Origin: Rhizobium sp. NZLR1
Lineage (GTDB): Bacteria > Pseudomonadota > Alphaproteobacteria > Rhizobiales > Rhizobiaceae
DNA length: 64,000 nt
Reading direction: 5' to 3'
Assembly (NCBI RefSeq): GCF_017357385.1
Contig: NZ_CP071632.1
Location: 1,865,501 to 1,929,500 of the forward strand
A model generated the notes under the pieces. The model did not search any database, had not been told where the DNA came from, and saw only the letters and a program-made list of their open reading frames with translations. The number at the start of each line of letters is the position of its first letter. The stretch's first letter is position 1. Both the position numbers and the translations under genes were made by a program. Shown here piece after piece: positions 1 to 64,000 of the stretch.

Positions 1-294
1 ACCGGAGCGATTGTCGGTGGTCCCGTTGGCGCTGCTGTCGGCGGTGTTACCGGCGCCATCGTTGGCACCGCGATCGATCCGCCGCCGCAAAAGGTCGTCA
101 CCTACGTTCGCGAGGCTCCGGCACCGTCGGCGCGCGTAGTCGTAAAGGAGAAGGTTGTCGTCGGACAGCCGCTGCCGGAAACGGTCGTCGTGACGCCTAT
201 TCCGGATGATCCGACCTATGCCTACGCCGTGGTCAATGATGAACGTGTCATCGTCGAACCGTCCTCCCGCAAGGTGATCCAGGTCATCAAGTGA
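1..294 (+). CDS. DUF1236 domain protein, 3' part only
   Basis: The reading frame is open from the first base and stops at 292-294, so only the last 97 residues are present. It begins with a Gly/Ala/Val-rich stretch (GGPVGAAVGGVTGAIVGTAI) like a glycine-zipper segment. It ends in a DUF1236-type tail with a proline and valine-rich linker and the ending YAVVNDERVIVEPSSRKVIQ. Proteins of this kind are usually exported in rhizobia and have no known function. The next gene has a related tail, so the two look like tandem paralogues. The start and any signal peptide lie outside the window. Confidence 0.8.
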   Translation, partial: TGAIVGGPVGAAVGGVTGAIVGTAIDPPPQKVVTYVREAPAPSARVVVKEKVVVGQPLPETVVVTPIPDDPTYAYAVVNDERVIVEPSSRKVIQVIK

Positions 295-407
295 CCTGAT
301 CCTCCACGCGGCCGCTACCGCGTCTTAACTTCGGAAATCATCGTTTAGATCAGCCGCACGGTCGACGGCAGCGTCGTCGTGCGGCCGAAAAAGCAAAGAG
401 AATTATT

Positions 408-1247
408 ATGAAGAGCAAGACACTCGCCGTCCTGATGACGGCACTCGCGATCGGCGTTTCGCCGGTTGGCATCATTTCCGCCTCGGCGCAGGATGCGCCG
501 ATTCTTCCCAAGAAGGGTGCGACCCAAAACGGCCAGTCCAGCGACGGTGCGACCAAGCGGCCGGATGCGGGCGGTGCCGCCTCTGGTGGCGCAGGTGGTT
601 CCACTGGCCAAGGCACGCAGCAGCCTTCGGGCTCCGACGGAAGCTCATCGGGGGCATCCTCGGGAACCACCACCGATGGATCCTCCGGCCAGACGGCAAC
701 CGAGCCCGGCACCAAGACGCAGTCCGGAAGCTCCGATAGCTCGACGACGCCCAAGTCGGGACAGTCTTCGACCGAAAGCCAGAAGCCGGCCGGCAGCCAA
801 GATACCGGGACATCGACCGGCACCTCGACCGGCTCCGGCGAAACTCAAAAACCCGGCGATGCCGCGAAGTCTTCCGGCGGTTCGGCCGAGACCCAGTCCA
901 ACAGCAAGATGAACGTCGGCAACAACAACACGTCGGTCGACAGCAACACCAAAAACACCACCAAGATCGAGACGAACAACACGACCAACGTCAACATCTC
1001 GGTCGAGCAGCAGACGGAAATCCGTACTGTTGTGAAGGAAGTTCATGTCGAGCCGGTTCGTGAGACGGATTTCACGGTCTCGGTCGGTACGACCATCCCG
1101 AAGAAGATCAGGCTCGAGCCGCTGCCGCCGCGCATAATCGAGATCGTGCCGCAGTATAAGGCCTACCGTTTCTTCCTCCTCGCCGATGGCCGGATCGTCA
1201 TCGTCGACCCTTCTGCATTCACGATCGTCTACATCATCTCGACATAG
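408..1247 (+). CDS. Exported DUF1236 protein with low-complexity Ser/Gly/Thr linker
   Basis: The protein has 279 residues. Residues 1-27 form a clear signal peptide (MKSKTLAVLMTALAIG..., cleavage near SASA-QD). Residues 30-165 are low complexity, rich in Ser, Gly, Thr, Gln and Pro. Residues 165-200 are Asn/Thr-rich. The last 75 residues are the DUF1236 domain (DFTVSVGTTIPKKIRLEPLP, then a tail ending YKAYRFFLLADGRIVIVDP). An AAAGAGAA-type ribosome site precedes the ATG. The likely location is the periplasm or outer surface. The function is unknown. The stop codon lies inside a palindromic repeat at 1244-1287. Confidence 0.85.
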   Translation: MKSKTLAVLMTALAIGVSPVGIISASAQDAPILPKKGATQNGQSSDGATKRPDAGGAASGGAGGSTGQGTQQPSGSDGSSSGASSGTTTDGSSGQTATEPGTKTQSGSSDSSTTPKSGQSSTESQKPAGSQDTGTSTGTSTGSGETQKPGDAAKSSGGSAETQSNSKMNVGNNNTSVDSNTKNTTKIETNNTTNVNISVEQQTEIRTVVKEVHVEPVRETDFTVSVGTTIPKKIRLEPLPPRIIEIVPQYKAYRFFLLADGRIVIVDPSAFTIVYIIST

Positions 1248-1287
1248 AGCGCCGCGCGTCCAATAGCACGCGCTAAGGACGCTCTAT
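1244..1287. repeat. Palindromic intergenic element (rhizobial type)
   Basis: The outer arms ATAGAGCG (1244-1251) and CGCTCTAT (1280-1287) pair perfectly. The inner arms GCGCGT (1254-1259) and ACGCGC (1268-1273) also pair. The element overlaps the stop codon of the DUF1236 gene. From memory, elements of this sequence type recur between genes in Rhizobium. It may act as a terminator or mRNA 3' end structure, although no T-run follows. Confidence 0.6.
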
Positions 1288-1397
1288 CACTTTCAATCTG
1301 CGCATAATCCTTTCCGAAAATCGGTTCCGATTGCGGGGTTGTGCGTGACAGCCGGTGCCCGGCGGAGAGCGCCGCCGCCGGGGCCGAGGAGAGGAAC

Positions 1398-1565
1398 ATG
1401 ATCTATTCCGAAGAGAAATCCGCAGGTCTGGCCCTGCCGCTGATAGCGATCCTGCTGGCGATCGCCGGCATCCTCGCCATGCTTGTCGTCACCGGCGGAC
1501 GACATGGCAGCACTGCCGGCCGCGTCTGGGTTGCGCAGGCGCAACAGCAGGGGGTGGGCCAATGA
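1398..1565 (+). CDS. Small single-span membrane protein
   Basis: The protein has 55 residues. The chosen ATG follows a strong ribosome site (AGGAGAGGAAC). An upstream in-frame start at 1341 has no comparable site. Residues 10-32 (LALPLIAILLAIAGILAMLV) form one transmembrane segment, followed by a short Gly/Arg/Gln-rich tail. The stop overlaps the start of the BA14K gene (ATGA, 1562-1565), so the two are translationally coupled. No function is known. Confidence 0.6.
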   Translation: MIYSEEKSAGLALPLIAILLAIAGILAMLVVTGGRHGSTAGRVWVAQAQQQGVGQ

Positions 1566-2140
1566 ACGCGCTGGCATCTGTCGCCTTTGGAATCGTCAGC
1601 TCCGTCGGGGCCTGCATAGCCGCCGCATCCGTTGCCTCCCACGTCGTGGCGGATTCCGAGCCTCATGCCTTCCAGGATCTTGCGGCGCCCGATCTCTGGA
1701 CGACGCAACCGGTGAAAGTGGACCCTCGACTGCAGCGTTATGAACGGATTGCGCCTCTCTATTCCAGCTATGTCACCGAGGCGCCGGCCATCATGACGGC
1801 AACGACGAAGCCGGAATCCGCTGGCCCGTCAACTGAGCGCCTGGCACAGCTGCCAAAATTTTCGGCCGAGCACCTCGCCTGGTGCGCGCAACGTTACCGC
1901 TCCTTCGATCCTGCGACCAACACCTATCGATCCTATAGCGGTGAGATCCGCGCCTGCTCTTCGTCGTACCAGCCTGATATCGCCGAGGCCGATCAAGGTG
2001 CGGGCACCAAAGTGAATGCGAAGACGGCTTGGTGCTCCGCTCGCTACAGGTCGTATCGACCGGAAGACAATACATATCAACCATGGGACGGCCCGCGGCG
2101 CACCTGCGACGCGCCGGTCCTCGTGGCGACGAGTAATTGA
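1562..2140 (+). CDS. BA14K family protein with two BA14K repeats
   Basis: The protein has 192 residues, and its start overlaps the stop of the small membrane protein. Residues 5-30 are hydrophobic (signal or anchor). A DLWTTQPVKVDP motif follows near residue 45. Two BA14K modules occupy the C-terminal half: HLAWCAQRYRSFDPATNTY with a downstream Cys, and AWCSARYRSYRPEDNTY ending in RRTC. Each module carries the W-C-x-x-R-Y-R-S signature and a closing cysteine. BA14K was described in Brucella as a lectin-like immunoreactive protein, and rhizobia encode many such secreted paralogues. The role is probably in the envelope. The DLWT motif recurs in the gene at 54433. Confidence 0.85.
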   Translation: MNALASVAFGIVSSVGACIAAASVASHVVADSEPHAFQDLAAPDLWTTQPVKVDPRLQRYERIAPLYSSYVTEAPAIMTATTKPESAGPSTERLAQLPKFSAEHLAWCAQRYRSFDPATNTYRSYSGEIRACSSSYQPDIAEADQGAGTKVNAKTAWCSARYRSYRPEDNTYQPWDGPRRTCDAPVLVATSN

Positions 2141-2232
2141 TCATCACGGTGTCGAGCCGCAGTAGGACCAAAGTCCGTGTTGCAAACGCTACGGTTGTGA
2201 TATCGGTTGTGTTGAGGGTCGGGGAGCAGGGG

Positions 2233-2547
2233 ATGGCGACGACGCTGATAACGGAAATTCAGAGGGCGCAGATAAGGCTGCGGTCCTTGAGCAGGGCGGA
2301 CCGGGGAGCCCTTATCATCCGCATTCTGCGGGAGCTGAAGACGCATCGGCAGGAGGTTCTCGGCAACGTGCCGGCCGACCGTTGCGTCTGGATCGACACG
2401 CTCATCGCCTCGGTTTCGTCGACCATATCGGAAATCACGGGCATGCCGGACGGCGAGTTCAATCGTGTCTTGAGCGAGTTCGAAAAGCTTATGGCAACGC
2501 TGCATGATATTTCGCATGCGGACCAGCGATTGAAGACAATTCACTGA
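2233..2547 (+). CDS. Hypothetical protein
   Basis: The protein has 104 residues. The ATG at 2233 is chosen because GGGGAGCAGGGG lies just upstream; the same frame is open back to 2137. The product is predicted mostly helical, with heptad-like Leu/Ile spacing (LITEIQRAQIRLRSLSR, LIIRILRELKTHRQ). It has no signal peptide or membrane segment. I recognise no family. Confidence 0.5.
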   Translation: MATTLITEIQRAQIRLRSLSRADRGALIIRILRELKTHRQEVLGNVPADRCVWIDTLIASVSSTISEITGMPDGEFNRVLSEFEKLMATLHDISHADQRLKTIH

Positions 2548-2567
2548 GGGGGAATTGCCCGCGTCCG

Positions 2568-2601
2568 TGTCGAGCAGTCGTCGTTGTCGAGCAGTCGTCG
2601 T
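2568..2601 (+). repeat. 17-bp perfect tandem duplication
   Basis: Two identical copies of TGTCGAGCAGTCGTCGT lie head to tail at 2568-2584 and 2585-2601. They sit in the gap between two hypothetical genes. This looks like a recent replication-slippage duplication. Confidence 0.8.
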
Positions 2602-2675
2602 TCTTGTTGATTGAAAATTGAGGGGTTGGTGTCGCCCCCGGGAAACCGATCCCTTGGCGCAAACGTTCTCCTTCC

Positions 2676-3560
2676 ATGACCGAAACGAAATCCCCGGCTG
2701 ATCGTGACGACGCGCCGTCCGGCGATGACGACCCCAAGCCCGGCGCTGACGTTTCCTTTCCTTACGACAGGATGACCGTCGAGCAATTTCGACGACGCTT
2801 CCCCCGTGCCCGCTGGAGCGACGCCCGCAAGGCCTGGTTCGTTCCCGGCCGGACTGCCTCCCGTCGCATCGGACGATGGCTTGCCGAGCAGGAGGCCGAA
2901 GCCGACGCCCATGCGGATGCGAAGGGACGCGATGCCTTCGCCTTCGATCCGATCGATAGTCCATACCTCGAGCTTGGCAAGGCAGGCTTTCGAATCCGCA
3001 CGCCATACTCGAAGACCGCCGTCGACGAGTTGCGCGAAGTGCCCTTCTCCCGGTGGGACGGCGATCTCAAGATATGGCACGTTCCCTGCCGATCCTATGA
3101 GGAACTCAGGCGCAGATGGCCGGATATCGAAGCGGCGGCCCGAAGAAACGAGCCGGAGGAGAGACGACGTCGAGCCGAGGAGCGGAAGGGGACCGCGCTG
3201 GATCTCCGCAGCAGGCTCCGCTCCGCGGAACGTAAGCGCCGTCGTTACCCGCTTCCCGGCGACGACCTGCCGCCGATCGGGAGACCCGTCGCGATCTCGT
3301 ATGGGATCGTCGTCTTTACGGAGGTCACCGGCGAACTCGCCGACCCGGCTGTCGTGGCGGACCTCTATCCCCGCGGAACCGACGATCAGGTCTGGGGATA
3401 TTGGCGGGTGCCCACACTCGAAGAACTCGTCCGCACCTGGCCCGCGAAAATGCCGCCGCTTCAGGACGCTAAGTGGTGGCTGCCGACGATCGAGGAACTC
3501 AGGCCCGCCCGTCACGCGGCAAGATCGCGCGAAGCCAAGAGCCGTGCGAAGACGCTGTGA
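2676..3560 (+). CDS. Hypothetical protein with HARP-like repeats
   Basis: The protein has 294 residues, is soluble and rich in charge (Arg/Glu/Asp). Two related segments are visible. Residues 28-60 run FPYDRMTVEQFRRRFPRARW, then AWFVPG. Residues 103-140 run RIRTPYSKTAVDELREVPFS, then IWHVPC. Both follow the pattern P-Y-(x)n-FR/LR-x-P-x-x-x-W-x-x-x-x-K-x-W. This recalls the HARP domain of SMARCAL1-like annealing helicases, but that link is inference. A weaker third copy lies near residues 210-255, ending YWRVPTLEELVRTWP. No helicase motifs are present. No good ribosome site precedes the ATG. Confidence 0.5.
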   Translation: MTETKSPADRDDAPSGDDDPKPGADVSFPYDRMTVEQFRRRFPRARWSDARKAWFVPGRTASRRIGRWLAEQEAEADAHADAKGRDAFAFDPIDSPYLELGKAGFRIRTPYSKTAVDELREVPFSRWDGDLKIWHVPCRSYEELRRRWPDIEAAARRNEPEERRRRAEERKGTALDLRSRLRSAERKRRRYPLPGDDLPPIGRPVAISYGIVVFTEVTGELADPAVVADLYPRGTDDQVWGYWRVPTLEELVRTWPAKMPPLQDAKWWLPTIEELRPARHAARSREAKSRAKTL

Positions 3561-3647
3561 TCTGGAGAAGGACTTGAAGCGACTAAGCCTAAAGTCCGAG
3601 TAGCTTTGCTCGATGGAACAAGTTTCGGCGATGGTCATTTGTCGTTT

Positions 3648-4640
3648 ATGAAAACAGCCCTGCCGATATCGCTGCTCGCTTTGGTCATCTCCGTTGGCGA
3701 TGCCGCCGCGGGGGAACTCAAGCCCGATGCAATCAACGCCGCTTCGATTGCTTCCATCAAAGCAGACAAGCGCTCGTCCGAAGATCCGGACCCGGCGATC
3801 ATCCGCCTTCAGGTCCTGCTCGACCGCGCCGGCGCGTCTCCTGGCGTCATCGACGGGCTCGCCGGCGAGAACGTCAACAAGGCGGTCGCCGGTTTCGAGG
3901 CGATGAACGGCCTTCCTGTCGATGGCAGGCCGGATGCAGAGGTCGTTTCCCGCTTGGAAGGCGTTGCCCCGATCGTCGAGAGCTATGTCGTCTCGCCAGA
4001 GGATGCCAAGGGTCTCGTTGACCGGATCCCCGAGGATTACGGCGAGAAGGCAAAGATGCAGAGCTTGGGATATACCAGCGTTGCGGAGAAGCTATCCGAG
4101 CGGTTTCATATGGGTATCGATCTTGTGAACGCGCTCAACCCGGCTTCGCAGTTCGCTCCTGGCGACACGGTGTGGGTCGTGAATCCTGGTCCCCCAAGGG
4201 AAGGCAAGGTCAAGAGGATTGAAGCTGACAGGAAGACCGGGCAGGTACTGGCCTATGCCGAGGACGGAGCACTGCTTGCAGTCTACCCGGCGACGATTGG
4301 AAGCGAAGACAATCCGGCGCCGTCGGGCAAGCACAAGGTCAAGGGCGTCGCGAGGATGCCGGTCTACCGCTATGACCCGAAGCTGAACTTCAAGCAGGGA
4401 AAGAACGACAAGGTCCTGACCATTCCGAAAGGGCCGAACGGCCCGGTCGGAACCGTCTGGATCGACCTGACGGAGCCGACCTATGGAATACACGGGACAC
4501 CTGAGCCGAAGCTCATCGACAAGGTTGGCTCGCATGGTTGCGTTCGGCTGACGAACTGGGACGTCGAAGAGCTGGCCGCCATGGTCAAGCCGGGTGTCCT
4601 GGTCGACTTCGTCAATCGAAGTTCAGCCGCTCCGAAGTGA
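3648..4640 (+). CDS. L,D-transpeptidase (YkuD) with peptidoglycan-binding domain
   Basis: The protein has 330 residues. The ATG at 3648 gives a signal peptide (MKTALPISLLALVISVGDAA); a TTG in frame at 3606 would only add 14 residues. Residues 45-90 form a PG_binding_1 fold (IIRLQVLLDRAGASPGVIDG). Residues 105-180 are a linker with LysM-like spacing. Residues 190-325 form the YkuD catalytic domain, with the His of YGIHGTPEP and the catalytic SHGCVRLTNWD (His-x14-Ser-His-Gly-Cys). It should act in the periplasm, making 3-3 crosslinks or attaching proteins to peptidoglycan. It is convergent with phhA. Confidence 0.9.
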   Translation: MKTALPISLLALVISVGDAAAGELKPDAINAASIASIKADKRSSEDPDPAIIRLQVLLDRAGASPGVIDGLAGENVNKAVAGFEAMNGLPVDGRPDAEVVSRLEGVAPIVESYVVSPEDAKGLVDRIPEDYGEKAKMQSLGYTSVAEKLSERFHMGIDLVNALNPASQFAPGDTVWVVNPGPPREGKVKRIEADRKTGQVLAYAEDGALLAVYPATIGSEDNPAPSGKHKVKGVARMPVYRYDPKLNFKQGKNDKVLTIPKGPNGPVGTVWIDLTEPTYGIHGTPEPKLIDKVGSHGCVRLTNWDVEELAAMVKPGVLVDFVNRSSAAPK

Positions 4641-4686
4641 CACGCAGCATGCTGCGATCCCACGCTCTTCCCCACCGCTTCAGCGC

Positions 4687-5478
4687 TTACGAAGCCTTGG
4701 CCTCGAAAGCGGGGGCGAAATCACCGAGCGATTTCGCCTTGAGGATCGTAGCCTCGATATCCTGCTCTATGATCGCCTCCAGATCGGCGAAGCTGTCGAT
4801 GACGTAGTAGATCGGCTGGAGGATATCGATACGGTAGGGGGTTCTCAGCACGCTCAGCAGATCGAACGGCCGAAATTCGCAGGCCATACCCTCCGTTGCC
4901 GCCTTCGCCTCGCTTGGCGATGAGACGATGCCTGCGCCGAAGCAGCGGCGGCCTTGCGGCGTGTTAATCAGGCCGAATTCGACCGTGAACCAGAAGATCC
5001 GGAACAGATGCCAGGAATAACCTTTGCCGAGGCGGACGGCGGTTTCGCCGAAATGCCGGACGAAATTGGCATAACTCTGGTTGGTCAGCAGCGGGCAGTG
5101 ACCAAAGACCTCGTGGAACAGGTCCGGTTCCTCGATATAGTCGATATGCTCGCGACGGCGCAGGAAGGTTGCGAGCGGGAATTTGCCTTGCGACAGAAGC
5201 TCGTAAAAGCGCGAGGGCGGAATGAGCGCCGGCACGCCTTCGACCCCGAAGCCGGTGGTGTCGTTCAGGCGTCGGCTCACATCGAGAAGCTGCGGCACCT
5301 TCTCCGGCTTGAGGCCCAGCAGTTTGACGCCGTCGAGATATTCCTGGCAGGCGGTATCGGCCAGCATTTTCATCTGGCGCCGGTAGAGTTCGCCCCAGAT
5401 CGCATCTTCCTCGGCTGTGTAGTCATAGAGGCCGTCCGGGCCTGGCAGTTTGGCGGTGTAGCTGCTTTCCTTGGTCAT
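4687..5478 (-). CDS. phhA: Phenylalanine 4-monooxygenase
   Basis: The protein has 263 residues and converts Phe to Tyr using tetrahydropterin, O2 and iron. The start is set at 5478, where GGGAGGATCAGCCT precedes the ATG; longer frames lack a site. The iron ligands are visible in LFHEVFGHCPLL (two His) and in the Glu of FWFTVEFGL. The length matches the short monofunctional bacterial enzymes. A divergent Lrp/AsnC gene starts 124 bp away. The product Tyr feeds the degradative genes 1.3 kb further on. No pterin carbinolamine dehydratase gene (phhB) is adjacent. Confidence 0.95.
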   Translation of the reverse strand: MTKESSYTAKLPGPDGLYDYTAEEDAIWGELYRRQMKMLADTACQEYLDGVKLLGLKPEKVPQLLDVSRRLNDTTGFGVEGVPALIPPSRFYELLSQGKFPLATFLRRREHIDYIEEPDLFHEVFGHCPLLTNQSYANFVRHFGETAVRLGKGYSWHLFRIFWFTVEFGLINTPQGRRCFGAGIVSSPSEAKAATEGMACEFRPFDLLSVLRTPYRIDILQPIYYVIDSFADLEAIIEQDIEATILKAKSLGDFAPAFEAKAS

Positions 5479-5602
5479 AGGCTGATCCTCCCGGAGCATG
5501 ACGATATTCCTGCCATTATCCTCCAGCTTTGGCGGATTTTCTTTTCTTTCATCTTGGCTCTTGCCATAATGGTGGCAGATTTTCCCGAGTGTTGGGCAGA
5601 AA

Positions 5603-6064
5603 ATGAAAGAAACTGGGAACTTTCGCCGCACCCTTCTGCAGCTCATCCAGGCCGACGGCAGCCTGTCGCTGGCAGATCTGGCTGAGAAGGCCGGCATGTC
5701 GCAGAGTTCGGCCTGGCGGAAGATCCAGGAACTGGAAGCCGACGGCGTCATCCGCAAGCGCGTGACGCTGCTCGATCCCGGCAAACTTGATCTCAAACTC
5801 TGCGTGATCGCCCATGTCACCCTGGAGGATCATCACGAAGAGGCGGTGGCCTCTTTCGCTTCGGTGGTGCTGGAGCGGCCGGAGATCATGGAGTGTTACG
5901 CCTTGTCAGGCGCTTTCGATTACATGCTGAAGATCCGGGCGAGGGACGTGGAAAGCTACGAAGCTTTCATGACCCGCTACCTCATGCGCAACCCGCATGT
6001 GCGCATGGTGGTCTCGAGCTTCGTGCTGCGCGAGCTGAAATTCTCGACCGAACTGCCGCTTTGA
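5603..6064 (+). CDS. Lrp/AsnC family regulator, divergent from phhA
   Basis: The protein has 153 residues. The N-terminal winged helix (residues 5-65; LADLAEKAGMSQSSAWRKIQ) has the usual recognition helix. The C-terminal RAM/ligand domain (residues 70-150) contains CYALSGAFDYMLKIRARDVE. It is divergent from phhA across 124 bp, which suggests it controls phhA, as Lrp-type proteins often control adjacent amino acid catabolic genes. The effector is probably an aromatic amino acid (inference). Confidence 0.9.
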   Translation: MKETGNFRRTLLQLIQADGSLSLADLAEKAGMSQSSAWRKIQELEADGVIRKRVTLLDPGKLDLKLCVIAHVTLEDHHEEAVASFASVVLERPEIMECYALSGAFDYMLKIRARDVESYEAFMTRYLMRNPHVRMVVSSFVLRELKFSTELPL

Positions 6065-6106
6065 CGCTTATCGCCAAATAAGTCGTTGATCGGTGACAAT
6101 GGGAGA

Positions 6107-6607
6107 TCATCGCGCGCTGTCGCCGTGCCAGATGCCGGGCATGCGCACCGGAAAGCCCTCGAAGGTCTTCAGCGTATCGAGCACGATCGAGGTCTTCACG
6201 TGCTGCACAGACTCGTGCGGCAACAGAACGTCGTTGACGAATTTGGAGAGGTCGGCGAGCCCGCGGGTCGCGACCTTCAGGTGATAGTCCATCTCCCCGG
6301 TCAGTGCATAGGCTTCGAGAACCTCCGGCAGCCCGTTGATCAGCTGGGAAAATCGCTGGGCATTGTCTCTGTTGTGGGTGGCAAGCGTCACGGAAATGAC
6401 CACCAGCATATCCAGCCCCAGTTTTTCCCGGTCAAGGTAAGCCCGATAGCTGCGAATATAGCCCTCGGCCTCCAGTCTCGTCCGCCGGCGCGAGCATTGC
6501 GACGGGGAAAGCGCGATGCGATCGCCGAGCTCGTTGTTCGTCAGCCTGCCGTCCTTTTGCAGTTCCTGTAGTAGGCGCAAATCCAGTTTGTCGAGCTGTT
6601 CATCCAT
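6107..6607 (-). CDS. Lrp/AsnC family regulator, divergent from hppD
   Basis: The protein has 166 residues. The helix-turn-helix lies at residues 8-60 (LTNNELGDRIALSPSQCSRR). The RAM domain at residues 70-150 contains AYALTGEMDYHLKVATRGLA. It is divergent from hppD across 130 bp, so tyrosine-pathway regulation is the likely role. It is only distantly like the phhA-linked regulator, so this is not a recent tandem duplication. Confidence 0.9.
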   Translation of the reverse strand: MDEQLDKLDLRLLQELQKDGRLTNNELGDRIALSPSQCSRRRTRLEAEGYIRSYRAYLDREKLGLDMLVVISVTLATHNRDNAQRFSQLINGLPEVLEAYALTGEMDYHLKVATRGLADLSKFVNDVLLPHESVQHVKTSIVLDTLKTFEGFPVRMPGIWHGDSAR

Positions 6608-6737
6608 TGCGTAAAATCTCCAAAACGCTCACGAACCGTGCATAATATCTTCTCATGGAATGAAGAATGCAAGGATTTTGCACGCGTTTTGGGCCACACT
6701 TTGCGCAGTCAAACTCCCATCTAATAAGGAGGAGAAA

Positions 6738-7847
6738 ATGGGTCCTTTCCCGCATGATGCACCGCCATCCGAAATCACCGCCGACAACCCGGCCGGCACC
6801 GACGGCTTCGAATTCGTCGAGTTCGCGCATCCCGAACCCGAAAAGCTCAGCGAGCTCTTCACACGCATGGGCTATGTCGCCGTTGCCAGGCACAAGACCA
6901 AGGACATCACCGTCTGGCGGCAGGGCGACATCAACTATGTCGTCAATGCCGAGCCCGGCAGCCATGCCGCCCGCTTTGTCGAGCAACATGGTCCCTGCGC
7001 CGCATCGATGGCCTGGCGTGTCGTCGACGCCAAACACGCTTTCGACCACGCGTTGTCGAAAGGCGCCGTTCCCTATGAAGGTGATGACAAGCTACTCGAC
7101 GTCCCGGCCATTACAGGCATTGGCGGCTCGCTGCTCTATTTCGTCGAAACCTATGGCGCCAAGGGATCGGCTTACGATGCTGAATTCGATTGGCTGGGCG
7201 AGCGCAACCCGCGCCCCGAGGGGATCGGTTTCTATTATCTCGACCACCTGACCCACAACGTCTTCCGCGGCAACATGGACAAGTGGTGGGATTTCTACCG
7301 CGAGCTGTTCAATTTCAAGCAGATCCACTTCTTCGATATTGACGGCCGCATCACCGGTCTGGTGAGCCGCGCCATCACCTCGCCCTGCGGCAAGATCCGC
7401 ATTCCGCTGAACGAATCGAAGGACGACACCAGCCAGATCGAGGAATATCTGAAGAAGTACCGGGGCGAGGGCATCCAGCACATCGCCGTCGGCACCGAGG
7501 ATATTTACGGCGCCACCGACCGGCTTGCCGACAACGGGTTGCGCTTCATGCCGGGTCCTCCGGAGACCTATTACGACATGTCCTATGAACGCGTGAACGG
7601 CCACAGCGAACCCATCGAACGCATGAAGAAACACGGCATCCTCATCGATGGCGAAGGCGTGGTGAATGGCGGCATGACGAAAATCCTGCTGCAGATTTTC
7701 TCCAAAACCGTCATCGGCCCGATCTTCTTCGAATTCATCCAACGCAAGGGCGACGAAGGTTTCGGCGAAGGTAATTTCCGGGCTCTTTTCGAGTCGATCG
7801 AGGCCGATCAGATCAGGCGTGGTGTCATCGGGACGGCGGCGGAGTAA
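6738..7847 (+). CDS. hppD: 4-hydroxyphenylpyruvate dioxygenase
   Basis: The protein has 369 residues and converts 4-hydroxyphenylpyruvate to homogentisate. The ATG at 6738 follows AAGGAGGAGAAA. Two vicinal-oxygen-chelate domains are present. The metal facial triad is visible as the His of [11 protein letters not shown], the His of [12 protein letters not shown] and the Glu of FFEFIQRKG. It heads a four-gene unit (hppD-hmgA-fahA-maiA). The aminotransferase that makes its substrate is not in the window. Confidence 0.96.
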
Positions 7848-7905
7848 GCTCTCTCGCGCGTCTGAAAAGACGCTCGGCGGAGAGTTTTTCGGGGAGGAGT
7901 TGAGC

Positions 7906-9267
7906 ATGGACCAGACATCGATCCAGACGTCGGGCGGTGAAGGCGCAACGGCAAACAAGCTGAAATACATGCCGGGCTTCGGCAATGACTTCGAAACCGA
8001 GTCGCTTCCCGGCGCCTTGCCGCAGGGCCAGAACAGCCCGCAGAAATGCAATTACGGTCTTTATGCCGAGCAGCTTTCCGGCTCGCCGTTCACCGCGCCG
8101 CGCGGGACGAACGAGAGGTCCTGGCTCTATCGCATTCGCCCGAGCGTGCGTCACACCCGGCGCTTCTCCAACGCCACCTATCCGCTCTGGAAAACCGCGC
8201 CTTGCCTCGACGAACATTCGCTGCCGCTGGGCCAGCTTCGGTGGGATCCGATCCCCGCACCAACGGAGAAACTGAACTTTCTGGAAGGGGTGCGGACGAT
8301 CACGACGGCAGGCGATGCCGTGACCCAGGTCGGCATGTCAGCCCATGCCTATGTCTTCAACGAGGACATGGTCGACGATTACTTCTTCAATGCCGATGGC
8401 GAACTGCTGGTCGTACCGCAGCTCGGCGCCATCCAAATATTCACAGAAATGGGCATCATGGATGTCGAGCCCCTGGAAATATGTCTCATCCCCCGCGGCA
8501 TGATGTTCAAGGTAGCCAGGACCGGCGAACAGACGGTCTGGCGTGGTTATTTATGCGAGAACTACGGCGCCAAATTCACGCTGCCCGACCGCGGGCCGAT
8601 CGGCGCCAACTGCCTGGCAAACCCGCGCGACTTCAAGACACCTGTCGCCGCCTTCGAGGACAAGGAAACGCCTTGCCGCGTCCATGTGAAGTGGTGCGGA
8701 AAATTCTATGTCACGGAGATCGGCCATTCGCCGCTGGATGTCGTGGCCTGGCACGGCAACTACGCGCCGTTCAAATATGACCTCAGGACATTTTCTCCAG
8801 TCGGCGCCATCCGCTTCGATCACCCCGATCCGTCGATTTTTTCGGTGCTGACGGCGCCGACCGAAGATGCAGGCACCGCGAATGTCGATTTCGTGATCTT
8901 TCCGCCGCGCTGGCAGGTCGCCGAGCACAGCTTCCGTCCGCCCTGGTACCACCGCAACATCATGAGCGAATTCATGGGCCTGATCCATGGCCAGTATGAC
9001 GCCAAGGAGGAGGGCTTCGTGCCGGGCGGCATGAGCCTGCACAACATGATGCTTCCCCACGGGCCGGACGCGCTCGCCTTCGAAAAGGCGGCCAATGCCG
9101 AGCTCAAACCTTTGAAACTCGACCACACCATGGCTTTCATGTTCGAGACCCGATACCCGCAGCAACTGACGAAATACGCCGCCGAGCTAGAAACGCTGCA
9201 GGACGACTATCTCGAATGCTGGGATGGTCTGGAACGCAAGTTCGACGGAACCCCGGGCATCAAGTAA
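7906..9267 (+). CDS. hmgA: Homogentisate 1,2-dioxygenase
   Basis: The protein has 453 residues and opens the homogentisate ring to maleylacetoacetate. The ATG at 7906 follows GGGGAGGAGTTGAGC, 58 bp after hppD. Family hallmarks are [12 protein letters not shown] near the N-terminus and the Fe-binding region [21 protein letters not shown] split across residues 345-365. The length is typical for the family. It lies second in the tyrosine degradation operon. Confidence 0.96.
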
Positions 9268-9285
9268 TAGCATCGGAATAGGGAC

Positions 9286-10311
9286 ATGAAGCTTGCGACC
9301 TTGAAGGACTCCACCAGGGACGGCCGCCTCGTCGTCGTTTCCCGCGACCTGACCCGCTGCTCCGAAGTCGGCCATATCGCCCGCACGCTGCAGGCAGCAC
9401 TCGACGACTGGGAGCATGTGGCGCCGAGACTTGCGCTGATTGCCGAAGGCATCGAGACAGGCGCCCAGCCGACGCTCCGGTTTCACGAGCATGACGCAAC
9501 GTCACCTTTGCCGCGGGCCTATCAATGGGCCGACGGTTCCGCTTACGTCAACCATGTCGAACTGGTGCGCAAGGCGCGCGGCGCCGAGATGCCGGCAAGC
9601 TTCTGGACCGATCCACTGATGTATCAAGGAGGCTCGGATAGTTTCCTCGCGCCGCGCGAGCCGATCCTGGTGGCTGACGAGGCCTATGGGATCGACATGG
9701 AAGGCGAGGTCGCCGTCGTCACCGGCGACGTTGCCATGGAGGCAAGCCCGGAAGCGGCACGCGACGCCATCCGCCTCGTGATGCTGGTCAACGACGTGTC
9801 GCTGCGCGGTCTGATCCCCCACGAACTGGCCAAGGGATTTGGTTTCTTCCAATCCAAGCCGGCTTCGGCATTTTCGCCTGTCACTGTGACGCCGGACGAG
9901 CTCGGGGACGCCTGGGATGGCGGCAAGCTGCATCTGCCGTTACTGGTCAGCCTGAATGGCAAGTCCTTCGGCAAGGCCAATGCCGGCATCGATATGACGT
10001 TCGATTTCGGCCAGCTGATCGCCCATGCCGCCAAAACCCGAAATCTGACGGCCGGAACGATCATCGGCTCGGGAACGGTTTCCAACAAGCTGGACGGCGG
10101 CCCGGGCCGGCCGGTCGAAGAGGGAGGGGACGGCTATTCCTGCATCGCCGAGATCCGAATGATCGAGACGATCGAGACCGGCGCGCCGAAGACGCCCTTC
10201 ATGCAGTTCGGCGACCAGGTCCGCATCGAGATGAAGGATCGCGCCGGCCATTCGATCTTCGGGGCGATCGAGCAGACCGTCGAACGTTATGGGGGAGTGG
10301 GGCCGCAATGA
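9286..10311 (+). CDS. fahA: Fumarylacetoacetase
   Basis: The protein has 341 residues and hydrolyses fumarylacetoacetate to fumarate and acetoacetate. The FAH domain covers residues 80-335. The acidic metal ligands lie in DMEGEVAVVTGDV and in the Asp of LVMLVNDVSLRG. The late motif GTIIGSGTVSN is typical. It starts 18 bp after hmgA, and its stop overlaps the maiA start (ATGA, 10308-10311). It is a compact bacterial form, shorter than the animal enzyme of about 420 residues. Confidence 0.94.
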   Translation: MKLATLKDSTRDGRLVVVSRDLTRCSEVGHIARTLQAALDDWEHVAPRLALIAEGIETGAQPTLRFHEHDATSPLPRAYQWADGSAYVNHVELVRKARGAEMPASFWTDPLMYQGGSDSFLAPREPILVADEAYGIDMEGEVAVVTGDVAMEASPEAARDAIRLVMLVNDVSLRGLIPHELAKGFGFFQSKPASAFSPVTVTPDELGDAWDGGKLHLPLLVSLNGKSFGKANAGIDMTFDFGQLIAHAAKTRNLTAGTIIGSGTVSNKLDGGPGRPVEEGGDGYSCIAEIRMIETIETGAPKTPFMQFGDQVRIEMKDRAGHSIFGAIEQTVERYGGVGPQ

Positions 10312-10940
10312 GCGAGGTCGTTCTTTACGACTACTGGCGATCGTCGGCGAGCTATCGCGTCCGCATTGCGCTCAACCTGCTGGAGATCGACTACAGGACG
10401 GTGCCGGTCAATCTGCTGGAGGGAGCGCATGGGAAACCGGACTATCTCACGCTCAACCCGCAGGGGCTCGTGCCGACCCTGGTGGTCGATGGAAGACCCC
10501 TGACCCAGTCGCTTGCCATCATCGAATATCTGGCCGAGCTTCGGCCGGAATGCGGATTGCTGCCATCCGATAGCGCCGATCGCCAGACAGTGCGGGCGCT
10601 GTCCTATGCGGTCGCCATGGACATCCATCCGATCTGCAACATGCATGTCGTGGCCCATCTCACGACCATGACCGACAAGGCCGACGCCCGCGAGGAATGG
10701 ATGAAGCATTTCATCGCCGACGGACTGCGCAAGCTGGAGGCGATGATCGGCGAACACGACGGAGCCTTCAGCTTCGGCGACACGCCGACGATGGCGGACC
10801 TCTGCCTTATCCCGCAAGTCTATAACGCCCGCCGTTGGGGCGTTGATATCACGTGTTTCCGACGCATCGCCGATATCGATAGTAGGTGCGCAGAACTGCC
10901 GGCGTTTCAGGCAGCGCATCCTGACCGCGTGAGGCCGTGA
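10308..10940 (+). CDS. maiA: Maleylacetoacetate isomerase (zeta-class GST)
   Basis: The protein has 210 residues. It isomerises maleylacetoacetate to fumarylacetoacetate with glutathione. The zeta-class active motif is YWRSSASYRVRIALN (SSxSxRVRIA). The thioredoxin-like domain covers residues 1-85 and includes NPQGLVPTLVVDG and the SLAIIEYL glutathione-binding turn. A helical C-terminal domain follows. It is translationally coupled to fahA by a 4-bp overlap and ends the operon. Confidence 0.95.
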   Translation: MSEVVLYDYWRSSASYRVRIALNLLEIDYRTVPVNLLEGAHGKPDYLTLNPQGLVPTLVVDGRPLTQSLAIIEYLAELRPECGLLPSDSADRQTVRALSYAVAMDIHPICNMHVVAHLTTMTDKADAREEWMKHFIADGLRKLEAMIGEHDGAFSFGDTPTMADLCLIPQVYNARRWGVDITCFRRIADIDSRCAELPAFQAAHPDRVRP

Positions 10941-10944
10941 TTTC

Positions 10945-10970
10945 ACCGCCGGCGGGGCAGATCCGGCGGT
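10945..10970. terminator. Perfect 8-bp hairpin between convergent genes
   Basis: The arms ACCGCCGG (10945-10952) and CCGGCGGT (10963-10970) pair perfectly around a 10-base loop. The hairpin lies between the stops of maiA and the convergent MEKHLA gene. No T-run follows, so it may be a weak or Rho-assisted terminator. Confidence 0.5.
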
Positions 10971-10976
10971 AGCCGA

Positions 10977-11447
10977 CTACTCGTCCCGCCATGACGGGAA
11001 TATCGCAGCCTGGCCCAGCCGCTTCCCGGTCTCATCGATGAGCTGCCAGACGGTCACCTTCTCGATCCAGAAACGCCGTCCCGATTTCGCGATCCTGAGG
11101 CCGCGGCCATTGTCGACAAAACCGTCGCGCGTGACGCTATCCAGCAACTGCTGGCGCTCGGCGCGATCGGGCTGTTCGGCCGAAAGCCGAGACGGCAGCG
11201 CGACGAATTCCTCCCAGCCATATTCGAAGCATTTCTGCGCGGTGCGGTTCGCGTAGATGAAGCGCGGGTCCGGCTCGCTATTGTGGGCGAGGACCACGAA
11301 AGGCGCATCGTTGTAAAGCCAGTCCGGTCCTTGCCCGTCCCGGACAAGGCGACGGCCGACAATGCGCTTGTAGCTTCCGGTGAGAAGGGAGAAGAAATCG
11401 GCGTCGCTCGTCAGGTCGAGGGCGTGATCGTCATAGGTAGAAGTCAC
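10977..11447 (-). CDS. MEKHLA domain protein (PAS-like)
   Basis: The protein has 156 residues, almost all of it one MEKHLA/PAS-like domain. Visible features are APFVVLAHNSEPDPRFIYAN and CFEYGWEEFVALPSRLSAEQ, followed by RRQQLL-like and GLRIAKSGRRFWIEKVTVW segments. MEKHLA domains occur alone in bacteria and at the C-terminus of plant HD-ZIP III factors, where a ligand or redox sensing role is proposed. It is cytoplasmic with no output domain, and its function is unproven. Confidence 0.85.
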   Translation of the reverse strand: MTSTYDDHALDLTSDADFFSLLTGSYKRIVGRRLVRDGQGPDWLYNDAPFVVLAHNSEPDPRFIYANRTAQKCFEYGWEEFVALPSRLSAEQPDRAERQQLLDSVTRDGFVDNGRGLRIAKSGRRFWIEKVTVWQLIDETGKRLGQAAIFPSWRDE

Positions 11448-11844
11448 GAAGTGCCTCGCTGGTCAGATGCTCGGTGCAGGCGACATAACCGATATTCAGT
11501 GCATCGGTCTACAAGGCCCGCCGCTCGGGAATTGATAGGACCGATTTCAAGCACATCTAGCCCAAGCATCCCGACCGTGCGGATAGGAATGTCGCGATGC
11601 CGGCGAGGAACCGGCGTTTACCGTGTCTTATCACTTCTGATTGTGCCGCTTGCCAGAAGATCGCCCCTTGTGCATTGATCGGATTTTGCTGGGTAGGGTG
11701 AAATGTTCTCGTCAAAGCTGTTGATCTTTCACTCGTGATCGCCATGGGCTTGGGTCGCATTGAAGCGGGCTCACGCCGAGGATTCGGTGATCAGCCTGGC
11801 AACAAGTGAGCAAGATATGCTGCGAGTGACGACAGGAGAAATAC
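11448..11844. other. Intergenic gap, nothing recognised
   Basis: About 400 bp lie between the start of the MEKHLA gene (minus) and the ClpP-like gene (plus), so the gap should hold two divergent promoters. I see no convincing ORF, RNA or repeat in it. Confidence 0.5.
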
Positions 11845-13176
11845 GTGCTCGAAGGCTGGGGAAGAATGCTGAAATCCGTCTCATTCATATCGATGCTGCT
11901 GGCATTCGTCGCCCTGGCCGGAGAGGGGCATGCAGCAATTTCCTACCAACGTCTGGACGGCGCGCCGGGAGAGCGTGGCCTGGTGATAAAGGGCGTGTTT
12001 GAGTTCTCCGACGATCCGACGAAGCTTGTCGTCGAATACCGGCAGTACCAAGCGGACTACATCAGCTTTGACTCGCCCGGCGGAAACGTGGTCACCGCGA
12101 TCAGCTTCGGCCGCGCCATCCGCGCACTGAATGCAAAAACGCTCCAGATCAGAGCCATGGAATGTGCATCGGCTTGCGCCTTCGCCTTCGTCGGTGGTGT
12201 TGAAAGATTTGCCGAGCCAGGGTCTATCGGCGTGCATCGGGTTTCCCTATCCGACGATGCCGGCGTGGATAACAAATTGGCCGTCTCGACCGTTCAAGCG
12301 CTGACCGGCGACATCATCGGCTATCTCACCGACATGGGGGTAAGCCCCAATCTGCTGCAACTCAGTCTGTCGATCGACAGCACCGATATACGGTATCTCA
12401 CCGCTGCCGAAATGCGAGACTGGAACATCAACACGCCCGAGGATATGCCCTCGGCACAGGAAAGCGCGCCGCCCCCGCCAGGCGCCGCACCGCAGGAGAG
12501 CGCAACACCCGCCGACATGCCGTCAGACCCCGGCGCTTCCGAGGAGGTGGCTGCCTCCGAACCCGGCGACCTGACCACGGAAGCGGTTGATTTCGTCAAC
12601 CGATACAATGACGAATGGTCAAAAGACAGCGCTTCGGCGCTAGCCTTCATGAAGAGCATCTATGCCGATGAGGTCTCCTTCTTCGGCAACTCGGTCGACA
12701 AAGACGCCGTCCTGAAGGAAAAGGCAGCCTTCGCGGAACGTTGGCCGGAGCGCATCTACAGCGTCAAACCCGGCTCCGTGACTGCGAGCTGTGCCGGAAA
12801 ATGCGAAATGTCGGGAATTGTCGAGTGGTTTGCCCGAAACAAGGAAACGGGTAAGACTTCCGCCGGGATGGCGGAATTCTCTTACGTGTGGAACACGGCC
12901 TCCCTGCAGATCGAGTCCGAGACCGGAAAGGTGCTCGCCACGGACAAGGGAGCCAAGGCGCCGGATCGGTTGATTGACCAGTGGATAGGGCTGGACGACA
13001 TCTGCCGCGGTAGCCTCGACCGCGAGGGCGTCAAGACACTGCAGGCGTGCAAACGGCGCGACGAGCTCGGTCCGCTGCTCGATCGCCTCGACTGGTGTTA
13101 TGGCCGTGAGGGTGAAGCCGGAATGGACTGGGAATGGCACAAATGCGATGCCAACTCCCGGAGGTATGCAGAGTAG
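11845..13176 (+). CDS. Exported ClpP/crotonase-like protein with NTF2-like C-domain
   Basis: The protein has 443 residues. The GTG at 11845 is preceded by CAGGAGAAATAC; an ATG at 11866 is possible. Residues 8-31 form a signal peptide. Residues 45-200 form a ClpP-like fold (COG3904 type): ISFDSPGGNVVTAISFGRAI, then MECASACAFAFVGG with the candidate nucleophile Ser, then GSIGVHR with the candidate His. A Pro/Ala/Ser-rich linker covers residues 205-245. Residues 248-365 look like an NTF2/SnoaL-like domain. The C-terminus has a Cys-rich, lysozyme-inhibitor-like tail. Periplasmic hydrolase is a possible role. The gene converges with a paralogue at 13268. Confidence 0.75.
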   Translation: MLEGWGRMLKSVSFISMLLAFVALAGEGHAAISYQRLDGAPGERGLVIKGVFEFSDDPTKLVVEYRQYQADYISFDSPGGNVVTAISFGRAIRALNAKTLQIRAMECASACAFAFVGGVERFAEPGSIGVHRVSLSDDAGVDNKLAVSTVQALTGDIIGYLTDMGVSPNLLQLSLSIDSTDIRYLTAAEMRDWNINTPEDMPSAQESAPPPPGAAPQESATPADMPSDPGASEEVAASEPGDLTTEAVDFVNRYNDEWSKDSASALAFMKSIYADEVSFFGNSVDKDAVLKEKAAFAERWPERIYSVKPGSVTASCAGKCEMSGIVEWFARNKETGKTSAGMAEFSYVWNTASLQIESETGKVLATDKGAKAPDRLIDQWIGLDDICRGSLDREGVKTLQACKRRDELGPLLDRLDWCYGREGEAGMDWEWHKCDANSRRYAE

Positions 13177-13267
13177 ATATCGCCGGTCCGCAGCCAGCGA
13201 CCGCAGGGGCCGCAGTCCGCCCGAGGGAACGAGCGGCCGGTTACTGCTTCAAAGCGGAGGTATCTGG

Positions 13268-14176
13268 CTAGCAACCATCAAGCACCTTGATCCTCAAGAC
13301 CAGTGTTTTGCCAAACACATAGGTGGTCTGGACATCGGCGCGGCCCTTACAGCGACGACCGTCATTGGTGACGTATTTGTAGGAAACCCTGACCTCATCG
13401 TCGCCGCGCAACGCCGTGCCTGTGAGTTTTAGCGGCTGCGACATCGCGCCGAAGAAGGCGTGGATCGAAGCTTCGTTGAAGGGCCCCTGGCCGCGCTTTT
13501 CCGGAACGACCAGCGCCGAGGCGGTTTCACCATCGGCTGCAGCGAGCGCGGAGTAAAAGGCCGTCACCGCGCCCATCGGATCGTGTGGAAACGTCTTGCC
13601 CGCCTCGGACGCCGGATCAGGTCCGTCCTCGTCGATCGCGTCGTAGGTGATGCCCACGGCCTGCGCCTTGGCGGCCGTCAGCCACGCGATGCCTTCAGGT
13701 GGTGCCGACGTCACGTAGGCGATGGCGGTATCGGACAATCCCAACTGGTTGAGGTAGGCGCCGACCAGCGCATTGGCGACGCCGCTCTCGCTGGCCTTGC
13801 CGTCCACCACGCGATAGGCGGCATGGAAGCCGATATTGGATTCAGGCTGAAGAAACCGGGGCGACCCGGCAAGCCAGGTGAGGGCGCAAGCTGACGCGCA
13901 CAAGGTCCCCGGCGGGGTGGCCGTGGCAAAGCCTCGAAGGCGGATGGCACGCCCGATCTCGATCCCGGCTTTGAGATCCCCGCCCTCGCTGTTCAGGAAA
14001 ACAAGGGCCTTGCTGGAGGCCGCGGCCAGGTTTCTGAAGACGATTTCGTCACCGTCGTTCAAGACGCCCGTGACGGAGATCAGATCGGTATCATTCTCCA
14101 ACGGCTGTCGCGTGATCTCTGCCGCAGACAGAGGAAATGCGCATAGAAACAACAGCCCAGCCGCGATGTAACGCAT
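13268..14176 (-). CDS. Exported ClpP-like periplasmic protein, paralogue
   Basis: The protein has 302 residues, with a signal peptide at 1-18 (MRYIAAGLLFLCAFPLSA). The ClpP-like part (residues 30-180) contains ALVFLNSEGGDLKAGIEIGR, LCASACALTWLAGSPRF and NIGFHAAYR. These align motif by motif with the convergent neighbour (D/NSxGG, C-A-S-A-C, G-x-H). Residues 200-300 are NTF2-like and end in a Cys. It probably acts in the periplasm. The substrate is unknown. Confidence 0.75.
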   Translation of the reverse strand: MRYIAAGLLFLCAFPLSAAEITRQPLENDTDLISVTGVLNDGDEIVFRNLAAASSKALVFLNSEGGDLKAGIEIGRAIRLRGFATATPPGTLCASACALTWLAGSPRFLQPESNIGFHAAYRVVDGKASESGVANALVGAYLNQLGLSDTAIAYVTSAPPEGIAWLTAAKAQAVGITYDAIDEDGPDPASEAGKTFPHDPMGAVTAFYSALAAADGETASALVVPEKRGQGPFNEASIHAFFGAMSQPLKLTGTALRGDDEVRVSYKYVTNDGRRCKGRADVQTTYVFGKTLVLRIKVLDGC

Positions 14177-14406
14177 CGATTCGCCCCGCCTTTACGATCA
14201 TTATTGAACATTGCGAGGAATTTTTTGCAAGTCCGATCGGGGCGGCCCACCGAGGCAGGCTTCGGTCAATCCGCGGAGTGGCGGATCGAAGTGAAAGATG
14301 GGCTGGATCGCCATCTCTGCGCAAATCCACTAGGACATTCCTACGCGCCGATCTTGATCTGGTATACATCGGATGTCGGCATTCTGTTAACGCGACACGA
14401 TAAAGC

Positions 14407-15675
14407 ATGTCAGAACACGAGCATCCCGAGGAAGACAGCGTCTTGTCTGGATCCGGCGAACCCGAGAAACCCGCGGAGCGCTATCAACTTGGCCTTTGCC
14501 TTTCGGGCGGCGGCTATCGGGCCATGCTGTTCCACGCGGGATCGCTGGCGAGGCTGAACGAGGCCGGTCTTCTGGCGAAGCTCGACATGATCTCGTCGGT
14601 ATCGGGCGGATCCATCGCCTCCGGTCTGCTGGCCTATGTGTGGCCGCGGCTGGTCTTTAAGAATGAGGTCGCCGTCAACTTCAAGACGGAATATGTCGAT
14701 CGCATTCTGGCCTTCAGCCAGGTCTTCGCCGATGGGCCGAGCTTTCTGAAGGGCGTGTTCAATCCCTTCTCGAGCGCGGCGGAGGAGGCGGCAAAACTCT
14801 ATGAGCGACATCTCTTCGACGGAAAGTCGCCAAGCCTGAAAGATCTTCCGGGGTCGCCCTGGTTCGTATTCTGCTCCAGCAATCTCAGCACCGGTTCGCT
14901 CTTCCGCATGTCTAACCGCTATATCGCGGACTACAGGATCGGCCTGTCGTTTCATCCGGCACTTTCGCTCGCGACCGCGGTTGCCGCTTCGGCTGCATTC
15001 CCGCCCGTACTGTCACCGCTGCGATTGGACCTGTCGCAGTTTTCCTGGAAGAGGGAAAAACTCGATGACACGGTTGGCGAACCCGTTGCTCCGGACAGGG
15101 CGATATTGAGCGACGGTGGCGTTTATGACAATCACGGCATCGAGCCGGCGCTGAAACGCTGCGACTGCCTGCTCGTCAGCGACGCAGGAGCGCCTTGGCG
15201 CTCCTCCACCACCCGCGGATACTGGAACTATCTCTCCCAGCTCAAGCGTGTTCTCGATACCACCGACAATCAGGTGAGGTCGTTGAGGCGGCGAGACCTG
15301 GTCGCCGCCTTCAAGGCTGCAAAACTGGCGGATATGCTTGGCCTCGACGATCCCTCGAAATCGGCTCTGCGCGCAAGAACGCGTGGCGTCTATTGGTCGA
15401 TCGACAGCAAGAACGCCGAACTCGAGCCATATGCATCTTACACGCTGCCGCCGTCCCCGGTCGTTCCCTCCGACGTCGGCACCTACGTTCATTTCTTGGG
15501 CGCTGAGGAGACGGAGCACCTGACGAATTGGGGGCATTACGTGTGCGACGCCATGCTCAACCGGTTTTATCAATCGCAGCTGGTTCCATCATTTGGGCCG
15601 CCATTAATTGCCGGCGCCGTGAAGCCATCTTGGACGGCGAGGGCCAGCAAGCGCCTATTCGACTTCCTGCTGTGA
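14407..15675 (+). CDS. Patatin-like phospholipase
   Basis: The protein has 422 residues. The patatin oxyanion loop is LCLSGGGYRAMLFHAG. The nucleophile Ser sits in ISSVSGGSIASG, a variant of G-x-S-x-G common in this subfamily. The catalytic Asp is in AILSDGGVYDNHG (D-G-G). There is no signal peptide, so it is cytoplasmic or membrane-associated. The predicted activity is lipid acyl hydrolysis. The gene stands alone, divergent from the ClpP-like gene. Confidence 0.9.
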   Translation: MSEHEHPEEDSVLSGSGEPEKPAERYQLGLCLSGGGYRAMLFHAGSLARLNEAGLLAKLDMISSVSGGSIASGLLAYVWPRLVFKNEVAVNFKTEYVDRILAFSQVFADGPSFLKGVFNPFSSAAEEAAKLYERHLFDGKSPSLKDLPGSPWFVFCSSNLSTGSLFRMSNRYIADYRIGLSFHPALSLATAVAASAAFPPVLSPLRLDLSQFSWKREKLDDTVGEPVAPDRAILSDGGVYDNHGIEPALKRCDCLLVSDAGAPWRSSTTRGYWNYLSQLKRVLDTTDNQVRSLRRRDLVAAFKAAKLADMLGLDDPSKSALRARTRGVYWSIDSKNAELEPYASYTLPPSPVVPSDVGTYVHFLGAEETEHLTNWGHYVCDAMLNRFYQSQLVPSFGPPLIAGAVKPSWTARASKRLFDFLL

Positions 15676-15749
15676 GCAGAGGGGCGACGAGGTTGAATAC
15701 GGACAAAGATTGTTCCCGCGAGTGCGTCGGCGTCTGACGCTTGTAATAT

Positions 15750-17651
15750 TCAGATCGTCGTCTGTAGGCCAAGTTCGACAACTCGGCCGGTTGGAAGTCC
15801 GAAATAGTCTGTCGCATTGCCGGCATTCTGCGCAAGCGTAATGAAGAGACGATCCTGCCAGAACGGCATGCCGCCTTTCTTGGAAGGCAGGATCGTCCGC
15901 CGTGACAGGAAGAAGGACGTGGACATGATGTCGAATTTCAGCCCCAGCTTACGTACCAGGACGAGGGCGCGGGGAATGTTCGGCGTCTCCATGAAGCCGA
16001 AGGTGACGACCAGCCGGCTGAACAGCGGATTGAAACTCTCCAGGAAAATCTTCTCGTCGTCGGGGACAAAAGGCGTCGTCGCGGTCACGACGCTCAGGAT
16101 GATGTTTTGCTCGTGAAGTACCTTGTAATGCTTGAGGCTATGCAGAAGCGCAGTCGGTGCCCCTTCGACGTCGCTGGTGAGGAAGATGGCCGTGCCCGGC
16201 ACAGTCGGTGGTTTCTTTTGCGCGAGCCTGTTGATGATCGACGCCAGCGGGATTTCGTCCATCTTCGTGCGGGCGGCGAGCAGACGACGACCGGACATCC
16301 AGGTCTGCATGATGAGACCCATCGTGCAGGCGACCGCGACCGGCACCCAGCCGCCGTCGGCGAACTTGGCGACGTTGGCGGTGAAGAAGCCCGCGTCGAT
16401 CAGGAAGAGCGGCGCCACGGCCGCCGCGGCGCTTACCGGTTTCCAGTTCCAAACGCGTAGCATGACGACGAAGAGAAGCACCGAAGTGATCAACATCTCT
16501 CCAGTCACGGCGATGCCGTAGGCGGCGGACAGCCCACGCGAGCTACGGAAGTAGAGAACCAGCGCGACCACGAAGATGAAGAGGAAGGAGTTCACCTGCG
16601 GCATGAATATCTGCCCGGAATGGGCCTCGGAGGTATGCAGGATCTGCAGGCGCGGCAGCAAGTTGAGGTGCATGGCCTGACGGACAAGCGAGTAGGCGCC
16701 TGAAATGACCGCCTGACTGGCGATGACGGTCGCCGCCGTCGCCAGGCAGACCATCGGAATTTTCGCCCAGTCGGGATGCATGCCGAAGAAGGGGTGTTCG
16801 GCCATCTCCGGATTTGAGAGCACGAAGGCGCCCTGACCGAAGTAGTTGAGCAGGAGGCAGGGAAAGACGAGCAGGAACCAGGCCATCACGATCGGACGCC
16901 GGCCGAAATGGCCGAGGTCGACGTAGAGGGCCTCCGCACCTGTAACCGCGAGAAAGACGGCGCCCAGCACCGTCACTGTGATGCCGACGTTGTTTGTCGC
17001 ATAGCGGAGCGCATGGAGCGGATTGACGGCCGAAAAGACAGCTGGATCGTCGAGGATATGGATCGCCCCGCTGAGCCCGAGCACCACGAACCACAGCGCC
17101 ATGACCGGTCCGAACACTGCTGCCACGCCGGCCGTGCCGAAGCGCTGAACGAAGAAAAGCACAGCAATGATCGTGAGAGTTATCGGGACGATCCACGTCG
17201 ACAAAGCCGGGGCAACCACCTGGATCCCTTCAACAGCCGACAATACCGATATGGCCGGAGTGATGATGGCGTCGCCAAGGAAGAGCGATGCGCCCGCAAC
17301 GCCGAGCACGAGGACCCAGGCCGGCCTGCCGGAGAGACTTTCCCGAGCCAGCGTCATGAGGGAAAGTGTACCGCCTTCGCCACGGTTGTCGGCCTTGAGC
17401 ACGAACGTGACATACTTCACGGTCACGACGATCGTCAGGGCCCAGACGATCAGAGAAAGGATTCCAAGCACGTTCTCACGATGCGATCCGCTTCCCGCGG
17501 TCGCATGGAGCGCTTCCCTGAAGGCGTAGAGCGGGCTGGTGCCGATGTCGCCGTAGACGACGCCGAGCGCCGCCAGGACCAACGCAGGCAAGCCGCTTTG
17601 CGTTTCATGTTCGAGTTCGGGATCCCGGGATCGGAGCTGCGGATAGGCCAA
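15750..17651 (-). CDS. kup: Kup-type potassium uptake protein
   Basis: The protein has 633 residues and is a low-affinity K+/H+ symporter of the KUP/HAK/KT family. It opens with ALGVVYGDIGTSPLYAFREA, the family signature, and continues with about 12 transmembrane helices over residues 25-450. A cytoplasmic C-terminal domain follows (FLTSDVEGAPTALLHSLKHY, then RRTILPSKKGGMPFWQDRLF). The only in-frame start near the N-terminus is a TTG at 17651 without an obvious ribosome site, so the exact start is uncertain. Confidence 0.92.
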   Translation of the reverse strand: MAYPQLRSRDPELEHETQSGLPALVLAALGVVYGDIGTSPLYAFREALHATAGSGSHRENVLGILSLIVWALTIVVTVKYVTFVLKADNRGEGGTLSLMTLARESLSGRPAWVLVLGVAGASLFLGDAIITPAISVLSAVEGIQVVAPALSTWIVPITLTIIAVLFFVQRFGTAGVAAVFGPVMALWFVVLGLSGAIHILDDPAVFSAVNPLHALRYATNNVGITVTVLGAVFLAVTGAEALYVDLGHFGRRPIVMAWFLLVFPCLLLNYFGQGAFVLSNPEMAEHPFFGMHPDWAKIPMVCLATAATVIASQAVISGAYSLVRQAMHLNLLPRLQILHTSEAHSGQIFMPQVNSFLFIFVVALVLYFRSSRGLSAAYGIAVTGEMLITSVLLFVVMLRVWNWKPVSAAAAVAPLFLIDAGFFTANVAKFADGGWVPVAVACTMGLIMQTWMSGRRLLAARTKMDEIPLASIINRLAQKKPPTVPGTAIFLTSDVEGAPTALLHSLKHYKVLHEQNIILSVVTATTPFVPDDEKIFLESFNPLFSRLVVTFGFMETPNIPRALVLVRKLGLKFDIMSTSFFLSRRTILPSKKGGMPFWQDRLFITLAQNAGNATDYFGLPTGRVVELGLQTTI

Positions 17652-17789
17652 GGGCGGACTCGTGGTTTGGAGAAGCTCGGCGTCCGGATACGCCGGCAGG
17701 AGGGACGCTGTTAAATATGCAAGGCCATGCCGACCTCGTCAAACGAGTTGGGGGCTCAGGGGTTCCATGTACGACCTCGTCGAGCCTTT

Positions 17790-18058
17790 CCGGCCGAAGC
17801 CCCTGTCATTCCGGGCGACATCTTCGCGCCCTCGCTTGCAGTCGGCGCCCGCTTCGGCAGCACGGTCGGTTCGTTGCTCGGCACCAGCATCGCCCTTGCC
17901 ACTATTCTCGGCATGGCCGGCTATTTCGCGGGCGTCGTGCAGGCCCCGACCCGATGACGGCTTTTGTCATCATCCTGGAAATCACCGGTGATCACTAAGC
18001 CATCATCCCGATCATGGCGATGTCGATGATCAGCTACGTGACATCGCGCATCCTGTGA
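17790..18058 (+). pseudogene. Decayed C-terminal fragment of a ClC chloride channel
   Basis: One frame reads GDIFAPSLAVGARFGSTVGS and then ILGMAGYFAGVVQAP, the conserved GxFxPxLxxG and AAYFAGVxQAP segments of ClC channels. After QAP about five extra bases shift the frame. The sequence then continues as MTAFVIILEITGDH, a stop at 17996-17998, and AIIPIMAMSMISYVTSRIL up to a stop at 18056-18058. No N-terminal channel region is present. This is a non-functional remnant with a truncation, a frameshift and an internal stop. Confidence 0.85.
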
Positions 18059-18413
18059 GCCTCTCTATTACGGTCTGTCACGGGTGTGCGTCGCAGCCGC
18101 CATCCGGGCGCATCGTGCGATCGACAAAGAGTGTCCCTGAGCGACCGACGGGATGCTTCAGGATCGACGTCCAACACGCCCGAGCGGATTCTCTCGAAAC
18201 GATGGGGCAGGATTCTCTGCCGAGGCTGCTGTCTCAACGCCCTTCGGCGTCCGGAAACGACGGCGAGAGTGCACTGCCCAAGCCTCGCACAATCAACAGG
18301 GATATCTCGAACGGGTTCGTCTCGCCCAAAGTTTTCGGCTTGGGGCGAGACGTATTCTGCGTTTCAGTGGCTGCCCGTCAAAATGAATGGCTGCCTATAC
18401 ATCCGCGCATTAC
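18059..18413. other. Intergenic gap, nothing recognised
   Basis: About 355 bp lie between the ClC remnant and the 3' end of nrdJ. I see no gene, repeat or clear terminator. It may hold further decayed sequence. Confidence 0.4.
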
Positions 18414-21400
18414 TCAGCTGCACCCGCTCGTCGCACCGCACGTATCGCACTTCTCGCAAGTCCCATTCCGCACCATCGTGAAGTTCTGGCACTCCGAGCA
18501 GATGTTGCCGGTGTAACCCTGCATGATCGAGCGCTGGCGGCGTTCGGCTTCCACCTTCTTGGCTTCGGATTTCGCCGTTGCAGCGTCGGCTGCGGCCTTG
18601 TCGGAGAAGAGGGCGGTCGCGTCGCTGGTGATTTCCTCGGTCACCTCTTCGGCGATCTCTTCCGCCAATTCCTTGGCGCGCTCCTCGTAGTCGCGCTTGA
18701 AGGCGACGATTTCGGAGGTGGAGATGGCGACCGTCGGTTCCAGCTTGCGGGCGGCACTGCCGGCAAAGACGGTCACGGTGCCGGTGGACGTGGCGCGGGC
18801 TGGCGCTGCGGTCGCCGCACCCTTGGGTTCGCCCGCCTGGCGTTCGCCGCCGGTGCCGGGCACCAGCGTCGGCTTGTAGCCGCGGGTCCAGCCGGTGGAG
18901 AGCAGGTTGGTCTTGCCTTCCTGGATGCCCTTGCCGAGTGCGGTGTTCGAGAAATCAGACGTATCGACATGCGCGAGATCGTGGCGGCCGAGATAGGAGA
19001 CGGCAAGTTCGCGGAAGACGTAGTCGAGGATCGAAGTGGCGTTCTTGATCGCGTCATTGCCGATGACCATGCCGGCCGGCTCGAACTTGGTGAAGGTGAA
19101 GGCCTCGACATATTCCTCGAGCGGTACGCCATACTGCAGGCCGAGCGAGATGGCGATGGCGAAATTGTTCATCATCGCGCGGAAGGCAGCGCCTTCCTTG
19201 TGCATGTCGATGAAGATCTCGCCGATGCGGCCGTCGCCGAATTCGCCGGTGCGGAGATAGACCTTGTGTCCGCCGACGGCGGCCTTCTGGGTATAGCCCT
19301 GGCGGCGGTTCGGCAGTTTTTCGCGTTCGCGGGAAACACGCTCGACCACCCGCTCGATGATTTTCTCGGTGATGGTGACGGCCTGGGCGGCGAGGGGCGC
19401 TTGCAGGAGTTCCTCCAGCGCATCCTCGTCGTCCTCGTCTTCGATCAGCGAGGCATTGAGCGGCTGCGACAGCTTCGAGCCGTCACGATAAAGCGCATTG
19501 GCCTTGAGGCCGAGCTTCCAGGACAAGAGGTAGGCGTTCTTGCAATCCTCGACGGTTGCGTCGTTCGGCATGTTGATCGTCTTGGAAATCGCGCCCGAGA
19601 TGAAGGGTTGGGCCGCCGCCATCATGCGGATGTGGCTTTCCACCGAGAGGTAGCGCTTGCCGATCTTGCCGCAGGGATTGGCGCAATCGAAAACCGGCAG
19701 GTGTTCATTTTTGAGGAAGGGTGCGCCTTCCAGCGTCATCGCGCCGCAGACATGGACGTTGGCAGCTTCGATGTCCTTCTTCGAGAAGCCCATATGGTCG
19801 AGCAGGCTGAAGCTCATGTCAGCCAGCTGTTCGTCGGAAACCTTCAGCGTGTCCTTGAGGAAATCGGCGCCGAGCGTCCACTGATTGAAGACGAACTTGA
19901 TGTCGAAGGCGCTCTTCAGCGCGGCGTTGACGGCTTCCACCTTCTCGTCGGTGAAGCCCTTGGTCTTCAGCGTCGACGGGTTGATCGCCGGCGCCTGGTT
20001 CAGGTTGCCATGGCCGACGGCATAGGCTTCGATTTCGGCAATCTGGCTTTCCGAATAACCGAGCGTGCGCAGCGCGTCGGGCACGGCGCGGTTGATGATC
20101 TTGAAGTAGCCGCCGCCGGCGAGCTTCTTGAACTTGACGAGGGCGAAGTCGGGCTCGATGCCGGTGGTGTCGCAATCCATGACGAGGCCGATCGTGCCGG
20201 TGGGCGCGATCACCGAGACCTGGGCATTGCGGTAGCCATGCTGTTCGCCAAGCGCGAGTGCCTTGTCCCAGGCCGCTTTGGCATGGGCGACGAGATCCTG
20301 GTCGGGGTTTTCCGAATGGATCAGCGCGACCGGGTCGATCGACAGGGCCTCATAGCCAGAGGTCTCGCCGTAAGCGGCGCGGCGATGGTTGCGGATGACC
20401 CGCAGCATGCTCTCGCGGTTTGGCGCGAAGTTCGGGAAGGGCCCGAGTTCGCCGGCCATTTCGGCCGAGGTCGCATAACATACGCCGGTCATGATCGCGG
20501 TCAGCGACCCGGCGATGGCGCGGGCCTCGGTGGAGTCGTAGGGAATGCCGGTGGACATCAGCAGGCCGCCGATATTGGCATAGCCGAGGCCGAGCGTGCG
20601 GTATTCGTAGGAGAGTTCGGCAATGCGCTTCGACGGGAACTGCGCCATCATCACCGAGACTTCGAGCACGACGGTCCACAGGCGAACCGCGTGTTCGTAG
20701 TCGCCGATATTGATGCGCTTGGTGGCCTTGTCCTTGAACTGCAGCAGGTTCAGCGAGGCAAGGTTGCAGGCCGTGTCGTCGAGGAACATGTATTCCGAGC
20801 ACGGGTTCGAGCCGCGGATCGGGCCGCCGGCCGGCGAGGTGTGCCAGTCGTTCATCGTCGTGTTGAAGTGGATGCCCGGATCGGCAGAGGCCCAGGCGGC
20901 ATAGGAAATCGTTTCCCAGAGATCGCGTGCCTTCAGCGTCTTCATCACCCTGCCGTCCTTGCGGGCGGTCAGGTTCCACTCGCCGTCAGTCTCGACGGCG
21001 CGCAGGAAGTCGTCCTTGATCGAGACGGAGTTGTTGGAGTTCTGGCCCGATACAGTGAGGTAGGCTTCCGAATCCCAATCCGTGTCGTAGGTCTTGAATT
21101 CGAGATCCTTGTAGCCCTGGCGGGCGAACTGGATGACGCGCTGGACGTAGTTTTCCGGAACCTGGTCCTTCTTGGCGGCGCGGATTTCGCGCTTCAGGGC
21201 AGGGTTCTTGCTGGGATCGTAGCAATCGCCGTTATCGCCGCCTTCACAATTGAAGCAGGCCTTCATGATCGCCTTCAGGTGCTTGGCGACGACCTTCGAG
21301 CCGGTGACGAGGGCCGCCACCTTCTGCTCTTCCTTGACCTTCCAGTTGATGTATTCCTCGATATCGGGATGGTCGATATCGACGACCACCATCTTGGCGG

Positions 21401-22229
21401 CGCGGCGCGTCGTGCCGCCCGATTTGATGGCGCCGGCGGCGCGGTCGCCGATCTTCAGGAAGCTCATCAGGCCGGAGGAGCGGCCGCCGCCGGACAGTTT
21501 TTCGCCTTCGCCGCGCAGCATCGAGAAGTTGGAGCCGGTGCCGGAGCCGTATTTGAACAGGCGCGCTTCACGCACCCAGAGGTCCATGATGCCGCCTTCG
21601 TTGACGAGATCGTCCTCGACCGACTGGATGAAGCAGGCGTGCGGCTGCGGGTGTTCGTAGGCCGACTTCGACTTGGTCAGCTTGCCGGTGAAGGGATCGA
21701 CGTAGAAATGGCCCTGGCCGGGGCCGTCGATGCCATACGCCCAGTGCAGGCCGGTGTTGAACCATTGCGGCGAGTTCGGCGCGACGCGCTGGGTGGCGAG
21801 CATATAGGCAAGCTCGTCCTGGAAGGCCGAAGCATCTTCCTCAGAAGAGAAGTAGCCGCCCTTCCAGCCCCAATAGGTCCAGGTGCCGGCAAGACGGTCG
21901 AAAACCTGGCGCGCATCGATTTCGGAGCCGGTCTGCTCATCCTTGGACAGGGTCTTCAGCGCCGCATCGTCGGGAACGGAGCGCCACAGGAAGGAAGGAA
22001 CGTCGTTTTCCTCGACCTTCTTCAGCCGGGTGGGAACGCCGGCCTTGCGAAAATACTTCTGCGCCAGAACGTCGGTCGCGACCTGGGAGAACTGCGCGGG
22101 AACGTCGATATTCTCGAGGCGGAACACGATCGAACCATCAGGGTTCTTGATCTCGCTCGTCGCCTTGCGGAATTCGATATCCGCATAGGCGCCGTGTCCG
22201 GCCTTGGTGAAACGACGTTCGATGCGCAT
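18414..22229 (-). CDS. nrdJ: Adenosylcobalamin-dependent ribonucleotide reductase (class II)
   Basis: The protein has 1271 residues and reduces ribonucleotides to deoxyribonucleotides with B12. The ATG at 22229 gives the family N-terminus [20 protein letters not shown]. The active-site region [20 protein letters not shown] carries the conserved N-x-C-x-E radical triad. The C-terminal zinc/redox tail has [18 protein letters not shown] and CGATSGCS. The length is typical for the long alphaproteobacterial form. It stands alone. Two NrdR-like boxes upstream suggest repression by NrdR. A 1329-codon open frame on the opposite strand is a shadow. Confidence 0.97.
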
Positions 22230-22818
22230 GGTCTTAACCTCGTGTTGGCGCCCGATCCCCGCGACCAGGGCGCAAAATTCCTATCCGGCGGCACTTTTGT
22301 CGTCGTGCAGCCAGTCTCGTTTCCGTATTGTCACAGGGGTGTCATCCGGAGATGCCCTTCCTGTATCTTGTGGTGATGGTGGCTGCAAACACTAAATATA
22401 GTATTAACAGCTTATTATCGCCAGTCCCAATGTCACTTTTTTTGGAGGCTGAAAACCGCGCAGAAATCCTGTCAGGCCTGAACCGTTCCCGGCACATTAC
22501 CCTGATTCCGCGTCTAATTTTCAAAAGGGAACCGGGCTCGTTACCTCCGGTCCTGTCGCCGCCGCAACATCAGAGACAGTAAGTTTGAAACAGGTGATTC
22601 CGTCAAGGGCTGGCTCTTAATAGATTGCTAACCACAACATCTTGTGGATGCGCCTGTGGAGATTGGGGAAAGCCGGGGAGCCCTGAAATTACAATGGCTT
22701 GCACGCGTCGCCGGCTAAGGAAAGTGCTGGAACGGCAAAAAAACGTCCCGCGGCAAATCTTGTGATGGCATTTCCGGCGCAAATGCGCATGCCGATTCGG
22801 CGAGGAAATTCGCACTCT
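22230..22818. other. Leader and promoter region of nrdJ
   Basis: About 590 bp separate nrdJ from the next minus-strand gene. The proximal third holds the candidate tandem NrdR boxes (22358-22404). A further single 16-mer of similar type, CCACAACATCTTGTGG, lies at 22632-22647; it could be a lone box or chance. No ORF is convincing. I found no complete cobalamin riboswitch in the nrdJ orientation. Confidence 0.5.
22358..22404. promoter_or_regulatory. Tandem NrdR-box pair upstream of nrdJ
   Basis: The box at 22389-22404 (ACACTAAATATAGTAT) matches 14 of 16 positions of the known NrdR consensus ACACWATATATWGTGT. A second box at 22358-22373 (TTCCTGTATCTTGTGG) matches about 10 of 16, including most of its core. 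The boxes start exactly 31 bp apart with 15 bp between them, the three-helical-turn arrangement known for NrdR operators. They lie 130-175 bp upstream of the nrdJ ATG. The predicted effect is repression of nrdJ when dATP is high. Confidence 0.65.
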
Positions 22819-23409
22819 TCAGAGCGCATCGATGGCGATGGTGACGGTGGCGACGCCGATCGGCCTGTCCTCTTCGTCCATGACGACGAAGCTCGCCTGC
22901 GTTTCGAGCATCTGGGTGGATTCGTTGCGTTCCGCCCGGTCGATGAAAATCTCGCGGGAGCCGTTGGCGAAAGTTCTGAGGTATTTTTCCTCGTCGCCCT
23001 GCCAATAGTCGGCGGTGATGGTGCTTTGCCCTACGTTCAGCCCATGACTGTCGGTGACGAAAAATTCGACGATCGCCCCCTGCGAGGCGTCCTGCCTGGT
23101 TTTCAGGTAATGCGACACGGATTTGTCGAGCAGCAGCTTGACCATCTGCAGGTGGTGCTGATCGACCTCCGACCGGTAGATCTCGTCGAGCACCCGCATA
23201 TCCATTTCGCTGACATTGCCGAACTGCGCATTCTGCTCGGCGATGGCTTTCAGCACCAGCGGCGTTTCCACCATTGGCCGGATCCGCGTCTCGACATAGT
23301 CGCGCACCAGGGGAATATAAGCAGGCTCGGCGCGGGCAAGCGTCGGCGGAAACAGAAAGGACGCCAACCCAAGGGTTACAGCCGCTCCTATATGCACCCA
23401 CCGCGCCAT
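22819..23409 (-). CDS. Exported cache/PDC-like domain protein
   Basis: The protein has 196 residues, with a signal peptide at 1-27 (VTLGLASFLFPPTLARA). The rest is one extracytoplasmic domain. A long N-terminal helix (ETRIRPMVETPLVLKAIAEQ) is followed by a PAS-like sheet containing IVEFFVTDSHGLNVGQS, YWQGDEEKYLRTF and SFVVMDEEDRPIGVATV. This is the layout of periplasmic sensor (cache/PDC) domains, but without any membrane or signalling output. It may be a soluble ligand-binding partner. The function is unknown. Confidence 0.65.
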   Translation of the reverse strand: MARWVHIGAAVTLGLASFLFPPTLARAEPAYIPLVRDYVETRIRPMVETPLVLKAIAEQNAQFGNVSEMDMRVLDEIYRSEVDQHHLQMVKLLLDKSVSHYLKTRQDASQGAIVEFFVTDSHGLNVGQSTITADYWQGDEEKYLRTFANGSREIFIDRAERNESTQMLETQASFVVMDEEDRPIGVATVTIAIDAL

Positions 23410-23599
23410 CTTGCTTCCCTGTACCGTATCGTCGCTGCACGCTTTAAGCGCAACTTGAAACGATTCGCACCCCGCTTAGTATATGAGTATAAGGTAAAAT
23501 AGATCTGCAGATCCCGATAGCGGATTCACGAGGCCGGGTTGACAAAATCTGGAACAATTTCAAGTGGTAAATATTAGGATCGCGCGCTCTGATCGGCGA

Positions 23600-24094
23600 T
23601 CAGCGCGGACCCTTGGCAATCGGCTCCTGGTAGGTGAAGCCCATGTCCCAAGGGAAGTAGATCCAGGTATCCTGGCTCACCTCGGTGATGAACGTATCGA
23701 CGGTGGGAACGCCCTTCGGCTTGGCATAGACGCAGGCGAAATGTGCCCTCGGCATCATGGTGCGTACCTGGACAGCGGTCTTGCCGGTATCCGTCAGATC
23801 GTCGACGACGAGCACGCCTTCGCCGCCATTTTCCTGCAGTTCGAGCGCTATTCCCTTGAGCAGCGTCATGTCGCCCTGGTTGACATAATCATGATAGGAG
23901 GCGACGCAGACGGTCTCGATCAGCCGGATGTTCAATTCGCGCGAGATGATCGCGGCCGGGACGAGGCCGCCACGGGTGATGCAGACGATCGCCTTGAACG
24001 TCTGGTCGAGGCCGGCAAGCCGCCAGGCAAGCGCGCGCGCATCGCGGTGGAACTGATCCCAGGAAACGGGAAAGGCTTTATCGGGAAGGGACAT
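23600..24094 (-). CDS. gpt: Xanthine phosphoribosyltransferase
   Basis: The protein has 164 residues and salvages xanthine or guanine with PRPP. The start is set at 24094 ([19 protein letters not shown]), matching the E. coli Gpt N-terminus; the longer frame to 24283 runs through repeats. The PRPP motif is [14 protein letters not shown], and a typical RGGLVPA loop is present. The length is close to the 152-residue E. coli enzyme. It is a single gene. Confidence 0.92.
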
Positions 24095-24180
24095 CGGGCT
24101 GCTCCGCGGCATGAAAAAACAACACGCCGTTTGCCGGCGACCGGACGAGCTTGAGGCGGCAATCGGCCAAACCAGAAATC

Positions 24181-24249
24181 GCGCGAGTTGCAACTGCGCG
24201 AGATCGCGAGTTGCAACGCGCGAGTTCGCGAGCTGCACTGCGCGAGTTG
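24181..24249 (+). repeat. Cluster of short GCGCGAGTTGCA-type repeats
   Basis: Within 69 bp the core CGCGAG appears six times, mostly as GCGCGAGTTGCAA or a close variant (cores near 24182, 24197, 24205, 24219, 24227 and 24241). The cluster lies just upstream of gpt. The pieces are short, unevenly spaced and partly self-complementary (TTGCAA). This is local slippage rather than a CRISPR. Confidence 0.7.
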
Positions 24250-24334
24250 TGGCCGAGGCTCGAAGCGTCATCGGTCGCCGCAATTAACGGAATTTGCCGG
24301 TAAAAGGCAAGAGCGCCGATGATGGCGGCAACCA

Positions 24335-25177
24335 TCAACGCGACAACAGAGTCAGCGCCGTCATCGATTGCAGCAAGGTCTTCGTCGTACCGCCGAAAAT
24401 CATCTGCCAGAGCCAGGAATGCGTATAGGCGCCCATGACGAGAAGATCGATGCTGTCGTCCGAAAGCCGGTTCTCGATGACATGCGAGGTGTTTTTGTCG
24501 ACGCTTCGGGCCGTCGCAAGCGTAGTCTTCACGCCGTGGCGGGCGAGTGTCGCGGCGATCTCGGCGCCTGGCGTCAGCGGCGATTGCAGCGCCGTGTCGG
24601 CCGGATCGACCGAAAAAATCTCCACCTCGTCGGCGGCCTTGAGGATCGGCAGCGCGTCGAAGGTGGCGCGCGCCACCTCTTTCGAGCCGTTCCAGGCGAT
24701 CAGCACGCGCTTGATCGGCTTTGGCTGGCGGATGATGTAGGGGATAATCAGCACCGGCCGGCCCGTTTCGAACAGGAAACTGTCGACGTCGACATGGCTG
24801 TCGGAGGGTTTGGCCGGGTCGGCCTGCGAGGCGATCAGCAGATCGGCGCTGCGCGCGCTTTCGATCAGCGGTGCGGAGCCGTAGCCGGTTGATGTTGCAA
24901 AGCTGCGCCATTCGGAGGAGCCGCCCGATGCTTCCGCTTTAGTGCGAAAGATCCGCTCGACTGCGATCGTTTCGCCATGCGCCATATCCTGCAGCGCCTG
25001 CACGGCGACAGGATCGGGGATTTCCATCGGCGCCACCAGCGGCACGGCGGAGATGGTTTCGGCATGCAGGCCGATCACATGAGCACCGCTTTCGGCGGCG
25101 AAGGCAAAGGCGAAATCGGCAACCGCGCTGCTATTGTCCGTTGTATCGAGAATGGCGAGAATGGTTTTGTAAGACAT
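24335..25177 (-). CDS. Tandem-domain universal stress protein
   Basis: The protein has 280 residues. The ATG at 25177 follows AAGGAGAATTGAT. There are two Usp folds: residues 1-140 (MSYKTILAILDTTDNSSAVA) and residues 165-280 (RVLIAWNGSKEVARATFDAL). The second ends with DLLVMGAYTHSWLWQMIFGG, the G-x2-G-x9-G ATP-binding style turn. UspA-family proteins act in general stress and energy status. The gene stands alone. Confidence 0.9.
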   Translation of the reverse strand: MSYKTILAILDTTDNSSAVADFAFAFAAESGAHVIGLHAETISAVPLVAPMEIPDPVAVQALQDMAHGETIAVERIFRTKAEASGGSSEWRSFATSTGYGSAPLIESARSADLLIASQADPAKPSDSHVDVDSFLFETGRPVLIIPYIIRQPKPIKRVLIAWNGSKEVARATFDALPILKAADEVEIFSVDPADTALQSPLTPGAEIAATLARHGVKTTLATARSVDKNTSHVIENRLSDDSIDLLVMGAYTHSWLWQMIFGGTTKTLLQSMTALTLLSR

Positions 25178-25285
25178 ATCAATTCTCCTTGCGCTGAAAT
25201 GGCGTGCGCGAGGGAAGGAATGCACCGGACCGTTCTTCCGTTCCTTGACGGGGATCAAGCTCGGTCGCCGGCTCCGGCATTGTCC

Positions 25286-26062
25286 TCAAGCCTCGGCGGA
25301 ATGGTTTTCGGCGATGTCCTTTCGCTGGCGGATGGCCTCGATCATGGCGTGCACCTCGGCGCCGGCCGCATCGATCGCCGCCTGCGAGCGACCGCGCACG
25401 ACGATCTCTGTCGAGAATTTCTGGCCGATATATCGGGGATAGGAACCGATGCTGGTTTCCGGATGGGCTTTCTGGATCGCGGTCAGCGGCGTGCCGATCT
25501 CGCCTTCGCCGTAAGGGCAGGCGATGGCGAGCGAGAGCACCGGCGTGCCGGTTCGAAGCGTCGGCAGCACATTGTCGACCATTGCCTGGAAGACCTGCGG
25601 CACGCCGGCCATCACATGGACATTGCCGATGATGAAGCCCGGCGCCGTCGACACCGGATTGGCGATATGGACAGCTCCGCGCGGCATGCGCGCCATGCGC
25701 TGGCGCGCCTCGGTGAATTCCATCTCACGGCGACGGTACATATCGGCCAGCAGCGTCATCGCCTCTTCGTCATATTCGCAGGGCACGCCGAACGCCTTGG
25801 AAATGGCATCGGCGGTGATGTCGTCATGCGTCGGCCCGATGCCGCCTGAGGTGAAGACGTAATCATATTTGCTGCGAAGCGCGTTCAGCGCCTCGACGAT
25901 CGCCTCCTCGTCGTCGGCGACGATGCGCACCTCCTTGAGGTCGATGCCGGAAAGGGTGAGCAGATCGGCGAGGTGGCCGATATTCTTGTCCTTGGTGCGG
26001 CCGGAAAGAAGTTCGTCGCCGATGGCGAGCATGGCGGCGGTGACGACGATGGCAGGGCTCAT
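25286..26062 (-). CDS. CinA-like molybdopterin-binding domain protein
   Basis: The protein has 258 residues. It is a MoaB/MogA-like fold with the signatures AAMLAIGDELLSGRTKDKN and YVFTSGGIGPTHDDIT. This matches the N-terminal domain of competence/damage-inducible protein CinA. The C-terminal nicotinamide-mononucleotide deamidase domain is absent, so it is a short form. The start at 26062 is chosen over 26179 because the protein fits the family from there. It is divergent from wrbA. Confidence 0.88.
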   Translation of the reverse strand: MSPAIVVTAAMLAIGDELLSGRTKDKNIGHLADLLTLSGIDLKEVRIVADDEEAIVEALNALRSKYDYVFTSGGIGPTHDDITADAISKAFGVPCEYDEEAMTLLADMYRRREMEFTEARQRMARMPRGAVHIANPVSTAPGFIIGNVHVMAGVPQVFQAMVDNVLPTLRTGTPVLSLAIACPYGEGEIGTPLTAIQKAHPETSIGSYPRYIGQKFSTEIVVRGRSQAAIDAAGAEVHAMIEAIRQRKDIAENHSAEA

Positions 26063-26288
26063 GGGATGTTCCGTGAAGTGGGGCTGGTGAATAGGTAGCG
26101 TCCTTCGGCCCCTTTGCAAACAGCTATCAGGCGCGTTCATTCCCGCTGGAATGAGAAGCGCAAGTGAATTTTCGTCCACGGGCGTTGAACACTGAGTTCT
26201 TCAAGGCGGGACTGTGTTCGGAAATCCGCGCATGATAAAGATCCTCTCGATCACGACATTCAACCCACTGCGTGAAGGAAGACAGAAG

Positions 26289-26885
26289 ATGGCGAAGGTT
26301 CTCGTCCTTTATTATTCGGCTTATGGCCATATCGAAACCATGGCCTATGCGGTTGCCGAAGGCGCCAAGTCGGCTGGTGCCGACGTCACCGTCAAGCGCG
26401 TTCCGGAACTGGTTCCGGAAGAGGTCGCCAAGGCTTCCTACTATAAGGTCGACCAGGCCGCTCCGATCGCCACCGTCGACGAACTGGCGGACTATGACGC
26501 GATCATCGTCGGTGCCGGCACCCGCTTCGGCACGGTCGCCTCGCAGATGCGCAATTTCTGGGATCAGACCGGCGGCCTCTGGTTTGCCGGCAAGCTCGTC
26601 GGCAAGCTCGGTTCGGTCTTCACCTCGTCGGCGACCCAGCACGGCGGCCAGGAATCGACCATCCTCGGCTTCATCCCGACCTTCCTGCACCAGGGCATGG
26701 TCGTCGCCGGCCTGCCTTATGCCTTCCAGGGCCAGATGGGTACCGAGGAAGTCAAGGGCGGCTCGCCCTACGGCGCCTCCACCATCACCAACGGCGACGG
26801 CTCGCGCCAGCCTTCCGAGATCGAGCTCGAAGGCGCGAAATACCAGGGCGCCCATGTCGCCAAGCTTGCTGCCAAGCTCGCCTGA
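26289..26885 (+). CDS. wrbA: NAD(P)H:quinone oxidoreductase WrbA
   Basis: The protein has 198 residues. It is a flavodoxin-like FMN enzyme that reduces quinones by two electrons, with an antioxidant role. The ATG at 26289 gives [19 protein letters not shown], the FMN phosphate loop. Further signatures are [20 protein letters not shown] and SATQHGGQE. An in-frame extension upstream to 26214 has no support. A terminator hairpin follows. Confidence 0.95.
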
Positions 26886-26903
26886 TCTTTGACGAGAAAT
26901 AAT

Positions 26904-26936
26904 AAGGCGCGGCGAGCGTAAGCTTGCGGCGCCTTT
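26904..26936 (+). terminator. Terminator after wrbA
   Basis: The arms AAGGCGC (26904-26910) and GCGCCTT (26929-26935) close a hairpin with further internal pairing of GCG/CGC and AGC/GCT. It ends in a short T-run (CTTTCC), 18 bp after the wrbA stop. Confidence 0.65.
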
Positions 26937-27008
26937 CCGTTTGATGGGAAATACTTGCCTGATCATTCGCCGGTGCCACCGGCAAAGCGGGGCATGACTG
27001 TTTGTTGG

Positions 27009-27297
27009 TGGTGCGGACGGCGGGGGTCGAACCCGCAAAGCCTAGGCCGAGGGATTTTCTTACCAGCTACGACTTTCGCCGCCGCCTTCCGGCGTTTGTG
27101 GTCTGGACTATACCTTCACCCTAGCGTCTGCCTTAGGTGCTGCCCGTCTAGTCTCTACACCTTCCCCTTGCGGGGCTTGGCTCGGGATTGCCATCTGACA
27201 GGTTTCCCCGACTTTGAGCAGTTCTACATCAGGCGTTTCCGCCAGTGCACTCAATTTTGTCTAAGTCCCTTGTGTCTACCAATTCCACCACGTCCGC
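27009..27297 (-). tRNA. trnL: tRNA-Leu(UAA), interrupted by a group I intron
   Basis: Read on the minus strand, exon 1 (27297-27263, 35 nt) starts GCGGACGTGGTGGAATTGGT and ends AGGGACTT. Exon 2 (27058-27009, 50 nt) starts AAAATCCCT, has the T-arm GCGGGTTCGACCCCCGC and ends in an encoded CCA. Joined, they give an 85-nt class II tRNA with a 7-bp acceptor stem (GCGGACG/CGTCCGC) and the anticodon loop CTTAAAA, hence UAA for leucine. The 204-nt intron lies between U34 and A35. As a continuous tRNA the gene would not fold. Confidence 0.93.
27059..27262 (-). ncRNA. Group I self-splicing intron in the anticodon loop
   Basis: The intron has 204 nt and no ORF. The 5' exon end ACUU pairs with GAGU inside the intron, which puts the required U-G wobble at the 5' splice site (P1). 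The intron ends in G, as group I introns do. Conserved core strings are present in order: TGGCAATCCCGAGCCAAG, AAGGTGTAGAGACTAGACGG and AAGGTATAGTCCAGACC. They are close to the P6, R and S segments of the cyanobacterial and plastid trnL(UAA) intron, and the insertion point (U^AA) is the same. Autocatalytic splicing before tRNA maturation is expected. Confidence 0.9.
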
Positions 27298-27783
27298 GTG
27301 GTTCTTCCTGCTAACAAAGAGAGACGGTTTTCTCAACCGATATTCAGGGGTGGGCATGCGATTCCGTTTCAAAGTCTGGAGGCCGCAATCACCCTCCACA
27401 ATTTTATATCGGCTTTGAGAGATGAGGTCGGATATTGGGCACTGGGGATATGGCGTTCCAAAACGCTGGCCGCTTCGAATGTCCAGCTGAATTCGGCAGT
27501 AAAGCGAAGATCTTGCCTGCTGATTAGAGCTTTGAAAAGCAACGATACGGCACGAATTTTCCGATTTATCTTGCCGATATGCGAGGGCGCGACGGTCGAC
27601 TGCGAACATTATGCGAGTCAGCGTAGAAAACTTGGCACAACCCCTGCGACACAAGCTTGTTGAATTTCGCAGGACATTGGGACAAAGTACTGGCAGGGGT
27701 AGTGTTTGCGATTTCTACTGTTGCAATACGTGCACTTCACTTTTCATTGTGAATGCCGGGACATGTGGTGACTAAACGGCAAA
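27298..27783. other. Non-coding AT-richer gap upstream of the regulator gene
   Basis: About 486 bp with lower GC than the surrounding genes. ORFs on either strand are short and look random. It presumably contains the promoters of the tRNA-Leu gene (minus) and of the regulator (plus). No repeat or integrase is visible. Confidence 0.5.
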
Positions 27784-29715
27784 ATGGCTTTTGTTCTGAA
27801 GACCTTCGGGACGTTGCAGCTCGTTGACGGAGATGGGAACGCTGTTGCGTTTCCCGAGAAAGGCCTGCTGCTTCTCGCCTATTTGTTCACAACCGATCAA
27901 GGTTCGGCAGATCGAACGACCTTGGCTCGCTTACTATGGGGCGAGGCCGACAGGGACGTTGCACTTTCGACTTTACGCAAGGTGATTTCGCGCATTAAGG
28001 CCCGCCAAATCGATCTCGGGGTAAACATCCTTTCATCAAAGGGCAACATACTCACCCTTGAACGGGCGTCTCTGTCTTCCGACATTCTGCTATCGAACCA
28101 GGAGGACGAGGTTGAGCCGTTTGCCCGACTGAGACAGCTGGTGAAACTGATGAACCAGCCTTTTCTGGGGGCGGTTCACAGCCATAGCCGTCAGTTTCAG
28201 CGGTGGCTTGCCGAACGGGAAAACTACCATATCGAGTTTCTCGCAAATACATTGAGAACGGCGTCCCGATTGGCCGAGTCGGGAAAGGAATCCGAACTCC
28301 TGAGGAAGGCAGCGGTTATCCTGTTTCGGACGGAGCCGAGGGATCCGGAAACGCTGCAATTGCTCATCCGGATATTCAACGCGGAAGAGGAAGTTGAATC
28401 CCTCCGGAACTATTTCGAACAGCGGCGTAGTGCGACTTCGAAAGGCATCGCCCCGCGCACCGGATCCGATGACGGTGATGCAAAACCTCTCCGTCCGACA
28501 TCCATGTCGTCAAAGGCGAAACTCGACGCGGCGCTTCCCCTTGAGCCCGAAGATATCAGCATTGCCATTCCCCGCTTGGTGCTGCTTCCGCCCAGGAACC
28601 AATCCGTTCGGCCTCAAGCTGGTTTTCTAGCCGCATCGTTGGTGGAGGATATCACGATCGGATTTTGCGTCTTCAACAGCCTGGAGGTCATAGCCCCGTA
28701 TTCGGCGGTTCAGATCGGCCACCAGGTGGAGACGCAGAAAGCCTTCTTTGAACGGCATCGCGTCAACTATATCCTCGACACCCGGATCAGCAATTCCGGC
28801 GATGAAGTGACCCTGTTCGCCCAGCTGATCTTTTTCGATCAGAATCAAATAGTTTGGGCCGAAAGGTTCAGCCTCGATCGTATGGATCTCGCCAGAGACA
28901 GGAGAGTTGTTGCCCGGCAGATCGCTCTCTCCGTGTCCAGCGAAATCGAGCGCCATGAGGCGTTGCGCGAAGATCTGAACCCGATCGCTTACCATCGATA
29001 TCTTGTCGGCAGGCGGCACCTGGCGCGGCTGACACTTCCGAACCTGCGGCGCGCCCGCAAGGAAATGAAGGCCGCGCTCAGCGAAAGCCCCGATTTCGCG
29101 CCGGCGCAGAGTTCTATGGCGCGCACCTACTCCAAGGAATGGTTGTTGACGGCCCGAGGTGATATCGATCTTTTGCAATTGGCTGAGACTTTCGCAAAGC
29201 AGGCCACCGAGATGCGTTCGGACTTTGCCGATGGCTATCGCGAGCTCGGTGTTGCCAAACTATTGCAGGGCGCGTTTGATGAAAGCGCCGAAGCAATGGA
29301 AATTGCAGAAAGCCTTGCGCCACACTATGCCGACGTGATTGCCGACTACGCGGACACGTTGGTTCATTGTTCGCTCCCCGCCATGGCCTTGCGAAAGATC
29401 GAGCGGGCAATCGAGCTGAACCCCCTCGGTCCCGATACCTATTTCTGGACTGCTGCGGGAGCAAACTATGCCCTCGGCGAATTCGAAGCTTCGCTGGACT
29501 ATATCGGGCAGATGGCCGACCCCAATTTAGCGGACAGGTTGTCCGCCGCAAGTTGGGCCATGTTGGGTCATCAGGACAAGGCGCGGGTCTTTGTACGAAG
29601 GTTTCGTGAAGGCAACCCGGACTTCGATGTGGACAAGTGGTTGTCTGCAGTTCCAAGTAAAGAGCAATGGCATAAAGATCTTTATCGTGAAGGCCTGAAG
29701 AAAGCTGGATTTTAA
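27784..29715 (+). CDS. Winged-helix (BTAD/SARP-like), TolB-like, TPR regulator
   Basis: The protein has 643 residues. Residues 5-95 form an OmpR/SARP-type winged helix (LKTFGTLQLVDGDGNAVAF, TTLARLLWGEADRDVALSTL). Residues 100-215 form a BTAD-like helical region. Residues 260-400 form a TolB/FlgO-like domain as seen in adenylate cyclase and CadC-like proteins (LLPPRNQSVRPQAGFLAASL, YILDTRISNSGDEVTLFAQL, QIVWAERFSLDRMDLARDRR). Residues 405-640 form TPR repeats. No membrane helix is seen. It probably controls transcription of itself and the 72-codon gene 25 bp downstream. Local base composition is more AT-rich than its neighbours. Confidence 0.75.
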   Translation: MAFVLKTFGTLQLVDGDGNAVAFPEKGLLLLAYLFTTDQGSADRTTLARLLWGEADRDVALSTLRKVISRIKARQIDLGVNILSSKGNILTLERASLSSDILLSNQEDEVEPFARLRQLVKLMNQPFLGAVHSHSRQFQRWLAERENYHIEFLANTLRTASRLAESGKESELLRKAAVILFRTEPRDPETLQLLIRIFNAEEEVESLRNYFEQRRSATSKGIAPRTGSDDGDAKPLRPTSMSSKAKLDAALPLEPEDISIAIPRLVLLPPRNQSVRPQAGFLAASLVEDITIGFCVFNSLEVIAPYSAVQIGHQVETQKAFFERHRVNYILDTRISNSGDEVTLFAQLIFFDQNQIVWAERFSLDRMDLARDRRVVARQIALSVSSEIERHEALREDLNPIAYHRYLVGRRHLARLTLPNLRRARKEMKAALSESPDFAPAQSSMARTYSKEWLLTARGDIDLLQLAETFAKQATEMRSDFADGYRELGVAKLLQGAFDESAEAMEIAESLAPHYADVIADYADTLVHCSLPAMALRKIERAIELNPLGPDTYFWTAAGANYALGEFEASLDYIGQMADPNLADRLSAASWAMLGHQDKARVFVRRFREGNPDFDVDKWLSAVPSKEQWHKDLYREGLKKAGF

Positions 29716-29740
29716 ACATCAATCGTTAGAGGGCAAAAAC

Positions 29741-29959
29741 ATGGCTACAGTTGTTGTTATTAGTGTTGAAGGTCAAGACGGGCTCTGGGTCGCTGATCTG
29801 GACGCCGGCACAGTACTGCCGCTCCCGGCCCCAAAGGCGGGTGGCTTGAAAGTGGTGACCGATCTTCGCGCCACCGGCGCGACGGTCACAAAGGGCGTGA
29901 ATTTGGCAGTCACCGTCAAGTCGGCAGAGGCGGCGTTCTCCGGCCATTATGACGGCTAG
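29741..29959 (+). CDS. Small protein downstream of the regulator
   Basis: The protein has 72 residues, starts 25 bp after the regulator stop and has an AGAGGG site before the ATG. It has no Cys, no signal peptide and no membrane span. The sequence alternates hydrophobic strands and turns (MATVVVISVEGQDGLWVADL, GATVTKGVNLAVTVKSAEAA) and ends FSGHYDG. A small beta-rich protein is likely. I recognise no family. Position suggests it is the output, or a modulator, of the regulator. Confidence 0.6.
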   Translation: MATVVVISVEGQDGLWVADLDAGTVLPLPAPKAGGLKVVTDLRATGATVTKGVNLAVTVKSAEAAFSGHYDG

Positions 29960-30346
29960 TGGAAGTGCTATAGCGCGGTTACGTCAGACGCGAAATAGAC
30001 CTGTAACACTCTGAATTTCGCATGATTTTATTCGGCTTCCGACGAAAGAATTATGTGGAAACGCGCGAGACGGCGGCGAGCGGAAATTGACTTGCTCGCC
30101 GTCGAGCATTAGGCATGCACTGTCAAAGTCGTTTTCGATGCCGATCAAGTGTACCGGGTTTCAGCGACAATCTATCGGCCTCGGTCATACGGGTTCGATT
30201 CCGGTCGCCCCGGACCAGCTTCACAATATCGTTTGAATATGCATGTATATTGTGGATATATGCGTTCTATTGCTTGACGGGGGCATTTTCGGTGCAAGGA
30301 TTGCGCCGCGGCGGTTGAGTAAGTGTTGTCTTCTGGGAGTAAGACG
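29960..30346. other. Non-coding gap with hairpin and tRNA-like fragment
   Basis: The first part holds an imperfect hairpin (GACGGCGGCGAGC at 30068-30080 with GCTCGCCGTC at 30094-30103), possibly a terminator without T-run. At 30182-30217 the string ACGGGTTCGATTCCGGT, followed shortly by GGACCA, resembles a tRNA T-arm and CCA end. The stem has a mismatch and no 5' half is present. It may be the remnant of an attachment site. Confidence 0.4.
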
Positions 30347-30478
30347 ATGGTTTACGATTGGAGTGGGGCTAGGGTTCGGCGCGTCCGGATCGTCAAGACC
30401 AGTGTCGCGCTTGTTCTGGGAACTGCGATCGCTGCAATACCACTGTTTTTCTGGGCCGTGCAGCTGCGCGGGTTCTAG
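30347..30478 (+). CDS. Small 43-residue membrane protein
   Basis: The ATG follows GGGAGTAAGACG. The N-terminus is basic (MVYDWSGARVRRVRIVK) and is followed by one transmembrane helix (TSVALVLGTAIAAIPLFFW) and a short tail. The strong ribosome site and the positive-inside topology support a real gene. The function is unknown. Confidence 0.5.
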   Translation: MVYDWSGARVRRVRIVKTSVALVLGTAIAAIPLFFWAVQLRGF

Positions 30479-30488
30479 TCCAGGATAA

Positions 30489-30863
30489 TCAGCTTTCTGC
30501 GAGAGGAAGCGTATCTGGCGCTTTGGTCGCGCGCCACCTGTTGATCACCCAGCCGGCGAGCAGCCCCAAGGCGGCGCCCATTGCCTTGATGCCGGCATCA
30601 TGCAGGCGCGGATGGCGCGTCGGCGAAAGGTACTGCAGATATTCGATGGCGACGGAACCAGCGATCAGCAGCACGGCCACCAATTTCCACTGTTTCGGAT
30701 AGGCGAGCGCAAAGGCGAGGCCGAGAAGAACATAAGCGCCTGCGCGGTCGGTGTCGACCGTCGTAACGGTCTCCGGCCTCAGCCCGATCGGCGAAACCGT
30801 GACGAAGAGGATGACGGCGAGCAGCAGCCAGGCGAGTGGTTTTGCGAAGTTGAACGTGATCAT
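30489..30863 (-). CDS. VanZ family membrane protein
   Basis: The protein has 124 residues with four predicted transmembrane helices: PLAWLLLAVILFVTVSPIGL, AYVLLGLAFALAYP, LVAVLLIAGSVAIEYLQYL and AMGAALGLLAGWVINRW. The VanZ-type motif is IEYLQYLSPTRHPRLHDAGIK split around the third helix, with the conserved E-x-x-Q and R-x-x-x-x-D-x-x-x-N/K region. VanZ proteins have been linked to glycopeptide tolerance and envelope functions. Its role here is unknown. Confidence 0.85.
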   Translation of the reverse strand: MITFNFAKPLAWLLLAVILFVTVSPIGLRPETVTTVDTDRAGAYVLLGLAFALAYPKQWKLVAVLLIAGSVAIEYLQYLSPTRHPRLHDAGIKAMGAALGLLAGWVINRWRATKAPDTLPLAES

Positions 30864-31054
30864 GGCTTTATATTAGTGGCTGGCGTTTTCATTGACAGTT
30901 AAAATCAGTTCATGTGCCGCCAATTTTGCGGTGGGCTTAAGAAAGGCTTTCGCAAACAGGGCTGGCGGCGAACCGCAAATGGCCGAAACGGGCTTTCTTT
31001 TGCCGGTCGGCCTATGCCATAGCGGCGCTGTAATTATGAGAATGGACCACGCCC

Positions 31055-32305
31055 GTGACGAGACTTGATGTCGAAAGCGCCGAAGAAGCAATGCGCAGCC
31101 TTTTTCCGGCAACACCGCTGCAACTCAACGATCATCTGTCGGCGCGCTACGGGGCCGATATCTGGCTGAAGCGCGAGGATCTGTCGCCGGTGCGCTCCTA
31201 TAAGATCCGCGGCGCCTTCAATTTCTTCCGCAAGGCGATCGGGCAGGGAGCGGTCGGCAAGACCTTCGTCTGCGCCTCGGCCGGCAATCACGCCCAGGGC
31301 TTCGCCTTCGTCTGCCGCCATTTCGGCGTGCCGGGCGTCGTCTTCATGCCGGTGACGACACCGCAGCAGAAGATCGACAAGACGCGCATGTTCGGCGCCG
31401 AATTCATCACCATCCGATTGTTCGGAGACTTCTTCGACCAATGCTACCAGGCCGCGCGCGACCATGTCGAGGCAATCGGCGGCGTCATGGTGCCGCCCTT
31501 CGACCATGCCGACATCATTGAGGGACAGGCGACCGTCGCCGCTGAAATCATGCAGCAACTGCCTGAGGGAACGGTGCCTGATATGGTCGTCCTGCCGGTC
31601 GGCGGCGGCGGCCTTGCCGCCGGCATTACCGGTTATCTCCACGGCACCGTGCCGAAATCGGCTTTCGTCTTCACCGAGCCCGCCGGCGCGCCGAGCCTGA
31701 GGCGCAGTATCGAGGCCGGCAAGGTGACGACGCTTGCCAAGGTCGATAATTTCGTCGACGGCGCCGCCGTTGCCCGGATCGGCGACCTGAATTTCGCCGC
31801 TCTTTGCGATTTCCCGGCAAGCCAAGTGCAACTGATGCCGGAGAACGCCATCTGCGTCACCATTCAGGAGATGCTGAATGTCGAGGGCGTCGTGCTGGAG
31901 CCGGCCGGCGCATTGTCGCTGACGGCGATCGCCGCGATGGACCGCCACGTGATCCGCGGCAAGACCATCGTTGCCGTCGTCTCTGGCGGCAATTTCGATT
32001 TCGAGCGTCTGCCTGACGTAAAGGAAAGAGCCATGCGTTACGCAGGGCTGAAGAAATACTTCATCCTGCGGCTTGCCCAGCGCCCCGGGGCGCTCAGGGA
32101 TTTCCTCAATCTGCTCGGCCCCGACGACGATATCGCCCGTTTCGAATATCTGAAGAAATCAGCGCGCAATTTCGGCTCGATCCTGATCGGCATCGAAACC
32201 AAGGCGCCGGACAATTTCGCCAGGCTGATCGGAAATTTCGAAGCTGCCGGCATGGGTTACGAGGATATCACCGAAAACGAGATCCTCGCCAATCTGATCA
32301 TTTAA
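31055..32305 (+). CDS. ilvA: Threonine dehydratase (threonine ammonia-lyase)
   Basis: The protein has 416 residues. It is a PLP enzyme that makes 2-oxobutanoate from threonine for isoleucine synthesis. The PLP lysine is in SPVRSYKIRGAFNFF and the phosphate loop is VVLPVGGGGLAAG. A single ACT-like regulatory domain lies at residues 330-400 (YFILRLAQRPGALRDFLNLL), giving the short form. The start is a GTG at 31055; nearby ATGs are out of frame. The ribosome site is weak. Confidence 0.92.
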   Translation: MTRLDVESAEEAMRSLFPATPLQLNDHLSARYGADIWLKREDLSPVRSYKIRGAFNFFRKAIGQGAVGKTFVCASAGNHAQGFAFVCRHFGVPGVVFMPVTTPQQKIDKTRMFGAEFITIRLFGDFFDQCYQAARDHVEAIGGVMVPPFDHADIIEGQATVAAEIMQQLPEGTVPDMVVLPVGGGGLAAGITGYLHGTVPKSAFVFTEPAGAPSLRRSIEAGKVTTLAKVDNFVDGAAVARIGDLNFAALCDFPASQVQLMPENAICVTIQEMLNVEGVVLEPAGALSLTAIAAMDRHVIRGKTIVAVVSGGNFDFERLPDVKERAMRYAGLKKYFILRLAQRPGALRDFLNLLGPDDDIARFEYLKKSARNFGSILIGIETKAPDNFARLIGNFEAAGMGYEDITENEILANLII

Positions 32306-32342
32306 CTTGGCGACGACGATATCGCCGTGCTAAAGGCGCAGC

Positions 32343-32672
32343 ATGGCTTCGTTCATTTCAAATATTTTTTCGATGTTCTCCGGCGGCAGCAAACCCGCCC
32401 CCTCGGAGGCGGCCGGCCCTTCCGGCGAGCCGCAGCTTTACAATGATTGCACGATCTACGCGGAGCCGCGTAGGGAAGGCAGCCAATATCGTCTTGCCGG
32501 CCGCATCGAAAAGAAGGTCGGCGACGAGGTGCTGGTACGCAATTTCATCCGCGCCGATCTGTTTAGCTCTTCCGATGATGCGCTCGAATGCACTGTGCGC
32601 AAGGCGCAGCAGATCATTGATCAGCATGGTTCGTCGCTCTTTGGTGACGGCGAGAAGCTTCGTCAGGTCTGA
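32343..32672 (+). CDS. HlyU family protein
   Basis: The protein has 109 residues. After a low-complexity N-terminus (residues 1-30) comes the HlyU-like domain: YNDCTIYAEPRREGSQYRLA, then KKVGDEVLVRNFIRADLFSS. The C-terminal helix AQQIIDQHGSSLFGDGE is typical. This is the alphaproteobacterial DUF/HlyU Pfam family; a role in transcription is assumed from the name only. It sits 37 bp after ilvA and may be read with it. Confidence 0.8.
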   Translation: MASFISNIFSMFSGGSKPAPSEAAGPSGEPQLYNDCTIYAEPRREGSQYRLAGRIEKKVGDEVLVRNFIRADLFSSSDDALECTVRKAQQIIDQHGSSLFGDGEKLRQV

Positions 32673-32927
32673 AATCGGGATCTGCCGGATCGGCCGGATG
32701 TCGGCCGCAATTATTCTTGTTTTTCAATCCTGTGAGCCGGATGCTTCTCCGGCGCGCGCAATCGTGCTCACGCATTCTTAAAGGATTGCGGTCAAAGGTA
32801 TCGCCTGCAGCATGTGCAGGGCCGCCCTCGTGTTTGACTTTTTCGGACGATCGACCAAAGGATCCGCTGTCGCGATCGCCGCGTCCGCGCGCCGCCGACC
32901 GCGCCGGCTTGAAGCTGGGGAGAGGTG

Positions 32928-34196
32928 ATGGAGACGTTCAACCTCGCGCTCTTCGCTGTCGAAGCCGTCGCCTATTTCTCGCTGATGGTCACGCTTCTGC
33001 ACTTCCGTCATCGGCTCGGTCTGGGCGTCTTCCTGACGGCGCTCGGGGTCATGCATTTCATGGAAACCTATCTGGCGGCGGTCTTCTACGTCTCGTTGCC
33101 GTTCGGCGATGTGTCGCCGGGTTCATCGGTCTTCTTCTCCGGCAAGCTGATGATGATCCTGATGCTTTACCGGCAGGAGGATGCCGCCACGGTGCGTCAG
33201 CCGATCTACGGCCTGTTCCTCGGCAACCTGATGACCGTCGGCATCGCCTGGGTGCTGCAGCTGCACCTGCCGCTGCAAATGTCGCCCAACCACACGCCCG
33301 ATGTCGATTTCCTCAAAGAGATGGGCTGGCTGATGGTCTGGGGCACGGCGTTGCTCTATGTCGATTCACTCGGCATCATCCTGCTTTACGAGAAACTCGG
33401 CGATTTCTTCCGCCGGCGCGTCGTGCTGCGCTTCCTGATTTCCGGATTTGTGCTGCTGACCTTCGACCAGATCGGCTTCTTTGCCGCGTTGAATTATTTC
33501 CTGGATGTGCCGATCGCTGCATTCTGGGCCGGATGGAAGGCGAAAATGCTGGCCGTCTGCCTCTATGCGGCGATGTTTGCGATCTACGAATATCGTATTC
33601 GCCGGGGCGGGGCCAGCGTGTCGGCACGTTCGATCAGCGACGTGTTCGGCGACCTGACATTCCGCGAGCGCTACAACGACCTTCTGGAGCGCACCGGCCG
33701 CGATATGCTCACCGGCGTCTACGATCGCACGCGCATGGAAGTTGAAGCACCGCTGATGGTGCGCGAGGCATTGAGGCAGGGGCTATTCGCCACCGTCCTC
33801 ATTCTCGACGCCGATCACTTCAAGGATGTCAATGACGGCTACGGCCATCTCCAGGGCGATGAGGTGCTGAAGGCGATCGCCGCCCGATTGGGCACGACGT
33901 TGCGCTCGAGCGACCGCGTCTTCCGCTTCGGCGGCGAGGAATTCGTTGCCATCTGCCCGGGCACCGACCACGAGGAAGGTCTGCTCCTTGCCGAGCGCCT
34001 GCGCTGGACGATCGCCACCAGCGTCAAGACGCCGGATGACCGGCCGGTCACGGTCAGTATCGGCGTTGCGACCGCCGACGAGGACGGTGTCGATTTTACC
34101 GCCGTGCTGGCGGCCGCCGATGGCCGGCTTTATGCTGCCAAGAAGAGCGGCCGCAACTGCGTCGTCGGCCGTTCCGGGGTGGTGAAACTCGCTTAA
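32928..34196 (+). CDS. Membrane-bound diguanylate cyclase
   Basis: The protein has 422 residues. The ATG at 32928 follows GGGGAGAGGTG. Residues 5-215 contain about seven transmembrane helices with no known sensor name. The GGDEF domain (residues 250-415) has the active motif RFGGEEF. The allosteric I-site RSSD lies five residues upstream, so both c-di-GMP synthesis and product inhibition are predicted. The stop overlaps that of the convergent SDR gene by two bases (shared TTAA). Confidence 0.93.
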   Translation: METFNLALFAVEAVAYFSLMVTLLHFRHRLGLGVFLTALGVMHFMETYLAAVFYVSLPFGDVSPGSSVFFSGKLMMILMLYRQEDAATVRQPIYGLFLGNLMTVGIAWVLQLHLPLQMSPNHTPDVDFLKEMGWLMVWGTALLYVDSLGIILLYEKLGDFFRRRVVLRFLISGFVLLTFDQIGFFAALNYFLDVPIAAFWAGWKAKMLAVCLYAAMFAIYEYRIRRGGASVSARSISDVFGDLTFRERYNDLLERTGRDMLTGVYDRTRMEVEAPLMVREALRQGLFATVLILDADHFKDVNDGYGHLQGDEVLKAIAARLGTTLRSSDRVFRFGGEEFVAICPGTDHEEGLLLAERLRWTIATSVKTPDDRPVTVSIGVATADEDGVDFTAVLAAADGRLYAAKKSGRNCVVGRSGVVKLA

Positions 34197-34969
34197 GCCG
34201 CGCGGAAGATCTTGGCGCCGGACGGGGCGCTCGTCATGCCGCCATCGACGGTGATCTCGATGCCGGTGATATTGGCCGCGTCATCCGAGGCCAGATAGAG
34301 TGCTGCCTTGGCGATTTCGTCAGCTTCGCTCATGCGGCCGAGCGGGCTCATCCCGCCGATGCGGGCTTCCAGCGCCGACATCGCGTCTTCCGTCGGTGCC
34401 ATCGGCGACCAGATCGGCGTCTTCGTGCCGCCTGGTGTCACCTGGTTGACGCGGATGCCGCGGGGCGCGAGCTCGGAGGCCATATTCCGCGTCAACGCCC
34501 GGACCGCAGCCTTGGTCGCCGCATAGGCCGACCAGCCGGGGGCGCCGAGCACGGCATGCACCGAACCGTTGAGGATGACAGAAGCGCCGTCGTTGAAATG
34601 CGGCAGGGCCGCCTGCACGGTGAAGAAAACCGCCGTCAGATTGGTGCTGATGATCTGGTTGAACTGCGCGGGCGACGTCTCGCCGAGCGGCGTCGCGCCG
34701 CCAATGCCGGCATTGGCGAAGACGATGTCGAACTTGCCGACCTTTGCGGCGGCTTCCGCAAAGGCCTTCTCGGTGGCAGCGGCATCGGTGACGTCGATCT
34801 TCAGTGCCAGCACGCCGGCCCCAAGCGCCTTTTCGGCCGCGGCCAGCGTTTCCGGATTGCGGCCGGTGATCACCACCCTGGCGCCCTCATCGATGAAGAT
34901 CCTGGCGGTGGCGAGACCGATACCGCTGTTTCCGCCGGTGATCAGCGCGACCTTGTTTCTTAGACGCAT
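34193..34969 (-). CDS. SDR family oxidoreductase
   Basis: The protein has 258 residues and is a classical short-chain dehydrogenase. The cofactor motif is ALITGGNSGIGLATARI, with FANAGIGG and the active site SAYAATKAAVRAL (Y-x-x-x-K). It ends with GIEITVDGGMTSAP. The substrate is unknown. It is divergent from a TetR regulator across a gap that holds a palindromic operator candidate, so it is probably that regulator's target. Confidence 0.9.
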   Translation of the reverse strand: MRLRNKVALITGGNSGIGLATARIFIDEGARVVITGRNPETLAAAEKALGAGVLALKIDVTDAAATEKAFAEAAAKVGKFDIVFANAGIGGATPLGETSPAQFNQIISTNLTAVFFTVQAALPHFNDGASVILNGSVHAVLGAPGWSAYAATKAAVRALTRNMASELAPRGIRVNQVTPGGTKTPIWSPMAPTEDAMSALEARIGGMSPLGRMSEADEIAKAALYLASDDAANITGIEITVDGGMTSAPSGAKIFRAA

Positions 34970-35024
34970 GATTCATGCTCCTCTTGGAATTGCTAACGAT
35001 CTGGATTATGATCGTTATCTATAA

Positions 35025-35042
35025 GGATTATGACTGTAATCC
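35025..35042. promoter_or_regulatory. Candidate TetR operator
   Basis: GGATTA-TGACTG-TAATCC is a perfect 6-bp inverted repeat. The half-site GGATTATGA also appears at 35003-35011, 22 bp away. Both lie between the SDR start (34969) and the TetR start (35130), where a shared divergent promoter is expected. Confidence 0.55.
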
Positions 35043-35054
35043 ATGCGAGTCAAG

Positions 35055-35102
35055 GAGCATGATGCCGAAAAGTGTAAGCGGTTTTCGGCCGACATCATGC
35101 TC
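35055..35102. repeat. Rhizobial palindromic element with GAGCATGATG arms
   Basis: The outer arms GAGCATGATG (35055-35064) and CATCATGCTC (35093-35102) pair perfectly. The inner CCGAAAA and TTTTCGG also pair. From memory, elements with these arms are dispersed between genes in Rhizobium genomes. It lies directly upstream of the TetR gene and may fold in its leader mRNA. Confidence 0.75.
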
Positions 35103-35129
35103 ATTCGAATTTAGTGCCGGGAGATTCCG

Positions 35130-35705
35130 ATGGGGCGTTCGCAGCTGGAGAAACAGAAGACGCACGAGAAGATCGTCGAGACCGCGTCGAAGCGGCTGCG
35201 CGAGGAAGGGCTCGAAGGTATCGGCGTCGCCGACCTGATGAAGGAGGCCGGGCTGACCGTCGGCGGCTTCTACAAGCACTTCGCCTCCCGCGACGATCTC
35301 GTCGCCGAGGCGATTCAGTCCGCTTTCGATTCGTGGGGACGCAGGCTGGCGGCCGAGGGTGTGGATCCGGCGGCGATGAAGCCCGCCGATATCGCCGATC
35401 GTTACGTCAGTGTCTATCATCGCGACAACCCCGGCGACGGTTGCCCATTTGCGGCGTTGACCTCCGATATAGCCCGCAGCGGCGAGAAGGCGCGGGCGAT
35501 CGCCACCGATGGGCTCAGGCGCAATTTTGAGGCTTTGGCGAGCAAGGCTGCGGGAGCGGACGAGGGAGAACGGCGACGCAAGGCGATCATGGCCTTCGCG
35601 ATGATGGCCGGCGGCGTCGGCCTTTCCAGGATTTCCTCCGATGAGCAACTCTCGACCGAAATCCTGGAGACGGTCCGGGATTTTGTCGCCGGTATCGACC
35701 AATGA
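35130..35705 (+). CDS. TetR/AcrR family repressor
   Basis: The protein has 191 residues. The N-terminal DNA-binding domain (residues 8-55) has the helix-turn-helix GVADLMKEAGLTVGGFYKHF. The C-terminal ligand domain has one Cys in GDGCPFAALTSDIAR. It is divergent from the SDR gene, with the operator candidate between them. The likely effector is an electrophile or aldehyde handled by the SDR (inference). Confidence 0.9.
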   Translation: MGRSQLEKQKTHEKIVETASKRLREEGLEGIGVADLMKEAGLTVGGFYKHFASRDDLVAEAIQSAFDSWGRRLAAEGVDPAAMKPADIADRYVSVYHRDNPGDGCPFAALTSDIARSGEKARAIATDGLRRNFEALASKAAGADEGERRRKAIMAFAMMAGGVGLSRISSDEQLSTEILETVRDFVAGIDQ

Positions 35706-35708
35706 CAA

Positions 35709-35730
35709 ACGGCCGGCAATTGCCGGCCGT
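35709..35730. terminator. Bidirectional hairpin between convergent genes
   Basis: ACGGCCGGCAA and TTGCCGGCCGT form a perfect 22-bp palindrome between the stops of the TetR gene and azoR. Its position suggests a shared terminator. Confidence 0.6.
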
Positions 35731-35753
35731 TCCATGCGAGCATTAGAAGCCGA

Positions 35754-36368
35754 TCAGGCGGCCAGCGCGATTTCCTGGACGCGCGACTTGGCGGCGTCGA
35801 TGGCCTTTTCGGCAGCTTCGGGACCGAAGGCCAGGCCTTCGACATAGATGGTCTCGATATCGCTGATGCCGAGGAAGCCGAGCACCGACTTCAAGTAGGG
35901 CACGGCGTGGTTCAAGGCGGATGCCGGTCCTTGCGAGTAGACGCCACCCGAGGCGAGCACCACATAAACCTTCTTGCCGGTCGCGAGGCCAACCGGGCCG
36001 CTTTCCGTGTACTTGAAGGTCAGGCCGGCGCGGGCGACGTTGTCGATCCAGGTCTTCAGCGACGAATAGATGTTGAAGTTGATGAGACCGGTGCTGATGA
36101 CGATCGTGTCGGCGGCAAGCAGCTCGTTGACAAGTTCGTCGGAAGTTTTGACGGCGGCTGCCTCCTCAGCAGTGCGGGCTTCGGCCGGCTTGCGGATTGC
36201 GCCGGTGAAGAGGTCATCGATATGCGGCAACGGATTGGCGGCAAGGTCGCGGCGAACGACAACACTACCAGGGTTCTGGCTCTTCAGCTTTTCAGCGAGG
36301 TCGACGGCGATCGGCGTCGAGAGCGAGTCGGCGCGCGGGCTGGACGTCAGAAGAAGGATGGACGACAT
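35754..36368 (-). CDS. azoR: FMN-dependent NADH-azoreductase
   Basis: The protein has 204 residues and is a flavodoxin-like fold of the AzoR/AcpD family. It reduces quinones and azo compounds. The ATG at 36368 follows AAGGAAATGCACC. Signatures are LLTSSPRADSLSTPIA for FMN phosphate, LINFNIYSSLKTWIDNVAR for the dimer face and VYVVLASGGVYSQGP. It is divergent from a LysR regulator across 123 bp. Confidence 0.92.
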   Translation of the reverse strand: MSSILLLTSSPRADSLSTPIAVDLAEKLKSQNPGSVVVRRDLAANPLPHIDDLFTGAIRKPAEARTAEEAAAVKTSDELVNELLAADTIVISTGLINFNIYSSLKTWIDNVARAGLTFKYTESGPVGLATGKKVYVVLASGGVYSQGPASALNHAVPYLKSVLGFLGISDIETIYVEGLAFGPEAAEKAIDAAKSRVQEIALAA

Positions 36369-36491
36369 GGTGCATTTCCTTTCGAATTGGATTTGACGGC
36401 CCATTGCTGGGAGGTGAGCCGCAGTGTCGACGAGGAAAATAGGTCTGGCCTGCTATCGAAAAAACGGTGATAATGTCGATCGAAACTATCG

Positions 36492-37475
36492 ATGGAATGG
36501 ATGGATATGCTTCCGAACCCGACCCTGGACCAATTGCAGGTGTTTTTGACCGTTGCCGAGACCGGCAGCTTTTCGGCCGCCTCGCGGGCGCTGAACCGTG
36601 CGCAGTCGGTCGTCAGCTATACGATTGCCAATCTGGAGGCGCAGCTCGAGGTGGCGCTTTTCGAGCGCTCCGGCGCCCGCCAGCCGAAGCTGACGGAGGC
36701 GGGCAAGGCGATGCTGGAGGATGCGCGGCGCATACTCGGCGACCTGCAGGTGATGCGAGCGCGCGTCAAGAGCTTGCGGGAAGGGCTTGAAGCGGAGGTG
36801 TCCGTCGCCATCAGCGTCATGGTGCCTTCCCGGGCCGTGGTCGATGTCCTGCACGAATTTCGCGAAAGGTTTCCGTCCGTTTTGTTAAACCTCAATGTCG
36901 GTGAGCTCGGCGTGGTCATGGACCTCGTCCTCAGCGGCAAGGCGACCATCGGCATTGGCGGCGCAGTCCTAAAACAGGATGATTCGGTCGTCACCGAGCG
37001 GATCGGCCACTCCTTCATGTTGCCGGTTGCCGCACCCAATCACCCGCTTGCTGGGATCGACCGGCCGTTGACGCTCGGCGACGTGCGCGAGGAAGTGCAG
37101 CTCGTCGTCACCGATGCGTCGGGCCGGACGAAGGGGCGCGATTTCAACGTTCTGTCCTACAAAACATGGCGCGTCAGCGACATTGCCACGAAGCATCAGC
37201 TCATCAAGGCCGGCCTTGGCTGGGGCGGTCTTCCTGCCTCAGTGATGCATGACGATCTTCGCAGCGGCGCGCTCGTCCATCTCGATCTGGACGCCTACGA
37301 ACAGGGCGAGTATGCCATCTATTCGATGCGCCAGCTCGCCAATCCGCCGGGACCTGCGGCTGCCTGGATGATCGACGCGTTCCGCACGCGGCTTTCGGCT
37401 TGCCCGAGCCAAGCCGATTTCCATGCTGAGATCGCAGAATTGCGTGAACCCGAAACGCCGCTCGCTGCCGAATGA
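36492..37475 (+). CDS. LysR family regulator, divergent from azoR
   Basis: The protein has 327 residues. The LysR helix-turn-helix lies at residues 10-70 (LDQLQVFLTVAETGSFSAAS). The effector-binding domain covers residues 95-300. It starts at 36492, with other ATGs in frame at 36501 and 36507. The divergent gap has repeated TATCGA half-sites near 36450-36490, the kind of sequence LysR proteins bind. The likely target is azoR. Confidence 0.92.
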   Translation: MEWMDMLPNPTLDQLQVFLTVAETGSFSAASRALNRAQSVVSYTIANLEAQLEVALFERSGARQPKLTEAGKAMLEDARRILGDLQVMRARVKSLREGLEAEVSVAISVMVPSRAVVDVLHEFRERFPSVLLNLNVGELGVVMDLVLSGKATIGIGGAVLKQDDSVVTERIGHSFMLPVAAPNHPLAGIDRPLTLGDVREEVQLVVTDASGRTKGRDFNVLSYKTWRVSDIATKHQLIKAGLGWGGLPASVMHDDLRSGALVHLDLDAYEQGEYAIYSMRQLANPPGPAAAWMIDAFRTRLSACPSQADFHAEIAELREPETPLAAE

Positions 37476-37497
37476 CGAAGGCGCGAGCGCGCCTTCG
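37476..37497. terminator. Hairpin between convergent LysR and cpdB genes
   Basis: CGAAGGCGC and GCGCCTTCG are complementary arms around a 4-base loop, starting 1 bp after the LysR stop. This is probably a shared terminator. Confidence 0.6.
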
Positions 37498-37514
37498 CCG
37501 GCATCTCTTTCCAC

Positions 37515-39503
37515 TTAAAGCACCAGCCTGAACTTCGAGAAACCGTCGGCGCCGTCGCCGGCATCCTCGATCTTGACGCTCTTGACCGCCGCGAGGAACT
37601 GCTTCGCCTTTGGGCCGCTCTCGAAGGTCGCCGTCGTGCCCGGCAGCGGCTTGAAGGTCCAGTTCGCATCGGCCGTCGGATTGATCGTGCGCTGGTCGTG
37701 GATGTAGCGGACGATGACGTCGCGGTTGGTATCCGGCGCCTGGAAGATCACCTTGTCCGCGGCAATATCCGGGAAATTGCCACCGCCGCCGGCGCGGTAG
37801 TTGTTGGAGACGACGACGAATTTCTGGGCGGGATCGATCGGCTTGCCGTCGAAGGCGAGATTCTGGATGCGGTTGGCATCCGGATTGATCGCCTTGCCGG
37901 ACGAATCATATTTCGGCGGCTGCGACAGGTCGATCTGATAGGTCACGCCGTCGATGACGTCGAAATTGTAGGACGGGAAGTCGTTGTTGAGCAGCGGTGC
38001 GTCCTTCGAGCCGGCCTCGATGTGATTGAACATGCCGGCCGACATTTCGAGCCAGTTCTTTACCTGTGCGCCGGTGATGGCAACGGCCTGCACCGTGTTC
38101 GGGTAGAGATAGAGGTCGGCGACGTTCTTGATGGCGATATCGCCGGCCGGAACGTCGGTGTAGTAGTCGGCGCCGCCGCGTCCGCCAGCCTTGAAGGGGG
38201 CCGCCGCCGAAAGCACCGGCAGATCCTTGAACTTGGTGTCGGCCAGCATCTGCTTGATGTACCAGGTCTGGGCCTGGGAGACGACCTGCACCGAGGGATC
38301 GTCGGCGACCAGCGCGAAGTAGGAATAGAGCGGCGCCGACGTCTTGCCGACGGGGGTACGCACATAGGCAAGCGTTGCCTCGTGCTCGGCCTTGGCGGCG
38401 TCGACCACGTCCTTCTTGTCGGCGTAATCGGCAACCACCTTCTTTTTGTCGTCGCGATGATAGATCGGCCGGGCTTCCGCGGTGAAGTCGACGATCTTCC
38501 AGCTGTTGCCGTCTTTTTCCAACAGCAGGTCGATCAGGCCGAGATGCGAACCCCAGAAGCCTGCCATCACCGCGGGCTTGCCGTGCAGCGTGCCCTTGAC
38601 GGGGTCGGCATTGGCGATGCCATCCCAGCTCTTCGGGCCGGGGAAGACGAGATGCTGGTGGCCGGTGAAGATCGCGTCGATCCCATCGACGGCGGCCAGA
38701 TGCAGCGAGGCGTTTTCCATCTTTTCGGACGGCGCGGCTCCGTCGATGCCGGAATGGGAAAGCGCGATGACGATATCGGCGCCGGCTTCCTTCATGGCGG
38801 GAACCCAGGCCTTGGCGGCCTCGACGATGTCACGCGTCTGCGCTTTGCCTTCGAGATTCTTGATATCCCAGAGCATGATCTGCGGCGGTACGAAGCCGAT
38901 GAAGCCGATCTTGACCGGGCTCTCCTTGCCGGCGCCGTCCTTGATTTGTTTTTCGACGATAAGGTAGGGCTTGAAGAAGAGATCGTCCTGCCTCGGGTCC
39001 GAGGCGAGCTGGCCCTTGGTCAGGTTGGCGCAGACGAAGGGGAAGTTTGCACCTGATAGGACCTTGAACATGAAGTCGAGCCCGTAATTGAACTCGTGAT
39101 TCCCGAGCGTGCCCACCGTATAGCCGAGCGTGTTCATCGCCTTGATCACGGGATGGACGTCGCCGTCCTTCATGCCGTGCTGATAGGCCATGTAGTCGCC
39201 CATCGGATTGCCCTGCAGCACGTCGCCATTGTCGATCAGCAGCGAATTGACGGCTTCCGCGCGGATGCCGTCAATGATCGTTCCGGTGCGAGACAGGCCC
39301 ATCGTGTCGTTCGGCTTGTCGGCATAATAGTCATAGGGGAAGACGTTGACGTGAATATCCGTCGTTTCCATCAGCCGGAGATGCGCCTGGTTGGCGCTGG
39401 CGCGTGCGCTGAAGGGATGCAGCAGCACCAGGGCGGAAGTGGCGGCAAGCCCGCCAAGCAGGGAACGGCGGCTCATGACGCCAACGTCGAAAATGGAAGA
39501 CAT
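37515..39503 (-). CDS. cpdB: Tat-exported 2',3'-cyclic nucleotidase/3'-nucleotidase
   Basis: The protein has 662 residues. The ATG at 39503 follows AAGGAGAGTTCG. The N-terminus has a twin-arginine signal (MSRRSLLGGLAATSAL, cleavage near SARASA). The metallophosphatase domain (residues 45-320) shows TTDIHVNVFPYDY, LLIDNGDVLQGNPMGDY and GTLGNHEFNYGLDF. The 5'-nucleotidase C-terminal domain covers residues 380-620. It releases nucleosides and phosphate from cyclic or 3'-nucleotides in the periplasm. E. coli CpdB uses Sec, so the Tat signal is notable. Confidence 0.93.
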   Translation of the reverse strand: MSSIFDVGVMSRRSLLGGLAATSALVLLHPFSARASANQAHLRLMETTDIHVNVFPYDYYADKPNDTMGLSRTGTIIDGIRAEAVNSLLIDNGDVLQGNPMGDYMAYQHGMKDGDVHPVIKAMNTLGYTVGTLGNHEFNYGLDFMFKVLSGANFPFVCANLTKGQLASDPRQDDLFFKPYLIVEKQIKDGAGKESPVKIGFIGFVPPQIMLWDIKNLEGKAQTRDIVEAAKAWVPAMKEAGADIVIALSHSGIDGAAPSEKMENASLHLAAVDGIDAIFTGHQHLVFPGPKSWDGIANADPVKGTLHGKPAVMAGFWGSHLGLIDLLLEKDGNSWKIVDFTAEARPIYHRDDKKKVVADYADKKDVVDAAKAEHEATLAYVRTPVGKTSAPLYSYFALVADDPSVQVVSQAQTWYIKQMLADTKFKDLPVLSAAAPFKAGGRGGADYYTDVPAGDIAIKNVADLYLYPNTVQAVAITGAQVKNWLEMSAGMFNHIEAGSKDAPLLNNDFPSYNFDVIDGVTYQIDLSQPPKYDSSGKAINPDANRIQNLAFDGKPIDPAQKFVVVSNNYRAGGGGNFPDIAADKVIFQAPDTNRDVIVRYIHDQRTINPTADANWTFKPLPGTTATFESGPKAKQFLAAVKSVKIEDAGDGADGFSKFRLVL

Positions 39504-39703
39504 CGAACTCTCCTTCAAAGATCATGCATCGTCCGGCCCGTCAGAATTAGGACGAATTGACAAGGAGTACACTGCGAAAATGACAGGACGGCAAAACAAT
39601 CGCGGAGAAAGGCGACCCGATTCCAACGCGCGCTCGGCACCAGTGCCAAGCGCAGCGACTGACGCGATCTCGGCCGCCCCTGCGGCGCAGAAGCGCTGCA
39701 GCC

Positions 39704-40105
39704 TTACGATTTCAGAGTCAACGGCGCCAAATGAGGTGGGCGATCGCCGTTGGTATGGGTTCTAAGTTGGCGTACCGCCAGCACCGGCCGTATTTCCTTA
39801 TGGAAAAAGCGGAAATAGGAGGAGACCTGCGCCCGCGCATTCGAATTCACGTCGAACTGGATGCCGACACGGCCATTGTGCTTCCAGCGGATGATGCCTT
39901 CGAGCATCCCAAGGTTTTCAGCCTCGATACGGACCTTGCTGCCGGATGCGGCATGGAGCGGCGTCTTCATCTCCAATGCGGCACCGGTCGCCGACAGGTT
40001 GAGGATGCGGGCATCCACCTCGCTGTTCAGATATTTGACGCTGCCGAAGACGCGGCAGTTTTTCCGGTCGGCCTTACGGGCCGTGATTTTCAAGTTGCGG
40101 GTCAT
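39704..40105 (-). CDS. PilZ domain protein
   Basis: The protein has 133 residues. The ATG at 40105 follows GGGGAGAACAT. The PilZ domain covers residues 8-95, with the Arg/Lys-rich lead (ARKADRKNCRVFGSVKYLN) and NLSATGAALEM in place of the usual D/N-x-S-x-x-G. Conserved c-di-GMP arginines are partly replaced (K-x3-R), so binding is uncertain. A C-terminal tail of about 35 basic residues follows. Confidence 0.8.
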   Translation of the reverse strand: MTRNLKITARKADRKNCRVFGSVKYLNSEVDARILNLSATGAALEMKTPLHAASGSKVRIEAENLGMLEGIIRWKHNGRVGIQFDVNSNARAQVSSYFRFFHKEIRPVLAVRQLRTHTNGDRPPHLAPLTLKS

Positions 40106-40189
40106 ATGTTCTCCCCTGATACAGCCAGGGAGCATAGCGCCCGAAAATTGAAATGGTTTTAGGGGCTTGGCTAAAATTGCAGTGAAACG

Positions 40190-41071
40190 TCAATTGGCTG
40201 TGGCCGTCCTGCGCCCCACCACATGCTCGCGCCAGATGGTGAAGATCCCGGCGGAAACGACGATGATCGAGCCGATGATCGTGTTGATACTGAGCGTTTC
40301 GTCATAGATCGTCACACCGATGATCGAGGCGTAGACCAGTGACAGATAGGTCAGCGGCTGAACCGCGGCGGCATCGAGGAGATCGTAGGCGCGGATCAAG
40401 AAATAGTGGCTGGAAATGCTGGTCATGCAGACCAGCGCCATCCAGCCCCAGTCTCCAGGCGACATAGAGCTCCAGTAGAACGGGCCAATGATGCTCATCG
40501 TGATGCCGCCGATGACGCCGGTATAAAAGAAGCTCGTCATCGACGAGTCGTCGCGGCTGACGAGACGCGTGGCGATGACGTAGAAGGCGAAGTTGAAGCA
40601 GGAAATAATGGCCAGCAGCAGTTTCACATCGAAAAACTCGCCTTCCGGCTTCAGGATCAGCAAAACCCCGAAAAGCCCGACGCCAATTGCAATCCATCGT
40701 CGCCAGCCAACCCGCTCGCCGAGGATCGGCATCGACAGCAGTGCGATCAGGATCGGCGTCGCGGAAAAGATCGCTTGTGAGCGGGCAAGGCCGATCACGG
40801 CAAAACAAGTGATGGCCAAAACCACCTGAACGGCAAGCAGCACGCCGCGCGTCACCTGAAGCATGGGGCGTTTGGTACGGGCCGTCGCCCTGATGCCGCC
40901 GCGCATCTTCGAGGCGAGGATGATCGTGAACAGCGCGAAAGCCCAATAGCGGATCATCGTCACGAAGATCGGCGGATAGGTCGCTGCCAGATGTTTCGAG
41001 ATGGCGTCCTGCAGCGAAAAGATGGTGATCGCCAGCAGGACGAAAATATAGCCTTGGGTCTTCGATGTCAT
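40190..41071 (-). CDS. DMT superfamily (EamA) transporter
   Basis: The protein has 293 residues and ten predicted transmembrane helices in two EamA halves. Visible features are GYIFVLLAITIFSLQDAIS, ARSQAIFSATPILIALLS and LTYLSLVYASIIGVTIYDET. It is probably a metabolite exporter; its position near ald and an Lrp gene hints at an amino acid-related substrate (inference). Confidence 0.88.
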   Translation of the reverse strand: MTSKTQGYIFVLLAITIFSLQDAISKHLAATYPPIFVTMIRYWAFALFTIILASKMRGGIRATARTKRPMLQVTRGVLLAVQVVLAITCFAVIGLARSQAIFSATPILIALLSMPILGERVGWRRWIAIGVGLFGVLLILKPEGEFFDVKLLLAIISCFNFAFYVIATRLVSRDDSSMTSFFYTGVIGGITMSIIGPFYWSSMSPGDWGWMALVCMTSISSHYFLIRAYDLLDAAAVQPLTYLSLVYASIIGVTIYDETLSINTIIGSIIVVSAGIFTIWREHVVGRRTATAN

Positions 41072-41143
41072 CACATGCCAATGAACGGGAAACGCCCGCG
41101 CGCACCGAAAGTCTGGGCAGGCTTTCCGTGGATATGCAAGGGC

Positions 41144-41605
41144 TCAAAGCCCGACATTCGGCTTGTCGATGATTTCTCTGAGCGCGAAGCTCGAATTGAT
41201 CTTGACGACATGGGGCAGGGCCGACAGCCAATCGCGGTGGATGCGCTCATAATCCTCGAGATCGCGGGCGGCGACCCTGAGGATATAGTCGTATTCGCCC
41301 GACATCAGGTAACAGACGAGCACGTTCGGGCAGAGTTTCACCGCTGCCTCGAATTCGGCCAACGTCTTGGCGAACTGGCCGGACAGCGAGATATGCACGA
41401 TGGCGATCATCTTGTAGTCGAGCGCCTTATGCGAAAGCCGCGCATGGTAGCCGCCGATGACACCGCTTCGCTCTAAGATGTCGAGCCGGCGCGAACAGGC
41501 CGAAGGCGACAGGCCGATCCTTTCGGCAAGCTCGGCATTGGTGATGCGGGCATTGGCCTGCAGCACCTTAAGAATCGCAAGATCGATGGTATCCAGATCG
41601 GCCAT
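41144..41605 (-). CDS. Lrp/AsnC family regulator, divergent from ald
   Basis: The protein has 153 residues. The helix-turn-helix is at residues 5-55 (ITNAELAERIGLSPSACSRR), and the RAM domain contains CYLMSGEYDYILRVAARDLE. It is divergent from alanine dehydrogenase across 154 bp, the arrangement known for AldR-type activators responding to alanine. Confidence 0.9.
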   Translation of the reverse strand: MADLDTIDLAILKVLQANARITNAELAERIGLSPSACSRRLDILERSGVIGGYHARLSHKALDYKMIAIVHISLSGQFAKTLAEFEAAVKLCPNVLVCYLMSGEYDYILRVAARDLEDYERIHRDWLSALPHVVKINSSFALREIIDKPNVGL

Positions 41606-41759
41606 TCGAAGAACCTTCGAAAAAATATAGAGCGTACGCAATAATCACCGAAAAATCGCCTCTTCGCAAATCGTCTTTGCAAGGACATTTCACGCCCTTG
41701 GTGGTTGGATTCAGTGTCCGAGGAAATCCGCGACTGCGGATGACATGAGAGGAACGCAA

Positions 41760-42878
41760 ATGCGTGTCGGTTGCCCGAAGGAAATCAAGAACCATGAATA
41801 CCGTGTCGGCCTGACGCCGGCTTCGGTGCGTGAATATGTTGCCCATGGCCATGAGGTCTGGGTTGAAACCAAGGCGGGCGCCGGCATCGGCGCCGATGAC
41901 GGCGCCTATGCTGCGGCTGGCGCGAAGATCGCCGCCTCCGCCAAGGATATTTTTGAAAAATGCGATATGATCGTCAAGGTGAAGGAGCCGCAGCCCTCCG
42001 AATGGGCGCAGCTCCGCGACGGTCAGCTTCTCTACACCTATCTGCATCTGGCCCCCGATCCCGATCAGACCAAGGGTCTGATCGCCTCCGGCGTCACCGC
42101 GATCGCCTATGAGACGGTGACCGACGAACGCGGCGGCCTGCCGCTGCTGGCGCCGATGTCGGAGGTTGCCGGTCGCCTGTCGATCCAGGCGGGCGCCACC
42201 GCCCTGCAGAAGGCCAATGGCGGCCTCGGCATCCTGCTCGGCGGCGTGCCCGGCGTTCTGCCGGCCAAGGTCGCGGTCATCGGCGGCGGTGTCGTCGGAC
42301 TGCATGCCGCCAGGATGGCCGCCGGCCTCGGCGCCGATGTCAGCATCCTCGACCGGTCGCTGCCGCGCCTGCGCCAGCTCGACGATATCTTCGCAGGCCG
42401 CATCCACACGCGTTATTCCAGCATCCAGGCTTTGGAGGAGGAAGTCTTCACGGCCGATCTCATTATCGGCGCCGTGCTGATCCCAGGTGCCGCCGCGCCG
42501 AAGCTCGTCACCCGCGAAATGCTATCCGGCATGAAGAAAGGCTCGGTCATCGTCGATGTCGCCATCGACCAGGGCGGCTGCTTCGAGACCTCGCATGCGA
42601 CGACCCATTCCGATCCGACCTATGAGGTCGACGGCGTCGTTCATTATTGCGTCGCCAACATGCCGGGCGCGGTACCGGTCACCTCGGCGCATGCCCTGAA
42701 CAATGCCACGCTGGTCCACGGCCTGGCGCTTGCCGATCGCGGCCTGCGCGCCATCGCCGAAGACAAACATCTGCGGAACGGCCTGAACGTGCACAAGGGC
42801 CGCATCACCAACAAGCCAGTCGCCGAGGCGCTCGGCTACGAGGCTTTCGCACCGGAAAGCGTATTGAACGTAGCGTAA
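41760..42878 (+). CDS. ald: Alanine dehydrogenase
   Basis: The protein has 372 residues and interconverts L-alanine and pyruvate with NAD. The ATG at 41760 follows GAGAGGAACGCAA and gives [20 protein letters not shown], the exact family N-terminus. The NAD motif is [20 protein letters not shown]. The substrate region [12 protein letters not shown] and the late [16 protein letters not shown] are present. In rhizobia this enzyme handles alanine in free-living cells and bacteroids. Confidence 0.96.
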
Positions 42879-42894
42879 GCTATCTCACTCTACG

Positions 42895-43404
42895 TCAAGT
42901 GAGGGCGCCGGTCTCCGCAAGGGCTGGCGTCTTTACCTTGTCGATCCGGCATTGGAAGCAGTTGTTGCGGGCCGAGCGAACGTGCACATAGGCGATGTCA
43001 GGCCGCGCCAGCAGCTTTTCGCCGTAGGCCGGAATATTGGCGATATCAGTCACTGCGCCGGTGCCATAGACGATGCGGTCGTTCTCGCTATAGCCGCGGA
43101 CGATGAAGTCGGGGCTCATCGTCAACATTGGCGGCTGGATCTCCTCGGCGGCGTAGCGTCGGCAGGGCTGCTTGTGGAGGAAAATCGGCCCGGTTTCGGC
43201 ATAGGGCTGCAGCTCCGGGAACGGCCGGTAGGCGAAAACCAGAAACTCCTCGCCTTCTTCGATATTCCCCAGGCAGTGGCGGCAAGGGTTGCCGTCACCG
43301 TCGGAAACCGCCGTCTCAGGCAGGTTGTCATAGGCGTCGCGGCCACCGCTCCAGAGATGTTCAGCGTCAGTGGTCGGCATGGCGGCAAAACGAATGGCGG
43401 TCAC
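42895..43404 (-). CDS. DUF1203 family protein
   Basis: The protein has 169 residues. The start is a GTG at 43404, where AAGGAGATTTGCC precedes VTAIRFAAMPTTDAEHLWSG. The family signatures are NPCRHCLGNIEEGEEFLVFA and GPIFLHKQPCRRY, with paired cysteines that may bind metal. The end has SARNNCFQCRID. The function is unknown. It is convergent with ald. Confidence 0.85.
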   Translation of the reverse strand: MTAIRFAAMPTTDAEHLWSGGRDAYDNLPETAVSDGDGNPCRHCLGNIEEGEEFLVFAYRPFPELQPYAETGPIFLHKQPCRRYAAEEIQPPMLTMSPDFIVRGYSENDRIVYGTGAVTDIANIPAYGEKLLARPDIAYVHVRSARNNCFQCRIDKVKTPALAETGALT

Positions 43405-43570
43405 GGCAAATCTCCTTGTGATCGCCATGAAATTGCACCCGGACCATCGCCCAAGCCACCCGTTTCTTGCGGGTGCTATTGCTTGTCGAGATCGCCGCGG
43501 ACAATCTCGTACTTGATGCCAGACATGCCAATTCATCGACGTTTGAAGAGAAGTTTCCACCTCTCTTCCC

Positions 43571-43698
43571 TCATTCCTATGCTCGTCACAGGATTCCAGT
43601 GCGCCCAAGTCCTTGGGCGCGATAGACGCTTTCCTTTGTGGGATTGCTTCATTCCCGGCGCAGACGCGCCGTGTCTGGATTCCTGTGACAGGCACAGG
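43571..43698. repeat. Long imperfect palindromic element (rhizobial type)
   Basis: The left end ATTCCTATGCTCGTCACAGG (43571-43590, then ATTCCAG) is the inverse of the right end starting CTGGATTCCTGTGACAGGCA (43673-43692). Inside lies the perfect hairpin GCGCCCAAG-TC-CTTGGGCGC (43599-43618). The 128-bp element fills the gap before the GNAT gene's 3' end. From memory, such mosaic elements recur in Rhizobium. There is no ORF, so it is non-autonomous. Confidence 0.75.
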
Positions 43699-43714
43699 AA
43701 GGTAAACCAAACAG

Positions 43715-44275
43715 TCAGCTTTTCCGCGCCATCTCCAGCAGCTCCTTGTCGCTGAGCGGCCGGACGATACCGGTGCCGGTCGAGACCGGGGAGAAGCCGT
43801 ACATCTGGTAGAGCTGCAGTGCGCGCGGGTGGTCGAGGTTGTTTGTTGTGGTGGTGACCCGCTTCGGATTGAGCGACCAGATGGCGTATAGCGCCTGCAG
43901 CAGGAACCATTTGCCGATGCCGAGGCCGAGCGCGTGTTCGATCAGGCCGAAATGGCTGAGCTCGATCGTATCTTCGTCCTCGCAGAAATATTCGTAGAAG
44001 CCGGCGGGCGCGCCGTTGACGTAGAGGACGCTGATATTGTTGCGCTTGTCGTTCAACGTCTCGGCAAGCTGCTCGTCGCTCATGCGCAACCGGTCCACCC
44101 ATTGCCAGCGCGCGCCGACCTGCCGGTACAGATAGCGGTAAAAGGGCAAGGGGATCTCGGGAGCGCGCATGATCGCCGTCTGGATATTGACGGGCACCGG
44201 CATGCTCGCCTTCGGCGGCGCCGTCATTTCCAGCCGGGTGATATGCGCTTTGAGCGACGCGGGTGTTTTCCCCAT
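43715..44275 (-). CDS. GNAT family N-acetyltransferase
   Basis: The protein has 186 residues. The acetyl-CoA loop region is EHALGLGIGKWFLLQAL (a Q/R-x-x-G-x-G/A variant), with the fold ending in RALQLYQMYGFSPV. The acceptor is unknown. It is the last gene of a minus-strand unit with cysK-like, alaX-like and sseA; the gap to sseA is only 5 bp. Confidence 0.88.
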   Translation of the reverse strand: MGKTPASLKAHITRLEMTAPPKASMPVPVNIQTAIMRAPEIPLPFYRYLYRQVGARWQWVDRLRMSDEQLAETLNDKRNNISVLYVNGAPAGFYEYFCEDEDTIELSHFGLIEHALGLGIGKWFLLQALYAIWSLNPKRVTTTTNNLDHPRALQLYQMYGFSPVSTGTGIVRPLSDKELLEMARKS

Positions 44276-44280
44276 GGCGA

Positions 44281-45150
44281 TCAGGCTTTGACCGGCGTCG
44301 GCGGGCCGGTGACGATAGGCGTATCGTCACGGCTGCCCCATTCGCTCCACGAGCCGTCGTAAAGTTTGTTGTCGTGATGGCCGAGCGATTCCAGCGCCAG
44401 CGTGATGATTGCTGCGGTGATGCCTGAGCCGCAGGAGGTGACGACAGGCTTGGAAAGATCGATGCCGGCATCCTCGATGGTCTGTCGCAGTTCGGGCAGC
44501 GACTTGAACCGGCCCTGGTTCGCGAAGGCACCGGAGGGCAGGCTGCGGGCGCCCGGCATATGGCCGGAGCGCATGCCGGCGCGCGGCTCGGGCTCGGCAG
44601 CAGCGAAGCGGCCGGCGCTGCGGGCATCGGCAATCTGCATCGCACCGCTCGAGACGATGTCACGCATCCTATCGAGCGTCACCACCCGGCTCTCGTCGAA
44701 GTCAGGTGTGAAACTCGCTGGCGCATAGTTGGGTGCGGTGCTTTCGAGCGGACGGCCTTCGGCCCTCCAGCCGTCGAGACCGCCGTCGAGCACGAAGACG
44801 TTCTTCGCGCCCATCACCCGGAACAGCCACCAGACGCGCGGCGAGGCGAACAGGCCAATGCCGTCATAGACGACGATCCGATCGTTTTCGCTGATGCCGA
44901 GCCGGCCGACTTCGGCGGCGAAATAGTCAGGCGAGGGGATCGTGTGCGGCAGCGACGTCGAGTGGTCGGCGATCTTGTCCTGGTCGAAGCGGATGGCACC
45001 GGGAACATGACCGGCCGCATATTCGGCATCGGCATCGCGTTTCTGCGCCGGCAGATAGAAGGAGGCGTCCAGCACGCGCAGGTCCGGCTTCCCGAGTTCC
45101 GCCTGCAGCCAGTCGGCCGACACGACGAAACGGCTCTTGGTCTCACTCAT
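44281..45150 (-). CDS. sseA: 3-mercaptopyruvate sulfurtransferase
   Basis: The protein has 289 residues with two rhodanese domains. The catalytic loop CGSGITA in the second domain is the mercaptopyruvate-type signature (rhodaneses have CRKG). The inactive first domain shows RFDQDKIADHSTSLPHT. The ATG follows GGGAGACCACA. It transfers sulfur from 3-mercaptopyruvate, a cysteine catabolite, which fits the adjacent cysteine synthase. Confidence 0.94.
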   Translation of the reverse strand: MSETKSRFVVSADWLQAELGKPDLRVLDASFYLPAQKRDADAEYAAGHVPGAIRFDQDKIADHSTSLPHTIPSPDYFAAEVGRLGISENDRIVVYDGIGLFASPRVWWLFRVMGAKNVFVLDGGLDGWRAEGRPLESTAPNYAPASFTPDFDESRVVTLDRMRDIVSSGAMQIADARSAGRFAAAEPEPRAGMRSGHMPGARSLPSGAFANQGRFKSLPELRQTIEDAGIDLSKPVVTSCGSGITAAIITLALESLGHHDNKLYDGSWSEWGSRDDTPIVTGPPTPVKA

Positions 45151-45168
45151 TGTGGTCTCCCTTGATGG

Positions 45169-45906
45169 TCAGGCTTCGTCGCCGGGCGTGCCGAAGCGGA
45201 TGCGGAAGCGCCGGTTCTCTTTGCCCTTCTTCTCGATCTTGGCGATGTGGATCTGCCCGACTTCCTGAGTCTCGGAAACATGTGTGCCGCCGCAGGGCTG
45301 GCTGTCAATCGACGAGTTCTCGCCGATGCAGACGAGGCTGACGCGGCCGAGCCCCATCGGCGGGCGGACATTCTTCGATTTGACGATATCAGGATTGGCC
45401 GCAAGCTCTTCGTCGGTGATCCATTGCAGGGTGACCGGATGGTTCTGACCGACCAGTTCCATCAGCTTGGCCGTGACTTCGTCTTTGTCGATCGTCTCGG
45501 TCATGTCGAAGTCGACGCGGCTTTCCTCCTCGCCGACGGCAGCCCCGGTGATCGGAAAGGAGCAGACGACTGAGAGCAGATGGCAGGCCGTGTGCATGCG
45601 CATCAGCCTGTAGCGGCGCAGCCAGTCGAGGTGCAGCACCAGCGTCTCGCCGACCACGGGCTTCGGCTCGTTTTCAAGTGGCACGTGGATGACGATATCC
45701 TTGCTCGGACCGTGCTTCGTCTGGCCAAGGGCGATCTTGGTGCCGTCGGCGCGTTCAAGCTCGCCGGTATCACCCGGCTGGCCGCCGGATGTCGCATAGA
45801 AGCAGGTCTGGTCCAGTTCGATGCCCCCATCTTCGTGAACGGCGGTGACGACCGCCTCGCATGTCGAAAGATAGAAGTCGTCACGATAGAGGGCATTGAC
45901 GGGCAT
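45169..45906 (-). CDS. AlaX-type alanyl-tRNA editing protein
   Basis: The protein has 245 residues and is a free-standing homologue of the AlaRS editing domain. It removes Ser or Gly from mischarged tRNA-Ala. The zinc ligands are visible as MHTACHLL (H-x3-H) and CGGTHVSE (C-x3-H). An N-terminal OB-like region (TCFYATSGGQPGDTGELE) makes it an AlaX-M-like form. It lies 6 bp after the cysK-like gene and 18 bp before sseA. Confidence 0.9.
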   Translation of the reverse strand: MPVNALYRDDFYLSTCEAVVTAVHEDGGIELDQTCFYATSGGQPGDTGELERADGTKIALGQTKHGPSKDIVIHVPLENEPKPVVGETLVLHLDWLRRYRLMRMHTACHLLSVVCSFPITGAAVGEEESRVDFDMTETIDKDEVTAKLMELVGQNHPVTLQWITDEELAANPDIVKSKNVRPPMGLGRVSLVCIGENSSIDSQPCGGTHVSETQEVGQIHIAKIEKKGKENRRFRIRFGTPGDEA

Positions 45907-45912
45907 GGGATC

Positions 45913-46950
45913 TCACGCGGGCTCGTAGGGAACGTTTATATCGGGTGACCTGGCAATCCAGCCTGGAACGGGCAGCCCCTTCGACGTCAGGAAGTCCGGG
46001 TTGAAGAGCTTCGACTGATAGCGGTTGCCGTAATCGCAGAGGATCGTCACCACGGTGTGGCCGGGGCCTAGATCCCGGGCGAGATTGACCGCGCCGGCAA
46101 TGTTGATCGCCGTCGAGCCGCCAAGGCACAGGCCCTCGTTTTCGACCAGATCAAAAAGATAGGGAAGCGCTTCTGCATCGGACACCCGATAGGAAAAATC
46201 GGGGGTGAAGCCTTCGAGATTGGCAGTGATGCGGCCCTGTCCGATGCCCTCGGTGATCGAGGAGCCCTCGGATTTCAGCGCGCCGTTCTGGTAGAATTCA
46301 TAGAGAGCGGCGCCATCGGGATCGGCAATGCCGATCTTGACGTCTGCCTTGAAAGCCTTGAGGCCGGTAGCGACACCTGCCAGCGTGCCGCCGGAACCGA
46401 CCGAGCAGATGAAGCCGTCGATCTTGCCGTCGGTATCGTTCCAGATCTCTGGGGCGGTCGTTTCGATATGCGCCTGCCGGTTGGCGACGTTGTCGAACTG
46501 GTTTGCCCAGATCGCCCCGTTCGGTTCGGTCTTCGCCAACTGCTCGGCGAGCCGGCCGGAAACCTTCACGTAGTTGTTCGGGTTCTTGTAGGGAACGGCG
46601 GGCACCTCGACGAGTTCGGCGCCGAGCAGTTTCAGAGCGTCCTTCTTTTCCTGGCTCTGCGTTTCCGGGATGACGATAACGGTGCGGTAGCCGAGCGCCT
46701 TGGCGACCAGCGTCAGCCCGATACCCGTGTTGCCGGCCGTGCCTTCAACGATCACGCCGCCGGGCCGAAGCAGGCCCTTCCGCTCTGCGTCGCGGATGAT
46801 AAAGAGCGCGGCGCGATCCTTCACCGACTGGCCGGGGTTCAGGAACTCCGCCTTGCCGAGAATGGTGCAGCCGGTCGCCGCCGACGCACCCTTGAGTTTG
46901 ATCAGGGGCGTGTTGCCGATGGCTTCGAGGACGGAAGGGTGGAAGGTCAT
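45913..46950 (-). CDS. cysK: Cysteine synthase A family protein
   Basis: The protein has 345 residues and is a fold type II PLP enzyme. The PLP lysine is in NPGQSVKDRAALFI, the substrate loop is VEGTAGNTGIGL and the phosphate loop is CSVGSGGTLAG. The substrate loop has EGTAGNTG where classical CysK has EPTSGNTG. This, with the long C-terminus, marks it as a divergent member, so a related reaction cannot be excluded. It heads a four-gene unit. Its start faces the ChrR-like gene. Confidence 0.88.
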   Translation of the reverse strand: MTFHPSVLEAIGNTPLIKLKGASAATGCTILGKAEFLNPGQSVKDRAALFIIRDAERKGLLRPGGVIVEGTAGNTGIGLTLVAKALGYRTVIVIPETQSQEKKDALKLLGAELVEVPAVPYKNPNNYVKVSGRLAEQLAKTEPNGAIWANQFDNVANRQAHIETTAPEIWNDTDGKIDGFICSVGSGGTLAGVATGLKAFKADVKIGIADPDGAALYEFYQNGALKSEGSSITEGIGQGRITANLEGFTPDFSYRVSDAEALPYLFDLVENEGLCLGGSTAINIAGAVNLARDLGPGHTVVTILCDYGNRYQSKLFNPDFLTSKGLPVPGWIARSPDINVPYEPA

Positions 46951-47110
46951 GGAATCTGCCTCTATTCGAACTCTTACTTTAGGAACGGTCTTTTCCCTTC
47001 ACAAGGCTGAGTTGGCAAGAAATGCTATTCCACGCCTCTGTCGGGCACGATAAAATTTGGCCTTCCTCCCCTGAAATGACGCGTAGCCGACAATCCCACC
47101 GTGCGCGGAG

Positions 47111-47140
47111 TGATCCGAAGATTGACTTTCCCCGTACGGA
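47111..47140 (+). promoter_or_regulatory. Candidate RpoE/ChrR-type (ECF) promoter of the ChrR-like gene
   Basis: TGATCC (47111-47116) is followed after 16 bases by CGTA (47133-47136). This matches the TGATCC plus CGTA/TAAGA-type promoter of the alphaproteobacterial singlet-oxygen sigma factor RpoE. It lies 36 bp before the GTG start. The same arrangement occurs upstream of the photolyase operon. Confidence 0.6.
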
Positions 47141-47176
47141 TGACGACAAAGCGAAAACGGAGCGCGGCAACAGGGC

Positions 47177-47836
47177 GTGACCGAAACCGGCATGATTCAC
47201 GAGCAGATCGATACGATCGATGCATTGATGGCGCATTATGTCGCCGGCTCCTTGCCTGAGCCGGCGCGTGTGTTGGTGCGGTCCCATCTCGAAATGACGC
47301 CGGATAATCGCAGCCTGGTCAAAAGCCTCGAGCTGCTGGCCGGGGAGGCCCTGGAAAGCGCGCCTGTTGCTGCCATTGCCGATCGCGACCGGCGGCTTTC
47401 GGCGATCTTTTCCTCGGCGCCTCCCGTCTCTGTGCCACGTGCGGCAGCGCGGCCGGAAAACGTACTGTTTCCCCAAGCGTTGCGCGATCTCGTCGGCCGC
47501 GAGGTCGAGGATGTGCCCTGGCGCAAGCGCTTGCCGGGCTTCAAGGAATATTGCTTCGATATGGACGGCTGCGAGGTCAACCTGATGTGGATCCGCCCGG
47601 GCCGTGCCTTGCCGGCGCATACCCACAAAGGCATGGAACTCATCCTCATCCTCGACGGCGCCTTCAACGATGAACGCGGCCGTTTCGGCCCCGGCGACAT
47701 CTCCATCGCCGACGAGACGGTCGACCACCGACCGGTCGCCGAAAAGGACAGGCCTTGCATCGCCTTTGCCGTTTCGGACGGGCCGGTCAGACTGACGGGA
47801 TCCTTTCGTCAGATGATCGGCGACCTGATCGGCTGA
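47177..47836 (+). CDS. ChrR-like cupin protein lacking N-terminal zinc cysteines
   Basis: The protein has 219 residues (GTG at 47177; ATG at 47192 is also possible). It resembles ChrR, the anti-sigma factor of RpoE in Rhodobacter. The N-terminal part has IDALMAHYVAGSLPEP and the conserved His of VRSHLEMTPDNR. The two zinc cysteines expected a few residues after that His (C-x-x-C) are absent. The C-terminal cupin keeps its metal ligands: PAHTHKGMELILILDGAF (His, His, Glu) and VDHRPVAEKD (His). No sigma gene is adjacent. Either it has lost anti-sigma activity or it uses another mode. Confidence 0.82.
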   Translation: MTETGMIHEQIDTIDALMAHYVAGSLPEPARVLVRSHLEMTPDNRSLVKSLELLAGEALESAPVAAIADRDRRLSAIFSSAPPVSVPRAAARPENVLFPQALRDLVGREVEDVPWRKRLPGFKEYCFDMDGCEVNLMWIRPGRALPAHTHKGMELILILDGAFNDERGRFGPGDISIADETVDHRPVAEKDRPCIAFAVSDGPVRLTGSFRQMIGDLIG

Positions 47837-47935
47837 AAGCAGCCACAATGGTGTGATAGAGCCATAAATCCGGGAGACGCAGAGAACTTCCGGACCTGTT
47901 TTCGTGTTGGTCAGGCAGAGCCGGAGGAACATGTG

Positions 47936-48769
47936 ATGCATGATTTCATCGCCCGTCCCGAACATGGAATCGTCTGGATCACCGGGGCAAGTTCCGGGAT
48001 CGGCCGGGCGCTTGCGCTGAAGCTCGCGGCCGAAGGATACAAGGTCGCCGTTACCGCCAGACGTCACGAAAAGCTGGTCGAGCTGCAGGCCGAAGCCAGC
48101 GGTCTTTCCGGCAGTATCGTGGTTCTCGACGGCGACGTCACCGATGCCGAGGACATGGAACATGTCATGGCCTCCATCGAATATGAGCATGGCACGCTCG
48201 CCATGGCGATCCTCAATGCCGGCGTCTACCTGCCGGTCCATGCCGAGGACCTGAACCGCGCCGATTTCGAAAAAAGCTTTGCCGTCAATCTTTCCGGCGT
48301 CGTCAACTGTCTGCTGCCGGCGATCGGCCATATGAAGGCGAAAGGCCAGGGGCAGATCGCCATCGTCTCCTCCGTCACTGGCTATGGCGGCCTGCCTACG
48401 GGTGCGGCCTACGGCGCCACCAAGGCGGCGCTGATCAATATGGCCGAAAGCCTGAAATTCGATCTCGACAAGATCGGCATCCGCATCCAGCTCGTCAGCC
48501 CAGGCTTCGTCGATACGCCGGCGACGAGGAGGAACGCCTTTCCGATGCCGGCCTTGGTGTCGCCCGAAGACGCCGCCCGGCAGATTGCCGCCGGGCTGAA
48601 ATTGCGGGCCTTCGAGATCACGTTCCCGAAGCGCTTCACAACCATGCTGAAACTGGCGCGCCTGCTCCCCTATGGTGCTTATTTCACGCTGGTGAACCGA
48701 GTGACCGGCTGGCGGGAGCGGCCGCCATTGACTGGTCACCATTCGGTGACGCCGCATTTAGCGGAATGA
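47936..48769 (+). CDS. SDR family oxidoreductase (ChrR-linked)
   Basis: The protein has 277 residues. The ATG at 47936 follows GGAGGAACATGTG. The cofactor motif is VWITGASSGIGRALALKLA, with LNAGVYLP and the active site AAYGATKAALINMAE. An SDR of this type belongs to the singlet-oxygen (RpoE-ChrR) regulon in Rhodobacter, where it sits with cfa-like genes (family knowledge). Here it ends exactly where the convergent cfa gene ends, with no gap. Confidence 0.9.
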   Translation: MHDFIARPEHGIVWITGASSGIGRALALKLAAEGYKVAVTARRHEKLVELQAEASGLSGSIVVLDGDVTDAEDMEHVMASIEYEHGTLAMAILNAGVYLPVHAEDLNRADFEKSFAVNLSGVVNCLLPAIGHMKAKGQGQIAIVSSVTGYGGLPTGAAYGATKAALINMAESLKFDLDKIGIRIQLVSPGFVDTPATRRNAFPMPALVSPEDAARQIAAGLKLRAFEITFPKRFTTMLKLARLLPYGAYFTLVNRVTGWRERPPLTGHHSVTPHLAE

Positions 48770-50029
48770 TCACCGGCGCGAGAACACGACTTGGCGCACA
48801 TCGATATTGCGGGCGCGGAAGCCGGCCTCGCAATAGAACAGGTAGAATTCCCAGAGCCGCTTGAAACGCTCGTCGAAGCCCATCGGGCGGATGCGCTCCC
48901 AGACCGACCAGAAGCGCTCGCGCCATTCGGCAAGCGTGCGCGCATAGTCGAGCCCGAAGCCGAAATCCTTGTCCAGCGACAGGTCGACCTTGCCGGCGAG
49001 TTCGGCCAGATGGTTGCGCGTCGGCAGCATGCCGCCGGGAAAGACATATTTCTGGATGAAGTCGGGATTGCTGCGATACTGGTCGAAGGATTCTGGCTGG
49101 ATGGTGATGATCTGCAGGCCTGCCTTGCCGCCCGGCTTCAGGCATTGCCTGAGCTTGGAAAAATAGGATGGCCAGTATTTCTCGCCGACTGCTTCGAACA
49201 TCTCGATCGAGACGATCCGGTCATAGAGCCCGGTCTCGTCGCGGTAGTCCTGGAAACGGAACTCGACGCGGTCGCCGAGGCCGGCTTTGCGGATGCGCTC
49301 CTCGGCGAAAGCGAGCTGCTCGCGGCTGATCGTCAGCCCGGTCACCTTGCAATTTAGCTCGCCTGCTGCGAATTCGGCAAAACCACCCCAGCCGCAGCCG
49401 ATCTCCAGCACGTGATCCCCAGGCCCGATGCCGGTCGCCTCCGCGAGCGCGCGGTATTTGGCATTCTGCGCCGATTGCAGGTCGTTGGCCCCGGTCGAAT
49501 AGAGTGCCGAGGAATAGGTCATGCTCGGATCGAGCCATTGCTTGTAGAAATCGTTGCCGAGATCGTAGTGGGCGGAAATGTTCCGCTTCGAGCCCGTCCT
49601 GGTATTGGTGTTCATCCAATGGCGGACGCGCTCGAAGAGGCGGCCAAGGCCGCCCTTGCCATGCGCATAGCTGTAGACGGACTCGCCGTTGACGAGGAAG
49701 AGTTCAAGGAAGGCGGCGATGTCGGGGCTGTCCCAATCGCCGTCCATATAGGTTTCGGCAACCCCGATCGTGCCGCTCGTCAGCGCCCGATAGGCAAGAT
49801 TCCAGTTGTGGAGGCTGAGCGCCGCCTTTGGACCGGCCTTCCTGCCCTCGACCAACAGTCTGCGGCCGTCGGGGAGGGTAACGGCGAGCGAACCGTGCTG
49901 CATGTGCAGAAGTCCGCGCACAGCCAGCTTTGCCTTGAAGGGCAGACCTTTCACCATGCGGGACATGTTTTCGGCCGTCAGCGTCACCGCATCACGAGCC
50001 AGCAGATTCCAGTCCTGCGCCTTACTCAT
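48770..50029 (-). CDS. cfa: Cyclopropane-fatty-acyl-phospholipid synthase family
   Basis: The protein has 419 residues. The SAM motif is HVLEIGCGWGGFAEFAAGE. The active-site region shows YDLGNDFYKQWLDPSMTYSS and SIEMFEAVGEKYW, and FGGMLP-like FPGGMLPTRNHLAE is present. It modifies unsaturated acyl chains of phospholipids. In the RpoE regulon context a methyltransferase for cyclopropane or furan fatty acids is plausible (inference). It is the last gene of the photolyase unit, after a 95-bp gap. Confidence 0.92.
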   Translation of the reverse strand: MSKAQDWNLLARDAVTLTAENMSRMVKGLPFKAKLAVRGLLHMQHGSLAVTLPDGRRLLVEGRKAGPKAALSLHNWNLAYRALTSGTIGVAETYMDGDWDSPDIAAFLELFLVNGESVYSYAHGKGGLGRLFERVRHWMNTNTRTGSKRNISAHYDLGNDFYKQWLDPSMTYSSALYSTGANDLQSAQNAKYRALAEATGIGPGDHVLEIGCGWGGFAEFAAGELNCKVTGLTISREQLAFAEERIRKAGLGDRVEFRFQDYRDETGLYDRIVSIEMFEAVGEKYWPSYFSKLRQCLKPGGKAGLQIITIQPESFDQYRSNPDFIQKYVFPGGMLPTRNHLAELAGKVDLSLDKDFGFGLDYARTLAEWRERFWSVWERIRPMGFDERFKRLWEFYLFYCEAGFRARNIDVRQVVFSRR

Positions 50030-50124
50030 CTCTCCTCCTCCAGCATTTTTTGCCGGTTAGGGGCGACGATACATCCGTGACGATGTGTTCGGGCGGCCTC
50101 CGGCCATTACATCGAAAGCTAATG

Positions 50125-50976
50125 TCATTCCGCCGCGTCTGCAAGCGGGCAGGGCTGGTGGATGCTGACTTCAGGCGGCGGGGCCGGACGCCTGATATAG
50201 CGCGCGCCTTTCAGCCAGAGTTTCAGCGCTTCCCAATGTATACCGGCCACGATTTTGACGGTGAGGAAAGGTATGTACGCCGTCAGCCTTAGCAGCGAGG
50301 CGCTGGTCAAGGGCTCTTGTCGCCCGGAATACGTCGCCGAAAGCAGCGGGCCTTCATTGTCGGTTTCGAGGATTCGCCAGCGGATTTCCGCGCCGGGCGG
50401 CAAGATGCGGAAATGATAGCGCCCCACCACACCGATGAAGGGCGAGACGTGGAAGAGCTTTTCGCAGCTCTGGCGAAGCCCGCTTTCCGACATCTCGCCG
50501 CGGCCGACGGGACAGACATAGCTGTGCCGCTCGCCGAAGGTGTTGCGCACCTCGTAGATCATCGCGACGAGTGCGCCACCGGCATCATAGGCGTGGTAGA
50601 CGCAGAGCGGGTTGAAGACATAGCCGAGAATTCGGGGATAGCAGACGAGCAGGATCCTGTCGGCACGATCGAGCCCCGCTTGGGTCAGCAGCCGGTCGGC
50701 ATAGATGCGTAGTCGCGTGTTGCCGGCATCGGCATGGTCCCTTTCGTAAAACGACACGAGATTGCCTCTGTTGACGGAAAACAGCATCGACGCCAGGTCC
50801 GCCTCATCGAGCCGATCAAGATCGACAAGCAGCGAGAAGACGCGGTAGCGGAAGCGATGGCCGAACGGTTTCATCCGTTGATGCATGATGTCGCCGACAT
50901 AGAGTGCTGCCGCCGCATCCGGTGGCGGGCCGTTGGCCACCGTGTCCATGCCACGCTTTTCGCCGCGTCCTCTCAT
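50125..50976 (-). CDS. DUF1365 family protein
   Basis: The protein has 283 residues. The ATG at 50976 overlaps the stop of the upstream oxidoreductase (ATGA). Family signatures are GDIMHQRMKPFGHRFRYRVF, YPRILGYVFNPLCVYHAY and YEVRNTFGERHSYV. DUF1365 genes almost always sit between a flavin amine oxidase and a cfa gene, as here. They are thought to act on membrane fatty acids during oxidative stress. The reaction is unknown. Confidence 0.92.
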   Translation of the reverse strand: MRGRGEKRGMDTVANGPPPDAAAALYVGDIMHQRMKPFGHRFRYRVFSLLVDLDRLDEADLASMLFSVNRGNLVSFYERDHADAGNTRLRIYADRLLTQAGLDRADRILLVCYPRILGYVFNPLCVYHAYDAGGALVAMIYEVRNTFGERHSYVCPVGRGEMSESGLRQSCEKLFHVSPFIGVVGRYHFRILPPGAEIRWRILETDNEGPLLSATYSGRQEPLTSASLLRLTAYIPFLTVKIVAGIHWEALKLWLKGARYIRRPAPPPEVSIHQPCPLADAAE

Positions 50977-52304
50977 GCTGTTGCATCCGGTTGAGGTTCC
51001 CAGGTTCGGACCGTCCGCCAGGGGATGATGCCGCCCATCGCCTCCGCTGCCGCCAGGCCGGAAACGAGGCCATCCTCGTGAAATCCATATCCCGTCCAGG
51101 CGCCGGCGAAATGGCAATTGTTCTCTCCCTGAATGGCGGCAAGCGCCTGCTGCGCCTTCACCGCTTCGGTCGAAAATTGCGGATGCTCGTAGGCGAATTC
51201 CGCAAAAACCCTGCGGGGGTCCGGCTCACGATCCGGATTGAGCGTCACGAACAGCGGAAAATTGTCGTCGATGCCCTGCAGCCTGTTCATCCAGTAGGTG
51301 ACGGCCACGCCTGCCTTTCCATCTACGCGGCTGGAACGCAGATAGTTCCACGAAGCCCAGACCTTGCGCCGCTGCGGCATAAGGGCTTCGTCGCGGTGCA
51401 GGACGACGCGGTTTGGCTGATAGGGGATGGCGGCAAGCAGTCTCCTTTCCCCGTCGGTAGCATCGACGAGCAGGCGGGCTGCCTGGTCGCTGTGGCAAGC
51501 CAAGATCACTTTGTCGAAGGCGTGTTCGCTGCCCGTATCGTCAATGATCGCGATGCCGCTCGCGGAGCGGCGCACGCTGCGCACGCCGCAGGAAAGCTTC
51601 ATCCGTTCGCCGAGCGGCTGAAGCAGCCGGTCGAGATAGGTGCGGCTGCCGCCGGTCACCGTCCGCCACTGGTGCTGCCGGCGATAGATCAGCCGGTGGT
51701 TGTCGAAGAAATTGACGAAATGTTCGGCGGGAAACTGCAGCATGCGGGCGGACGGCGTCGACCAGATGGCCGCCGCCATCGGCAGGAGATAGTTGTTGGT
51801 GAAACCCGGCGAAAAGCCGCGCCAGTCGAGATAATCGCCGATCGAACGGGAGGCGAGATGGCCGGCCGCCCGGTCTTCGAGGCAGGTGCGGTTGAAGCGC
51901 AGGATCTCACGAATCATCCACAGGAACGACGGCCGCAGCAGATTGCGCTTCTGTGCGAAGATCGAAGACAGCCCGCCGCCGCACCATTCCAGTCTGCCGC
52001 GGTCGAGTGAGAGCGAAAAGCTCATGTCGCTTGCATGCGTGGCGATGCCGAGCTCGGCAAAGAGCGTCGTCAGATTTGGGTAATTCTGTTCGTTATAGAC
52101 GATGAAGCCGGTATCGACCGCAATCCGAACCCCATCGTAATCGACGTCGACCGTCGCCGTGTGGCCGCCCGCCCGCGCTTGGCTCTCGTAGAGCGTAACG
52201 TCGTGTACCTGACACAGCGCCCAGGCCGCGGAGGCGCCCGAGATGCCGGAGCCGATGATGGCGATCTTCAGCCGGCGGGGAGCAGGACGCAAGTGCGCGT
52301 TCAT
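50973..52304 (-). CDS. NAD(P)/FAD-dependent amine oxidase-type oxidoreductase
   Basis: The protein has 443 residues. The Rossmann FAD motif is KIAIIGSGISGASAAWAL, followed by LYESQARAGGHTATVDVDYD. The C-terminal FAD motif is FAGAWTGYGFHEDGLVSGLA. It belongs to the flavin-containing amine oxidase/desaturase family found beside DUF1365 and cfa. Both ends overlap neighbours by 4 bp (photolyase and DUF1365), so the three genes are translationally coupled. Confidence 0.92.
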   Translation of the reverse strand: MNAHLRPAPRRLKIAIIGSGISGASAAWALCQVHDVTLYESQARAGGHTATVDVDYDGVRIAVDTGFIVYNEQNYPNLTTLFAELGIATHASDMSFSLSLDRGRLEWCGGGLSSIFAQKRNLLRPSFLWMIREILRFNRTCLEDRAAGHLASRSIGDYLDWRGFSPGFTNNYLLPMAAAIWSTPSARMLQFPAEHFVNFFDNHRLIYRRQHQWRTVTGGSRTYLDRLLQPLGERMKLSCGVRSVRRSASGIAIIDDTGSEHAFDKVILACHSDQAARLLVDATDGERRLLAAIPYQPNRVVLHRDEALMPQRRKVWASWNYLRSSRVDGKAGVAVTYWMNRLQGIDDNFPLFVTLNPDREPDPRRVFAEFAYEHPQFSTEAVKAQQALAAIQGENNCHFAGAWTGYGFHEDGLVSGLAAAEAMGGIIPWRTVRTWEPQPDATA

Positions 52305-53749
52305 GTGGCGTCCTTTGTGGCGTTGTAGGCGGCGAGCGCCCGGTTGCGCGCGCGCGTGTGGTCGACGATCGGTTTCGGATAGGTTTGGCCAAGCGTGATG
52401 CCTGCCTCGTCGAGCATGCTCTTTGGCGCTTCGAACGGCCGATGGATGTATTTTGCCCCGAGCTCTCGAAGCTCCGGCACATGAGCTCTGATATAGTCAC
52501 CGTCCGGATCGAAGGTCTGGCCCTGCAGCACCGGATTGAAGATCCGGAAAAACGGTGAGGCATCGGCTCCTGAGCCAGCCACCCACTGCCAGCTTGCGGC
52601 GTTGTTGGCGGGATCGGCATCGACCAGCGTGTCGCGAAACCAGGCCTCGCCCCGGCGCCAGTCGACCATCAGATCCTTGATGAGGAATGAGGCGACGATC
52701 ATGCGTACGCGATTGTGCATCCAGCCATGGTGCCAGAGCTGGCGCATGCCGGCATCGACGATCGGGTAGCCGGTCACCCCCCGGCGCCACGCGTTGAAAT
52801 CGTCATCGTCGTTGCGCCATTCGAAGCCGTCGAATCGATTTTTCCAGTTTTCAGAGGCAAGCTGCGGGAAATGGAAAAGCAGGTGATAGGAAAATTCGCG
52901 CCAGGCGATCTCCTTGCGGAAATGCACGATATCGGCCGCCGGCACTTGGCTCGTAAGACCGCGTGTCGCATCCCAGATTCGGGCAGGGGAGATCTCGCCA
53001 AGTGCCAGATGCGGTGACAGCATCGATGTCGCTTGCTTCGCAGGATAGTCGCGGTTCTCTTTGTAGCCATCGAGCGCTTCCTCGACGAAGTCACGTAGGT
53101 TCTGCTGCGCACCTTCTTCGCCCGGCGTCCAGAGATCGCCAAAACCCTTCGCCCAGTTCGGCTTCGTCGGCAGCAGTCTCCAGCTCTCCGGCCTTTCGGA
53201 TTTTAGAAGCTGCGATGCCAGCCTTAGTTTCGCAGGCGCGGCGAGCGGCCGCTCTGGTTCGCCGGCGGCCTCCAGCGCCCGCCAGAAAGGCGTGTAGACG
53301 CGATAGGGTGTGCCGGCGCCGGTCATCAGCCGGGAAGGTTCGTGCAGCAGCTGGCCGCCGAAGCTTCTCGCCTCGATCGCCTGCTTTTCCAGTTCGTGCT
53401 TGATTTGGATATCGATGGCGATTCCGGATGGATCGTAGCGGCGGTTCCAGAAGACGGCTTCGGCACCACTCTCCCTGATCAAAGCGCAGAGCACCTCGAG
53501 GGCCTCGCCGCTGGCAAGCACCAGTCCTCCCTGCTGCTTGCGCAACGACCTGTCGAGCGCTTCCAGCGAATGGTGCAGCCACCAGCTTTGCGCAGCGCCC
53601 AGTGGACCGGTGCCTGCCGTGGGCTCGTTTATATAGAGGGGGATGACCGGCCGGCCGGAGAGATCGGCTGCATTGAGAGCCTGGTTGTCGTCAAGGCGCA
53701 AGTCCTTGCGAAACCAGAGAATGGCCGGTTTTGCCGCGTCCTGTGCCAA
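52301..53749 (-). CDS. phrB: Deoxyribodipyrimidine photolyase (class I)
   Basis: The protein has 482 residues and repairs UV cyclobutane dimers using light. The start is a TTG at 53749 with AGGAACGGCTTTA upstream. The N-terminal alpha/beta antenna domain begins AILWFRKDLRLDDNQALN. The FAD domain has GYPIVDAGMRQLWHHGWMHN, RMIVASFLIKDLMVDWRRGE and ASWQWVAGSGADASPFFRIF. It leads the phr-amine oxidase-DUF1365-cfa unit behind an ECF-type promoter. Confidence 0.95.
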   Translation of the reverse strand: MAQDAAKPAILWFRKDLRLDDNQALNAADLSGRPVIPLYINEPTAGTGPLGAAQSWWLHHSLEALDRSLRKQQGGLVLASGEALEVLCALIRESGAEAVFWNRRYDPSGIAIDIQIKHELEKQAIEARSFGGQLLHEPSRLMTGAGTPYRVYTPFWRALEAAGEPERPLAAPAKLRLASQLLKSERPESWRLLPTKPNWAKGFGDLWTPGEEGAQQNLRDFVEEALDGYKENRDYPAKQATSMLSPHLALGEISPARIWDATRGLTSQVPAADIVHFRKEIAWREFSYHLLFHFPQLASENWKNRFDGFEWRNDDDDFNAWRRGVTGYPIVDAGMRQLWHHGWMHNRVRMIVASFLIKDLMVDWRRGEAWFRDTLVDADPANNAASWQWVAGSGADASPFFRIFNPVLQGQTFDPDGDYIRAHVPELRELGAKYIHRPFEAPKSMLDEAGITLGQTYPKPIVDHTRARNRALAAYNATKDAT

Positions 53750-53780
53750 TAAAGCCGTTCCTGCTTGTGTTCTTTTCGAC

Positions 53781-53810
53781 CTGCTACGAATGTACGGAAC
53801 GGCCGGATCA
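53781..53810 (-). promoter_or_regulatory. Candidate RpoE/ChrR-type (ECF) promoter of the photolyase unit
   Basis: Read on minus, TGATCC (53810-53805) is followed after 16 bases by CGTA (53788-53785) and then GCAG. Element sequence and spacing equal those upstream of the ChrR-like gene at 47111. The distance to the TTG start is about 32 bp. Confidence 0.65.
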
Positions 53811-53855
53811 AAAGTTTCATCCGCGAGAACAAGCTTTGCATCGCCGGCGCGACAT

Positions 53856-53883
53856 GAAAAAGGCCGGCGTGAACCGGCCTTTT
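53856..53883. terminator. Strong hairpin with A/T flanks
   Basis: GGCCGG and CCGGCC arms are flanked by AAAAA and TTTT on either side, giving a classical intrinsic terminator. It lies 20 bp beyond the stop of the minus-strand gene at 53904, and would work in both directions. Confidence 0.85.
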
Positions 53884-53903
53884 CTGTCAGCGGAGGGTGC
53901 CTG

Positions 53904-54230
53904 TTAGTTGTCGTACTCGCGGCAGGCGTCGCTGATCGATGCGCCGCTCTGACCGCCGCGGGTGTCGACGCCGGACATCTGTTGCGGCATGCCGGGGCAT
54001 TCCATCGATTGCGGACGGCCGATGCTTTGTGTCGTCATCGGGTCAACCGCCATGCTGCGCACCGGATACATGCCGTTGTCACTGTTGGTGTAATCGGATG
54101 AATAGCTACCTGAACTCGGATCGGTCGAGCCGCCATTCGTCGGCCCGATCGGGTCGGGGTTCGACTGGCCAAAGGCAGACGATGCCATGCCGATCGCAAG
54201 CAGCGAAGCGGCAATAAGGGACTTGGTCAT
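53904..54230 (-). CDS. Small exported Ser/Gly/Pro-rich protein
   Basis: The protein has 108 residues, with a signal peptide at 1-21 (MTKSLIAASLLAIGMASSAF, cleavage before QSNPD). The mature part is low complexity and rich in Ser, Gly, Asp, Asn, Pro and Met. It carries two cysteines, in SMECPGMPQQM and SDACREYDN, that could form a disulfide. It is periplasmic or secreted and has no recognised family. The terminator at 53856 serves it. Confidence 0.65.
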   Translation of the reverse strand: MTKSLIAASLLAIGMASSAFGQSNPDPIGPTNGGSTDPSSGSYSSDYTNSDNGMYPVRSMAVDPMTTQSIGRPQSMECPGMPQQMSGVDTRGGQSGASISDACREYDN

Positions 54231-54432
54231 GAGGATATCCTCCTTTGATTTTCATCTTGGGTGGCCCTCGGGTAACCGCCCGCTGGAATCATTGTTCCGA
54301 AATTTGCCAAAAAACTTTTACGCGAACCTTGCATGGTTACGCATAAACCTTAACGGGCGAAGCCGCTGGATCGGCATCGCCGCCTGCCTTAATTGCTGGA
54401 TAAACGCTGAAAACCGGCAGCATGAGGCCGCT

Positions 54433-54744
54433 ATGTTCATTTCCTCTCGCGAGGCCGCAGATTTGGGCCTCCAGATTGCCCTTGCACTCGCCTTGACAGC
54501 AAGCGGCATGGCGATCGCGTCCTCTGCCGTGGGCCGCGAGAAGGACAGGATTTCTTCAATCGACGTCAGCCGCCCCTCGCTATGGACCGCCACTCCGATG
54601 CGCGTCGATCCAACCGCGCAAGCCGAGCTGCGCGCCGATACTCCGGTCGCGCGGGAGCTCGCCGCCAGCACCGATACCCTCTGCCACGACTCGATTGGTC
54701 TCCGACTCTCCTGCGGCTTACTGGCCACCCGCACGGCTTTCTAA
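54433..54744 (+). CDS. Small exported protein sharing the DLWT-type motif
   Basis: The protein has 103 residues with a hydrophobic N-terminal segment (LGLQIALALALTASGMAIAS). The motif SRPSLWTATPMRVDP near residue 50 corresponds to APDLWTTQPVKVDP in the BA14K protein at 1562. The BA14K modules are absent. The C-terminus has two cysteines (DTLCHDSIGLRLSCG). It may be a stand-alone version of the BA14K leader region. The start lacks a clear ribosome site. Confidence 0.5.
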   Translation: MFISSREAADLGLQIALALALTASGMAIASSAVGREKDRISSIDVSRPSLWTATPMRVDPTAQAELRADTPVARELAASTDTLCHDSIGLRLSCGLLATRTAF

Positions 54745-54866
54745 GGCGGTTTTTGCCTTCTCAAGAGCGGCCGTCGTCTTTCCGCAAGCTTGCAAAATGC
54801 AATAATTTGCCGTTATCAATCGATAGCAACGACCGTCCGATATTCCTCCTTAAAAGGATCTACGTT

Positions 54867-55544
54867 TTGTCCCTGCCGATGCCCCGTGGCTTCGAGAAGC
54901 CTTATGCCGCCTTCCTGTTCGATATGGATGGCACCATTCTCAATTCGATCCAGGCGGCCGAGCGTGCATGGAGCGACTGGGCAAGGCGTCACGGGCTCGA
55001 TGTCGCCACCTTTTTGCCGAAGATGCACGGATCGCGTGGCATTGACACGATCACCCGGCTGAACCTGCCCGGGGTGGACCCCGAACATGAATCCAGGCTG
55101 GTGACCGAAGCCGAAATCGCCGATGTCAGCGACGTCGTTGCCATTCCCGGTGCTGCGACATTCCTGAGTTCACTGCCTCCGGATCGCTGGGCGATCGTTA
55201 CATCCTCGCCGTTGCGTCTTGCCCATCGGCGGCTGGAGGCGGCAGGCTTGCCGGTGCCGAAATTCATGGTGACGGCGGAGGATGTGAAGGTCGGTAAACC
55301 CGATCCGCAATGTTATATTCTGGGCGCCGAACGGCTCGGCGTCAGCACCCATGATTGCCTGGTGTTCGAGGATGTCGCAGCCGGCATCGTTGCCGGCGAG
55401 GCCGCCGGCGCCGATGTCATGGTCGTCACCGCTGCTCATCACCACAAGATAGAGACGCGGCATCCGACCCTCGCATCCTATGACGAGATTTCGGTGCGTA
55501 TCTCAGCCGACCATAAGATGTTCATCGTCCCGAACGCGGCCTGA
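54867..55544 (+). CDS. HAD superfamily phosphatase
   Basis: The protein has 225 residues. The TTG at 54867 has AAGGA eight bases upstream; an ATG at 54879 is the alternative. HAD motifs are all visible: I FLFDMDGTILNS, II IVTSSP, III KVGKPDPQCY, IV VFEDVAAGIVAGEAAG. It belongs to the beta-phosphoglucomutase/sugar phosphatase-like group. The substrate is unknown. It is convergent with nasA. Confidence 0.88.
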   Translation: MSLPMPRGFEKPYAAFLFDMDGTILNSIQAAERAWSDWARRHGLDVATFLPKMHGSRGIDTITRLNLPGVDPEHESRLVTEAEIADVSDVVAIPGAATFLSSLPPDRWAIVTSSPLRLAHRRLEAAGLPVPKFMVTAEDVKVGKPDPQCYILGAERLGVSTHDCLVFEDVAAGIVAGEAAGADVMVVTAAHHHKIETRHPTLASYDEISVRISADHKMFIVPNAA

Positions 55545-55571
55545 TAGCAGCCGCGTCACGTTTCCTGCCGT

Positions 55572-58229
55572 TCACTCCGCGGCAGCGGCAAGACAGCGAT
55601 CGATGATGCTGCCGATTTCGCTGCGGCAGGATCCGCAATTGGTACCAGCACTCGTTTCCTTGCCGACAGTCTCGACGCTGTGGCATCCGCCGTGCACGGC
55701 GGCAGCGATCTGGTTGACCCCGACGCTGAAGCAGGAGCAGACGGTGGCGCCCGGATCCGGCCTGCCGGCGCCGGGACGGCCTGCGACGAGTGCAAAGCGT
55801 TTCCTGAGGTCGCTATGCGAGGCGGAAAGCTGCGAGATCGCCCAGTTGCGGGCGACGGCGACCGGTTCGCGGGCGAGGAACAGCGCGGCGAGCAGGGTCT
55901 CGCCATCGAAGAAGGCCAGCCTGAGGTCGCCGGATTGCCGATCGGCATAACCCAGCGGCTCGATTTCATCGGGAATGGCGAAAACCGCGCGGCACCAGGC
56001 CGTCCAGTCGTCGACAGTGTTTCTGAAGGCAAGTTCCAGCCGCCAGCCGCCGTCGGCTTTCGCCAGCGCCCAATAGGCTGCCTCAGGTGTCGCCGGTTTT
56101 GTCGCCGAGACGGCGAAGCCATAATGGGTGGCGGGGAAGGGCCGAACGGCAACGGCAACGTTCTTCGACGCCGGCTGGCCGGAAAACGGATCGGTTATCG
56201 GCGCGACCACGGCGTCGATCCGCGCTTTCGCGGCGAACTGGTCGTTCCAGTGCATCGGCGCAAAGATGCCGCCGCGTGCCTGGCGATCGGTCACCAGCGC
56301 CCGGACGATCGCTTTGCCATGGGGGCTGTCGATCTCGACGAGGCCGGCGCTTGATATACCGGTCTCGATGGCGTCGCGCGGATGGATCTCGGCAAAGGGT
56401 TCGGCGATGTGGGCGGAAAGCCGCGCGCTCTTTCCTGTGCGCGTCATCGTGTGCCAGTGGTCGCGGACGCGCCCGGTGTTCAGCGTGAAGGGGAAATCGG
56501 CATTGGTGCGATCGGTTGCCGGCGGTTTCATCGCGATGAAGCGCGCCTTGCCGTCGGCATGGAAAAACCCGCCCTCGGCGAAGAAGCGGGTGATGCCGGG
56601 TGCGGTCCCTGGCGCCTGCGGCCATTGAAAGGGCGATAGTTCATCGTAGGCGCCGTCGCTTATGCCGGCACGAGCGCCGATGTCGAAATCGCGGCTGCCG
56701 TTATTTTCGAAGGCGGAGAGGGCGGCATGTTCGGCAAAGATTGCGGCCGGTGCATTAAAGTCGAAGGCGGCGGCAAATCCCATGCGGCGTCCGACCTCTG
56801 CAAGCTGCCACCAGTCGGCCTTGGCATCGCCTGATATGCCGAGAAACGGCCGTTGTCTGGAAATGCGCCGTTCGGAATTGGTAACGGTGCCGTCCTTTTC
56901 GCCCCAGCCGAGCGAGGGTAGAAGCACATCTGCGTGCCGGGTCGTATCCGTCTCTTTGAGGATGTCGGAGACGACCACGAAGGGACAGGCGGCGATCGCG
57001 CTTTCGACGCTGTCGGCATCCGGCATCGAGACGACGGGATTGGTGGCCATGATCCAGAGCGCCTTGATGCGCCCGTCGGCCACGGCGCGGAACATGTCGA
57101 CCGCCTTCAGGCCCGGTTTTGCGGCGATGACCGGTGAATTCCAGAAGCGCTGCACGCGGTCCCGGTCTTGCGGATTTTCGATCGCCATATGGGCGGCAAG
57201 CATATTGGCGAGACCGCCGACCTCGCGCCCGCCCATCGCGTTCGGCTGGCCGGTCAGCGAGAACGGTCCCATGCCTGGGCGGCCGATGCGGCCGGTCGCC
57301 AGATGGCAGTTGATAATCGCATTGACCTTGTCGGTGCCGGAGGAGGATTGGTTGACGCCCTGGCTATAGCAGGTCACGACTTTCGGCGTGGTCTCGAACA
57401 GGCGGAAGAATTCCCGGATCTGCATGGCCGGCAGGCCGGTCCGCTCCAGGAGATCGTTGATATCAAGCGCCGCGGCAGCCGCAAAGGCGTCGGCGAAATC
57501 TTCCGTGTGGGAAGCGATATAATTTTGGTCGATTGCCGGGCTTGTCGCGAGATGGGCAAGCAGTCCCATGAACAGCGCGACGTCGCCGTCCGGGCGGATT
57601 GCCAGATGCAGGTCGGCGATATCGCATGTCATCGTCCGGCGCGGATCGATGACGACGATGCGCATGTTTGGCCGCGCCACCTTTGCGGCGGCAAGCCGCT
57701 GGTAGATGACGGGATGACACCAGGCGAGGTTGGAGCCGGTGAGCACCACCAGATCGGCGAGTTCGATATCCTCGTAGGTTCCGGGCACCGTGTCGGCGCC
57801 GAAGGCGCGGCGATGCCCCGCCACCGAGGAGGACATGCAGAGCCTTGAATTGGTATCGATATTGCCGGAGCCGATGAAACCCTTCATCAGCTTGTTGGCG
57901 ACGTAATAGTCCTCGGTCAGCAACTGGCCCGAGACATAGAAGGCAACGGAGTCAGGCCCGTGTTCGGCGATCGTTTCGGAAAAACGCCGGGCGACCAGAT
58001 CCAGCGCCTCGTCCCAACCGCTGCGCTCGCCTGCGATTTCGGGGTAGAGAAGCCGGCCATCGAGATCGATGGTTTCGGCAAGTGCCGACCCCTTCGAGCA
58101 CAGCCGGCCGAAATTCGACGGGTGCTCGGGATCGCCCTTGACGCTGACTGAGCCTGCCTCGTCGACGGTGGCGAGAACGCCGCAGCCGACGCCGCAATAG
58201 GGACAGGTGGTCTTGACCTCGGCTACCAT
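55572..58229 (-). CDS. nasA: Assimilatory nitrate reductase catalytic subunit
   Basis: The protein has 885 residues and reduces nitrate to nitrite in the cytoplasm with Mo-bis-MGD. The N-terminal [4Fe-4S] motif is CPYCGVGCGVLA with its last Cys in GRLCSKGSA. MGD-binding segments include SRLCMSSSVAGHRRAFG and CYSQGVNQSSSGTDK. The C-terminus carries an extra BFD-like [2Fe-2S] domain (ATVCSCFSVGVNQIAAAV, TNCGSCRSEIG), as in NasA/NarB-type fusions. The start directly abuts the nirD stop. Confidence 0.95.
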   Translation of the reverse strand: MVAEVKTTCPYCGVGCGVLATVDEAGSVSVKGDPEHPSNFGRLCSKGSALAETIDLDGRLLYPEIAGERSGWDEALDLVARRFSETIAEHGPDSVAFYVSGQLLTEDYYVANKLMKGFIGSGNIDTNSRLCMSSSVAGHRRAFGADTVPGTYEDIELADLVVLTGSNLAWCHPVIYQRLAAAKVARPNMRIVVIDPRRTMTCDIADLHLAIRPDGDVALFMGLLAHLATSPAIDQNYIASHTEDFADAFAAAAALDINDLLERTGLPAMQIREFFRLFETTPKVVTCYSQGVNQSSSGTDKVNAIINCHLATGRIGRPGMGPFSLTGQPNAMGGREVGGLANMLAAHMAIENPQDRDRVQRFWNSPVIAAKPGLKAVDMFRAVADGRIKALWIMATNPVVSMPDADSVESAIAACPFVVVSDILKETDTTRHADVLLPSLGWGEKDGTVTNSERRISRQRPFLGISGDAKADWWQLAEVGRRMGFAAAFDFNAPAAIFAEHAALSAFENNGSRDFDIGARAGISDGAYDELSPFQWPQAPGTAPGITRFFAEGGFFHADGKARFIAMKPPATDRTNADFPFTLNTGRVRDHWHTMTRTGKSARLSAHIAEPFAEIHPRDAIETGISSAGLVEIDSPHGKAIVRALVTDRQARGGIFAPMHWNDQFAAKARIDAVVAPITDPFSGQPASKNVAVAVRPFPATHYGFAVSATKPATPEAAYWALAKADGGWRLELAFRNTVDDWTAWCRAVFAIPDEIEPLGYADRQSGDLRLAFFDGETLLAALFLAREPVAVARNWAISQLSASHSDLRKRFALVAGRPGAGRPDPGATVCSCFSVGVNQIAAAVHGGCHSVETVGKETSAGTNCGSCRSEIGSIIDRCLAAAAE

Positions 58230-58559
58230 CTATTCCGCCGCCATCATCAGGCTTTCCAGGGCAATGAACAGCCTGCCGTCTTCGTTCAGCACCTGTATCG
58301 TCCGGACCTCGCCCTGGTCGGCACCGAGAGCCTTGCCGGTTTCCAGCGAGATCACCCAGTTGTGCAGCGGGCAGGTGACGGCTTTGCCGTGAACGATGCC
58401 CTGAGACAGCGGCCCGCCCTTGTGTGGGCAATGATCCTCGATGGCGAAGACCTCGTTTTCGGCGGTGCGGAAGACGGCGATTTTGCCCTGCGGTGTCTTT
58501 ACGCAACGCGCCCCACGTAGCGGGATGTCGGAGATGTCGCCTATTGCGATCCAGTTCAT
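58230..58559 (-). CDS. nirD: Nitrite reductase small subunit
   Basis: The protein has 109 residues. The ATG at 58559 (MNWIAIGDI) has AAGGAG six bases upstream; the ATG two codons earlier is too close to the site. Rieske-like motifs are EDHCPHKGGPLSQG and CPLHNWVIS, with Cys/His pairs kept, so a cluster may be bound. It partners NirB in NADH-dependent nitrite reduction to ammonium. Confidence 0.95.
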   Translation of the reverse strand: MNWIAIGDISDIPLRGARCVKTPQGKIAVFRTAENEVFAIEDHCPHKGGPLSQGIVHGKAVTCPLHNWVISLETGKALGADQGEVRTIQVLNEDGRLFIALESLMMAAE

Positions 58560-58569
58560 GTCCATCTCC

Positions 58570-61020
58570 TTACTCTGCAGCCTGCGGATAGCCGATCGTC
58601 GCCATCGGCTTGAACTCATGCTTGTCCTTGCCGGAAACACGCTCCGACCACGGGTCGACCTGGGCAAATTTTTGGCTGAAGACGAAGCGCTCGTAATAGG
58701 CTTTGCGCTTTTCGGCATCGCCCATGATCTGCCGGCGGATTTCTTCGAGGCCAACACGCTTGGCCCACTTGTAAATGCGCTCGAGATAACGGGCCTGCTC
58801 GCGGTACATTTGCGTCAGTGCCACGATATGCTCCAGCGCCTCGTCCTCGGTCCGCACGAGCCCAAGGACCTCCGTACCCTTGATGTCGAGACCGGCGGCA
58901 CCGGCGAAATGGATCTCGAAACCGGAATCGACGCAGATCACGCCGATATCCTTGCAGGTTGCCTCGGCGCAGTTGCGCGGGCAGCCGGACACGGCCAATT
59001 TCAGCTTGGCCGGCGTCCAGGAGCCCCACATGAATTTCTCGATGCGGATGCCGAGACCGGTGGAATCCTGGGTGCCGAAGCGACACCAGTCGGAGCCGAC
59101 GCAGGTCTTCACTGTGCGCAGACCCTTGGCATAGGCCTGGCCGGAAACGAAACCGGCCTTGCCGAGGTCGGCCCAGACGGCGGGCAGGTCTTCCTTCTCG
59201 ATACCGAGCAGGTCGATCCGCTGGCCGCCCGTCACCTTCACCATGGGGATCTCGAATTTGTCGACGACATCGGCGATGGCGCGCAGCTCGTTCGAATTGG
59301 TGACGCCACCCCACATCCGCGGAACGACGGAGTAGGTGCCGTCCTTCTGGATGTTGGCATGGACGCGCTCATTGATGAAACGCGACTGGTAGTCGTCGGC
59401 ATATTGGTCCGGCCAGTCGCTGACCAGGTAATAGTTGAGTGCCGGCCGACATTTGGCGCAGCCGCAGGAGGTCTTCCATTCCAATTCCTGCATGACGGCG
59501 GGGATGCTCTTCAGCCCTTTCGCCTTGATCAGGCGGCGGACGTCGTCATGGCCGAGTTCGGTGCAGGTGCACATCGGCTGCACGGCAGCCGGGTTGTAGC
59601 TGTCGCCGAGCGTCAGCGCCATGAGTTGTTCGACGAGGCCAGTACAGGAGCCGCACGAGGCGGATGCCTTCGTGTGGGCCCGCACGTCGTCGAGCGACGT
59701 CAGCCCTTTGCCTGAAATCGTCGAGGTGATCTTTCCCTTACATACGCCGTTGCAGCCACAGATCTCCGCGTCATCCGGCAAGGCTGCAACGGCCGCCATA
59801 GGGTCCAGCGGCGACCCTCCCTGATAGGCCTGTCCGAAGATCAGCGTCTCGCGCATCTCCGAAATATCAGTCGCTTTTTTCTTCAGGTCGTTGAACCAGG
59901 CGCCGTCAGCGGTCTCGCCGTAAAGCACGGTGCCGATGATCTTGTTGTCCTTCAGCACCAGGCGCTTGTAGACGCCGGCGCTGGCATCGCGCAGCACAAT
60001 TTCCTGGCGGTCGTCGCCGTCGGCGAAGTCGCCAAGGGAATAGAGTTCGATGCCGGTGACCTTGAGCTTGGTCGGTGTATCCGCATGCACGAAAGCCGGC
60101 GAGCGATCGCCCGAGAGATGTGCTGCGGCAATCCGAGCCATTTCATAGAGCGGCGCAACAAGGCCGTAGACCATGCCGCCCACCTCGGCACATTCGCCAA
60201 GCGCAAGAATATTGCCATCCGAGGTCTGCATGCCGGCATCGACGACGATGCCGCGATTGACCGCAAGGCCGGCGTCCTTCGCCAGGCCCACACTCGGACG
60301 AATGCCGACGGCCATTACCACCAGCGTTGCCGGGATGATGCGGCCGTCGTCAAGCTCGATACCCTCGACCCTGCCGTTGCCGACGATCGCCTTGGTATTG
60401 GCCTTGCAGATGACCTTGATGCCACGTTCTTCGACCGCCTTCTGCAGCAGATAGCCGGCGGCGGGGTCGAGCTGGCGCTCCATCAGCGTCGGCATGACGT
60501 GCAGCACGGTGACGTCCATGCCTCGCTGGGCAAGACCGGCCGCCGCTTCGAGGCCAAGCAGACCGCCGCCGATGACAACAGCCTTTTCGCGCGACTGAGC
60601 GGCAAGCAGCATCGCCTGCACGTCGTCCAGATCGCGATAGGTGATGACGCCCGGCAGATCCTTGCCGGGGACCGGGATGATGAAGGGCACCGAACCGGTT
60701 GCGATCACCAGCTTGTCATAGCTTTCGGTGACGCCGTGGTCGGAGGTGACGGTCTTGGCGACGCGATCGATGTTGACGATCTTGTGGCCCTTGTAGAGCA
60801 TGATGCCGTGCTTGATGTACCAGCCGTCACCGTGAATGATGATCTGCTCGTAGTCCTTCTCCCCGGAGAGAACCGGCGACAGCATGATGCGGTCGTAATT
60901 GACGCGCGGCTCGGCATTGAAGATCGTAACTTCATAGCGTCCGGGCGCCTGTTCGAAGAGGTGCTCCAACATGCGCCCGGGCGCCATGCCATTGCCGATG
61001 ATGACAAGTTTTTCGGTCAT
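58570..61020 (-). CDS. nirB: Nitrite reductase (NADH) large subunit
   Basis: The protein has 816 residues. It has FAD (VIIGNGMAPGRMLEHLFEQ) and NAD (AVVIGGGLLGLEAAAGLAQR) binding domains. BFD-like [2Fe-2S] regions follow (ICGCNGVCKGKI, SASCGSCTGLVE, CTCTELGHDDV, SCGCAKCRPAL). The C-terminal sirohaem/[4Fe-4S] domain has CVGSDWCRFGTQDSTGLG and SGCPRNCAEATCKDIG. It reduces nitrite to ammonium in the cytoplasm. It starts 17 bp after the transporter gene. No sirohaem synthase gene is in the window. Confidence 0.96.
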   Translation of the reverse strand: MTEKLVIIGNGMAPGRMLEHLFEQAPGRYEVTIFNAEPRVNYDRIMLSPVLSGEKDYEQIIIHGDGWYIKHGIMLYKGHKIVNIDRVAKTVTSDHGVTESYDKLVIATGSVPFIIPVPGKDLPGVITYRDLDDVQAMLLAAQSREKAVVIGGGLLGLEAAAGLAQRGMDVTVLHVMPTLMERQLDPAAGYLLQKAVEERGIKVICKANTKAIVGNGRVEGIELDDGRIIPATLVVMAVGIRPSVGLAKDAGLAVNRGIVVDAGMQTSDGNILALGECAEVGGMVYGLVAPLYEMARIAAAHLSGDRSPAFVHADTPTKLKVTGIELYSLGDFADGDDRQEIVLRDASAGVYKRLVLKDNKIIGTVLYGETADGAWFNDLKKKATDISEMRETLIFGQAYQGGSPLDPMAAVAALPDDAEICGCNGVCKGKITSTISGKGLTSLDDVRAHTKASASCGSCTGLVEQLMALTLGDSYNPAAVQPMCTCTELGHDDVRRLIKAKGLKSIPAVMQELEWKTSCGCAKCRPALNYYLVSDWPDQYADDYQSRFINERVHANIQKDGTYSVVPRMWGGVTNSNELRAIADVVDKFEIPMVKVTGGQRIDLLGIEKEDLPAVWADLGKAGFVSGQAYAKGLRTVKTCVGSDWCRFGTQDSTGLGIRIEKFMWGSWTPAKLKLAVSGCPRNCAEATCKDIGVICVDSGFEIHFAGAAGLDIKGTEVLGLVRTEDEALEHIVALTQMYREQARYLERIYKWAKRVGLEEIRRQIMGDAEKRKAYYERFVFSQKFAQVDPWSERVSGKDKHEFKPMATIGYPQAAE

Positions 61021-61037
61021 ATTTCCAAGTCCTTAGA

Positions 61038-62279
61038 TCAGGTTGCAGCCACGGGCGCGGAGTGCCCTTGGCGCGACAGTTGCTTTACGGACAGGTGCAT
61101 CCAGATGAGAGAAGCGACGACGATTGCAAAGAGCAGCAGGAAACAGCTGGACCATAGGCCGGTCATGTCCTTGAGCAGGCCGAAGGCGATCGGCAAGATG
61201 AAGCCGCCAAGGCCGCCCATCATCCCGACGATGCCACCGACGGCGCCGACGCTTTCGGGATAGTAGGCGGGAATGTGCTTGTAGACGGCGGCCTTGCCGA
61301 GGCTCATGAAGAAGCCGAGCACGAAGATGACGACGATGAAAATGGCAGGCGTAATCGTAGCGGCCGGCAGGGACAGAATGAGGGTGGCCACGGCCGATAC
61401 GGCCAGCATCGTATACATGACGCTGCGTGCGCCCTTTTTGTCCGACAACACGCCGCCGAAGGCGCGGAAGATGCTGCCCGGGATCGAGTAGCAGGCCGCA
61501 ACCATCCCGGCCGTTTCCAGGTTGAAGCCGTAGACGCCGACCAGATAGCGCGGCAGCCACAGCGACAGGGCAACGAAGCCTCCGAAGGCGAAGAAATAGT
61601 AGAGCGAGAAACGCCAGACCTGAACGTTCTGCAGCGGCGCGAATTCCTGAGCCAGGCTCTTGGAGGCGACGCCGCGCTCGCGGCGAAGACGGAAGGCCGG
61701 GTCATCGGTGGTGGTGAACCAGAAGACGATTGCCATCAGCGCCAGACAGACGGCCCAGATCTCCGCAACCGCCTGCCAGCCCCATGCCAGCAGGACGAAG
61801 GGGGCGGCGAATTTGGTCACGGCCGCGCCGACATTGCCGGCGCCGAAGATGCCGAGCGCCGTTCCCTGCTTTTCCGCCGGGAAGAAGGGCGAGACATAGG
61901 CGACACCGACCGCGAAGGAGCCGCCGGCAAGCCCGACTCCGAGACCGGCAATCAGCATCTGCGAATAGGTCTGGGCGTAGGAGAGCAGGAATGTCGCCAA
62001 TGCGGCGGCCAGCATGGTGATCGTGTAAACGAGACGGCCGCCGTAACGCCCTGTCCAGATGCCGAGGACGATGCGCACCAGCGAGCCGGTGAGGACCGGG
62101 GTGCCGACCAGTAATCCGAACTCCGCCTCGTTCAGGCCGAGATCCTGCTTGATGCGGATGCCGATGATCGCAAAGATCGTCCAGACGGCGAAACAGAGGG
62201 TGAAGGCGGCTGTGGAGATCCACAATGCTTTGGCTGGTTCGCCGGCGGACATAGGCTCTGCTTTCTCGATGACGGACAT
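61038..62279 (-). CDS. narK: NarK/NasA-type nitrate/nitrite MFS transporter
   Basis: The protein has 413 residues and 12 transmembrane helices of the nitrate/nitrite porter family. The ATG at 62279 follows GGAGAAGCC. Signatures are FAIIGIRIKQDLGLNEAEFG, GLGVGLAGGSFAVGVAYVSP and GAGNVGAAVTKFAAP (nitrate signature type). It imports nitrate for the reductases encoded downstream. Its leader contains a terminator, so expression probably depends on antitermination. Confidence 0.94.
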   Translation of the reverse strand: MSVIEKAEPMSAGEPAKALWISTAAFTLCFAVWTIFAIIGIRIKQDLGLNEAEFGLLVGTPVLTGSLVRIVLGIWTGRYGGRLVYTITMLAAALATFLLSYAQTYSQMLIAGLGVGLAGGSFAVGVAYVSPFFPAEKQGTALGIFGAGNVGAAVTKFAAPFVLLAWGWQAVAEIWAVCLALMAIVFWFTTTDDPAFRLRRERGVASKSLAQEFAPLQNVQVWRFSLYYFFAFGGFVALSLWLPRYLVGVYGFNLETAGMVAACYSIPGSIFRAFGGVLSDKKGARSVMYTMLAVSAVATLILSLPAATITPAIFIVVIFVLGFFMSLGKAAVYKHIPAYYPESVGAVGGIVGMMGGLGGFILPIAFGLLKDMTGLWSSCFLLLFAIVVASLIWMHLSVKQLSRQGHSAPVAAT

Positions 62280-62335
62280 GGCTTCTCCGTGGCCCGACGA
62301 GGTCGTGCCGATCCATTGTTGGGGGTTAAAACAAA

Positions 62336-62395
62336 AAAGCCGCTGGCCAGGCCGCGCATACACGAGGTGCGCGAAGTATCCTGATCAGCGGCTTT
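62336..62395 (-). terminator. Leader terminator in front of narK (attenuator)
   Basis: On minus, AAAGCCGCTG (62395-62386) pairs perfectly with CAGCGGCTTT (62345-62336), and the T-run continues as TTTTTTGTTTT. An inner hairpin (GCGCA/TGCGC) sits in the 40-base loop. It is an intrinsic terminator 56 bp upstream of narK and inside its transcript, hence an attenuator. NasT-type ANTAR proteins relieve such terminators in other nas operons. I could not confirm the two hexaloop hairpins they bind. Confidence 0.75.
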
Positions 62396-62537
62396 GCTGG
62401 TGGCGCCCGTCGTTGGACGCCGAATTCATGTCAGTAGGACCTACGTCTTCAATCTGAAGAGCAATGTCTCTGTTTTGCGCGAGCGCCTAATGCGCGCTCA
62501 TTGTGCTGATCGTCGTTGATCTGCGCGCTAATAACCC

Positions 62538-62553
62538 TGCAAGCTGTGTGCCA
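62538..62553 (-). promoter_or_regulatory. Sigma-54 promoter of the nas operon
   Basis: On minus the sequence TGGCACACAGCTTGCA fits the RpoN consensus TGGCAC-N5-TTGCA at every fixed position. Transcription would begin near 62528, giving a leader of about 250 nt before narK, long enough for the attenuator. Confidence 0.9.
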
Positions 62554-62640
62554 GATTGGTGTTTTCATATCAAGGCACTGAATAAAAACAGTATTTTTAA
62601 AAGTCTGTCGTCTGCTCGTTTTTGGGGCTACTAAAAATCG

Positions 62641-62657
62641 TGCAAATTTTTTGTGCG
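62641..62657. promoter_or_regulatory. Candidate NtrC enhancer site
   Basis: TGCAA-N7-GTGCG resembles the NtrC consensus TGCAC-N7-GTGCA with two differences. It is centred about 95 bp upstream of the -24 element, the usual distance for NtrC enhancers. Confidence 0.55.
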
Positions 62658-62713
62658 TTGCGGTGGGGCGGACGGAGATCATTGCTGGCGTTTTGTGCAG
62701 GCCGGCCTGTCGA

Positions 62714-63991
62714 TCAGGTCTCATCGCTGTGGGAAGCGAAGGGCAGGGTGCTCCGAACGGCGAAGCCCGCAACATAGTCCGGCAATCGCGTCGGATCGAA
62801 GACGTGGTCGTCCATGAAGCGGTCGCCTTCGTCATTGCCTTCGATGCGGATATCGGCGTCATCGGGTGCGTTGTCGTCGCCGAGGGCTCTGCGATAAAGA
62901 TCGGGGCGATAGGCGGATGCGGCGGCCCTTGCGCTGTTGAGGCTGGCCTCGGCCTGTCCCCAGCGGATCATTTGGCTGTAGATCCATAGAGCATGGCTTG
63001 GCCGGGGATAGTTGGCGAAGCCGGAATGGAACATGAAATAGTCGGCAATGACGCGGCGGTTGCCCTTTGCATCGAGGCTGAATTCGCCGGCGAGAACACG
63101 GCGAATGATCTCGACGGGGGCGGCGATATAGCGGGAATCGGCAAGTGCTGCCGCCAGCGTGTCGTGATTGTCCGGCCGGTCGCACCAGCGGGCTGCGGCG
63201 TCGAGCGCCACGATCAGCCGGGAAACGGTTTCCGGATGGCTTTCCGCCCAGTCCGGCCGCATGCCGATCACCTTTTCCGGAGCCGATGGCCAGATATCCT
63301 GTTTGGCGGCAACGATGCTGCCGAGGCCGCGCTCCGAGGCGACCATATTCCACGGCGCGCCGACGCAGAAACCGTCGATCGCGCCGGCTGCAAGCGCGTC
63401 CGAAGTCAGTGGCGGCGGCACGACGACGAGCTTGACGTCCCTGTCGGGATCGATGCCGCCAGCCGCCAGCCAGTAGCGGAATTCGTAATTATGGGAGGAA
63501 AAGGGATAAGTGACCCCGAAGGTCGGTAGCGGCTCGCCGCGCATCTTCATCGCCGCCAGTGTCTTCGCCAAAGCTTGCGCATTGTCGAGCGCATTTGCCG
63601 TTTCCGGCAATCCCGCGTCATTTCGCATCCTGTCGAAAAGTCGCGCCGACAGCGTGATCGCGTTGCCGCCGCGTCCCAGAGAAAACGGCGTGATTGTCGG
63701 CGAGGGATTGGAGCCGAGACCCAGCATGGAGGCGACTGGCATCGGCGACAGCATGTGGGCGATATCGAACTGGCGGAATGCCAGGCGGTCGCGGACAGTC
63801 GCCCAGGAGACGTCCTTGACGAGATCGAGCGTCAGGCCTTCCTTTTGCGCAAAGCCGAATTCTGCCGCCGCAATCAGCACCGATGCGTCGACGAGCGGAA
63901 TGAAGCCGGCCCGCAGCACTTTCGGCCCTTCGTTGTTCACGCGCACGGGCGAGGGCAGCCCGCCGCTAAAATTCGTCGCCTTCGTCATCAT
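62714..63991 (-). CDS. nasS: NasS-like nitrate sensor (NrtA/CmpA fold, no signal peptide)
   Basis: The protein has 425 residues. The ATG at 63991 has GGAG at the very edge of the window. It has the NrtA/CmpA substrate-binding fold: LRAGFIPLVDASVLIAAAEF, LAFRQFDIAHMLSPMPVAS and DGFCVGAPWNMVASERGLG. The N-terminus has no signal peptide or lipobox, so it is cytoplasmic. This matches NasS, which holds the antiterminator NasT until nitrate binds. A transporter-binding protein is the alternative, but no permease or ATPase gene follows. nasT is expected just outside the window. Confidence 0.88.
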   Translation of the reverse strand: MMTKATNFSGGLPSPVRVNNEGPKVLRAGFIPLVDASVLIAAAEFGFAQKEGLTLDLVKDVSWATVRDRLAFRQFDIAHMLSPMPVASMLGLGSNPSPTITPFSLGRGGNAITLSARLFDRMRNDAGLPETANALDNAQALAKTLAAMKMRGEPLPTFGVTYPFSSHNYEFRYWLAAGGIDPDRDVKLVVVPPPLTSDALAAGAIDGFCVGAPWNMVASERGLGSIVAAKQDIWPSAPEKVIGMRPDWAESHPETVSRLIVALDAAARWCDRPDNHDTLAAALADSRYIAAPVEIIRRVLAGEFSLDAKGNRRVIADYFMFHSGFANYPRPSHALWIYSQMIRWGQAEASLNSARAAASAYRPDLYRRALGDDNAPDDADIRIEGNDEGDRFMDDHVFDPTRLPDYVAGFAVRSTLPFASHSDET

Positions 63992-64000
63992 ATCCACTCC

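Follow-up and report, generated by a model that had tools for sequence, protein, structure and literature searches.

Group I introns in the anticodon loops of bacterial tRNA genes have been known since 1990. The trnL(UAA) intron of cyanobacteria and plastids has been described as old and mostly vertically inherited, and an intron in tRNA-Leu(UAA) was reportedly also found in a gammaproteobacterium in 2002. For Archaea, introns have been proposed to act as shields against integration (Randau and Soll, as cited in a passage of PMC3293823). Among the openly licensed papers listed by our searches, none connected the group I introns of bacterial tRNA genes with integrative elements, an absence that carries little weight.

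The window analyzed here, which is the whole 64-kb stretch of Rhizobium sp. NZLR1 DNA, contains on its minus strand (27009–27297) a tRNA-Leu(UAA) gene that is split between U34 and A35 by a 204-nt group I intron, as a sequence-only reading of this DNA had claimed. ARAGORN with introns allowed identified one tRNA in the window, namely tRNA-Leu(taa) at c27009-27297, with a 204-nt intron and a complete class II cloverleaf. In its default setting the program returned no tRNA in the 64-kb window, and the expectation that a standard tRNA search overlooks the gene was thus borne out (none by default, one with introns). The 5΄ exon (tRNA positions 1–34; 27263..27297, minus strand) ends in ...GACTT and pairs with GAG of the intron to form P1, with a U.G pair at the 5΄ splice site. 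The intron (27059..27262, minus strand) has G as its last base, and the 3΄ exon (27009..27058, minus strand) includes an encoded CCA. Both the splice-site U that pairs with G in P1 and the final intron G, as read from the sequence, are features of group I introns. We also ran the RF00028 check that had been proposed, and obtained a minus-strand match at 27080..27272 that covers the whole model (positions 1–253) with 58.9 bits (gathering score, 50; E 2.2e-12), indicating the conserved catalytic core and secondary structure of the group. This was the only Rfam match at gathering score within the window and the only RF00028 match at E ≤ 0.001 across the 6.86-Mb genome. The core strings quoted earlier are present in the intron, and its insertion site is the one that characterizes the cyanobacterial trnL(UAA) intron lineage. 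The split gene would yield a working tRNA-Leu(UAA) by self-splicing.

A second, intact tRNA-Leu(UAA) gene, with the present locus silent, would have counted against the reading, and none was found in the genome by RF00005, by a search with the spliced tRNA or by a pattern for the intronless gene. RF00005 gave 43 matches in the 6.86-Mb genome, a list that is incomplete (for example, Ile(GAU) and Ala(UGC) are absent) and whose Leu members were CAA, UAG, CAG and GAG. The spliced tRNA as a genome-wide query retrieved its own two exons only, and the intronless Leu(UAA) pattern had no match in the window genome. Apart from the split gene, these searches therefore detected no tRNA-Leu(UAA) gene in the genome. 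A group I intron also interrupts a tRNA-Arg(CCU) gene of this genome (G000:C1:4181919-4182029, locus L330); it was found by pattern and was not listed by RF00028 at E ≤ 0.001. The corresponding pattern occurred in 30 of 394 genomes of the family. Of 31 tRNA-Arg(CCU) intron loci, 7 have a truncated, Arg-like 5΄ piece upstream and none has one downstream.

RF00028 matched 6 of 41 genomes (including that of the window), all of the same genus, and the five relatives share the split gene. The model is too strict for surveys, and we therefore used DNA patterns; these are strict as well, so that all tallies are lower bounds. A pattern consisting of the tRNA 5΄ half and the bases that follow matched 131 of 148 Rhizobium genomes, and in 25 the half was followed by the start of the intron. 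Every Rhizobium intron gene listed has the D-arm GTGGTG...GACAC (U11-A24), and every intronless gene listed has GTGGCG...GACGC (C11-G24). At the level of the family, the strict split-gene pattern was found in 10 of 394 genomes, distributed over 5 of 109 genera, and at that of the class in 12 of 385. Named genomes were also scanned by pattern, as a sample and not a census, which gave at least 118 stretches, mostly from Alphaproteobacteria of many orders; Saprospiraceae, Cytophagales, Acidobacteria, Carnimonas, Tahibacter and Burkholderiales were also among the matches listed. That tRNA-Arg(CCU) is the best-known host of alphaproteobacterial tRNA introns holds historically, but introns in Leu(UAA) occur widely, though sporadically, across the class. 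In an intron tree, the window intron grouped with those of Rhizobium, Roseibium, Tepidamorphus, another genus of Rhizobiaceae and an alphaproteobacterial MAG (SH-aLRT 84–92). The single Anabaena intron included, whose sequence is provisional, fell on a very long branch with weak support, and the same sequence used as a query found no plasmid.

Split tRNA-Leu(UAA) genes were also observed in viral and plasmid DNA. The pattern matched 26 stretches of IMG/VR viral contigs (L200–L225), with both exons parsed in 22; several of these genes lie within tRNA arrays, and homologous intronless tRNA-Leu genes are annotated in Synechococcus phages. The huge uncultured phage LR756501 (735 kb) has a split tRNA-Leu(UAA) gene with a 205-nt intron (L297, 3001–3291), which, like the intron of phage Daredevil described below, was not listed by RF00028 at E 1e-4. 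The presence of split tRNA genes in phage contigs contrasts with a passage of a 2014 review, according to which phage group I introns were then known in protein genes only (PMC3984707). A second type of split tRNA-Leu(UAA) gene lies unannotated near aac(3)-IId in two plasmid records (L039, 6001–6311, NC_004464.2; L040, 6001–6312), and a stretch similar to it occurs in 1285 of 72,556 plasmid records. Its intron scored 36.8 bits with RF00028, below the gathering score. By eye, the left end of this second-type gene starts at GGACTTAAAA in a non-tRNA context and resembles an element end; close copies are found in the Rhizobiaceae genome G803, in Devosia and in Enterovirga. In genome G007, an RF00028 match below the cut-off (L037, 1501–1785; 43.9 bits) seems by eye to lie in a phage-like protein gene. 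In a Burkholderiales MAG, ARAGORN reported a tRNA-Leu(caa) with a 235-nt intron (L186, 1415–1734); its neighbors are a split Leu(UAA) gene and a member of the integrase family described below. Locus L084 has two split Leu(UAA) genes that differ in type, one on each strand of a 0.8-kb stretch (5517–5826, plus; 6160–6268, minus), the second without a parsed 3΄ exon.

The relatives in Rhizobium provided a first indication of how the split gene is carried. In four genomes, the intron gene and an intronless piece lie 2.5 to 7 kb apart on opposite strands, and in a fifth (G163) the piece is 9 kb from the intron gene. These intronless copies are fragments: G088 has positions 1–67 and 22–85, 9.4 kb apart, and the other four show the 5΄ part only. 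In the five element loci ARAGORN found no intronless tRNA-Leu; in two intronless relatives it found one intact gene each. In a genome-wide search of the five element genomes with the spliced tRNA the best tRNA match listed was a fragment in each. Adjoining every 5΄ fragment is a gene of about 408 codons (429 in one genome) whose product belongs to an integrase family (phrog_1, E 1e-33); the other four integrases are 85–86% identical to that of G088. The integrase matched in 14 of 148 Rhizobium genomes, and identity was at least 85% in five, all of which are among the 25 intron carriers. G092 and G163 encode a MobA/MobL relaxase; G092 also encodes a T4SS coupling protein, and homologues of these two proteins occur in G078 and G142. 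For the elements of G078, G092, G142 and G163, an additional 20 kb each did not reveal a far end. The G088 element carries YcaO and TfuA genes (L249, 9412–11327) beside a regulator of the type found in the window, a possible azole peptide cargo.

Ordinary elements also seem to use the tRNA-Leu(UAA) gene as a hot spot. In six intronless Rhizobium genomes (G022, G079, G098, G111, G136 and G140), an apparently normal 5΄ half is accompanied by a second, diverging one, and G014 and G149, likewise intronless, have the diverging half only. Truncated 5΄ halves are thus not special to intron carriers; ordinary elements at this gene would be expected to leave them. In G009 and G099 (L300 and L301), integrases 63% identical to that of the element lie directly beside complete, intronless tRNA-Lys genes, and the integrase family thus seems to have members that leave the tRNA intact.

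By matching 3΄ halves to broken 5΄ halves, we identified two further elements, of 36.1 kb in Afipia and of 15.2 kb in the alphaproteobacterium G303. With the 9.4-kb element of G088, this makes three complete elements in which both broken native halves are visible. The joined flanks give a tRNA-Leu(taa) in all three, and no single junction gives a tRNA; the host gene is broken and rebuilt at neither junction in these two-ended elements as well as in the five Rhizobium loci. The cores shared end to end measure 46 bp in G088, 12 bp in Afipia (GGACTTAAAATC) and 24 bp in G303, and all of them span U34|A35. Once spliced, the element tRNA would match the core at 42/46, 12/12 and 24/24 bases, respectively, and the core letters ACTTAAAA are kept in the element exons (23/23). 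In the stretches fetched, the exact core occurs at the two element ends only. Because the spliced exons would hold the core, which is split at U34|A35, the intron would leave the element without a third core. In Afipia, the element encodes an OLD-like nuclease, DNA methylases, relaxases and a coupling protein, and a relaxase together with a coupling protein was found in two elements. A tyrosine integrase lies beside the att site in related loci; none was found near the left end of the G303 element, where 3.1 kb was scanned (L229). The intronless Leu(UAA) pattern matched 7 of 22 host genomes, and in five of these the match was the broken half itself. The remaining two, G937 and G953 (both MAGs), have another, intact intronless Leu(UAA) gene, which indicates that not all hosts need the split gene.

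We then compared loci fetched by the tRNA-plus-intron pattern alone, and these contain the same integrase family. Among 135 parsed intron genes, the integrase lies <300 bp upstream on the same strand in 20, and a truncated tRNA-Leu 5΄ half lies ≤3.5 kb upstream on the same strand in 23 (24 if L199, a chance match by eye, is included). No truncated half was found downstream on the same strand in any of the 135, and the lone opposite-strand match, in L084, is the second split gene of that locus. An upstream 5΄ half is missing from 112 of the 135 genes and a nearby integrase from 115, many of the loci being short. These counts come from loci that are partly non-independent (for example, L156/L242 are identical, and L187/L246 and L036/L170 each come from one genome), and 9 of 174 loci had no parsed 3΄ exon. 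Where broken halves could be aligned (L112, a chance match, and L187, a self match, are dropped or doubtful), they end after ACTT-AAAA, mostly with 4 to 9 bases in common with the 3΄ exon. Over the acceptor, the 3΄ exon pairs better with the 5΄ exon of the element than with the broken half in 15 of 24 cases, equally well in nine and less well in none; for the anticodon stem, pairing is better in 18 of 24, equal in five and worse in one (L199 included in both). Since the 3΄ exon pairs with the 5΄ exon of the element and not with the broken one, the element carries a complete split gene. The same pairing excludes an arrangement that we had considered, in which the element brings only a 5΄ half and the intron and uses the 3΄ half of the host.

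We consider it likely, with good though not full confidence, that such an element brought the split gene of the window as its rescue tRNA, with an intron that would shield the att core within the gene from the integrase. The tyrosine integrase would recombine at the anticodon stem-loop of the host tRNA-Leu(UAA) gene, an activity presumed here. Integration would break the host gene, leaving its 5΄ half at one end and its 3΄ half at the other, and would restore it at neither junction. The element would bring a complete Leu(UAA) gene split at U34|A35, which would presumably become a working tRNA by self-splicing. An uninterrupted copy would itself be a target of the element's own integrase, because its exons would contain the att core, with deletions or repeated insertion as the result; the intron would split this core. 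In the window lineage, the integrase and the native 5΄ half would have been lost and the native 3΄ half would have decayed, and the split gene would have been retained because the cell cannot do without it. A protective role appears to be the simplest reading of the position of the intron.

A blastn search of phage records with the window gene gave a match in Gordonia phage Daredevil. ARAGORN with introns allowed places there a tRNA-Lys(UUU) gene with a 238-nt intron at 34/35 (41820–42131 of the record, minus strand), and the 15-mer of its spliced anticodon region recurs without interruption about 150 bp away, between the tRNA and the integrase gene. In the parts of PMC10865867 that treat this phage, Daredevil is described as not encoding its own tRNA and is reported to form clear plaques, from which it follows that its split tRNA may not rescue lysogeny. 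The anatomy of Daredevil thus fits a rescue tRNA whose core is split by an intron, and the clear plaques speak against full rescue.

The strongest competing explanation, which we nevertheless judge unlikely, accepts the rescue tRNAs as real and regards the intron as a passenger that entered the anticodon loop by reverse splicing or homing, was kept because it is neutral once spliced and is of no use to the element. Group I introns generally reside in conserved RNA sites and splice out (as stated in a section of PMC3984707), most intron genes now lack a nearby integrase, and related integrases stand beside intronless tRNA-Lys genes; against a passenger stand the position of the intron within the att core of each of the three complete elements, the core letters retained by the element exons, and the tRNA-Lys intron of an unrelated phage, which is at the same place beside an uninterrupted core.

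Returning to the rescue tRNA of an integrative element, we compared the window locus itself with those of its relatives. The gene to its left (26214..26885, plus strand), which we take to be WrbA-like, adjoins Leu(UAA) in intronless relatives too. Colinearity with these relatives extends along the left flank as far as the tRNA and begins again 3 to 4 kb further on, in the right flank. Compared with G088, the common left flank ends at position 26936 of the window and is followed by the split tRNA and a regulator, and then by the right flank. This regulator (27784..29715, plus strand), presumably activator-like, is a 643-aa protein with a weak TPR match; a homologue with 85% identity is encoded inside the G088 element, and none was matched in the intronless loci L256 and L257. 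At the start of the right flank, local alignment detected a decayed native tRNA-Leu(UAA) 3΄ half (30163..30217, plus strand), which spans approximately positions 28–85, has lost the anticodon and lies where the inserted segment ends on the right, an arrangement also seen in the G088 element. Its alignment score against the native half of G088 was 28.5, compared with 17.5 for the best of 300 shuffles and 13.0 for a control region; the relative G097 also keeps a decayed 3΄ half (24.0), and three other relatives were at chance level. The intervening stretch of about 3.2 kb (26937..30162), between outer flanks shared with G088 in the locus alignment, where L253 position + 19499 gives the window position, would be what is left of an element. 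We call the locus a remnant because the element-family integrase had no match at E 1e-30 in the window genome; the native 5΄ half was sought in the window and was not found. In a tree of close introns, the G088 element copy fell inside the window's clade (inner clade 98/96; the window sequence is sister to it, 86/76).

The decayed 3΄ half raises the support for an element origin and lowers that for homologous recombination and for vertical descent. We also counted in its favor the regulator shared with G088 and the nested position of the G088 intron. Against it, we counted the lack of the integrase and of the native 5΄ half in the window genome, and the inversions by which the gene order and direction of the window, the G088 element and the intronless relatives differ. 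The many intron genes that lack a 5΄ half or an integrase, the far ends missing in four of the five Rhizobium cases, and the related integrases beside intronless tRNA-Lys genes count against it as well. On balance, these sequence comparisons lend good support to the view that the window gene, once the rescue tRNA of an integrative element, has been left stranded.

It is improbable, in our estimation, that ordinary homologous recombination at the tRNA locus brought the intron gene into this Rhizobium lineage with no element involved at the locus. The window gene does stand between the same outer flanks as the native gene of its relatives, with no integrase, and Rudi et al. are said to have described in 2002 a precedent of recombination at the cyanobacterial locus. 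However, such an exchange leaves aside the roughly 3.2 kb of extra DNA, with its regulator of the G088 element, that ends in a decayed native 3΄ half, and the G088 element intron nests in the clade of the window. Vertical descent from an alphaproteobacterial ancestor, perhaps shared with cyanobacteria, with loss from most lineages, is the least probable of all: the site is that of the intron in cyanobacteria and plastids, and the intron is spread widely in Alphaproteobacteria in clusters that partly follow taxonomy, but its occurrence is sporadic (12/385 class and 10/394 family genomes by the strict pattern), intron and exon type change together within one genus, and broken native genes lie beside the split gene, with a decayed one in the window. 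A simple ancient shared intron was dropped as the main reading after the survey of the genus and the discovery of the broken native halves. The sequence-only reading had left the choice between an old shared intron and a transferred one. Transfer is favored, because in the Rhizobium genes listed the intron always comes with its own exon type, the split gene is found on integrative elements and a trace of an element remains in the window; what moves, however, would be not the intron alone but the whole split gene, carried by integrative elements.

A much wider proposal is one that we hold tentatively, doubting it slightly more than we credit it. Group I introns in bacterial tRNA anticodon loops may be working parts of integrative elements, splitting the att core in the rescue tRNA and so denying it to the element's own integrase and to rivals with the same target. 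Scattered split tRNA genes, including that of the window, would then be leftovers of decayed elements, and an origin of this kind could also apply to the introns of tRNA-Arg(CCU) and perhaps to the forerunner of the trnL intron in cyanobacteria and plastids. The element-borne split tRNA genes offer a testable reason for the existence of self-splicing introns in bacterial tRNA anticodon loops, along with a vehicle for their patchy spread. With them, tRNA-dependent integration, so far that of actinophages, reaches mobilisable elements in Alphaproteobacteria. Annotation whose tRNA search does not allow for introns misses the rescue tRNA and also, as it did for Daredevil, the underlying logic of the element. 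An essential tRNA of some strains would hang on a ribozyme delivered by mobile DNA.

Among known systems, the cyanobacterial and plastid trnL(UAA) intron agrees with that of the window in isotype, in the U34|A35 site and in the core strings. It differs in having been described as old and mostly vertical, whereas the Leu(UAA) intron described here is tied to integrative elements. The Agrobacterium tRNA-Arg(CCU) intron is likewise a group I intron of the anticodon loop in Rhizobiaceae, but resides in another tRNA. The tmRNA T-loop group I introns are likewise located in a gene often used for the integration of islands, and the relevant part of PMC11915505 draws no link between intron and integration. 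In Archaea, the gain of a tRNA-Thr(GGU) intron by way of a mobile element, as set out in part of PMC3293823, shows the same order of truncated tRNA 5΄ fragment, recombinase and intron-bearing tRNA; that case differs in that the introns are archaeal, the one gained lies at 24/25 and a single natural population is concerned. The nearest logic is that of the tRNA-dependent lysogeny of actinobacteriophages, as presented in portions of PMC10865867. That account, in the portions concerned, deals with phages and does not mention tRNA introns, whereas the elements described here are mobilisable elements of Alphaproteobacteria whose tRNA is split by an intron inside the core.
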